Of a stretch of 64,000 nt of DNA, positions 1 to 64,000 are shown one piece after another; the stretch's first letter is position 1; each line of letters begins with the position of its first letter. Made by a program: the position numbers and the translations under genes. The stretch is from Branchiostoma floridae (lineage: Eukaryota; Chordata; Leptocardii; Amphioxiformes; Branchiostomatidae), in NCBI RefSeq assembly GCF_000003815.2, contig NC_049980.1, positions 11,347,816-11,411,815 of the forward strand, given 5' to 3'. Below the pieces are notes generated by a model that worked only from the letters and a program-made list of their open reading frames with translations, did no database searches and was not told where the DNA came from.

Positions 1-557
1 ATGTCATGTAAACCCGTTTTTTTGGGAGGGGGGCGAAATCGCTAAAGGGGGCGAGGTAGGGGGGCGAGATCACTAGCCGGGGAGGGCGAGATCGCTAGTG
101 ATTTCGCCCCGGGGGGGGGGGGGGGGCGAGATCGCTGTCACACCGGTACAAAACTGGTTTTTCTTATTAGACCGGTCCAGAAAACCCGGACCTGAAAAAA
201 TTCGATGGACCGGGTGTTGGAGTGTGTGAGAGTGAGGGTGTTGGACCTATTAGAAAACGAACAGATTATATGATCAGGCAGTCACGCACACGTTTTGGGG
301 TTTACCGGTCAAGGAAAATACAAGAGCGAAGTAGAGTAGAGTCTATAGTTATTTCAACCATGTTTTACAGTCAGAGGCAGTTAGCCTTGTTGGAGTTTAA
401 AACGCCACTGGGAGTCGAATACTCCACAAAACCGATTACTTTGTTGCGAAATTGTTTTGAGTATTGTTCATTCACAAGTTCTCACACACTGAATCAGGTC
501 CAGGTCCAAACCTAGACCTGACCCTCTGGACCTGAACTGGACCTGAATTTTCTGCGC
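1..557 (+). mobile_element. Partial copy of the GC-palindrome hAT-like element, right end only
   Basis: Positions 1-137 hold G-rich palindromic units (GGGGGCGAAATCGCTAG type). From about 127 to 557 the sequence matches 4684-5069 of the complete element at 2975-5087, including the GTCACACCGGTACAAAA start and the run of GGACCTGA/CAGGTCC motifs near the end. The match stops at AATTTTCTG, just before the terminal inverted repeat seen in the complete copy, so this copy is truncated on the right and its left part lies outside the window. The short open frames here have no recognisable protein and are not called as genes. Confidence 0.6.
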
Positions 558-970
558 CGTAACGTAAAGACAGGTGGATTGAAATGTATGGCTGTGGGCA
601 GAGATTGTATCTGGCAGATTCGCCCATTTTGTCGGTATAGATTCCGATAGGAGTCTGTAAATATAAAGATATTCCATTAAAGGGTACTAACGTATTTTTT
701 AAAGCATACTGCTGTATTTCAAATATATACCAAAAGTCCTGTCTTACATGTTTTATAGTCGGAGCATTTTAACTTCGATTCATGTCAATTGAGACCATGT
801 CATATGGGTTGGTTTCACATTTAGGATTTATAAATGGGAGACCACCCTGACATATTCCCAGCATCCTTACTGGATTCTCTGTCGAAAGAGACTTCCAATC
901 GTGAATTCTACCGACAGAATCGCAGGTGACAAATTCCTACCCTGGCATGTGTATATATATATGTGTCACG

Positions 971-1076
971 ATTCATCCTCTGCTAGCGGCCAATATTGAT
1001 GAAACAGAAATTGTAACAAGAAAAATTCATCCTCTGCTAGCGGCTAATATTGATGAAACAGAAATTGTAACAAGAA
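971..1076. repeat. 53-bp tandem duplication, two copies
   Basis: The block starting TTCATCCTCTGCTAGCGG and ending GTAACAAGAA occurs twice in direct succession with one substitution (ggccaat versus ggctaat), so the duplication is recent. Confidence 0.85.
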
Positions 1077-1937
1077 ATATATACACACCATGATGTCCTT
1101 TTACCAAACAACAATTTAATTCTTAGTCGTCTGGCTCGTGCTGGGCAAAGGCGTAGTTCAGCAATAGACGTAGCACATGAGAGTACTACACTTAAGATAA
1201 GACTGTGATATTGGTTTTCTCCACTATTTTAGTACTAGAATGCTGGGAAGGTCGCTTTGCCCCCACCCTCCTTCCCTTAGCCTCCTGATTCCACTAATCC
1301 AGCACGTTCATGCAGCTGCCATTGCTGAGTACACCGCGGTTGTAGGGAATTTTCCGCTTGAAATCTTTCAATGAGCGGGGCAAGGCGTTAACTTTTAATT
1401 CATGAATTTTCCCCGGCCAGATCCTCCTAGCCTGTTGCGTCCGGACATACGATGTACAGTGTACACAGTTCGCGAGAGGGGCCCTATGGGGGATACCGGT
1501 GGTCCTTATTTTGTGCTCTCACTTATCATCCGACCTGTAGTAAAATGCAGAGATTTTCCACCAATCTGTTCCTGTTCTTCCTCACGTGCACCCGTGATGT
1601 TTCCGCCATGTTGCACCTATATGAAGTGCACGTAGTTTCTTCGCATATTCTACACCACTGCGGAGGTAGTCAGCCTCTTTCTAAACGCATCCGGCGCTGA
1701 CAGGGTTTAAAGGCTTACCATACGCAAGCACTCAGAAAGCGGTTTATTACATGGTTGAAGAAAATGCAGACGGTCTAGTAATCTGTGGTGTTCAGGCGTT
1801 TTGGAGTTTTTTTAAAACGTACACAATGTTTTATCATCGTGATTTCAATATCACAATCATTCCCTTCGGTTTTCGGAAATATGATTTTTGTGCTCGATCA
1901 AAATCCGTCGCTGCTACTTTTTGTAACTTAATGACTC

Positions 1938-2045
1938 ACACTCACATGGCGTGTGTGTTCCGTGTGCGTGCGTACGCGTGTGTATACACGTGTGTGTGTG
2001 TTCTGTGTGTGCGTGTATGTGTACACAATGTATCTGTGTGTATAT
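1938..2045. repeat. TG-rich microsatellite
   Basis: Alternating purine-pyrimidine tract of TG/CG/CA dinucleotides with interruptions. It explains the valine- and cysteine-rich or histidine- and threonine-rich open frames read across it. Confidence 0.85.
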
Positions 2046-3924
2046 AAGGCTTGTACTTGTTCTTGTTTCCAGACATCAGGAAACAAATCCATTGAGCGGC
2101 AATGCTGAGTGACTGAGGGTGAATTGGCTCACGCCCCCGCACTCCGGCTATATACGTCATTCACTTATTAACTACAAAGTAGCATCGGGACAGTGACGTC
2201 AGAGACGGCCAAAGCGACGGGTTTGATATTAACGAAGAGAAGAAAACAAACTGGGGTCCCAAATGGACGGACCTCATGCAACGTTCCTCTTAATTCCTCT
2301 CGTTACCACAGGCAAGCCTGTATAAAGTGTTGGTCCAATCTGTAGCAGGCTGCACCAGGCAGCACTTTTGCTCATTTCCTGTGGATTCTATTCTCAGTCT
2401 AACGGGTTTTCAGGCCGCTTCTAATGTGGAACATATATAGTTCTGCAGACATTTTTATGAGGCGGACTACGTTTCTCGTGTGCTTAACGCTGGAAATTAT
2501 CCATCCTCTTCTTATACGCCACTGACTGTACATGTGGTTTGGGCACGTGCTGTGCTATCGTGATTTCGTACACGGATTACGTTTGGTGACGTACCTTTTG
2601 TCCTTATGTTCTGGTTACTGGACGACTAAATCTCTAGATAGTTCCTGATTACCGCATGGAAGTCATATAATTCCATTTCTAAATGTTTCCTTCGCCCCAA
2701 ATCCCATTTATGCTTTTGATTCTTTGCATATGACGACATTTGAATTCAGCACAGAATGTTTTAGTTTCTTATCCGTGGTAAAAGATAGCAAAAGCTCTGG
2801 ATCTTGGTGGTAAAAATGATATACTGAGAATTAGAATACTTTCAGTCAAACCACCTGTCAAATCTGGCCAATTTTAGTCTATTAGTCTAACCTGACCAAT
2901 GTGACCACGTTTTGGTGGTCGGTCGATAATTTTTCCCATTGACACTGTTTAAGCAATATGCCAATGCTGGCTATTAGGGCTAGGTATCGGTACAGCGTAC
3001 CGGTGTGACAGCGATCTCGCCCCCCCCCGCGATCTCGCCCCCCCGGGGGGCGAGATCGCTAGCGTTTTCGCCCCCCTCTGGCGTTTTCGCCCCCCCCCCA
3101 TCCCAGCGTTTTCGCCCCCCCTAGGAATATCCTTCCCGTTTTCTATAGTGTTCGGTTGAAGCTTAATCCTATTGCTGTGATAATGATTAGCACTGTCTTG
3201 TTACCTACTTTTGTATATATATATATATATACTTTTGTATGTATTTACCTACTTTTTACATAGCCTTAAGATACTTAACTTGCAGCTTGTTACTGCATAT
3301 TAATCGAGCTACCTGGAACAATATATACGTGACACCTTAGTATGTTAAGATGAGATACAGTACCTGTGAAGCCGATCCTACCTGGTTGGGTGCAAGCACA
3401 CTTTGCATTGAAATGAAACAGATACATTTTTGTTGTCATTTTGTGGTGACTTTTATTAACATCACGAACGTATATTAACATATGCATATCAACACACCTG
3501 TTGCTGAGTTGTAACAAAACTGGTAAATATTTGTCAATCAGCACAGAGGTATACACACCTGTCTATGAGTTGAAACAAATTGTGATGTTCAAAACTAACA
3601 GCTAAATACATCCTTATCAACATACATGTACAGGTAAGCACACCTGTTCCTGTGCTGATAATACTAACCGGTGTTCAATACACACCTGTATCCGAATTGA
3701 AACAAAACCAACAGGTAAATACATGCTAATCAACATATAGGTAAACACACCTGTTCCTGTGCTGTTCTGGGCTGTTCATAACTAACAGGTAAATATAGGA
3801 TTATCAATATACAGGTAAACACACCTGTTTCGAGTTGAAAGAAAACTAACAGTTGAATATATGCTAATCACCATAAAGGTATGCGCACCTATTCCTGCAC
3901 CTGTTCAATACAAACAGGTAAATA

Positions 3925-4436
3925 CACACTTCTCATTAACAGCTACGCGCACCTGTTCCTCTGCTGTTAGAATACTAACAGGTAAATACACACTTCTCAT
4001 TAACAGCTATGCGCACCTGTTCCTCTGCTGTTAGAATACTAACAGGTAAATACACACTTCTCATTAACAGCTATGCGCACCTGTTCCTCTGCTGTTAGAA
4101 TACTAACAGGTAAATACACACTTCTCATTAACAGCTACGCGCACCTGTTCCTCTGCTGTTAGAATACAAACAGGTAAATACACACTTCTCATTAACAGCT
4201 ATGCGCACCTGTTCCTCTGCTGTTAGAATACTAACAGGTAAATAGACACTTCTCATTAACAGCTATGCGCACCTGTTCCTCTGCTGTTAGAATACGAACA
4301 GGTAAATACACACTTCTCATTAACAGCTATGCGCACCTGTTCCTCTGCTGTTAGAATACTAACAGGTAAATACAGACTTCTCATTAACAGCTATGCGCAC
4401 CTGTTCCTCTGCTGTTAGAATACTAACAGGTAAATA
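3925..4436. repeat. 64-bp minisatellite, eight near-identical copies
   Basis: Units begin CACACTTCTCATTAACAGCT at 3925, 3989, 4053, 4117, 4181, 4245, 4309 and 4373, exactly 64 bp apart with few substitutions. Older diverged versions containing CACCTGTTCCTGTGCTG and ACAGGTAAATA fill about 3480-3924. Each unit contains CACCTGT and ACAGGTA, which can pair with each other. The array lies inside the hAT-like element. Confidence 0.9.
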
Positions 4437-4440
4437 CACA

Positions 4441-4691
4441 TGGAAGGGAAGGGGGGGGGGCGAAAACACTAGCGATTTCGCCCCGGGAAGGGGGGGGGGG
4501 CGAAAACACTAGCGATTTCGCCCCGGGAGGGGGGGCGATATCACTAGCGATTTCGCCCCGGGAGGGGGGGCGAAATCACCAGAGGGGGGCGAGATGGGGG
4601 GGCGAAATCCCTAGTGATCCTGCCCCGGGGGGGGCGAAAACACTAGTGATTTTGCCCCCGGGGGGGCGATATCACGGGGGGGCGAGAACGC
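4441..4691. repeat. GC-rich palindromic repeat array
   Basis: Repeated units of the form GGGGGGCGAAAACACTAG followed by CGATTTCGCCCCGGG. Each can fold on itself (GGGGCGAAA with TTTCGCCCC). Matching units occur at 1-137 and, in the opposite orientation, at about 3021-3121, always next to the CGCTGTCACACCGGTAC end motif. Confidence 0.8.
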
Positions 4692-5095
4692 TGTCACACC
4701 GGTACAAAACCGGTTTTTCGTATTATCCAGAAAAACCGGACCTGAAAAAATTAGGTGAACCGGATGTTGGACCGATTAGAAAATTAACAGATTATTTTAT
4801 CAGGTATTCACACGTTTTGGTGCTTGCAGGTGGAAGAAATAACAAGAGTAGAGTTTATAGTAATTTTTAAAGTCTTACAGCCAATCGTACAGGTGCAGTT
4901 AGCGTTGTAGGATTTTAAAACGCCAGTGTAAGTCTAATACTCCACCAAACAGATTTCTTTGTAGTGAAATGGACCATTGGTATGAGTCATACTGCACCAG
5001 GTCCAGGTTCAGGTTCGGACCTGGACCTGATCCTTTGGACCTGAACCGGACCTGGACCTGAATTTTCTGTACCGGTACCCACCCCTACTGGCTAT

Positions 5096-7314
5096 AGTGA
5101 CAGCCTGTCCACAGGGTGCACGTGGTTTTACTTGTACTTCGTATGTTAAGCCATGTTACGTGTGTGGAGACTACCTACGCTGGCTATATAGAGATTATTG
5201 GCGGGGGATGTTGGTCACCATATAGAGTACATTTGCCCGCGTTTGCGTTATGATTTCCGAGTAGGGAAATGGTACCCTTCCCGCGAACGCACTCTCCTGA
5301 CCAATTAATCATTCATCCTATTTTTGTCGAATTCAACCATAGAAAGTCCTGTTGGAGGCTAATGTGCTATTCCATTGAGAATCACGTCGCTTTCAACCGC
5401 ACCAGGAATAGCACACACTGGCGTCGCCATTTGTTAGACACATTGTTTTGGCACCCAAACTATAACGTTAGCAACACATCCGCCACAGGGACAGAGGAAA
5501 TACATTTCAGAGCCGATGTGCGTAACGGAAGAACACCGCCTTCGTCATCATACAGAATGTCTTCTGGGGGCAGCTATTGACGAAACGTCGCCTTACAAAA
5601 CCTCGCGTTGGTTCCGGGAAGCAGGTCCGTCCCCTTTTATGATCTTGTCAGGAAAGAAATGGTGTCGTGCAGTTCAAGAGAACTGTCTGAGGATCAAACA
5701 AATAACAGATTATAAGCAAACCGGATGTTATGTGTCATTTTATGACTCCCGTCCTTGATAGATTATAAAATTAATACATAAGCCACATAACAACCAGGTT
5801 GAAAGAAAAAAAGGACAAAAAAATGTAGATTTCTCTCGTATTCTTTCATACGGATTGATCAGAAACTCCACCAATATTAAAATAGCTTCAACAAATTCGT
5901 GAAACCAGGTCATTAAAAAATGACCATTCAATGCCAGGGTGTGGCTTGTTATGATGGGTTATGACGTACTACTTAATGTAACTGTTGTTTTGACTTACTT
6001 TGACATTAGCTAAAACTAAAGTTGAACATATACATATATCTGAGTGTGGTGCAGATGTACACATACGATGAGCTACTATGAAATACAACCAATGTTGTCT
6101 ATCATATGAATATTGGCAAATAAAGATTCCCAGTAGACTTGCGTAAAAGTAGAATTCAACCAGCATTATTGTCCTTTCTTCATATTTTCAAAAACGAAAG
6201 GGTTTCTATATCTTTTATCATTCCACCCTCAAATACTCGCACATTGGGCTTCGATTTGTGATGCAAAAATTAGGCCTTGGAAATTTCGTCCTTGGAAACG
6301 CACGTTCGTACAGTCGGCTGACAGAAGCGAAATATTCATAACCGGAAACCACTGCTACGTAACCTACAATTAAGACAGGAAGCAAACGGCGTGAGCTGGG
6401 AATCCCTGTCTCCAGGAAGCGATTAGATATGCATATATTCCTTTCCCGGCATAATAAACCTTAAGGGTCGCAAATCGCCCACCCCCGTCACAACCCTACC
6501 CCCACAACTTACGCCAATGCCCACAGATCTAGAGAGGCTGGTGGAGGAGGCTATCTATCAGGATTGTTATGCAGGCTTTAAGAAGTCTTGATACTTCAAG
6601 GAAAAATGGAGGCATTGTCTGAGACGTATCTCTGAGGGTAGGTCTCGAAGGTCAAGGTCGATTTGAACCTCAAGATGGCTGTCCTTGGTACTATGACAGA
6701 ACTTCCTTTTTTCAAATCTTTTGTCCTGGACTTGCCATGGTTTTAATTTTGTCAGATGTTTTTTTAGAAGTGAAGCAAGTTTTGTCCTCCGAGCTGCTTG
6801 CTCCGGAACTGCACGGGCCTTTTTTTTTCAAAATCTGAATAAAAAATGGAAGAGGAAAACTCACTGAAGCAGCGAGGGATTTTTGCTGTACGTGTAGAAT
6901 CATTATGTGACGCGTATTACATAGCTAAATTTAGCACCCGATAACTGATTTGATGTGAAACGGTAGTAGAAAAATCTAAGATCTGTCATAATGATTCATT
7001 GAGATTTACCCCATTTTTGGAAGGATTGATAACAGATAACTGTCGAAAGATGTCGGAAACCTGACTTTATTTACTTATCCTGGGAAACGCCCCTACTCTG
7101 TTCGATTTTAAAATGTGGTGGGTACTTGAACGTGCTCTAGGTTTGTCTGTCCCCCTGAATCTCCGGCTTTCCGTTAGCCTGGTTACCAAACCCCAGCCCG
7201 ATCTCAAAGCATCAAACTATTTTTGAGGTTGGGGTATGGTACCCAGGCTAGCTTTCCGTCCTATCCGAGCGGGCGCCCCTTGCAGAAACTAGGCACTCAC
7301 ATGAGCTGATTGAA
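5096..7314. other. Intergenic stretch without a recognisable gene
   Basis: No exon chain or known domain could be supported. The longest open frame (5269-5580, plus) has no recognisable motif and no splice context. Nothing else stands out except ordinary AT-leaning non-coding sequence. Confidence 0.45.
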
Positions 7315-7421
7315 AAGAAAATGGTGTAAAACGCCTTTTCCAAGGGTACAAAACTGACGCTGTAGATTCGAACCCAGAACCCTCTGATTTTTAAGGCAAC
7401 AGCCCTAACTCCTTGCCACCT
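7315..7421 (-). mobile_element. tRNA-derived SINE, minus strand
   Basis: Read on the minus strand, the piece starts GGTGGCAAGGAGTTAGGG, a tRNA-like A-box region. It has a B box GGGTTCGAATC (7365-7375) and then a tail with CTTGGAAAAGGCGTTTTACAC. A tRNA head fused to an unrelated tail is the usual SINE layout. It cannot be a functional tRNA because no full cloverleaf can be drawn. Confidence 0.6.
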
Positions 7422-7851
7422 ATACGTAAATATTAAAGAAATAGCATCCGATGTTATGCAATACTCAAGAGACGTGCGGGAATTGATTGAAACTGTAAAT
7501 CATACATTTCGTCCTTCCTAAAGGCGGCATGCAATATTAGATGTGTACAGAAGTACCTGATGTGAGGTCAGCTTTCCGCCGGACTATTTACAGCTCGGAT
7601 AAAAGCACGTATACAAGCACAAGCATGAAGGTGAAAATCACAAGTATGACATTATCGTTCGACACAGGATCGTTCTAATGCATAGATTTCGTGGCGTTGA
7701 GCATTAAAAACGTTTTTAGAAGTCTTGATTTATAGCGCAATGTTCCATTCTGGCGGGCATGTGGTTTTTAACGTCCTCCCACTCAGCTACAGGGTCAGGT
7801 GTGGAGGCGTCAGTCACGACTGTCACGGTGGATTGTTTCTTAACTGTCACC

Positions 7852-7921
7852 TGCGCGCGCGCGCGCGTGTGTGTGTGTGTCTGTGTGTGCGTGTGTGTCT
7901 GTGTGTGTGTGTGTGTGTGGT
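7852..7921. repeat. GC/GT dinucleotide microsatellite
   Basis: A (GC)n run passes directly into (GT)n with a few interruptions. It explains the cysteine-valine open frames crossing it. Confidence 0.9.
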
Positions 7922-7934
7922 GTGTTTGTTGTGG

Positions 7935-8040
7935 TGTTGTCCCTGTAGCTCAACTGGTAGTAACTTCATAGTTAAGCTCCTGGTTCCAATTAGTTGTAAG
8001 GGCTAGCAACCCCTTCTTGTAAAATATACCCTGCACAAGA
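7935..8040 (+). mobile_element. tRNA-headed SINE, short form
   Basis: A box TGTAGCTCAACTGG (7944-7957) and B box GGTTCCAATTA (7982-7992) are spaced as in a tRNA-type promoter. The tail GGGCTAGCAACCCC followed by GTAAAATATACCCTGC matches the tail of the minus-strand SINE at 56930-57150, but the middle segment found there is missing here. Confidence 0.55.
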
Positions 8041-8182
8041 AAACTTGCTGTCCTTTGTGCCACTAGGCTCTACAAGGTGAAACTTCCAGCTAGCCCTGTG
8101 TGTGTAGCTCCGACGTCAACATCCTGATAAAGTATTTTTAAAGAAAAATTGGAAGCATTTTTGAAGAAGCATCTTATTAAGA

Positions 8183-8231
8183 TACAGTGACACTACTGGC
8201 TTAAGATTATCAATCCAGTAGTGTCACTGTA
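8183..8231. repeat. Perfect 17-bp inverted repeat (hairpin)
   Basis: The left arm TACAGTGACACTACTGG (8183-8199) and right arm CCAGTAGTGTCACTGTA (8215-8231) are exact reverse complements around a 15-nt loop. It may be a tiny foldback remnant of a MITE or a structured RNA. No neighbouring gene suggests a role. Confidence 0.8.
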
Positions 8232-8876
8232 AGATTACTAGGTGTGTACATATAGAATTGCTAAAAGTGATCTGCGATGATGGCAATACCGTGAAAATGT
8301 ATTGGGTGGTAGTTTTAAATTTGGTGTCACCAGCGCCCCCTGTCTATCAATGATCAAACTGCATCTACGGACGGACCTTGCCACCTGCGCTATACTCAAG
8401 GACTAGAAAATTACTTCTTATTGAAGTGGATTTATTCTTATACCTGGTGGATTCCCATAGCCTATATCAATCTGGAAAAGTCATGAGGTGTTTCCTATAC
8501 TATGCGTGGTATTTCCGCAGTGTTTTATGATAGGAGCGTCATACATGTGACATTTGTAATATACATTTTGTAGGTTCGTAAACGAGGTTCTTTGTACACA
8601 ATCCGCACCCCGCCAATTAACGTTAGCATCATTACAAAACACAAATCTGTTTTTAGGCATTCAGTTGTGCTAAAAATATCTAAGCCTAAGGTTATCAACA
8701 ATAATCACCCTCTTGACAACCAACCACTTGACAACTACATGCGCCCTCTTATCACCAATTGGCATTCATTTAATTCAAGTCTTTTCCAAGAAGACTAGTC
8801 CACCAGTGAATTAGATATCACGGGAGCTACGTGCAGTACTTTCTGATCAGCGCCTTTGCCTTCATGAACGTCTGAT

Positions 8877-9222
8877 ATACATTTCACCTGTATGATTAGT
8901 GGACTAACCTTATTACGTGTTCCTTCATTCTTTGCGATACTATTGCCCCATGCGACTATAGACCCAACCCAATCTACCATAAGTTTCAAATGGAACAGTC
9001 CAGATACAGAGTGCAACGTTCGAGTTTGAGGTTATTGACCCAAGAAGAGATACATTTCGACTGTATAACAAGTGGACTAACCTTATTACGTTTTCCGTCG
9101 TTCTTTGCAATGCCCATTGCGAATATATTGAACCCAATCTACCACAAGTTTCAAATGGAATAGTCTAGACACAGAGTGCAATGTACGGTTGGAGGTTATT
9201 GACCCAAGAGAAGAGACCTGTG
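8877..9222. repeat. 173-bp tandem duplication, two diverged copies
   Basis: Copies beginning ATACATTTC at 8877 and 9050 run in parallel through GTGGACTAACCTTATTACG, CAAGTTTCAAATGGAA and GGTTATTGACCCAAGA. They differ by many substitutions and small gaps, so this is an old duplication. No coding signal. Confidence 0.75.
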
Positions 9223-9585
9223 AATAATTTTCAGTACCAGCTGGCAGCTCAGAGTCAACGACCTGTGCCTAAATTTGTTGATCGCCAGAGTCCATGAATT
9301 TCAAAGTTGCCCAAGTTGATCATATTTTTTCTATAACAATCAATCATGTTTTACAGGAAGAGAACTATTAATATAACAGAAAGATGAATTGATATTTCTT
9401 CCCAAGGGTTGAATCAACATTTTCCCTGGCCTAATTCTTTGATAATATTTTCAATAGATTGCAAAATGCCTGGTAATTAAACTGGTAACTGTTACGACTA
9501 CATAGATTCTAAATATTACAGCCCAATGAAAAGCTGATGATATTGTGGTGAATATTAATGTTCATGAGCAATGTGGTATATGATA

Positions 9586-9591
9586 TTTATT
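9586..9591 (-). promoter_or_regulatory. Possible poly(A) signal of ELP3
   Basis: AATAAA on the minus strand about 570 nt downstream of the ELP3 stop codon. The transcript end is not otherwise defined, and other weaker signals could be used. Confidence 0.35.
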
Positions 9592-10158
9592 TGTCCTTCA
9601 TACAAGTTTGCATCTTGTATTGTACAGAAATGTTCAATACATTTATAGGTACTGTACATACAGTGAAGTTCACAGGGATTTAATTTCACAGTAGGGAGAA
9701 AATGGAGTGTTTGCAGTGGTTTTGAATTTGTATTGCCACATAATGTACAGTAATGGACACCCTAGCGGCTTTAAAGACAGCCAGTCAAAAACCAATTACT
9801 ATCAAGTGGGCAAGGGTACTATAGACGGACAGAACTGTTGCTTTTGGCATTGCTGGCATGATCAATTGTCACTGATCTAACAGTATGTACCCTCTGGACA
9901 CATGGATCAATGTTCGCGATTTTCGCGGTGACCACTTCACCACGATTTTAAAACCTCCCTAAACTGTCATACCTGACTTGCCCTGACCTGGGTACTGAAA
10001 GTATATCAAGTAGAGCCAAACGTCCTTCACACTTGACTGTATATTACAGATGCCATACGATGTGCTTGGGACACGAATACATACAGATATACCTTACAAG
10101 GTTACATAAGGTCTTCATCCTGACTACACTCTGTACAACAGTAAGTCCATGATAGTCC

Positions 10159-20168
<10,010 letters not shown>

Positions 20169-21086
20169 TCTTCCTCCACAACAATGCAGGACGAGTGTCC
20201 AATTGAAAGATTATAGTCAACACGTCTGAAATTTTCACCATGCGACAGCCATCTTGCTCATAATAGGGTCAACGACCTCCACAGCAGGTGATGGTACAAG
20301 GACGACATCTTTCAGGTCAGATTAGTACTGCAGCAAAGTACTTGTTGCTAGTCACTGTTTTGTACATTGGTCGTTAACTGTCTGTGGATTGTTATCATTC
20401 TTCTCCGTCTGTGTTTAGGCCTAGAGAAAGGCCTTAGCTTAATTCCCGACCCCACTGGCATGTAAATTTACAAATTCCAAAATCAAAAGTGAGACGACAT
20501 CCCCAGACACACGTTAACGTTACTAATCATCACTAAATCACAAATGGTGACATGTTTCCTTTCAGCTAGCTAGAGGTTCCCAGTAAGCGAAACCTGTTTT
20601 AAAAATCAGTACCTGACGGGCGCCACAATATTGGGACTGAGGCACTCTTGACACCTACACATTTCCATCAACTGAGATGAACAACTTCCGTCCGTTTGCA
20701 GTACCATCGTAGGCTACTAGTCGGCGCTTCTGTACCACCTGTTAAAGTACCGGACATGTGCATGTTCACTACTTCAAATCAAGTCACCTGATTACACCTT
20801 TTTCCGGCCACAAATAACACTAAACCCATACAGTTTGGTTCCATTCTAAAACCTGTATGTGTTTGCTAGCAAGTAAATATTTCTGGGCAAATGTCACTTA
20901 ATTAGAAAATTGCATAATTCATAATGTGTCTTTCGTCTTTGTATTATTGGTCTTGGTATATCTTTTTTCTAAAAACAAAAGAATGTTGCTCATTGTTGAA
21001 TATAATCTTCATCACTATCCCCCCTACACCGATAGTGTAATGAATGTTAGTCAGAACACACCATGTGAAATCTTTCACCAGAAGAT
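20169..21086. other. Intergenic region upstream of ELP3 and downstream of the next minus-strand gene
   Basis: About 1 kb between the ELP3 start and the stop codon at 21191. It presumably holds the ELP3 promoter, but no TATA box or other clear element could be assigned. The open frame at 20926-21234 (plus) overlaps the 3' end of the microseminoprotein-like gene in antisense and is not supported. Confidence 0.4.
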
Positions 21087-21092
21087 TTTATT
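21087..21092 (-). promoter_or_regulatory. Poly(A) signal of the microseminoprotein-like gene
   Basis: AATAAA on the minus strand about 100 nt downstream of the stop codon at 21191, a plausible 3'-UTR length. Confidence 0.5.
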
Positions 21093-21190
21093 TCTCAAGA
21101 ATGCCGTCTTCATCAACTGCAATATAATTGCCATCCATTATGACCAATCACAATGCAGATTTATGAAGGCTCTTGCTTTTCTTGTGATGA

Positions 21191-23428
21191 TTACAGTGGA
21201 CCAATCAGCTGGGAGGTGTCGATGTCAGTGTTGATGTCCATACTAGGACAGACCATGGGGAAGTTGCTGCAGTCCTCAGGGTTCTGGTAGATCTGACAGC
21301 CGGGCAGGGCCGGGGGAGGGGTGGTCCTGAGAAGAAAATAAAACGATATGTATTGTCAGCGTGAATGTACCATCCTTGATTTTCAATTCGAGGCGGCAGT
21401 TATTATTCCAATAATCATTTTCATACAGGCAGGCCTTCGCTTTTGATTGAGTAATGACAGGATTTAATGTTTTCATAACTTTTAAATGATGGATTTTACC
21501 TATTACTTTATCAAACATTTTGCACTGATTTTTTTGTTACACAGTATTGTCCTAGTTTTTATAAACTCATTAAGGTAGCAGCAGCAGAAGTAGTAGTAGC
21601 AGTAGTAGTATTAGCAACACCTGTATTGTAACGCATGCTAAGCCTGGTACCCAGTCTTGTATGTGAGTCTTAGTTCGTTACCAACGGTCGTAATTTCTCC
21701 AATAACCCGGGGCCCGGGGAAGCGGACTAAACTTAACAAATCTGGGTTCCAGACTAACTTTTGCCAGGTGGGAAAACAGAACACCAAGCTCTCAACAAAG
21801 AATCTTTTCAACAGAGAGAAGACATCTTACTTCCTGCAGACGATACCGACGTGTCCCTCCAAGCCAGCGTTGATGCAGTCACAGTGGGCGCAGACGTCCT
21901 CGGCGGGATACTTGTCCCAGTGCCATTGGTCGCCGATTCCATACGTCATCTCCTGGTGTACACATTTGTCACCTGCAGGGACGGGGATATTTTCGTGGTT
22001 AGATATAACGTTAGAAGCAATAGACACGCGGTGTTATACAGCAACGTTGGGGTTACACCGCCCCTTACGGGGTGACATACCCTTTCTTTCAGCTGAACAC
22101 AAAGAGATTGTAAATGCTTTACGGAAGAATTAAACTATTTCTGCAACAAATATTTGGCCATATACATGTATCTATGTGGCCTTGAAAGGTCCTGTCAAAG
22201 ATTATATGAGCTTTGGTCGTATCTGTTGATCGCCAGGTCACAGAATTAAGAAATCCGCAGAGCGTATCACTGGGAATCTATCTATCAGCTGATCTAAAAA
22301 AAATCGCGAAAATGTAATTTAGAGCTTGAAGTCTCGTCAGTCGATCGATTTCCTGCTGTGTGACATTATTGGGATTACACAGCCGATTGAAGGCAAGAAA
22401 CATGTATGGCTTAACATTTAGACGATTGAAGGCCAGAAACATGTATGGCTTAACATTAGATTAATTAACCAACTCTTTGTTATTGAATGTCTCCCGTGTA
22501 TGAACAAATGTTATTCACCAACATAGGCGATAGGTTTGTATGTTGCACACATTCCGTGTACTATTTTTGTCCGAGTTTATTTGATGTGACCTTTATTTTG
22601 TTTAAATAACAGGTGCAACCAGTCCCATGGGTACCGTAAAGTAACTTGCTTGTGGATAATTTCGCGAAATCAAATTTCTTCGAGAAAATCAAAATATGTC
22701 GCAGAATAATCCGAATACTTTAAGTGTTAGCATAGTTGAGAACGCATCGTATATTCAAATTTAAAGGAACGGCGACAAAATATAACGCTTTTTTTAAGCC
22801 GGTGTCACACGGCAAGATAGTTACTATAGTCACTCGACTGCTTTCATTAGCTTAGCGACCCTGACATTAGCAAGAAATTGTTCCCGACGTCGGTCATACA
22901 AGCAGTTTTGGCGCTGCCATTTTACGTTTACCTACTTTTAACGTCTTATACTAAAGTAAAGTGCCCAAATATCTGTATCCCAAGATGGGATATCTCCCTA
23001 GATATGTGATAGTCACTCAACTGCTTCGAAAAGCGTATCCCGAAAGAAAGTGTGTCGGAAGTCTGCTATTAAAGTAAAAATCATATATACGGCACAGTAC
23101 ATTAGTAGAAGCGGGTCCGTATGGCCCGTATACCTACCAAACTGGTCCGTATGGGGGTTCTTGAATCTAGAAAATGATTATTGCCGAAAAGAGGTAATTT
23201 AGCCAAAAGACGGTTGAATTATCCCAAAAAATATTATCTATCAGAAAATAACTCTCGCTTCTGGAGTGGAATGCCCTTTTAAATCCTGGTTGATATTTTT
23301 TTCTGTCACTACATCCTTGAAAATCCTAGGACGAATGTGCCCGGGCCGTTACCTGGCATGACTTGGTGGAAGAAGTCCGTCGCCACCACCACCGTCAGCA
23401 AGAGGGGGAACACCAACAGGACCCGCAT
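21191..23428 (-). CDS. Small secreted cysteine-rich protein, beta-microseminoprotein (PSP94)-like
   Basis: Three coding exons (23353-23428, 21831-21972, 21191-21326) join to 117 aa. Residues 1-16 form a hydrophobic signal peptide (MRVLLVFPLLLTVVVA). The mature part has eight cysteines: C29, C53-x2-C56-x-C58, C71, C83-x8-C92 and C99, with GDQWHW (39-44) before the CxxCxC cluster. The CxxCxC cluster, the single Cys after it and the C-x8-C pair match the beta-microseminoprotein pattern, an extracellular two-domain fold of uncertain function. Mammalian members have ten cysteines. Those missing here are the first and one of the Cys-Cys pair, which I recall as disulfide partners. A VWC-like fragment is the main alternative. 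A likely 5'-UTR exon joins at 23453, with an upstream donor at 23866-23865. Confidence 0.72.
22384..22455. repeat. Short tandem duplication in the intron of the microseminoprotein-like gene
   Basis: GATTGAAGGCAAGAAACATG and its near copy GATTGAAGGCCAGAAACATG are both followed by TATGGCTTAACATT. Recent local duplication, non-coding. Confidence 0.75.
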
Positions 23429-24137
23429 TTTACTCTCCGAGATCTTGAGACGTCTGAAATGAAATTATCTTAGAGTCGACCATCTTTGGGTTGGACTTCA
23501 TTTTATTTGCATCATAGAATCTAGAACTCTGTTATGATTTTCCATGGTATAAAATTGATGCAGAAATAGCAAATACAACTTTACACGTGAACATCAAACT
23601 AGCTATGCCAAATACGACAGTGACTTTGTAGGATAGGGATCTTGACGCCTTATTTCTGTCAAGGTCTTTTTCAAGGAATTGTTCCGTTTTTTTAAACGTC
23701 CACGTCCATTTACGGCGAAGCTTGGCAAGCTAAGATCACAAACATGCCGATATGATATCGATCTTAGGATTTTATAGTTTTTATAGTTCTATCGTTACCG
23801 ACAGTTGTAACTAACGTTAACATTATAAAAAAAACGACAACACGGAAACATGAAAAGTCAGCTTACCTTGCCTTCAAGTTGAGGAAAATGACCCAATAAT
23901 ACCTTATGTGTTTTTAAAATATAAATCTTGTCATTATTTGTTCCTTCAGAATGTCTAACATCCGTGGCCAGGAAGAGGATACTGCCGATATCTAACGTTA
24001 CACCTGTTGTTTCTCAGATTTCGACCTTTTCCCGCCTCCTACCGCATGGTAAACTATGGCTAACGTAATAATTTTGTCATAAACACTTCAAATTGCGTGG
24101 ATGAAGGTTAGACATCTTGGTTTACTTAATAGGATAC

Positions 24138-24230
24138 GCCAAAAAGCAGTTACTAAAGCAACTGGATATCATTTTGGAAATGGTCCGTTTTCAAAAACAT
24201 ATCAAGTTGCCTTAGTAACTGCTTTTTGAC
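24138..24230. mobile_element. Short foldback MITE (AAAAAGCAGTTACT family)
   Basis: Arms GCCAAAAAGCAGTTACTAAA and, inverted, TTAGTAACTGCTTTTTGAC flank a spacer of about 29 bp. The outer flank GAAGGTTAGACATC recurs next to the copies at 44799-45161 and 39068-39110, so the full family is longer than this core. Confidence 0.65.
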
Positions 24231-25417
24231 ACTTCAAAATATTCTATTTCGGATGAGAGACACGAGTCTCTTGCTGTGACCTAGCAGTGACCCCGCACCT
24301 GCGACGGCAGTCGGCTTGCACCTGTTGATTAAATCATCAGGGCCAACAAATCAGCGAAGAGGAAACGTTTCTATATTTAGATCTGTCTTTGCGAAATTGA
24401 TATAAACGAGTCTGCGATTGGTCACCGAAGAAAACCCAAAGTTACCCGCGAGATTGTTTTCCCGCCGAAGACTGAGGCTACTTAATATTCATGAGCACCC
24501 GGTGTCTGCACCTGCAAGTAACCTGGAGTCCGCACCAGGGAAGCACAATCAGCACCAGGGACAGGGAAATGAAGTCAGCCATTCCGGTGCCAGATTTCAA
24601 CTGCTTGTTCTAGTTGTGTGTACTGTACTGTTGTTGATAAAAGCTGTACTAGACACAGAAACAATGCCCATACCTTTACAATGACAGGGAGCATAACAAA
24701 CTCTATGTAATGTATTGATACAGATGTATAGGTAATGAAGTTATATTTTGTTCAAGAAGGGATAATAGTGATCGGCTTATAGCAGTCGAAAAGTCCTCAA
24801 ATCAGTTACCAATCAAAAAGTGTTAAGATTTTACCATTAAATCAGTGTTTTAATGTTGCTTAATTATAGCCCTCTTACCGACTGGCTATTGTACTCGCTA
24901 CAGCCTTCAATTTCAAATGGCTGCCTGGAGGTATGTAACGTTAAGTCTTGGTGTTTTGAATAAACCAGTCTACTACATGTACTACCACATGTCACATATC
25001 AACCATCCTCTAGGCATTAACTCCCTTATCACAGTGTGGAAAAAGGAAGAGGCATGGTGATTTTTGCATTAATTACAACCCTTGTCAGATTTACTGGTAA
25101 TTTGGTACACTGAATAACTAATGATGAGAAAACTCTAATAACCTTTATCATAACATCATGGTTATAAACAAAACCCAGATATCTTTTCAAATATCTTTGG
25201 TTTCTGATAACACAGTGTTGTCTTGTGTTGACATGTTCTAAAATCCACACACACACACATCTACAGTACAGGTGTGTCAGTAGCACATTGTTTTCTATAC
25301 AAGTTGCTTCTCTGATACTTGTCAATAGATCTGGTAGACTTAATACAAACTCCATACAAATGCTATGAAATAAGAAATCAAAGATCGCATACCTCATACA
25401 AATATACAGTTTGTTAA

Positions 25418-25942
25418 AGGGGCATTCCACTCCAGAAGGGAGTCTTGTTTTCCAATAAATGATGTGTCAATGAATACATAATCAGCCGAATTTTGTGAAA
25501 TTCACCTTGGGATGAATTGCGTGATGTGTGTTTTATAAAACAATAATGACACTCACTAAACCCATGCAGACCCTACCCATGCATTCCCTATACGCATAGA
25601 CACTTTGTTTATCGTACATATTTTCGGAATAAATGAGGTACGCTAAGCACACCGAGAAGGCAAATTGCTCATAAGATAGCAAAGAATACAAGAACAAGAC
25701 GAAATTTCTTAGCGAACCTGAAATTAGTTTGGTAACCTTACCTAAAAGTTTTGCATTGTATTCAGCCATAGGATTAATTCAATTAGAGGGTACTTGAGGA
25801 GTTTAGTAGAAGACTGAATGCTTTAGAGGCATGTGGAGCAACTGGGTACTTTATCGTATAATGTGAAGTAGTATGCAGTTATCACTTCCAAAAATGAATA
25901 TCTATCGGAAAATAACACTCCCGTGTGGAGTGGAATGCGCCT
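25418..25942. mobile_element. piggyBac-like MITE, 525 bp, TTAA target
   Basis: Ends AGGGGCATTCCACTCC and (reverse complement) AGGCGCATTCCACTCC sit directly inside TTAA on both sides (25414-25417 and 25943-25946). TTAA duplication is the piggyBac signature. No transposase is present. The right end of another copy, GGAGTGGAATGCCCTT followed by TTAA, lies at about 23263-23282. Confidence 0.75.
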
Positions 25943-26483
25943 TTAACTTCCTAATACTCTAGCCTATCATGCACTGTAACTGTTTGTGGGCAACAAGCCC
26001 CAAGCCAACCAGGTGTGAAACACGAGGTCATTGACCTCATCAGACAGACTGTTAATGGATATACCACTGTCAGGAAGGAGATGTTGTCCACTAGTGTTGT
26101 AATACCTGCAAATACTGCCAGGAGTCACTGGGACTGCTAACATAACAACACACATACCAAAATTTATACAAATCCATCAAAAGGATCTTGAGTAATACAT
26201 GTCTGCGCAAACACATGTATGCAACCAAAAACAATACCCCTTGAGGTAATATGTTGGGGAGGCTTCTCCAAAAAGGTTAGCATGATTCAAGGATTTGTAA
26301 TTTTCACACTGTCTCTCAGGCTACAATACTCCCATATTACCAAAGTCCAAATTTTCACAGAAATAAGAAACATACCATCCAAAATAAGAATGGACTACCA
26401 GGACAGTAATAAGGATATGTAAGTAAGTTAGTACCAGGACAGAGGTGGATTTTGAGGCTAAAAAAACTAAACGTAAGAGTACG

Positions 26484-26489
26484 TTTATT
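26484..26489 (-). promoter_or_regulatory. Poly(A) signal of LTV1
   Basis: AATAAA on the minus strand about 45 nt after the LTV1 stop codon, giving a very short 3' UTR. Confidence 0.6.
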
Positions 26490-26530
26490 CAGGAAACTAG
26501 AGTACTAGTTCAGAGATTTTGGGGTATGTC

Positions 26531-29500
26531 TTAAGCTAATTTGATGCCCTTAAGGTTCTTCTGGTTCATGACAACCTTCTCTTGTCTGGAGACTTCCTCC
26601 TTGAAGGCCAGTTTGTTGGCCTTTTTCTCCATTCTTCTCTCCTGGTAAAGTATCAGAAGAAACAAAGTTAGTATATCATGCTGCACATGATAATTTCTTG
26701 CTCTTTTCTGAGCTTGGTAACACTTGGTACCAACGTGTAAAAACAAAACAAAAATATACGAAATTGGCACCCACCCTCCTTTCTGCCTTTACAGCCTGTT
26801 TCCTTTGTTTCTTTTCTTCAGCTGTTTCCCCTTTTCTTCTGGCTGGAGTAGGTCTACTTTCACTTTCTTCTTCATCTTCTGAACTTTCCAGTTCTTCATC
26901 CATGTTATCCAGCTCCTCCAGCTGTTTCTTGGTGAGACCTTTACCCCCGAGCACACCAATGGGAATGCCACTTTTCTGGGACAGGATGATCTGTTTCCCC
27001 TGAACATCAAAAACAGACAATCAGTTCTCTGTACCTGTACAATAGGCCGGAATTGGACCTCAAAAATAGCAACATATTTGATGTGAGAATTTGAAATACC
27101 TTTTTGGGTTTAGGAGGGTCCTTAATCACTGTTGGGTGGTTGTATAAGGTGGAGTATGTACCTGGAAAAGAATAAAAACTAGACTCACAAAAACCTTAGT
27201 CATAGGGAGTTAGTTTGATGTTAATACAATCTCAATATCCACAAGTACACCTATAAGGTGGCACTTTAATTATTAACCACTTATTGCCTACAACACAGGA
27301 AATTGAAAATCTCATACCCCTGTGAAATATATGTATACATGTGTACTAGTTTTTAAAAAAAATATCTTGTTTTATTTTCAATTGTGCGTTTATCACCAAT
27401 TTTTCCGACATATTTTCCTTGTGAGGTAACAGACATGCATATAGCAGGAAAGAATTGAAGACAGTACATGAGATAACCTACTGTGGGATCATTGACCTAA
27501 CTTCTTGTCAGGCTCCCCTACATGCCTAGCATGTGGAAATCAGACCTTCTACTGCATCCATATAGCTACAAGAACACAGACAAATACATAGAAAACAAAA
27601 CCTCCATGCATGTCATTCACACTTACTGAGGATGGATTCACAGTCCCACTTTTCTTTGGGCTGCTCTGTGACCATCTTCACTAGGTCCTCTTCCTCAGAC
27701 TCTGATTCTGATGACACATCTTCTTCTCCTTCCTCCTCAAGGATCTTCTCAGGATCAAGTCTTCTGATGATACTGCAATCAACACGTTTTGAAAAACATT
27801 TAAAAAAACATAATCAAAGAAAAAAAAGAAAGCAAAGATAAATATTTCCATGGGTTCATCTGATTAGTTAATCAACTGATATGATGGTACATTATAAATG
27901 ACACAGATACATGGCCATAGATACAAAAAACGTGTTACTGCTACAGCAAAGATTAAATTTAACACTACAAAAAACAACAACGAAACCTTGGTATGGGTAT
28001 TGAAATTAGAGGACTTCATGTCAAAAGCACATATGGTAATGGAAACACCGGCATCTTTACAGCTAAACGTGTAAGTTTGCAGTGGAGCATAAGGAAAAGT
28101 TTCGCAATTACAGTACAAGTCTAAAAAATTCTGTTTGATGTTGATTCATGTTTCTGTCATAATTGAAGACCATACGTAGGTACCTTTCTTCTTTCTTCTT
28201 CTCATATTCCTGTAGGATGTTGTTCAGCACGAGGCTGTCCTGCTGCACAGTGCCTGTCAGCTCCTCATGGTCCAGAGGCCCCATCTCATCATCATCATAC
28301 TCTTCATACAGCTGAACAGGCACAACAACAGTTCCATGAGCTCATGCCTCCATGGACTAGCTGCAAGTTCTCAAATGTCTCAGTTAATTGTAGTTCATAA
28401 ACTATGAACGTAATTATTCAACATAAGGCCTTCATTAACATTGATCTCTTCCTGTCAGGATATGGTGAACAGGACTATCATATGGAAAATAAAATTGCAA
28501 AAACAATCTCCCCATAAATTAGTAGTCTCTCCCATTGACCCCAAGACCTGTCAAGTCTGACACTTCCTGTCACTTTCAAAAAGCTGAATTTGTGACTTCA
28601 CCATATTCCTACTCACCTCCTGCTACTCTACTGACATTGTATTGAAATAAATTTGGACACGCCAACAAAGCACATGAAGGGAACAAAGTTTTTTCTTAAC
28701 ATTTACACAGCTGAGAAAGTAAAAAAAAAAAAAAAAAAACTTTGTTGAAGAGGTTCATCAGTCACGTATGCAAACAGTTACAACAATTTTCATCAATCAA
28801 TGACTGTTTTTGTAAAGGTACAGCACATACCTCCCAAATTTTTCGATGTCTACCAGTACATCATTGTCAGAGGAATGACCTAGTCTCAGTTCTCGCGAGG
28901 TCAGGTTTAAAAAAAACTAAAACGTTTAAAACGTTTACATGTACATACAAAAAAAAAAGAGAGAATTCCTTAGAAAGGAAAAGACAGACTGTCTCCTACC
29001 TTTTCAAACCTGTCATCTAGAAGAGTCAAGCCTTCATTTCTCCTCATGACGGAGGATGTGATGGAGTATTCAGTGAACCTGGATTTGGTGGTTCTGTAAG
29101 TCAGCCCCTCATCAGAGCCCTCCTCCTCTGATTCCATCTCACACTCGTCAGACGGGTATTCCCCATCAGTGTCTACTTCTTCTTCCTCCTCATCTTGGGG
29201 GGCTGCGGTTGCCATGGAGATGAAATCATCCTCAAGGACGTTGTCAGGGTCATCGTAGTTGAAGTCTTCATCAAGAGCTGCTACAATATCTGGGTCCCAG
29301 TCTAGCTGTGGGCCTATATGGGAGGGAAAAGTGCGATCAAAGTTAACTTCACAAAGAGAAATTCCAAACAAAATGTTTGAAACAAGGCCTAACCCTAACA
29401 CAAGTCAAAAATCTCTCTGACCAGTGAAAATTCTACTTAAAGCTAAAGCTGCAGCTACCAGACTAAAAGTGTGCATACATATCAATATGGAGGTACCTAA

Positions 29501-32285
29501 TAGTATCAAAAAAGGTTAAACTTTGAAAGGGACTGATATATAGATGTAGGCTTATATACCAAGTATAATTACAATTATGGCTCTTTGAAAACTTGTCCTT
29601 ACAGGTACAGATCTCAGTCTACTTTAAAGTCACAATACATACATGTACAGCACGATCACTGCTGTAAATTCATTTATCTTTGTGAGTATGTAACTTTGTG
29701 GCAGAAATGAAAAAGATTTTTTTGCAGTCAAAACAATACTATAGCACAAAAATACATATCTGCATTCCCATAACATTACCGTGGAGAGGAACCTTGAAAA
29801 TAAAACCACTGCAAACGTTTCAAGATTTACAGTACCTATGGATTAGAGATAAACGTCATCTTCAAGTTGCTACATGTAAATGTTCTCCCTTACCCACGAG
29901 AGGTACTGCCTTGTTGAGCATGCCCACATCCTCCTCCTGCTCAGATGGGAAGACTGATGCAGGAAGCTGTAGTCTGGGAGTCTCCTCTGTAGCTGGCTGG
30001 GGCTGTGGTCAAGGGGAAATATAAAGGAGAGAAAACATGTGTCATACAAACTCTGCTGTCTACATACATACATATAAATTTTGTTCTTGGTCTATGAAAT
30101 TTGATAAGTGATCTGTCAAATGTTTGTTATTCATTGGTCGCTAAAAAAATATAAACACTAGTAGAGATGGTGTAAAAGAAGACACAATCTAATGATGAAC
30201 CAGTGCACAGAATGTAGAGTCAATTCCACATTACCAAGAGGGTGCTTCTTGCCTTTTGTTCCAACATTTTGGAAATCTTTATAACATTCTAATTGTGAAT
30301 AGTAACTGTTTAGAACTGTTTATAACAGAATTGTGATGTTCTGAATATTTTCTACAGTATTCAAACATGTTAGAAACATTTCTAACATCAAAGTCATTAT
30401 TTCTGATAGTTTCTAAACTGTTCCAACATAGATTCATCATTTGTGATCACAAAAGACCGAGCTTAGCAGCTTGGTTTATGGGGGTAATAAAAGATTTTAT
30501 GGAGGGAAAAAATGACACAAATTGTTGGAACATTTGAGAACATGTTCCAACAATAACAAAAACACATAGATGTTTCTAAATTTTTCTAAATAAAGAGATA
30601 TTTGTACCATTAATTCCCCAATGTTTCCAACATATATAGATAGGTTCAAACATGTTAAAACTTTCATTTTCAATTGTTTGAACAATTTAGAACTTTAGTG
30701 AGATATTCTTTTATTTAGAATAGTTCAAACTTATGACAAATATTGTTTCAAAACCCTCTCAATGACTCGGAATCGACTCTAAACAGGAGTGATTGACATA
30801 CAATGATTTACAGAACTGTTTAGTACTGACCTCATCAGTAACCTCTACCCTTTTGATGTTGACCTTTGACACGCTGGGTTCCAGTACTGCCTGCCCTGGT
30901 TCCTTCAGGTGCTGCAGGTAATCATACTCATCCTCAAAGTACACTCCGTACTTCCTCTGCTCCTCCCTTCTCTTCTCACTACTGGCCGAGACCTTGAATT
31001 GTAACAAAGAACAAACAAGTTAAAAAACAGTCCTGAATCACAATGAAGAGGAAGAGAATGTAAATTCATTTTCATAGGGACCTAATTTTGTAAAGGGAAA
31101 AGGAGATTTTGCAGTGTTTTAAGCCTGCGATAGAAACTATTCTGTAGTACAGTTGGTATTCAAAAAGCGCATATTCACAGTGTTCTGAATTTGCAATGAA
31201 GAGGTCACGGTAAAAAACACAAAAAGACAACCAAGTCGCAAACACTTTAAGATTCACAGTGCCATGACCAGGAGTTAGTTCATCTGTAGTAGGTAGGCAA
31301 CGTTGCCAACTACTACTACGTAGTCTATATAAGAGAATGATAAGACACATGTAAAGAATGATCACACACATGTGAAGTGACTCTACAAAAGAATGCATGA
31401 CTATGTAGAGAAGTGAAGAAGATGGAGTGCCTAATGTGTGCTTAGTGCTGACCAATTGGAAAAAAGCAGCGAGAGATGAACACGTGAGAAATACGCAGAG
31501 AGAGAGAGAGAAACAACAGCACATGTGACCATCATCCGACGAATCCGACGGCGGATATAGACTATATATAGAGACAACAACAAGATATCTATTAATCTAG
31601 ATCGGTCATGATCTTGCTCACCTCTTGTAGGACATGTTGAGGTTTGTCCTCATCAGCCTGCAGGGGGTCCCTCTGACTTCTGTGGACCAGGTGAAAGGTC
31701 ACGGCATTCTTGTTGTCAATAAACTTCTTCTTCTTCCTCGGCTGTGGAACAAAGATATCATGTTGTAAGAGCAGTGACCTTTGACATATACAGTCTTTCC
31801 CAAGTGTTATGACCTGTTCAATTGTTACAAGGCCAGGGTATCAATATCAACTTAACTGACAGATCTACTACAAAGGAAAGATATCCAATATCAAATAAGG
31901 GTGTACACAGAACATGTAACGTTACACATACTATAAGTTAGCGTGTTAATTATATACTTTAATATACAGGAAGCATGAATACTTGTCACATCATGCAAAT
32001 GTTGTAAATAATATGTACGACATGTAAATTACAAGCAATTACAATATATCTATTCATGTTTCCTAACCAGATAAAAACTTCTGTTCATGCGTTAGTTCTT
32101 AGTACTCATATACCTACAATTTGTACAAAGTGTTCATATAATTTATTTGTGATAAAAAGCACAAGGCTACCACCCCCCTCCCCACACAGTTCGAAATATC
32201 GTTTAACTGTCACCGTTTCTTGTTGTTGATGCCGTCCTTGTACCAAATGGAAACCATGGAGTTATAAAGAACAAATCTTTACCAT
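26531..32285 (-). CDS. LTV1: LTV1, 40S ribosomal subunit biogenesis and export factor
   Basis: Assembly factor that binds pre-40S particles around the beak proteins and must leave before the subunit matures. Ten coding exons join to 459 aa (human about 475): 32283-32285, 31622-31741, 30831-30992, 29894-30002, 29000-29313, 28184-28311, 27627-27772, 27100-27161, 26775-26999, 26531-26641. Recognised blocks are PRKKKKFID with AVTFHLVHRSQRDPL at the N-terminus, RKYGVYFEDEYDYLQHLKEP, the acidic DPDIVAALDEDFNYDDPDN, TKSRFTEYSITSSVMRRNE, the KEKWDCESIL segment and the basic tail RMEKKANKLAFK. Several acidic Glu/Asp/Ser runs are typical of the family. The first coding exon contributes only the ATG, which is followed immediately by a donor GTAAAG. 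Exon 2 starts at codon 2. The gene is divergent from SLC17A9, with 316 bp between start codons. Confidence 0.96.
28722..28739. repeat. Poly(A) tract in an LTV1 intron
   Basis: Uninterrupted run of A on the plus strand. It could be the tail of an old retroposed copy, but no head is recognisable. Confidence 0.5.
30240..30750. repeat. AT-rich repeat rich in TTCTAAA/GTTCCAACA motifs, LTV1 intron 3
   Basis: Motifs of the type GTTCCAACA, GTTAGAAAC, GTTTCTAA and TGTTGGAACA recur in both orientations over about 500 bp, suggesting a decayed element. Clear termini or a target duplication could not be defined. Confidence 0.35.
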
Positions 32286-32601
32286 TCTCTTGTTCCAAAA
32301 ATGCGGGAAACGGCAGAAATCACACTTCTCCTGGCCTTGGTCACAAGTTGGTGCTCGTCTGCTAGGTCTGCTACACTTGGATTATACCAATACCGTTTAA
32401 GGGGGTGGCAGTATTTCAGTCAACTAGATTCACCGCCCCAAAAAATAAATGATTAAATTTTATGAATATTTAAGTGCCATTTATCAATCAGATAGTATTG
32501 TTTCTTTGGCATTTTTGTTTGTTTCAGTTATCTTAAGTTATTTATCCACGTTCCCCAATGTGTTGAATGGACTAGCCCTTGATGACCTTTGTCCCGGAAA
32601 C
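32286..32601. promoter_or_regulatory. Shared divergent promoter region of LTV1 and SLC17A9
   Basis: The start codons of LTV1 (minus, 32285) and SLC17A9 (plus, 32602) face away from each other with only 316 bp between, so the two promoters must overlap or sit side by side here. No TATA box in a clear position. Transcription start sites cannot be seen from sequence. Confidence 0.6.
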
Positions 32602-35600
32602 ATGGCTGCCGCAGGTGCGGAAGGATTGTTGATTGACGTGGCCGGTGCGCGATCTGCTTCTGCTGTGAAGGAACATGATCAGGGCAGTCAGAGATACTGG
32701 AAGAGGTGAGAACTTGTCTGCTGTACCATTTTATTTTGACATTTTATAACATTCGCGGGAGAAAAGGTAGCGAGATTTGTGCCAACCTCGTCGCAATGTG
32801 CCCCCCTCCCACATAACTTTGTGGCATACTGGAAGTTCCAGTTGGTACACCTTTGTAGACAATTTCTTATAAAATCAACATTTAATTATCCTACCCAAGT
32901 CTATTACAAACCCCGCAGCCCCATAAGGTATGAATAAATCTTTTAAAAGTATAATCTTTATCATTATTTGCCAACAACAATTAACGCTAGTTAACCTTTA
33001 TTCGCTCAGTTACCTTAATTCGGTTTTNNNNNNNNNNNNNNNNNNNNNNNNNNNNNNNNNNNNNNNNNNNNNNNNNNNNNNNNNNNNNNNNNNNNNNNNN
33101 NNNNNNNNNNNNNNNNNNNNNNNNNNNNNNNNNNNNNNNNNNNNNNNNNTGAAAACAGCGAGGTCATAATTTGTAAGCTTATTATCTAATAGCCTACCGC
33201 TCTATGGGAGGATTGCGTCACCGTGTTGTTCGCCGGAATGGCAGAGATCTATCACATTCGCTTCCAGTTCACATTTATCATGCACAAGACAACTCAATAA
33301 AGTTTGTGTTGCTAACCAGTAACTGGACTCAAAGTGTGATCAATTGTCGAAAACCGTCTCTTTGTTGCCACAACCTCCCGCACTTGTGGCGCACTCGATC
33401 GAACGTCGCCATGTTTTTCCCCAGAAACCTACGGTCGCAACCGCGGGAAAAAGATTGGATGACGACATTAAAAGGCATTTATTAAACTTACCTTTAATAA
33501 CTCACTAACTCGCCTAGCCTTTTTCTCTTAGATTATTAAGCAGCCATCTATTAAACAATTTATGCACCACCAAAAGTGGAAATGATATGGAACATCGACA
33601 AATTAATTGATTTTACTCTGGTCCCCTTTTTTTAAAAATGTGAAAGTCCCAAGCCAGATCATGTAAACTGTTGCAAATACGGCCTTGAAGACGATACCAA
33701 CTGTCTCAGTACGGGTATGTTACACCGATAACAAGATTTGCACTGCATATTTGTCGACCACAAGTCTGACAGCAATGTTTTATATCATTTATTGTGGAAT
33801 CTTTCGTTCTTTGATCCAGGGCATTGACAACAGCGGCATATCAGACTTCACACCCCTTCATCTTTAGTGTTGTTGGCCGCCGGAATAGACCTTTGACACA
33901 AATATATCGGGTAACATTTTGCCGCGTGGAGGATGCAAAACACTGTACAGATGGTTGTACTGCAAACTGATGATTACCCGCTTGGAAATAGCCACAGCAC
34001 GCCGTTCAAGTTGCAACGAAAGGTGCATAAGTTTCATGGAACGGTATGGCGCCAGGATCGATTCTACGTCACGGTCTACTGACCCAACAACCTCATTTTT
34101 TTACCAACGCGCTACTGCGTGTGACGGTAAATACTCAGCGGTAGTTGTCGGGATTTTTTTGTTGCCTGAATAAGTTTGTAATCTACAGCGCTCCATTCAT
34201 GTCAAGAAAGGAACAATAGCTTCAGCATAAAGTAATTAGCAGCGGACAAACATAACGAGTCTCGTCAGAACGAATAAAGGTCACGCCCTCCGGGAGCGCC
34301 GTCGTTCTCAACGCAACGCGACGGTGTTTTCAAATTGAGACATTTTCATATTAGCATGGTAGGAGAGAAAATACATCGTGGATGGGATGAATGACAAAGG
34401 TAAACAACAATATCACCATGTTGAATACAGAAATTATGCTTTGTTCTTCTGCCAGATTGGAATAAGCTGACTCTTGGTGAAAAACGCAACGAATAAAGGT
34501 TAACTAGCGTTAATCAAATTATAGATAAATATGAGAACAAAATAAATCAAGATTGAAGAAAACACGTTGCCAACAAATTGTTCACTGTGCTATAGTACTA
34601 GCAAATTAAAGTATTCTTTGAGAATTCTGGAGAAGAAAGGAAGAGATTGTCAGTGTTGCACCAATATGTACTTTGGTGGGTATCAATAATCACCAGGTGT
34701 ATTTTGCCCAAATTATGAGTAATGTGGTCGAGGCATCTCCTCGAGCACGGGACCCCCATCTTACGTCCCTACCGGAAGACGATTTCGTGGAAAGCTTTGT
34801 GAGGCTACAGCAATCTGGTCGTTCTTGGTTGGGGGTCTCCCATCCAAGCACTGTCCGGACCGCGGGTTGCTTAACTTCCAAGATCAAGGGATCGGGTGTA
34901 CCAGTGTACAATTGCAGTAAATAGTTTTGGGACAATAATTCCAGCTAAACCTGATGTTACCTTTCTTGTTGACAGAACTGAGAAGAGACAATGGGTGTTG
35001 GCATATTTCATCGGCAATGCAATCCTGTACGCCTCCCGGGCCGCCATGCCTGTCTGTGTACCCGCCATAGCCAAGGAGTTCAGCTGGGACAAAACTGTGT
35101 CTGTGAGTAAATAGAAGTACTTTTCTAGAGTGTGCATGATTTAATTTTTTACACACATAACTTTTGTGTACAATTACAGTAGTATAGTACAGAATTCACA
35201 GGACAGAGGTTGATGATGATAAATGAATTGATTGATACAAGAGAATTGACAGACTCCCTTCATTGTTTTGAACAGGGCAGTGTTCTATCAGTGTTTTTCT
35301 GGGGCTATGCATCAACTCAGGTGTTAGGAGGCTACCTGAGTGACAGGTGAGTGTACAACTCTTGCTTTCTCTATCTGGTTTAGCGTCCGCTGTTCCCCAT
35401 CTTGTGAGGGTTGGACATTGCAGGATGTTGCTCAGGTCTGCTTGCTGATCTCCAGGAGATCAGACAAAAGCAACATGTCAATTTAGAGGACACACACATA
35501 GATATACAACAAATGTACAATACCTTTTGAATTATTATTATTTTTTCAAAATCATTTTTTGATAGATTAAATGCTCTTTTCTTCCACCTTCTCTCCAGGT

Positions 35601-38600
35601 TTGGAGGTGAGGTAATCTCCATGGTTGCTGCTGTTGGCTGGTCCACGATCACCCTGCTCTACCCACAGCTCCTGTACCTCTTCAGTTCACATGACACATG
35701 CATCAGGTTTGTCATCCTGTGCAGAATCCTACACGGGGCATGTCAAGGTAAGGCACTACCAGTGACTATAGTCTACATGCAATTTTCTTTCTTTTCAAGT
35801 TCATTTTGTATGGGTATAAGGTAAACATGTCTTGATATTCATTGATTCAATTCTAAGTAATATTGCATCATGCATGCTTTCTCCCTTTTTTTGTGCTCTG
35901 ACTTACTCCTTCATAGTCACTCTTGCAAAACTACGAAAGCTTCACCCTCCTTTTTCAGCACTGGAAACCAGTGCTGAAGATGGCTTCAGCACTGGAAACC
36001 GAGTGCTGAATGTTCGTCAGCACTGGAAAACCAGTGCTGACGCGCTCTCAGCACTGGAGACGCCGGCTTCAGCACTGGAAACCGAGTGCTGAATGTTCGT
36101 CAGCACTGGAAACCGAGTGCTGACGCTCTCAGCACTGGAAACGCCGGCTTCAGCACTGGAAACCGAGTGCTGACGAACATTCAGCACTGGAAACCCAGTG
36201 CTGATGAACATTCAGCACTGGAAACCGAGTGCTGAGAGAGCGGGAGACTAGAAGTCTCACAGCACCCCGGCCCTTTTCAGGGCCCCCCCCAAATCTTTCC
36301 CAAAAGGGCTATATCTATCACAAATTGACACAATAAAGTTGTTTGCAATCCCGTTTTAATGATATCCATTCCTTATACATTTCAATTATACAAAACAACA
36401 CAAATTCAGGCTTTTTTGCATCTGTATCTATCTTACGTTATATCAAAACCGCCGTTCGGGGTAACACACCAGCTAAAACTGCATAAACTTGAAAAACCAT
36501 CTTTATTAGTACCGTATATAGTACCGCTTTCAGTACTTTGTATCTATACTCTATACATACACCAAGTTACACAGTCATTAAATTGAATAGCACAACCAAA
36601 AGTTAGCCTGTTTAGGCTATAGGCACACTCAGTGTGTCAATAGCCACAGCGTTATTTTTAATCAGTATACGTCAAGTACCGCTCTCAGCACTAGGACACT
36701 CCAGTGCTCGAACTGAGACTTCGGCACTGGTTTGAAGAACGTTCCAGTGCTGAAAAGACGTCAGCACTCGTTTTCCTGTGCTGAAGATTGCTCAGCACTG
36801 GTGTTCCAGTGCTGAAGTGCCCCTGAGCACTGGAAAATCGAGTGCGGAAGGCGAAGCTTTTGTATATCAGCACTCGGTTCCAGTGCTGACGGCGGTTTCA
36901 GCACTGGGTAACCAGTGCTGAGTGACCTTTGACCTGACCCGTCGCCGCCCGGGCCGCGAGTTCAGCACTGGAGCCGAGTGCTGACGAACATTCAGCACTG
37001 GAAAACGTCTTTTCAGCACTGGAAAACGAGTGCTGACGTCTTTTCAGCACTGGAAAACGAGTGCTGAGGGAGCTTCAGCACTGGAGAAAGGCCGATCAGC
37101 ACTGGAAAACGAGTGCTGAACATTCTTCAGCACTGGGCGCCGAGTGCTGAGTCCGATTCGACCATTGTTTTCAGCACTCGGTTCCAGTGCGGAAGGTGAA
37201 GCTTTCGTAGACTTGCGTCACTCTTGAATTTATTAAACTTTAAAGTTGTAGCTCAGGACACACTCTGTTTCTTGAGATAACACCATAGGATCCTGCTGAA
37301 TTCTTCCTGCAAAACTGCAAGAAATTATCCCAAATTAACAACTTAAGCCCTTTTGTGTGGTGACTCTCAAACGTCAATCTAAACAGGGTTCTCCCCAGAG
37401 AGTGGAATAAGGGAGGCCCTCCACTATACTCTCAGCCAGCTCCACTACACTATTTTTCAAATTTAGTGTGTTTCTTCCCTATTTTCTTTGTTAGTTTTGC
37501 TTAGATTAATGACAATTCACAGATTTTTGTACCAGGTGGCATCACTTTTCTAGTCAGCATTGTCTGCAAAAACTTGTGAATGAGCAATGATCAAAACAAT
37601 AGTAGTTTTGCCACTTCACAACAAAGGAATAACAACAGTATATTATACTTGTAGTATTTGACACCCTCTGTCATTGCAAAATGAACGGTGATGGTGGCAT
37701 TTTCATGAAAGTGCAGCGCGTTGGTGCGGGTTATTTTTGCCAGCCCCTCCACTATACTAAAAAATTCTGGGGAGAACCCTGCTAAAGTATTAATATTTTA
37801 ACGGCTGGGCATGAGAATACAATAATTGTATTCAAGCTGCTTGTCACAAGAATGCTGGTTGCACAGATATAGAAATATCAACGTATACGTTTTCTATATG
37901 TGTTCCAGATTAAAATCCAATTATACTAAATTCACCCCCCTTCCCCTTCCATGTACCCTCCAGGTATGCACTATCCATCCTTTACTAGTCTTCTGGCCCA
38001 CCGCATCAGAGATACAGAGCGTGCCCTGGCATACAGCATAGTTAGTGCAGGCTCACTTTTCGGGTAGGTTTATTTTTTTACCTATACATGTAACTCATGT
38101 CTTACCTTCTTATGGCGTTAGGTGTGGCTTTCCCTGCTGAGTCCAGCCTTGTTGCCCAAAATGTGAAAACTGACAGAACAGCCACGTATACTATCATGCA
38201 TTCTGGAATCAAATTTGGGTGAGTGCCCAACCTAGTCTTTAGTATCATTGATAGAATGTCTGTATGATGAAAACAAACGTTACATTTCTACACATCTAAG
38301 TATAATGACAATTTACAAGTGCACAACAAACCATTACTGATTGCTTGATTTACATGTATTTACACCCATTGTCTATCTTCCTGGTATCGTATTAAAAGGG
38401 ATATAAATAATTACAATTCTGGTTCAGAATACTGTGAACTCATTTGCAAGGACATAATTTTCAAGTGGAAGCAAAGAATTAAGTTTTCAGTTCATTCTAA
38501 GTTCACAGTTATGCTGTTCAGCAGTAATGCATGTTTGTGGTATCATGAATTAAATGGAAGCTAGGGGTCTTTGCAAAAACACAAAATTTTAAGATTTACA

Positions 38601-41600
38601 GTTTGGAATTTGGGCTTGCAGTTTTGAATTATTATTTCTTAAAATGCTTTAACTTCTTTAATTTCCTTCATTCTTTCTGCCCAGGGCCCTGTTGATGGGT
38701 TGTTTTGGCTCCATAGTGCTGGTGCATTTGGGGTGGCACACCGTCTTCTACGTAACGGGTGTGGTAGGTCTACTGTGGGCGGCTGTCATGAGAATATTCT
38801 TTGTGAGCAGGAGAAACATTGTGTCCATAAAATCCCTCAATGGTTCCAATGAGGAGAAGAAGAGGCCACACATGCCCTGGAGAATACTCTGTAGGAAAAC
38901 AGCATTTCTGTGAGTAGTAGCTATGGGACTTGAGGTTTTACTTCTAGCTGATCATGATGGAGGTGTCACAGTCTTTCTCTTGTGATTTATCTGCATATGT
39001 GTGAATCACTGTTTTATAATAAGTTTTTCAAATAGGATACAAACATAGTAAACGTTAACAATATATCTATGAAGGTTAGACATCAAGGTAGAACATTATT
39101 AAGTAATACAAAATCAATAAATCAATCAATCAATCAACTAGTTTCTAGTTTCTCAAAAGAGTCAGATGTTTCAGAAAACATGAACTGTCTGACTGTCTGT
39201 CTTCAGTCACAGAGAGTGTAACAGAGAATGATAAGATTTCTGTTTTTTTTTGTCTGCAGCTCTGCAATTGTTGCCCATGTCTGTAACAACAACCTGTTCT
39301 TCATCATGTTCTCCTGGATGCCAACATACTTCCATGAGACATACCCAGACCAGAAGGTAGGTTCCAAGATATGTCTACACACAATCAGTTGCTAGGCAGA
39401 CAAAAAGACAGGTAGGCAGACAGACAGACAGATAGGTAGGTAGGCAGGCAGACAGACAGACAGATAGGTAGGCAGGCAGACAGACACTTACACGTTCTAT
39501 CAAAGCGTGTCTGAGATGCGTCAAAGAAGTTGTGTCATGGTACAGTAGCACAATGTTGCCTTGTGATCTTGTGATCATTGTATTGATAGTACATGTACAG
39601 TTAATGGGTGAAAGTTGCTATGTAAAGTACTCCTAGCAGATAAGTGTAGTTGTTCCTGGTATAACATGTAGTATTTTCTTTTTACCTTTTAGTGCAATGT
39701 ACACGACATTCAAAATTTACTTACTTTGTTCATTGAATCATCAGGTATGTACCATTTCTAAATGTACAAAATGTTTATATGTTTGATTCCAGGGTTGGAT
39801 CTTTAATGTAGTGCCATGGTTGGTGTCCATGCCTGGCAGTGTGCTCTCAGGATGGATTGCTGATTCTTTGATAAGAAAAGGTACATTGAATTCTAGAATT
39901 TGAGTGATTTGTTTTATAATGGGTAGGGTCTTCAGTTGATTAAGTGTAATGGTACCAAGTTAGCTTATGAGTAAAAGTTAGGACAATCATTGCAGTTGTG
40001 ATGGCTTCATGCAGTTTGTATCCAACCTGCCAGGTGGTGCTGTTACTGTATTGGAAAATAAAGCATGTCTGTTGTGTTGGTATTTCACTGTTTTACCTCT
40101 TTCATATCTTATTTCAGGAACAAATGTCACACTAACAAGAAAGATGGTTGAGGTAGGTTAAGTTTACACTTCCAAAGTTACTTGCATGTACCCTATTACA
40201 ATGTTAAAGTTATCCCTATACTAAGTTCCAGTTTATTTGAGTTTTGTTAAAATGACACAGGAGCCCAAATATTAAAGTACACTTCCTTCAATCTGATGTT
40301 AGTGAACATTAAACTTTTAATTCCATTCATTATGCCTTCATGAACAGATGTGATAACATACAACTGCTGGTTACAATAACGGAAATGCTTTATTCTCAAA
40401 AGAACATTTCATTTTAGTTGTATTTCAGTTTCATCAAGTGATGTCAACTCCAAGCACTTAATTACATGCATGTTCATGTACAATGTACAATGTACAATGC
40501 ACCATCATTGAGAAATATGTCATCATTTTGTTTTCTTGTACTGGCATTGTTGCTAACACCAAGTGAGCAGCAAGTCATAAAAAACTGGGCATATGATTAG
40601 TACATCCTCCCTGAGCAGAAATACATGCTTATAACATTTGTGTTATTTTGTTATTCTGTGGATTGTAGGTATTGGAGGCCCAGTTATTTGTTTACTCCTG
40701 ACAGACTATTATTTTGTTGTCCTGTAGATTGTAGGTATGGGAGGACCAGTTGTTTGTTTACTCCTGACAGACTACACGAACAGTTTTGTGATGGCGCTGA
40801 TGGCTGTTTCCATGGGGATGTTCAGCCAGGCCTTCCACAACAGTGGGGTGCTTGTCATACCTCAGGATATCGCTCCTTCGTTTGCTGGTGCCGTCTTTGG
40901 TAAGTTTAGCATTCCCACTATCGTGACTGTGCAGTTTAGGCTATATAAGTGTACAAAAAATATACATGTACAAATGTACATATATCTTGTTTGGTTATCT
41001 GATTTGTACTACCATTCTGTGGCTTTCTATTTGCAATTAGTCATTGTGTTGGTACTCAAACTTTTTGTTTGGGAATAGATAACGTGATGCACCTAGAGTA
41101 GATATTTAGGTGTACAAAAAATGTGCTGGGTGCACAGCATGAAATAAAGTAGAATGTCTGCAAAATGTAATTACAAATATTGCTGCCTATCTTTAGAGCC
41201 TGAAGCTGAAATTCTATAGCTAACTTAAAAAAATATTAGCTATTACATCATTGTACTGCATCCTGGATTTGGTATTCTTAAGTGTCCGTTTTTTTAAATT
41301 TCAAAACAAAGGAAATAGCTTACCCTTTGGATAAAGGTGAACTAACATTACATACATTGTACATGTACAATGCAGGACTGACTCAGTGTGTTTGCCTTGC
41401 AGGTGTCATGAATATGCTGGGTGCCATACCAGGTAAGAAACTTGCTACACCCTTTGGGGTCTTCTTGTCTTGTCGTTGCTAAGGAAGATTTATGAATGGT
41501 GGTGTCATACATGTAGATAGGGCAGGGTAAGGTGTCATAGATGGCTATGTTAACATGTGTGTCAACAACAGGGAACATATACAAATGTACATGTATAGAA

Positions 41601-44600
41601 ATAGTAGAGTTGGAGAAGGAAACAAAGGGAGATTTACACATAGTGACTAGTGAGTATACCATTATTAATTAGGAGAATATTAATTAAGAATGAAATTAAG
41701 GGAGAGGGAAATACTCTCTAATTAATTGGAGTTGGAATATTTGATAATTGGTTCATTAACTGCACTCATTAGTCTGTCTCTGGGGTGATTGGTTCTGTAG
41801 AATGTTTGCGGTGTTATTATTTAAGCTGAACTCTTCATCCCAAAATTATCACACCGCAAATATGCACTTCCAATGTACTACTTCTACTGTGTGGCAGAAT
41901 TACTTAAAATGTGAACTATAAAAAAACACCGCAAAAAAACTTTGTTCCATTTCTAAGCTTTTTGAAAATAAATTAATTTACAGTAAAACCACAATCCTAT
42001 AGAAACCTTAAGCCAAAGCTGACACAGTGCTGTGAGGATGTATGTAAGGCCACAGCAAGTAAATTTTATGGATGACATCCTCTGCAGACTGCAAAAATAA
42101 GAAGAAATGGCAAAAAAAAAAAAGATGGGTAAAAAAAAGCAAGATGGCAAATTTTCAAAATAGACATTGTAACAAGACTTGAAGTGACAAAATATGGCAT
42201 CACAGCCAACAAGGCATTCATTCCTGTATTTAATAAGTGCACCAGTGTAGTTAAAGTGACACTAGTGTGGTAGACTGGTAACTACACTCATAGCTTCCAT
42301 AGTTCTGCCACTCTTACAACTATCTATCAAGTTTCACTTCTGCAACTACAGTCAATGCTACAGAGTCTCTAGTGTCAATTCTACATTCAATAATTTGGTT
42401 ACAACACAACCTTTACCCATTTTCGTCTATTCGGCCTTCCCTGAAGAAGAAAAAAATTCTTGTTTTTTTTCTGAAATCAGGCGAAAGTTAATGAGTGCGC
42501 GGATGTCATCCATAAAATTTACTTGCTGTGGCCTAACATACATAAATTGCAAAGAACATGACCCACAGCATTTTCCATAGTCCTCCATCATAAACCACAA
42601 CTGTATCATCTGTTGGCATTGTCAGCAAAACAGATAGAAACAAATTAAATGCACACGTGAAGCAAATTGTTGTGCAATAAAGTTATATATCATAATTATA
42701 TACTGTAGACTTTACTCTTGCAAATATCAATGAAAAAAGGCATCAAGAGTTTCCTTCTGGTGTCTAATTCTTTTCAAAGTTCGATTTTTCCTTCTCAACT
42801 CATTTGTCTTCATGTATCAAAAGTCGTGTGAAGGATCTCATTACACTAATGCATTCTTTGGGGTCTCTCACATGTAAGACATCACTTTGTATTACTCATT
42901 TCATCACACAAACATGATTGGTGACAAATCCTTTATCTGTGTGATGCATAGATCTTCTGAAACCATTCACTCAATCGACATGTTCTCCATTTAATTTACT
43001 GTGTATGTGTGCATACCAGCAGTTGTGACTTGCCAAGTCATTATGAGTGAAATTAGGGTTTGTAAAGAAATTTGGATATACATGTACATGTACAAAGCTC
43101 TGTTGCCATTACATAAGGGCTTAGAAATGCAGATATGAGTTGTTGGTAATGAGTTTAGTTATGATAACATTAACTAAAGATATCTACTTGATTAGTGCAT
43201 ATATACACTGTAGGTTGGTCCATTAGTGTTATATTTTATATTCTTAGACAAAACTTTTTTGGTAATGTAACTGCAATAACATAGACAACTATACAGACCC
43301 AAAATGATACCTCCCCGTGAGTTATTAGTAGCCTCTTCCATGGATATTGTCCATCATATCTGTTGTACCAACTCTTAACTGTACCTACTACCACTCTGGC
43401 AAGTCTGGCCCATGTCCCATGTAGTCATCTTGCCACTCACTTAATACCATCATCACACATGACAATGTATTCAACTAAATGTGTACACACACACACCTGC
43501 ACAAACACACACACACACACACACACCAAAAGCAAAGACTATGTACACTGAGTCAAAAATGTACATTCTCCAATAGCTGTGTATCATCTTTCTATCTATG
43601 GCTAGTGACATGTATGTTATACATTGATACTCTTGTACCAAGAAACTTGGCACAGGAAGCTCCAGTTCTTATCTTTTTCTGAACTAATCCTGGTCATCCT
43701 TCATCATAATACTCCATAGGCCTTGCTGTCATGTCTATTGCAGGGCTCAAGATGATGACCCAGAAACTTGAAAGATGATCGCGATTTCCTTTCCCAGTTA
43801 TCTCCCTTTATTACATCTTAAGTCCCCGTGGACTGGTGACGTCCTGTTGGGAAGCCCTGTGGATCTGACCCAGTGGCACGGAGAATGTATCGTCAAATCC
43901 CACAGAGTGCTGTCACAGTTGCTTTATCCTTGCACAAAAGTTCTTAGATTACATCCGGAGAAAAAGAGTTGATCAAACTTTTATCGGCTGATCTAGTTCT
44001 TAAATGCTTTGTGATAGGAGGTATTCTAAAGCAATAAAAGGAAAGCCACTCCCAATTGCAGAAGGGATAAGAAGGTTGCCGTGAGGTTAATTGGTCATGT
44101 GGCACAAAGCCTTTGGCCAAACCAAAAGGAATTATTTGATGGGACCCTGTCATTATGCAAGGTGCACTAGAGGCTGTGCCACCATATATGTCACAGATCA
44201 CTTAATGAATTTCATAGATATATAAAGACTTTTTTTTTACATTTTGTGTGTTTTGTTATCATTTATATCATACTTTAACATCTGCCATCATACTCCAAAT
44301 ATGAAATCAAGGATCACACAAATCCAATTTTGGTCACTGTCCAGGGCGCTCAAAAATTGCCATCTAGTGGAAAATTGTCCCAACTGTGTAAAGATATGGA
44401 TCTGAGGACTGATGTGCACAGTAAAAAAGCCATATAGTGCTAAGCTTGCATGGGATACTGCCAAGCTTTGAGTGTTGAACAAAAATGTACCTACGTTTTC
44501 TTCCTTATCTTAGTGCTTAAAATCTGCTGCATCAAATTTTATGTCTGACTCAGTAAGTTTTATAGATTTGAGTGGGTGTCGAGGAAAGATACCAAAAGCT

Positions 44601-45404
44601 TACAACAAGTCTTTGCTCCTTGGCAATATGATACCCTATAGGACACATTTTCAAAGATTGCCAGTCTGGTACTTGAATTAAAACTGAATTGGTGTTGCAT
44701 GTCTCTTGTTGTGCCCTGTGAAATCTCTGTTATTATGAGCCCTGAAACTGAAAATCTGCAAAGTGCCTGCAACACTAAAGTACAACATGTCCTGTATATG
44801 CCAAAAAGCAGTTACTCAGGCAACTGGTTATGACATTGAAAACAGTCAGACAATGCAGACAGCCTTTTGGCATCGTTCTTTTGCCTGTGAGATAGTTTTT
44901 ATATCCGAGCTGTGAATGGATATGCAAAAGAGATCCAGTTGGACAACAGGTTTATCCTAGCTGTGATATAATATGCAGCAAAGGGAGGAAGACAAATTTT
45001 TAGATTTTTTACATATCTATTTACATGTACAGCTAGGGTATAAAAACTATCCTCAATAAGATTTCTCCAGTGTTACTCACGGAAGACACTGGACGGCTAT
45101 CTGAAAAGTCTGACTGTTTCTGAAATCATACCCAGTTGCTTGAGTAACTGCTTTTTGACATATCTTATTACATAGATGTCTAACCTTCATCGACAACGCT
45201 TCCTGTAATTCTGTATTTTGGTGTCAAAACCACTTACGACTGCACTGTGAATGTTTCTGTGCAGGTGTGGTGGGTGTGTACCTGGCAGGGCACATTCTGG
45301 AGCTGACAGGCAGCTGGGCAGCTGTCTTCCACCTGACAGCTGCCATCAACACCTTCGGACTGCTCGTGTTCCTAGTCTACGGATCAGCTGAGAGAATAGT
45401 GTGA
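32602..45404 (+). CDS. SLC17A9: SLC17A9-like vesicular nucleotide transporter (major facilitator family)
   Basis: Carrier that loads ATP and other nucleotides into secretory vesicles, driven by membrane potential and chloride-dependent in vertebrates. Twelve coding exons give 445 aa (human about 436): 32602-32705, 34976-35102, 35276-35346, 35599-35747, 37964-38063, 38685-38909, 39260-39356, 39793-39880, 40118-40152, 40728-40899, 41403-41432, 45265-45404. Diagnostic stretches include the TM1 motif ASRAAMPVCVPAI, FFWGYASTQVLGGYLSDR, RILHGACQG at the end of exon 4, GWIFNVVPWLVSMPGSVLSG, FHNSGVLVIPQDIAPSFAG and MNMLGAIPGVVGVYLAG. All phases agree. The start codon has a good context (GGAAACATGG). 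Exon 5 has an intact homologous alternative at 38122-38218. A partial copy of the exon-10 5' end lies just before that exon. Closest alternatives are other SLC17 members, but the GWIFNVVPWLV stretch fits SLC17A9 best. Confidence 0.93.
33028..33149. other. Assembly gap (122 N)
   Basis: Run of N inside intron 1 of SLC17A9. True content and length are unknown. The open frame crossing it is an artefact. Confidence 0.99.
34715..34905 (-). mobile_element. 5S-rRNA-headed SINE, minus strand
   Basis: Minus-strand 34905-34834 matches the internal promoter part of 5S rRNA: CCGATC, then GGAAGTTAAGC (A-box region, 34869-34879), then CTTGGATGGGAGACC (34834-34848, C-box region). Downstream follows a non-5S body with CGTCTTCCGGTAGGGACGTA and a GAGGAGATGCCTCG motif, also present in the tRNA-headed SINE near 57 kb. 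It ends 70 bp before SLC17A9 exon 2. The open frames through it are not genes. Confidence 0.7.
35926..37217. mobile_element. Hairpin-array transposon, Mutator/foldback-like, 1.29 kb, 9-bp target duplication
   Basis: Flanks carry the same nine bases TCACTCTTG (35917-35925 and 37218-37226). The ends are inverted: left CTACGAAAGCTTCACC (35931-35946), right GGTGAAGCTTTCGTAG (37195-37210). Two arrays lie between them: about ten copies of CAGCACTGG with its mate AGTGCTG (35956-36237), and about fourteen more diverged copies in both orientations (36685-37190). Most units fold as a hairpin CAGCACT-GGAAACCG-AGTGCTG. A 440-bp non-repetitive centre separates them. A 9-bp duplication is typical of Mutator-like elements, and repeat-built arms recall foldback elements. 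No transposase is present. It lies in SLC17A9 intron 4. Confidence 0.7.
36269..36284 (+). other. Histone-mRNA-type stem-loop sequence inside the hairpin element
   Basis: GGCCCTTTTCAGGGCC: a six-bp stem with TTTC loop that equals the metazoan replication-dependent histone 3' stem-loop consensus (GGYYCTTTTCAGRRCC form). The usual flanking A-rich 5' and ACCCA 3' contexts are absent (CACCCC before, C-run after), and no histone reading frame is nearby, so a chance match is possible. Confidence 0.35.
37384..37781. mobile_element. MITE, 398 bp, CAGGGTTCTCCCCAGA ends
   Basis: Inverted ends CAGGGTTCTCCCCAGA (left) and its complement TTCTGGGGAGAACCCTG (right). The five bases CTAAA flank both sides (37379-37383 and 37782-37786), a probable 5-bp target duplication. 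Subterminal CCTCCACTATACT repeats occur near both ends. No coding capacity. It is in SLC17A9 intron 4, between the hairpin element and exon 5. Confidence 0.75.
38122..38218 (+). CDS. SLC17A9: Alternative exon 5b of SLC17A9 (mutually exclusive with 37964-38063)
   Basis: A 97-nt open block with acceptor GGCGTTAG and strong donor GTGAGT, same entry and exit phase as exon 5. It encodes GVAFPAESSLVAQN through YTIMHSGIKFG, aligning with exon 5a GMHYPSFTSLLAHR through YSIVSAGSLFG after a one-codon gap, with about 10 of 33 residues identical and many conservative changes. It keeps the FPA motif that follows the GxxxG stretch in transmembrane segment 4 of SLC17 proteins, which 5a lacks. Only 58 nt separate the two exons. 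Using both would shift the frame (100 + 97 nt), so they must be alternatives. Use in mRNA is inferred. Confidence 0.8.
39068..39110. mobile_element. Fragment of a MITE end (GAAGGTTAGACATC)
   Basis: CTATGAAGGTTAGACATCAA matches the outer flank of the foldback elements at 24.1 kb and 45.2 kb. It is only an end fragment, in an intron of SLC17A9. Confidence 0.35.
39407..39487. repeat. CAGA/TAGG tetranucleotide microsatellite
   Basis: Mixed GACA and GGTA/GGCA tetranucleotides with a duplicated 36-bp pattern. It lies 50 bp after SLC17A9 exon 7. Confidence 0.85.
40645..40710 (+). repeat. Upstream 66-bp partial copy of SLC17A9 exon 10 5' end
   Basis: It aligns with 40711-40776, which spans the acceptor and first part of exon 10. 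The copy reads ATTGTAGGTATTGGAGGC where the exon reads ATTGTAGGTATGGGAGGA. Its acceptor is lost (TGTGG instead of TGTAG), and the frame would reach a stop at the real acceptor TAG, so it is not a usable exon. Confidence 0.8.
42040..42542. mobile_element. MITE with 40-bp inverted repeats (GGCCACAGCAAGTAAATTTT)
   Basis: The left arm 42040-42080 (GTATGTAAGGCCACAGCAAG onward) and right arm 42501-42542 are near-perfect reverse complements through ATTTTATGGATGACATCC. The interior, about 420 bp, holds A-runs and no gene. It is in SLC17A9 intron 11. Confidence 0.65.
43489..43527. repeat. CA microsatellite
   Basis: (AC)n tract with short interruptions in SLC17A9 intron 11. The open frames through it are artefacts. 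Confidence 0.9.
44799..45161. mobile_element. MITE (AAAAAGCAGTTACT family), about 360 bp
   Basis: The left arm GCCAAAAAGCAGTTACTCAG continues to CAGTCAGAC near 44855. The right arm, inverted, starts GTCTGACTG near 45104 and ends CTGCTTTTTGACA. The same arms occur in shorter form at 24138-24230, and one arm near 59113-59175. It lies 100 bp before the last SLC17A9 exon. Confidence 0.7.
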
Positions 45405-46332
45405 GGGACAGACAAGCCTGGAGAAGGACAAACAAACACTGCCATTCTACTCATCATCATCATCATATCTTGTGCATGGCAGTAGATATGCCATTCTACT
45501 GTAAACCTTGAAATGTACTAGGTTGTTGTATTTTCACAATCATGGTGACCTCTTATTGCAAAATTTCTAATGAATTACAGAATTTCCAACCAAGATCTTC
45601 AGACACAGAGAAAACCCCATTTGCCCTTCTACCGCAAAATGACTGATATTATTACAGTTTAAATCTATCATCAGTGTTCTTCTCACCCCTCATAGACTTG
45701 TACATGTACTACACTTAGAAAAGATCCATGTACTGGTATACTGTACAAAAAATGTACCTCTACACATTCCAGTCTTTGTACATGTAAGTGCAATAAGTGT
45801 GACACATTGCACAGTAATTGCACACTGCCTAAAAGGAAATTCTCTTACATTTTAAACCGAATGCTTGCCACAATGTTTAGTCTTGTATCTTATCATCTTT
45901 GTTTTAGAAAGGTGGTCATAAATGTATATATTTGGTAATTTTGTAGCTGATATTATACTTAAAGTGGTATTGATAATGAAAATATTATGGTGATGGGTTG
46001 TTGCTATTGCTAACAAAACCTTTTGAAATCTATTTATGTAATACCATATAAAATGTATGTACCATAATACCATGTAAAAACCTTCATGCTACAAATGTAT
46101 GAACGAGTATTACAGATGACATCACAACATATCTAGACATTAGGGACAAATGCAATCAACTTCTTATTTATTGATGGCATTGTAAACAAAATTAGGTACT
46201 TTTTGAAAAATAATGTACATGTCTTTGATTTTATGTGGGTGTTGGATGGTCCAGAGATTATGTGTCATAACTTGAATACTTGGCATTCAAACTCACATCA
46301 AAAGATAAAGTGCAATTTTTGTAAAAGACACA

Positions 46333-46338
46333 AATAAA
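46333..46338 (+). promoter_or_regulatory. Poly(A) signal of SLC17A9
   Basis: AATAAA about 930 nt after the stop codon at 45402-45404. The 3' UTR (45405 to about 46360) shows no other clear AATAAA on this strand. Confidence 0.5.
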
Positions 46339-46360
46339 ATTTGCAAAGAGGATACTTGCT

Positions 46361-49300
46361 TCACAGTTATGTGTTCTGTAATGTGTTCATCATAAGGTAC
46401 ATATGAATACAGGTGGCCACTCCAGGTAGAAGTACATTGTGATGAGACATAGCGGACAAAATCTCCTGTTTTTTTTAAACATTTTTGTCCAGGTCAGGTC
46501 CTTTTTTTACCTTCACCAGGAATTTTATATTTTAGGAAGAATTTCTGTGTTTGTGCATAGTCACTAGGATAACTCAAGACTGGCTGCGTAGATTGGTCAT
46601 TTATTTGGTGAGCTGGTAGGTTATAATAAAAACCTAAGTAAGTTAATGGTATCCAAAGATGTGAATATTCGCTACTCATTTGCATAACTCATGATGAAGT
46701 TTAAACATGGAATTCTGCCAAAGAAAATGACTTTTACTGGCGTTCACATGTGTTCACACGTTGTGATTTTGGTAGAGACCATGATTTGGAATAGGTTATG
46801 CTGATTATAGCCGCATTGGAATAACCCATGAGATACGATGAAATCTACAAATGCTCTAAAATATTTCATGGAGGTATGAGGTCTCTGAACTCTTGTTGGA
46901 ATGGTGAAAATTGTCCAGAAAGGTTGTGACTAATTTTCCTCTTGAGTTGGTTGCAAATGGTAACCACCAATTTCGCTCGGCTAACTCCTCTGGCACATTG
47001 TTCAACTTGTATGTCTAATTTCTATTCCAGCTACCGACGGAGTATAGAGATTATGTTTAAGACACGCGTTGAAGTTATACATCATAAACATTTACATTTC
47101 TTTCTCCATGTATAAAACATGCCAGGTACGTAGTTGTTTGAGAAGACCCAGAGCTCACACAGAACGCACGTAGGGTTAGCTCATACCGACTTTGCCCCGG
47201 ACCTATCCTATCTGTCACCTGCACATGCACATTTGTAGGCAGTTAGCATTGCCATGCCTGAAGCTGCATCTGGTGATAGGTCGTCCCGACTTTGTCCTGA
47301 TGGAGGTCTTACGTACACGTACATCTGCCCTGCCCTCTGGAGCATTTAGCCTCACTTCCCAATTATTAGAACAACATTTTTTATGGTTACGTATCAATTA
47401 CATTTACACACTGGCAATTTCTATGGTAACAGGCTAAAAGTGTCATCTTAAGTTCTTCACATATGGAGGAAAATGTAAGATGCTACAATTTACGAATCCC
47501 GTACGAATGTCGTAAAATTCGTACAAATTTCGTAACAAAGGATGCTACATTTATTCCAACATACAGTAATAGTACATGTATGTAGATCTTCAGATGTATA
47601 TGAGAAGATCTGATTATTATTTTTTTTCTTCAAAAATTTCGAAACTATACATGTGAGGAACCCTCTCTATGACCACCTGTTGCATTCAGCGCACTTTCGC
47701 TATTTCTCTAAAAAGATAATCCTTTGGTAAGTGTCATTTTAGAGTTCTTTGCATATCGATGTGGAACATGTATAATACAGTACATTACTACATTTTTAAA
47801 AACATTTATCCATCGTAGATCTTCAGGCTTAGATGACAAGCTCCACCACAAAAACGCATATCCTTTAATTGAATTAACTGAACTTTAATAATGAAATCTG
47901 CAGGCATGGCAATCCAAGAAAAAGGAAACCACTAATAAGATTATTTCCAGTAGAGACGTCTTTCGAAGTTCACAATTGGATTTTAGGAAAGTTGATAGGT
48001 ACGAGTCAAGCCATACGTTCTGGTTAAGAATCAACGCGGAAGTTATGCATTTATTCATTGCATATGCGTCGGTCGAAAATGTCACTGCAGATAACCATAA
48101 TTTTTATCCACGTGCGATCTATCTGAAAAGTCAACGTGTCCTGTTATGGTGCGGTTACATCCGTCGTGGGCCTCTGTGCGATTTTATGAAGCAAACAGGA
48201 ATAGACAAATACGACGCAAGTTGAGTCAGCTTGTATCAGTGCCGCTATCAGACAAGAAAAGAATCAAACTAACAAAGATACATTGATACATGGACGGAAA
48301 TGTAAATGTTTGCAAGAAAACATTAGATTAAGGGTCCTATTTTGCTTTCTGACAGCGCGAATATCAAATCCACCTCCCTAGGTGTTTCTGGTAGAAAAGG
48401 TAAAATAATTCTGTAATTCATCAAGGTACAAAACGTCCATGAAATCCTTAACTAGGCACATTATTTTCATATTGATGTCGTAAAATTTCCAAGCAGGCTG
48501 TGACAGAACCAACCGCCCACAAGTGTCTAAGACAACCATTTCCGTACAAATCTGTCGACAATTGAATTTTGGAACATCTTTGCGATTGTAAGGCGATCGT
48601 ATGACGATCGTGCGACATATGTGACCGGGCCCTCTTGGGACAGTGACGCCTTTACCAGCCTTAGCAGCCTACAGCTGGCATTCGGCATGTTTAAGGTCAC
48701 CAGAGTCTATCTTCTTCACATGCTGTGCGGTCCATGCATACACCAATGTACATATCTCAAGTGCACTCAAGATAATAAACAAAGGCTGAAACAAACAAAC
48801 AAACAAGCAAACAAGCAAGCAAACAAAACATCAGCATGTATTTCCAAAATGGGAAATGCTGTGAAGCAGAGTATTGAAGCATGAGCAAACTAAAAAAAAT
48901 CGGACTCAATCACTACATTTTTTTACTCTAAGCCTTGTATAAATTTGATCATTTTGTGCTGATCGTACTTCGCAGTCACCAACAGATTATTCTCCTGTAA
49001 ACAGGTCTACGCATTAAAATTTGTATTTCGTGTACCAAAGTAGTTGGATGTGAAATATCGCGTATGATTGTTGAAGCTTTTAGAATGATAACTTCAAGGT
49101 ATCTTCATATGATCAAAAGAGGTATGACTTCTTATTCTAGTGTGATGAATCACATTGTTCATGAGATGAAGATGCCAAAGAAATAACTATCATATAAGTG
49201 GACGGCAACAGTACAGGATATCAAGAAGTTTTACAATGTAGCCATTTGAAGTCGGCTTTCAAATTGATAACGATACAAGTGTCCATTTACCTACCGGTAT

Positions 49301-50297
49301 CAGAAACAAGGTTTAGTGAAGTTATGAACAGACGAGTAGCATGAGTAGTAAATGTATAATGTACCTTCAACAACAAAACGAGTTGAAAAGTAGGTGGACA
49401 ATGTACAGGGAACAAAATCCATTCGTTTGATATACATGATATCTACATAGCAGAAACATTCAAGAAGACTAGTACAGGTTAAGGCGAATGGCCACAGTCT
49501 ACGAACATTCTAGTGCATAACACGTAAAAACCCCCATTCGCGCTCACCCAATAGTAGTACAAAAGCATCATAAATGGATGAAAGAGATTATGAAAATGGA
49601 TCCATAAAGGTAAGCGATGAGTATCTGCTGGTACTGAACACTGGCCTGCAGGCAGACATGCGTAACTCCGGGGGTTTCCGTTCTATCTAATACAATCAAT
49701 GGCTCGCTGAAACATGGGGTACCCTGAGGCGGATGGTGACTAATGCGTCGGTGTAGTATGGAAGATCAATAATGTAATACATCAGAAAGATAGCTTGATT
49801 TCTGTACTATTGATATGTGCGTACGTCAAGCAGAACATCGTGTTGTTTGCCGCTTATATTTAGCATATATAAGAAACGTTGAATTTTGAATTTTCTATTG
49901 TTTTTCTTATTTGATGAGTCGAGCAGAACATGCTTTGTTGTCAACCAACCAAAACTGACATTCCTATTTTTTTTATCACAAGACCGTTAAGGAATTCCAA
50001 AGCGAAACTAAAAATCGGAAACATTAATAACGTTGCGTTTTTAAGCATCTAGGGACAAAAAAGGATGACAAATCCTTCGTTCAAAGATTGCTCCGTGTAG
50101 CATTGGTTGCAACAAGAGGCCTCCTAAAAGCATTTAAATGTTTGAAGAGTTGCTTCTTGGTATCTCTTTGATACAGAGGTGGTATACATAAATCTTTTGC
50201 ATTTTAACGTTGCTAAAAAGTAGGTACTCTGTGTAGCTCTTTGGAGATTTCTCTGTCCTCTTGGACGTCATAAGATGTTTCTGCATATATGATGTTT
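46361..50297. other. Gene-poor stretch
   Basis: No exon pair or known domain could be supported on either strand. A CAAA/CAAG microsatellite lies at about 48790-48828. The longest open frames (47192-47437, 47976-48224 and 48621-48884) lack motifs and splice context. Confidence 0.4.
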
Positions 50298-50405
50298 GGC
50301 ACGGTGGCCATGGTTAGGTTTGTTGACGGAAAACCTGGAGGTACTGAGTTTGAGTCCCTGACGGCCTCGATTCTGTTCCCCTGGGAAAGCACTTTTCACT
50401 ATTTT
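50298..50405 (+). mobile_element. tRNA-derived SINE, plus strand
   Basis: GGCACGGTGGCCATGGTTAGG resembles a tRNA-like A-box head, GTTTGAGTCCC (50348-50358) a B box, and CCCTGGGAAAGCACTTTTCA a SINE tail similar to that of the copy at 7315-7421. Confidence 0.55.
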
Positions 50406-51058
50406 TCCTCAATCGACTCAGGTAAACAAGAATATCTAACTTCGGCTATGACCGTGCCTCAAATATGACATTAAATGGAGGTCCCATCACGTTTGTTGTT
50501 GCAATTGTCGATTAAGGTTAGGGGTCCACTCGGTGTATAGTGGATCAAATTATGCAGGATATGCATCTTGTATACTTCAGTACAAACCTGGTGTGAAGTG
50601 GTTTACCGGGTTTGTAATACAAACAGACAACAACAGTTGAACATTTGGCACTGTAATGTGTTGTGAAGGGTTCCAAAGTTGAGTGGATAAGATTGTCACA
50701 CGGTGTTTGCTCAGCTGTCTGTCGTAGACTAACTATCATTACTACATAATGATCAGGTGCATATGTCTCTTCCTGAGATATGGTTCTCAAGCTACCTGGG
50801 GTTAATTACTCCTCCACGCAATCATTAGCGGTATCAACTCCAGCTTACAGCTCAATTATAAGGTATATGTTGCCATAGCTACCGAAAATATGTTTGTGAT
50901 TAATGTTTGGAATGTGTAAATGGACAATAATTATGAGCTGTTTTTTTTACTGGTGGTTTAGTTCTTAGTATGTATTCTTCTGCCCAGTAAAACATGCTAA
51001 GGTTAACGACCGCATAAAGCATCATGTATTGTTTTATGTGGGTATGATAAGCCACGCT

Positions 51059-52003
51059 AACCCTATTCAGACCGGGCTTTTGGTCATCCCTTGACCGGGG
51101 GGGGGGGGGCTTTTGAGGCCCTCCACTTCTAAGTCCTATAACTCTAAGACGACGTGCTGTAGGGCCACCAAATTTTTGGGACATGATGTCGATATAATAC
51201 CTGACAAGTGTTTGACGTTTGACGTTACGTTGACGTAAGATGACGTAATTATGATGTCAGCAATTTCATTATATTGGCCGGACCCATGAAAAAAGGGTAT
51301 TCTCAGAAAACTTCAAGTTATGTTACAGAAATGTAACAACAAGTGTAGATAACAGAATAACAATGTTTATTACGACTTGCGTTGACAATAGCAACATCAA
51401 TGACGTCAAAATGACGTCATAAAATGGACATCTAAGATAAGAGTTGGGCTCCGCCATATTATATCCACCACCTTGAATTTTTAAAAATCCTTTTTTTGCA
51501 ACAAATAATCACAAAGAGCAAAGGAAATAGACTAAATTCATTCATTTAGATGGCTTTTGCTGAAAAAATACCAGATAGTTAAAAATTTTAAGGGATAATT
51601 AGCTTGTTATTTTTGATCTGGCCATACGGTCCGCCATCTTGGATTTTGGGCTGATTACGTCATCAAATTAGCATAATTTATGCATGTATGATTATGAAAG
51701 ATATGCTAAATAATATAAGATTTTATTTATGTAACAAAATAGCAGTAATATAGCAAATAAATGTGAAAAAATACATTGTCAGAACCAAAAATTTTGATTT
51801 TTGGCAAAACTGCCTGTCAACAAACGGTTGCCATGGCAACACGAAAAAATGGAAAATTTGTCAAACTTCGTAAAATTGTTGCCAACAATATATTAGGAAA
51901 ACTCACCAAATTTGGTGGCTCTAGAGTAAGCCGTTCTGGCGTTATAGGACATCAAAGTTGGCGCAGGCCTCAAAAGCTCCCCCCCCCCCGTCTGAATAGG
52001 GTT
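51059..52003. mobile_element. 945-bp MITE with long imperfect inverted ends and a cluster of TGACGT sites
   Basis: The left end AACCCTATTCAGACCGGG and right end (reverse complement) AACCCTATTCAGACGGGG begin arms of about 110 bp that also share GCTTTTGAGGCC, TCCTATAAC and GCCACCAAATTT. The left arm has an extra 23 bp. No transposase or clear target duplication is seen. The interior has many TGACGT motifs, including two full TGACGTCA palindromes at 51401-51419. Confidence 0.7.
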
Positions 52004-54175
52004 TAAGTACTGCTTTAAACTTAACATCACTTTATACCTTGCTGTTAGAGAATTTACGGTCTATATCGGTACCGTAAGGTCAATTTCCCTAAAATCAGAA
52101 AGGGCAGACAATCTTATGATAAACCAGGGTTAATAAAAAACATACGTCAAGATCAAATGGTTGACGTCTTTTGAGGAAGTAGCACTTTCTGTAATAGATT
52201 GGAAGATTGGAGGGAAAGTTGATAAAAATCAACCGAAATCATTTTCTGACAATGATGAAAGCTGTGTGCATCGTTGGTAAACCTTAGTAAATCCGCGGAT
52301 ATGTGTACGACAGTAACAGAGGGGGATATTGTCCTTAGGCGAACTGTTCTGTAGGAGCTAAGCATATTCATGAGTGTACTGAGTTCACCAAAACGAGTTG
52401 TAAAGTTCGATCGGAGTGTTTTAGGCGAGTTGCATCGACTCATCCATGGTAACGTGAACAACTAGCGGCTCCTAGGTTAATTGATATCACTACGAATCTT
52501 GCTATGTTCACTAAAAAGGCCGCAAGTTTGTTTTGTAGTTCTTTAATACTATCGTACTGTTTCAGCAGCAAAATTTCCGCAAAGATAACTAAAGCTAAAG
52601 TTACTGGCACAAAGTTTCATAAATCATTCTGATATGTAAAGATAGCTTATCTTTCATACTTATGAACTGAACGGTAGACATGAGCCGGGACAAAATTGTA
52701 GTCATACTTTAATTAATGAAAAATAATCTACTGAGTCTCACGAAAATATGCGGCGCTCTCCCCCACACAAGTGTCATGTGTTGTTATTGTGTGTGCATAT
52801 TGGGGAGGGGGTAACTAGTGTGATGCAGAAAGTGACGAGCCGTGTGTACTTCAAACTATGTAGGAATTATGCCGCCTTCATCTACGTTACTTTTACCACA
52901 TCGTACCTGTCACCAATAAACAGTCACCCTGTCGACACTGACCTATAAACTGAAATCAGATGGCGCTCGCCTGCCATCTTATGATCCTAGCTATTCTTCA
53001 CTGCCATCTCTCAATGGATTCAAAATTCCAGAAGATAAAATATCTTGACCTAAAAACTTGAATACTGCCCTTATGGGTCATTCAATTCATAAAACTCAAT
53101 CACCACGAGACAGCCATATTGTACTCTGTTGAAACGCCCTGGCTTGGAGAAATCAGTGGCCAGTTGTCCTGTGGTTCGGTTTCATCCTCCCTTGTGATAC
53201 ACACACAACATGTCGCATCTCATCGATGGACTAGAGAGTGATAAAATATTCATCCGTTAGGTTTGTGTTTCCTGGAACATGAGGCGTTAGCTGTAGGCCG
53301 TGAGGAAGGCACGGGAGCGGCGATTGCCGGAGGGATTAGCGGGGTCGGTGCGGGGTTAATTGAGCGGGTGGGAGAGATTTACCGGTCTGTCCGGGGATTT
53401 AGGAGGGGGGAGGGGGTGATCATCACACAGGGCTTACGTGACCGAAAAAGGGTCTACAAGAAAAAAAAGAAGAAATTTGGAGAAAAATACCGAGTAAAGA
53501 CAAACGCAGACTTACTTTTTGATATCCATGTTTGAGATGTAGTATTTCAAAAAGAGCTATCTACCATTGAAAATACTCAGAACACTATCCAAATCGGAAG
53601 TTCCACTGCAGTATCCTAGGAAGCCGCCAGGGGGCCCATGATCAAACTTAACCTTTTTTTCCTGAACCTGAAAAGACAAAGACATACCAATTTTTGGTCG
53701 CTTGAAAGTGTTAAATATGCACTCAAAATCACTCAATAACGTGCTATATGCTAAAGCAACAGGGCGGTACGATTCCCACCCTTACTGCAATTATTGTTCT
53801 CACGGCCGTAATGGTAATTATGCAGTCCTCTGCAAATGGTCCAAATCTAGGCTAGTCCCACTGTCGCATAAAATTCATACAAAAACCCACCTGTGGTTCC
53901 AGAGTCTACCCACACGACACCGTTAATCACCTCCGGTGAGAGTTTATATTTTCTCCCGTGTTAATTTGTGGGAATAATAACTTTAGAGGTTTCGACTGAT
54001 TTCCATTAATGTTTGTATCTCCATAAGTCTGGGCCCTAGGAAGAAATAATCAACATTCGACATTCGGAAAGATATTTCCACACCCATTTCAAGACACAGT
54101 TTTTGCAAGAAATGGGATATTGTGCAAGGAAAATCTGATACAATTCTGACCGAGAGAAAGATACCATGACAGCCT
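52004..54175. other. Gene-poor stretch
   Basis: No supported gene. The 90-codon frame at 53263-53535 is glycine-, arginine- and lysine-rich with a poly-Lys run and looks like low-complexity sequence. The 102-codon minus frame at 52153-52461 shows no domain. Confidence 0.4.
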
Positions 54176-54343
54176 CTAACCCTAACCCTAACCCTAACCC
54201 TAACACTAACACTAACCCTAACCCTAACCCTAACCCTAACCCTAACCCTAACCCTAACACTAACACTAACACTAACACTAACACTAACCCTAACCCTAAC
54301 CCTAACACTACCCCTAACACTAACCCTGAACCTAAACCTAACA
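54176..54343. repeat. Interstitial telomere-type array (TAACCC)n
   Basis: About 28 hexamers of CTAACC (TTAGGG on the other strand) with interspersed CTAACA variants and a decayed right side. TTAGGG is the common metazoan telomere repeat. Unique sequence on both sides shows it is internal. The Asn-Pro or Val-Arg frames through it are not proteins. Confidence 0.95.
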
Positions 54344-56491
54344 TATGCACGACTAGTCCAATAAAGACTGTCCGCAGTTTGTAATTGTACGACGATCACA
54401 CTACAAATGCCACCGGGTCGTTAGGAAGGAATACTAGTATTACAAATGTGTCACCGTACCAAGAAGTAGACTTGACTATTTATAAGTTATCTTCCAGATT
54501 TAGGAATGTTTAAAAAGTTTGTTATCCTTACAAGCTAAGGCGACATGCAGGCAGGTTGTTCCAGTTCACTAGATTTTATATCAATAGCTTTATGCTGTGT
54601 TCCCTGATAAAACTAGTCTTCCCGTAGGTTCCCACGTACGATATATAGCTCCTCGTTAATGTACGAAGCTATTAGGCAGACCACCCTTAAGTGTGATCAA
54701 TTGGGACCTGGAGTTTATATACTGAATCACAAGCGTTTTACTACTTATGATTCATAGGGTGGGAGCTAATTAACGGGTTTTTGGAGTTGTCGTAAAGCAC
54801 AAATAATGCGTCTACATTTGCTACATTCCAGAAGCTCATATAAGAGATGAATGCCACATTTATCATAATATTTTTTGTTCTAGAGAGGCTGAAGTATCAA
54901 AGATTTAAGAACCAACTTCTTACAATATGTCATAGCGAAGAAGATGCCATGTTCAGAAAAGCTCTATAGCTCTATATACAACATATACGGGAATGACAGG
55001 ACATTGGTGTCCCTGTTAAGTCAACGTAATTCAAAACATAGAAAAAGGAGTCACCCATAATCTATGAACAAAAATAACGTTGAAAATTAGATGAAAATTC
55101 TTGATTTTAGAAAGCCATTGCAAGCCATAGAAGAATAATGACGTTTTTTCAGCGTTACGACTGAGCTATTGGTGGCAACCTTAAACTGTTGCTACTTGGA
55201 GATAAAGTTTTATCGGCATTTTCTGTGATGTAACCTGCATTACATTGCTACTATCCAACCCCTCGGAAAATCTCTCTCAAAGAGGTTGCAAAGTCCATGG
55301 CTCTATGTGGCTGTCCTGAAGCCTTTTGATCTGAATGATTACTATACAACTGTTGTACTGGGCAAAGTTGTTCTTGACCTAGACAAATTGGTACCTGGCG
55401 ATCTTTTAATAAATTTCTACCAGGCTAAATCTGTTCCTATCCGAGCTGTGGTAGTTAATATGGGATTACGTTTACTCCAAAGTAGAAAGTAATCTTGGCT
55501 GCTCTCACCCAAAAGTTTCGTCTCTGATGTTTATCACCTGTGTCTCCGATTCTGGCATGCTCGACCGCAGGGGATCTACACATGAGACGCTGGAGGGATA
55601 TTAAAGCTTTGAGTGATGATATCTATAGCACATTTCGCCTACAAAAGAATACGGGTAGTGGTTAGGAACACAAAAAAGATCAACCTAACATAAATTCATT
55701 ACCGTCGATGGTCCTTTGTATTTTACAGAAAACTTGAGAGAGAAAAATACCTCCGGGCATTGTTTATGACTGCCAAGCCCATTAGATCAAACTGATGCTG
55801 TATATCCTGACATTTCCTTCACGTGTAATGAAACCTTTATGTTGCAGTTGTTTTTGTGGCTGACTCGTTAAGTATAGTCCCATATGGCCAACGATCAAGG
55901 AACAACATTTTTATCGGAGGTAGGAACGCAGGTGCTTTTACGTTGCAAGATATCCCAAGGCGAACAGCCTCTGGGAAAAACTATATTTGGAGATGTACGA
56001 TATTCTATAAGCCAGTATGCTGAGGAAATGTTTATCGCAATTCTCTCTCCTTTTTCTGCAAGTGAGTGTAGTGTGTTCAAAAGGAAAGTTTCTTCCGATG
56101 ATGGTAGAAAAAGATTCGTGACGTAAGCTGGATTGAAGCTCAAAATAAGTCAACAGCTAAACCGGATATCATCATCGTAGTCTCCTTTGATGGAACGGTA
56201 ATCACTCTAGAATGACTTCATTTCTTCTCTCACGCTTTGCCTTTCGCTGTACCCTATCAAAGAGGACTGCAGATCGGAATGTATGCGGTCATTATGTATA
56301 CAATAATTTTGAAGCTACAACTTCTCTTATATTTGTGGAAGATTCACAGATAAAATTCGGATGAGCGGTCGGTTTACTGCATGCATGTATCGATCTCTTG
56401 AAAACCCTATTCCCCGACGAACGTCTCTTGCAGCATCAAGAAAGGACAATGTTTAGTTCCACATATCATGCATTGTCACACATTAACACTC
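54344..56491. other. Gene-poor stretch
   Basis: No exon series supported. The overlapping frames at 55884-56153 (both strands, 71-82 codons) have coding-like composition but no recognised motif. They might be a fragment of an old retroelement and cannot be named. Confidence 0.35.
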
Positions 56492-56784
56492 CTGTCACAC
56501 ATTCCCAGGACTTTGCTCCCGACCAGTCTCCAACCAAGGTCAGTGCTGGGTTGGCAATAGCTTGGTGTCCAATATTAGCTCCACTTTGCTCCTGAATGTC
56601 GATCGCATCCAAAGACTTTCCCGATTTTGGTTTTTCAAATACATAGAAGGCTGGCGCAGGCAGATTTCAAAGACTAGTAGACAACCTGGCCGACTGACCT
56701 CCAACCGTAATATGACCTTGCTCATGACTAACTCCAAGCCACTGTCTGTAGAAGGTCGGGAGGCCATGGTCGGGTATGTGACAG
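56492..56784. mobile_element. MITE, CTGTCACA family, copy A
   Basis: Starts CTGTCACACATTCCCAGG and ends GGGTATGTGACAG, giving short inverted ends CTGTCACAYA. The interior matches 12882-13124 (GGGAGGCCATGGT) and, inverted, 59789-60070 (CCAACCAAGGT/CCGACCAAGGT). Confidence 0.6.
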
Positions 56785-56929
56785 AAACTTAAGTAGACAA
56801 CCGCCTCCACGCTATACTCACGCACGGATCCATCAAAACGTTCTAGGTTACTTATGATTCATTCACACCCTTGTAGTGCATAGTAGTACATGCATAGGGC
56901 TTGATTTCTTGCTGTTTCAGTAGCAGGGT

Positions 56930-57150
56930 AAATTTACTGAGAGGGTTGCTAGCCTTTCTGATTTAACGTGCCCGAGGCACCTCCCCGAACATGGAACACA
57001 CATTTTACGTCCCTTCTGAAAGACGATGCAGCTCCAACCGGGATGTTTGCACCCAAGGATCCCCGGACTTGACAGAATCTCTCAGATACTTTGGAACCAG
57101 GAGCTCAAGTATTTGTAGCTACCAGTTGAGCCACAAGGACATCCCAGGCA
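56930..57150 (-). mobile_element. tRNA-headed SINE, long form, minus strand
   Basis: On the minus strand: A box TGGCTCAACTGGTAG, B box GGTTCCAAAGT, then a body with CGTCTTTCAGAAGGGACGTA and GGGGAGGTGCCTCG shared with the 5S-headed SINE at 34715-34905. The tail AAGGCTAGCAACCCTCTC is shared with the SINE at 7935. It therefore links the two other copies. Confidence 0.65.
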
Positions 57151-57469
57151 ACTTATGATAAAAAGAAAAATCTCACTCAGGAAGTCCGATACACATCTTC
57201 CTTTTATTCACAGGTTTACTAGGTCCTCCATCTGTCCTACTGGACAGGACGCAGCTGTCATAACGTTATACTTAGTTCACTTCAAGTATAAGAGATAAAT
57301 CTACTTGAGCGACTGAAGTTTCTGCCAAACGATCCGCTCAAGACAATAAGATCAGTAAAATCATTGCACTCTGTGACACATGGCAAGCTCATATCACCAA
57401 TTCTCAATCGTTACTTTTGTCCATAGCGTATAGATTACATTCTACATTTATATGTTATAGTGTACAATG

Positions 57470-57745
57470 AAAGTCGAAGGACGAATCTAGAGAGTACGCC
57501 TTTTGCATTCTCCTACGCAGGCCCTCGCCTGTGGCCCATACAATATACCTTGGATAATCTCTGCTACACCGGACTGAGGCTTCTACTTTTGTGGGCTTGG
57601 GCTCTAACCAACTGTCAGCCAATCAGAAACGCCCAAAAGTTTTCTTTAGGTAAAACTGCTTCTCTGATTGGCTGACAACTCAGCCTCGGTTGAGCAGAGC
57701 CTATCACGCATGTAGGCAGATGGCAGGTTCTGCGTAGGGGAATGT
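57470..57745. repeat. Region with inverted GTCAGCCAATCAGAA motifs
   Basis: GTCAGCCAATCAGAA near 57615 is mirrored by TTCTCTGATTGGCTGAC near 57660. CTACGCAGG and CTGCGTAGG mark possible outer ends. Possibly a MITE, boundaries uncertain. Confidence 0.35.
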
Positions 57746-58093
57746 TTCCGCGAAAATGACATACAAGACAATTTGGACTCCCGGATTATTGATATCGCTT
57801 TGTTTCAGAGTGGTTCGCCATCCAAGAAAGTCCACAGGTGATCCTCATCCCAACAATATTATCATCACACTCGCTGCTACTTTAACAACCAATTTACAGT
57901 AAGTGTGTGTCGGTATGCCACAGAGCTTCATCTACTTAATGGTCTCTAAAGTACAACCGTCTGCTTTGTTATATTACACAGGAGCCAAAAGGCGTTATCC
58001 GTCACGCTATGCCAGTCCAGTGTAAAACTCTCTCAGCTGGATTGGGAAACATTCCTGGTTAAGAAACAGACTGTGGCCGTGGATCACCGGATG

Positions 58094-59011
58094 TCATTCT
58101 TGTTCAGGTTTCATCTGTGAAAAACATCAGATTTATGAGTCAAAACTTACTTTTTTGCTTTAATAGTGTTTGTTGCACAAGTGATGACCATTACCATAAA
58201 GATAATAATGATACGCAAGAAGGATGATAATGATAGGCTATAGTCGCTATACCAGTTATATCGCATCAAGTAGTGTAATGAACACGAGGGAACTTGATCA
58301 ATACATAATAGTTAGAACATCATAAAAAAAATTTACGTACCAGCCAACCGACCAACAGTCTTAACCAAAAACGTATCACAAACTTATGCTGCTCTCCACT
58401 ATAATGAAACTTGCGACATACCTAAGAACACATTTCAATTTTTATCGAAGAGCTTTCCCTTTGATATGTCAATCTTCGATCATTCTTTCAGAGATCAGAT
58501 CGCTGACTCCAGTTCACACACAGCAACTCTCCAGTAACGAGTTCATCTCATATATATGACCTCCGGCTATACCACGATTCCAATGAAATCTAAGATGTGT
58601 TAATGATGCGAATTTCGTGACAATCTATTCTAAAGCCCTTATCCATTGGGTCAAGGCCTGCAAATCATTTACTGTCAACTTCTTGTAGTTTCCAACGTTA
58701 ACAAACACCATCAGATGACAGGCCTTTTGACCCAATAAATATTATACATCTTTTGTTAGTAGACTGATGCTGACATGAAGTAGATTGATAAAGATGTAGG
58801 TTTTTTTTTCATAACTACAAAGAAATCCGATCGAGATTTTTGGCAGCACATATCTTTCTTTCTTCCATTCATGCGTACAATATAGTTCTGAGTTCTGACA
58901 CAAGTGTGGTCAACTTACATAATGCTGTTCCAGAAATCTTCGTATCGTCGGCCAGAGACGCTCAAACTTTGCTGCCACCTCATTTTCCAGCTGCGACTCC
59001 TCTTCGGTCCT
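58094..59011 (-). CDS. Possible last two exons of an unrecognised minus-strand gene
   Basis: A 93-nt open block (58919-59011) is bordered by acceptor TTATTCCAG and donor GTAAGT. It is richer in G and C than its surroundings and reads RTEEESQLENEVAAKF then ERLWPTIRRFLEQHY. An acceptor GTTTTTCACAG at 58115 could join it in phase to a 21-nt terminal exon (58094-58114) coding MKPEQE and stop. No upstream exon could be found and the protein family is not recognised, so this is a candidate only. Confidence 0.35.
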
Positions 59012-59112
59012 CTGGAATAAGAGAAGACATGGAATGTTTGTCAATTGTGACAATTGTGTGTGTCAAATGTTAGCTCTTTATTTACAAGCAGAGACATAAC
59101 AATATATAAGAT

Positions 59113-59175
59113 ATGCAGTTACGCAAACAACTGGATATGACTTTACTTTGGAAACGGTCAGACATTTCAGACAAC
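59113..59175. mobile_element. Single arm of the AAAAAGCAGTTACT-family MITE
   Basis: GCAGTTACGCAAACAACTGG through GAAACGGTCAGACATTTC parallels the left arms at 24138 and 44799. No opposite arm was found nearby. Confidence 0.4.
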
Positions 59176-59788
59176 AATATGGTATCTTTCGTCAGTTACA
59201 CTAACTGATCACATTTTCAATATCTTCTCCTTTTCTTCATCCTGAACAGTACATGCATCTTTGCGTCGATACGAGTCAGTTGCAAACTTTTATCAAAGCA
59301 GCCAGACTCTACTTTTTGTACAAATGTGCAAATAGAAATCACCAAAAGTAGTCTAAGTTATTGGAACGCCGTTGGTAAGTATCCTCAGGGGGCCGACAGT
59401 CTTTTAAAAAAAGCCTCTAATGTTCACAGAACAAGGCAGAAATTAAAAGTAATTGATCCATATGCTTTACATGTAGCTAAAGGATACGTTTCCGTCACAG
59501 GTCGCGGGCGGGCAATCCAAACCAGACCGCAATCAAGATAGAATCTCACGGCTTTAATGACACCGAGACATCATGGCTCCAGTCTTTATCTTACAAACAG
59601 TCATAACACTTCAATCGATGGGAATTAATCGAGGGGGGGGGGGGTGATGTTCGTCAATCAAAGTCAGTCGGCGTTTTATTTTCCAGTCTCATCTCCTAAA
59701 AGTCTAGATTTTGCGTCAATAAACTACCGTTCGACAAGTACAAGTGCGGAGATGTACATTTGCAACATGCTAAATTATGCATATGATA

Positions 59789-60070
59789 AAGCCCCTGTCA
59801 AATTTGGTCGACCATGTTCTCCCGACCTTCTCCAGACCATGGTTAGGAATCGGGCAATATCATCTGTGGTTGACAGTTAGTCGGCGAAGATACCTACTGG
59901 TCTTTAAAGGTAGACTGGGCCAGTCAACTGTAAATTCCGTAAAGCCATAGTCTTCTTAGATGCGTAAAGCCATAGTCTTCTCCACGCTACCCCCAACCCA
60001 GCGCCTACCTTGGTCGGGGAGTGGTCAGGAACAAAGTCGTGAGAAGGTCCTGAATGTGTGACAGGGGCTT
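59789..60070. mobile_element. MITE, CTGTCACA family, copy B
   Basis: Perfect 12-bp inverted ends AAGCCCCTGTCA (59789-59800) and TGACAGGGGCTT (60059-60070). The interior is related, in opposite orientation, to copy A. The GCCATAGTCTTCT block is duplicated inside (near 59944 and 59964). No gene. Confidence 0.65.
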
Positions 60071-63000
60071 ACGGCAAACCTTTCAGACCTGTACACGTTT
60101 ACTTTCTCGGTCGATACAACGAAAATTATGATGCACAATTGTATTGCTTGACTTGTGACTTGTGTGGGAAGTACAAATTGGAGCATTGTTTCAAGTTCAT
60201 TACAACCCCATCGATCATTTACGGATCCTGATCAATTAACACATGCAACAGCTGAATAGCCACCGACTCCCGGTAGGTAACAATACACGGTTGAAGTCAC
60301 AAAATAATCTTCGCCCTGGCGCCAGACATGGTGAGGTGGACGGTCAATGGGTTAATGCGCATCAAACATAGTTAGGTAGAAGTAGTTGGGTGCGGTTTTG
60401 CGTGATGGTATCATCTTCCATGTTGTCTAGAGCCACATGAGTTTTTCTATGGTTGTACGGAGGTGGAGGAAATTTGAGTTAGTGAGTGGCGTTTATGAAA
60501 GGAAAACACTGAGTTTCCGTATGGTATACTCAAAAGGTATAGATTGTGTAAAGATTGGCTAACAGTTCTTAGTAGAATAGTTTATTTTTCCACTAGTCAC
60601 TATTGTTATCTTGCAACGTCTGCACATTTTATACACTGCAATTAGCCCTTTGGCAAGATAAAACGTGCAGATAGAACTCACTTCTGATTTCGGCAAACGT
60701 CTATTTGTAAATGATATCGTTTAGATTTAAAACGTACAGGCATAAAAGAGTAGGTGACCAAAACATACCCGTATATGGCCTTGTGGATACTCGCAAAAAG
60801 TCGCAGGTGGTCCACAATAACCATTGATCTTTCTTACCGGCAATTAGCGCCCGGTAATGTGTTCCACTATAGCGCCTCTCAGCGGAGAAATTCGTCCGTT
60901 AAATTCGTTGGTAGTAAACTCACGACCTTGCGGCAGGCGAGCGCCTATCAGTTATGGCCTATCATCTGCTGTGGGGTAGTGTGCTCAACAGCTAGCTCCC
61001 CCCTAGGACGCAACATTTACCGTACATGGGAGCCCCATCGGGACACCGGGGATTTTATCATATAAAGTGATTTCAAATCCTGATGAACGGTTGGTGCATA
61101 CCGCTGAGTGTGTCTCTTCGGGTTAGGCAGTGGGCGAACAGTTATGTGCTTTGGTAGTAAATTTTATATTTTGTATCATAATGCCCTGATGCGCTGCTGA
61201 TTTGGACAGGTTAATAAAAAGGCCCGTTAAAATAATAGCTGGAGTATGATATACTAAGGTAGCGGGTCTATTTCACTAACGTATCCCGAGGTATTGCTTT
61301 TGGAGTGTCTGTTTATCTGACTGTGTGTGTGTGTGTGTTTTCATGCTTATTCTCCAATGCTAGGCACGTTGGGGCACTGACAGGAAGTTAGGCAAATGGT
61401 CCCAGAAAGGTATTCGAGTAAGTTATCAAAGGTTATCTCCTTTCCTGTTTTTAATATCCTGTTGTATGTTGCCTTTTAGGAGCCAGTTGGAAGATGCGTA
61501 GACAGAGTAGACAGCGAGGAAATGCACCATAATGATTAAAGTAAAAAAAAAGATCACAAAAACTCATATTTGACATGGAATGAGGTCTTCAATTTCTTGT
61601 TTTTCTTTTGATTAAATTCTTTCTTAATCAATCTCACAACTCAAATTGTTGGTGTACGTGAGCCAAGGGTCACGAATCTCCTTCGCGAAAGAATACGATA
61701 AAAAAGGTGTACTATTTCCTCAATTGCAGATCTGCTATCGTGTCGTTCATTTTGACTGGTGTCTTTACTGCCGTGTGGTTCGTGCCCCGAAAAGGTTGAC
61801 AAGGCAAAATCGTCACGTAAGTGCGATGAAAACGGCAATAATTTGTACTACTTTTGATGACAGCACCTGACAGGACACATGGACATAGGCCATTGGATTC
61901 TGCCATTTTACAAACATCTCTTAAATACTTACGTGCTTGTCTACCAATGGCGAATGTCTTATGTCACGGAAATACCATCCATGCAGCAGTTTGGGCCTTT
62001 TGCACAGAAAATGTTCGTCCAAACATATGGTAATGACATTTTGATGGACCAAACTTGATGCAAATAATTTCAAGGCACGTGAAAGGCAACTGATCCTGTT
62101 ATTTCGTATTCACTTCATAGACTTATTGTCTGACGGAAGTTTGATCGCAGTCAGTACAATTATTCTTTACTGCCGTAAAAGAGAAAGTAAAAAATGAAAT
62201 AGGGTTAGAATAAATGTGCACCTTTTGTTTTGATCATCACGGACGAGTTGCCCGAACCAGGTCCACTATCTCCTTCCAGACATCTCTTTTGTTTCAAGTT
62301 TGAGAAAAAATCTTTTGCACATAGAAATCGGTTCAAATTGCATGAGATGGCCAAATAGTTATCTACCCTACATATTCTCTGGAGATTGTCAGACATAAGT
62401 CCGCAAAAGATGCCAATGTTGCTTTGTTTGGCTCATTAGAAATTTAACGTTAGTTGTAAAGAAAGGGCATGTCTCTGCCTAATTTGTTTTTCAACACTGA
62501 ATAACCTCACACACCCCAAGACGCTTTAATCAAAAGGGTTCGCTCCGTCAATTTCCATCTAAGCATCCATCTATTGAGAAGAAAGCCCGACGTTCCATTG
62601 CCTTCTGGCATTTCCCTACATGGTACACTCAGGCAGAGTGTTATTTGTGCTGTCAGAATCAAGGTAAGAACAATTCGTTAGACATGGCGCCTAGCCTCGT
62701 ATGAAAAGATTCATTGCTTTTTTCGGTTCATGAGTAAATGCTCTATTTTATATTGCTCTTGTTTACAGTGTTAAATGTCAACCCTGGTTGGCAAAGTCAA
62801 ACACAGGTACTCCGAACTGCCAAAGGAATCTAAATCATTGAGGATCACCTTTTCTCTCAAACGGGACGGGGCCGATATTGACTTCCAACGACCTTTGATG
62901 CATTGCTGACGTCACATGAGTATAAAGTCACGTGTTCAGAATGATTTGGTTAGGCAGCTGAGGGGGACTTAGTGATTCAGTTGGAAATTCTGTTGAGTCC

Positions 63001-63766
63001 AAAATTGCAGTTGGAGAGTAGTTTATTTCTTCGCAGTAGCCAATTGACCGTTTGCATGACTAATTAGGACTTTCAGAAGCTCGAGGGTAGTTACACATTT
63101 TGCTTTGAGGCGCAGCTGAAACTCGCCTGAAAGCTCATTCTCCCTAGCATCTCAAGACGCCTAAGATTAAACAGCGGTAGAATGTTCTTTTTATCTGCAT
63201 CGATACAGCATCTACGACGGTGATGTGCCCAAGTGGAACTTCGCAGATTTGTGGTTGATGAAGCCTTACAGGAAACATCGTTCCAATAAAGATTACCCAT
63301 GCCCATGGTGTAGAAAAAGAATTTAATCCTAAGTTTAATGTCTTTCTGGTCTCAGTTTCTTAAAATCTGGCGTAAACTTTATGGTGCAGATGGCAAAACA
63401 AATGTAAAGGTCCTTGAAAGATAAATATCAAGACTTCGCTTCGAAATTGCGAACATACAATATCTTATCTTGATCATTTACTTCCTGTCCTTAATAGCAT
63501 ACTGCAAAATAAAACAGTTGGGGAGTAAATGACATATTGTTGGCCCGTTAGCATTCAAATATTTACATTTAAAATCCAAGCGAATCGAAGCCCGTTGCTA
63601 CAGTAAACAAGACATTGCTGCTAGTTTTACATTTACTTTCTTGTGTCGTAGCATTTAAAACTGAAGATTCTTATTTATAACTTTGAATAGAAACTGCAAA
63701 TTCTACTCTCTTTAACGTATTTCAATGTTATCAACTTCTAAATATACGCAATCGTGTGAGAAACGA
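60071..63766. other. Gene-poor stretch
   Basis: Ordinary non-coding sequence with a GT microsatellite at about 61320-61339. Isolated splice-like blocks, such as AG followed by an open run at about 61482-61539 (plus), could not be joined into any gene. Confidence 0.35.
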
Positions 63767-64000
63767 TGTGAAGATATTTACGGACGTTTGCGAAAAAAGA
63801 TGTGAAGATATTTACAGACGCTTACGGAAAAGATATGAAGATATTTACAGACGCGTACGGAAAAGATGTGAAGATATTTACGGAAAAGATGTGAAGATAT
63901 TTACAGAAAAGATGTGAAGATATTTACAGAAAAGATGTAAAGATATTTACAGACGTACGCTTACGGAAAAGATGTGAAGATATTTACAGAAAAGACGTGA
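63767..64000. repeat. Tandem repeat GATGTGAAGATATTTACAGA running off the right edge
   Basis: Units of about 21-36 bp built from GTGAAGATATTTACAGA plus a variable spacer with ACGCTTACGGAAAA. At least eight units before the window ends. Confidence 0.9.

Follow-up and report, generated by a model that had tools for sequence, protein, structure and literature searches.

Two adjacent exon-like blocks, 5a and 5b, occupy the place of the fifth exon in an SLC17A9-like gene of Branchiostoma floridae, within the 64,000-nt stretch of DNA that was analysed (the window). The question raised by this locus is whether both blocks encode protein and, if so, what the exchange of one for the other would do to the transporter. 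We consider it likely that they form an old pair of homologous mutually exclusive exons that swaps residues of the SLC17A9 substrate cavity.

The gene is complete on the plus strand, with a 12-exon path running from an ATG at 32602 to a stop codon that ends at 45404 (Table 1). The open frame has 445 codons with exon 5a and 444 with exon 5b, and the introns of the 5a path span 173 to 3832 nt. A run of N at 33028-33149, within intron 1, marks an assembly gap. With the last exon left out, Pfam MFS_1 matched the 5a form at 170.0 bits and the 5b form at 161.9 bits. All 10 PDB matches of the 5a form (E up to 0.001) were sialin, VGLUT2, VGLUT3 or DgoT, as were 10 of the 11 matches of the 5b form, the remaining one being SPNS2 (E 3.6e-4). 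The E values of the 5a form were 2.2e-41 for sialin (SLC17A5) and 2.6e-31 for VGLUT2 (SLC17A6). By its MFS fold family and its nearest solved relatives, the protein belongs to SLC17. Within that family the first-pass annotation had named SLC17A9, and the assignment was borne out: what we take to be the human SLC17A9 sequence matched the 5a form with 43% identity over 413 aligned positions and 352 bits, against 157 bits for sialin. The length of the alignment speaks for this human sequence, which remains provisional. Passages of an earlier paper describe one Slc17a9 in most species and an odd branching of the Branchiostoma floridae protein (PMC2824716). Upstream on the minus strand, part of an LTV1-like gene lies at 28970-29404 (80.7 bits with Pfam LTV). 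More coding pieces of it, picked out by eye, seemingly extend to about 31740, so that this gene would stand head to head with SLC17A9.

Table 1. Exons of the SLC17A9-like gene and the spacer between the two versions of exon 5, in window positions.
Feature	Position	Strand	Remarks
Exon 1	32602..32705	+	ATG at 32602; open frame; donor GAG/GTGAGA
Exon 2	34976..35102	+	
Exon 3	35276..35346	+	
Exon 4	35599..35747	+	Phase-1 end immediately after the Gln aligned to sialin Glu175
Exon 5a	37964..38063	+	GMHYPSFTSLLAHRIRDTERALAYSIVSAGSLFG; sialin positions 176-209
Spacer, 58 nt	38064..38121	+	UAAC; its A (38093) resembles a branch point and lies 29 nt from the donor of 5a
Exon 5b	38122..38218	+	GVAFPAESSLVAQNVKTDRTATYTIMHSGIKFG; putative alternative to 5a; donor strong, acceptor weak
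Exon 6	38685..38909	+	Phase-2 entry from either exon 5; skipping of exon 5 gives a premature stop at 38693
Exon 7	39260..39356	+	
Exon 8	39793..39880	+	
Exon 9	40118..40152	+	
Exon 10	40728..40899	+	
Exon 11	41403..41432	+	
Exon 12 with stop codon	45265..45404	+	tblastn with two SLC17 C-termini, one presumed and one generic; sequence and frame

Exon 5a (100 nt) is bounded by CAG and GTAGGT and exon 5b (97 nt) by TAG and GTGAGT. They share entry phase 1 and exit phase 2, have AG/GT edges and are free of stops. The first-pass annotation had described two blocks of these lengths with a 58-nt gap, shared phases and intact splice sites, and every particular, coordinates included, was matched exactly. 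It had also given about 10 identities in 33 with a gap of one codon. The gap stood, and the count became 12 of 33 aligned codons with the same residue in the best global alignment, or 10 of 31 when two boundary glycines are set aside; DNA identity is 46%. Its placement of the pair in the TM4-TM5 region holds as well (sialin 176-209 in alignment numbering). Adjacency, similar sequence and length, the same frame and freedom from stops are all present in 5a and 5b, in line with the features by which passages of a study of human exon clusters recognize homologous mutually exclusive exons, namely adjacent internal exons of similar sequence and length, in the same frame and with no in-frame stop (PMC5740500).

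The frame permits only one of the two exons, as had been claimed. Joining 5a to 5b gives a stop at 38138, 728 nt upstream of the last junction, and skipping both gives the stop in exon 6, 639 nt upstream of it. Because a frame shift with an early stop would follow from both exons or from neither, a transporter would result from the use of one of the two. A non-functional frame upon joint inclusion, as found here, is reported for 60% of human clusters in the passages cited above (PMC5740500). The same passages give a steric criterion for human exons, a distance of less than 50 nt from donor to branch point, to which 57 clusters (9%) conform (PMC5740500). In the spacer, the A of a UAAC picked by eye as the candidate branch point lies 28 nt from the AG of 5b and 29 nt from the 5a donor, to be set against that human-derived limit of 50 nt. 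A direct splice from 5a to 5b is probably hindered by this short distance, as judged by a rule of what is too short that comes from human exons. From this anatomy we infer that 5a and 5b are mutually exclusive. The stop at 38138 might also have a use of its own. If 5b were a poison exon, joining it to 5a would lead to nonsense-mediated decay and less transporter, and the position of this stop, 728 nt ahead of the last junction, would suit such a role. We regard this as very improbable, since the role requires no coding constraint in the phase in which 5b replaces 5a, yet such constraint is observed (see below), and the 58-nt spacer should make joint inclusion hard.

The isolated spacer folds somewhat better than its shuffles (z -2.03, 6/200), with a stem over the 5a donor and the UAAC exposed in a hairpin loop. 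The signal weakens when flanking bases are added and is not significant in context (z -1.1 for the spacer plus 14 bases, z -0.09 for a 381-nt region), and RNA structure of the spacer was dropped as evidence for that reason. Rfam gave no match over the window at the gathering threshold. UGCAUG, which we take to be an Rbfox-type motif, occurs at 38528, 3' of 5b. It was dropped as a regulatory signal, as the window holds 47 copies on both strands against 45.7 expected. The splice sites of 5b are unequal in strength. Its donor is strong (9.5, in a donor range of 2.7 to 10.8), and its acceptor is the weakest, scoring -4.8 where the 11 acceptors along the 5a path score 2.4 to 14.3, in a small matrix built from only 11 sites. 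Regulated exons, too, often have weak acceptors. The weak acceptor of 5b could thus reflect either regulated use or recent loss, and because of it 5a is likely the default and 5b the regulated form.

The coding status of 5b was addressed by a scan of both strands of the window for open AG...GT blocks of 85-118 nt with matching phase, which gave 1049 blocks including 5a. Ranked by similarity to 5a, 5a itself came first, 5b second with a score of 59, and the third block reached 18 (z 9.3), which rules out chance similarity as the sole explanation. The two exons differ at 17, 10 and 26 of the 33 sites each at codon positions 1, 2 and 3, and the excess of third over second positions has a permutation P of 2.5e-5 (53 differences placed randomly, 200000 draws). 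With the third positions close to saturation, the duplication would be old, yet the second positions have been kept. A drift null took the present 5a as its starting point, let the 5a branch change only silently and let the 5b branch drift freely; this pattern came out free of stops once in 32000 runs (4000 at each of eight divergence levels). Free drift is rejected as the sole explanation by this result and by the family comparisons below. One generous null, in which drift begins at the family consensus, leaves room for a shorter path, and the drift tests weaken if most of the divergence between 5a and 5b sits on the 5a branch and only part on the 5b branch.

Two comparisons with the family agreed with the block scan and the codon positions, each of the four tests having its limits. 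The segment scores of 5b were 32 against sialin and 14 against VGLUT2, those of 5a 33 and 23, and only 0.035% of 20000 stop-free copies of 5a drifted to the same divergence attained the sum of the two scores of 5b. A family profile was built from 36 rows, made up of 34 bacterial rows (26 distinct segments), sialin and VGLUT2. On this profile 5b scored 26.8 and 5a 25.8, and the 36 rows themselves 66.8 to 80.2. At the three highest drift levels (t 0.6, 0.8 and 1.0), none of the 20000 runs per level carried 5a to 26.8 without a stop; the profile score of 5b was attained from 5a in 3.8% of runs at identity 0.91 and in 0.035% at 0.69. A 5b that never functioned, whether as a duplicate or as an exon-like stretch arisen by chance, is hardly credible in view of the codon-position P value, its first place among the 1048 blocks compared with 5a and a profile score that drift from 5a hardly attains at the observed divergence. 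The codon-position pattern and the family profile, taken in a single genome, indicate coding constraint in both exons. Exon 5b is unlike a decaying copy and has most likely been kept by selection, as 5a apparently has.

A different history would have 5b work for a long time as an alternative exon and lose its use recently, leaving a relic that is still open. The weak acceptor would fit such a loss, as would several residues of 5b seldom seen in the family. Drift that began at the family consensus, moreover, attained the score of 5b without a stop in 31% of 20000 runs at DNA identity 0.75 and in 13% at 0.69, with 1.2% at identity 0.59 and 5e-5 at 0.45. The strong donor, a frame that is undamaged and without a stop, and a family score equal to that of 5a all speak against a relic, and the acceptor is of a kind that regulated exons commonly have too. 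We judge recent loss to be improbable, and prefer two exons that are both in use.

Exon 5 starts directly after the residue aligned to Glu175 in TM4 of sialin, which is Gln in the SLC17A9-like protein and, we presume, in human SLC17A9. Sialin and VGLUT2, about 30% identical to the lancelet protein in the alignment, both have Glu at this position. The swap would extend from there through the end of TM4 and the TM4-5 loop to the middle of TM5. At the cavity positions 179, 203 and 207 (sialin Phe179, Tyr203 and Gln207), 5a has Tyr, Ser and Leu and 5b has Phe, His and Lys, so that all three differ. Both exons retain the nearly invariant Pro180, Arg195, Gly205 and Gly209. Exon 5b places Glu182, His203 and Lys207 in membrane segments; the hydrophobicity of its TM5 half is 0.24 as compared with 1.43 in 5a, and that of its TM4 half 1.11 as compared with 0.44. 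Passages of a sialin study put Phe179, Tyr203 and other residues around the inhibitor Fmoc-Leu-OH and Tyr54, Gln207, Ser411 and His414 around NAAG, and report that the Q207A mutant transports glutamate and not NAAG (PMC11116495). In excerpts of other work, removal of the aromatic TM4 residue of sialin equivalent to DgoT Phe137 made the Km for glucuronate 15 times higher and hardly affected sialic acid (PMC6532931), and Gln164 in TM5 of DgoT was required for galactonate transport (PMC10149257). Because the swap holds the sialin cavity residues Phe179, Tyr203 and Gln207, substrate choice is the best founded of the consequences that had been proposed, the others being altered chloride dependence and targeting. 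Mutually exclusive exons tend to retain the fold and to alter residues at or near functional sites, according to passages of PMC7954323, and the 5a/5b swap fits this tendency.

The exon pair may be real and the swap may still act chiefly on the cytoplasmic gate and the loop, with effects on turnover, partner binding or targeting and not on substrate; as to the pair itself, this overlaps with the explanation we prefer. The loop of 5b is one codon shorter and has Asp for Glu194. In the sialin passages, Arg195, Ser196 and Lys197 close the cytosolic side (PMC11116495), and in those on DgoT, Glu152 and His151 of the same region link TM1, TM5 and ICH1 (PMC6532931). However, all three sialin cavity residues carried by the exon differ between 5a and 5b, with Leu in the one and Lys in the other at 207, and a swap that leaves substrate aside seems to us somewhat unlikely. 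A pair that changes the lining of the cavity is the reading we retain.

By sialin and the family profile the two forms fit SLC17 to a similar degree, with Pfam and several other comparisons on the side of 5a. Sialin matched the full-length 5b form at 146.7 bits and the 5a form at 145.3, a lead of 1.4 for 5b. The 5a form leads with VGLUT2, VGLUT3 and DgoT (1.7 to 2.9 bits), with the three highest-scoring NCBIfam models (6.4, 1.6 and 9.4 bits) and with the presumed sequence of human SLC17A9 (352 against 338 bits). A scan with alignment A1 gave 35 loci, 15 of them titled Binatia, Binatota, Binataceae or Deltaproteobacteria, with identity up to 33% and E 5e-69 over the candidate stretches. Against 18 of 34 bacterial relatives the 5b form equalled or outscored the 5a form; the 5a form was ahead in the other 16, which include all 11 of L024-L034. 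GVAFPA, identical to the first six residues of 5b, opens the exon 5 stretch in 8 of the 34 relatives. Phe stands at 179 in 23 of the 34 and Glu at 182 in one (L023). Neither His203 and Lys207 of 5b nor Ser203 of 5a is found in any of the 36 family rows. The transporters of L001-L023 (Binatia, Deltaproteobacteria and others) are 27-33% identical to the SLC17A9-like protein, include the eight with GVAFPA and are possibly close bacterial relatives of the SLC17A9 type. One of them, L010, is titled Klebsiella pneumoniae (MAG), although its exon 5 stretch is similar to those of the Binatia records, and it may be mislabelled.

Exon pairs of this kind are known in other transporters. Exon 4 of NKCC2 (SLC12A1) exists in homologous mutually exclusive versions A, B and F. 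We know of no such exon 5 pair in human SLC17A9; as compared with vertebrate SLC17A9/VNUT, the Branchiostoma floridae gene has exon 5 twice. The pair resembles those of NKCC2, SLC25A3 and SLC39A14 in its tandem homologous exons of near-equal length and the same phase in a membrane protein, whereas it differs from them in belonging to the SLC17 family, in exchanging the TM4-TM5 part of a substrate cavity and in being known here from sequence alone. The pairs of SLC25A3 and SLC39A14 appear in passages of PMC5740500. None of the literature matches listed, by title and opening of the abstract, concerned a mutually exclusive exon pair in SLC17A9, in a limited search that could miss a paper.

In the mechanism we favour, a tandem duplication of exon 5 in the gene of SLC17A9, the vesicular nucleotide transporter, would have given rise to 5a and 5b, and each mature transcript would carry one of them. 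The cavity would then be lined with Tyr, Ser and Leu or with Phe, His and Lys at 179, 203 and 207, plus Glu182 in 5b, and the two resulting proteins most likely have different substrate preferences or kinetics. We infer the splicing in the animal, its regulation and its effect on transport. As a tentative extension, possible but with the balance against it, one SLC17A9 gene would yield two vesicular transporters that differ in cargo: the 5b form, which has Phe179, His203, Lys207 and Glu182 in or near the cavity, would load another anion or differ in proton coupling, splicing would set the transmitter of the vesicle, and the pair may predate the vertebrate split, with 5b then lost on that side. 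Taking the human exon 5 in its presumed sequence, 19 residues are shared with 5a and 16 with 5b, and 12 are common to 5a and 5b; shared exclusively are six between 5b and human, nine between 5a and human and two between 5a and 5b. These counts, which are small and involve a provisional human row, hint that the duplication dates back to the split from the vertebrate line. Arguments on how SLC17 transporters select among nucleotides, glutamate and sialic acid draw largely on structures and point mutants. Two natural exons that exchange cavity residues, each version apparently selected, would amount to a ready-made experiment on substrate selectivity, and vesicle content would, if the reading is true, be settable by splicing.

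Two further elements were seen in the gene. Intron 4 contains a foldback-type element, which spans 35916-37225 with its flanks and about 35925-37216 by itself. Its inverted ends carry ACGAAAGCTTCACC (35933 on the plus strand, 37195 on the minus strand), its interior is rich in TCAGCACTGG...CAGTGCTGA palindromes, and a 9-bp direct repeat, GTCACTCTT, flanks it at 35916 and 37217. It looks like a recent insertion, and the 9-bp duplication leads us to guess at a Mutator-like foldback. The second element is a 66-bp tandem duplication at 40643-40774 (2.0 copies, 90% match) that spans the start of exon 10, making it the second local duplication in this gene. Its upstream copy has TGG in place of the acceptor TAG and thus looks like a dead partial copy of the exon.
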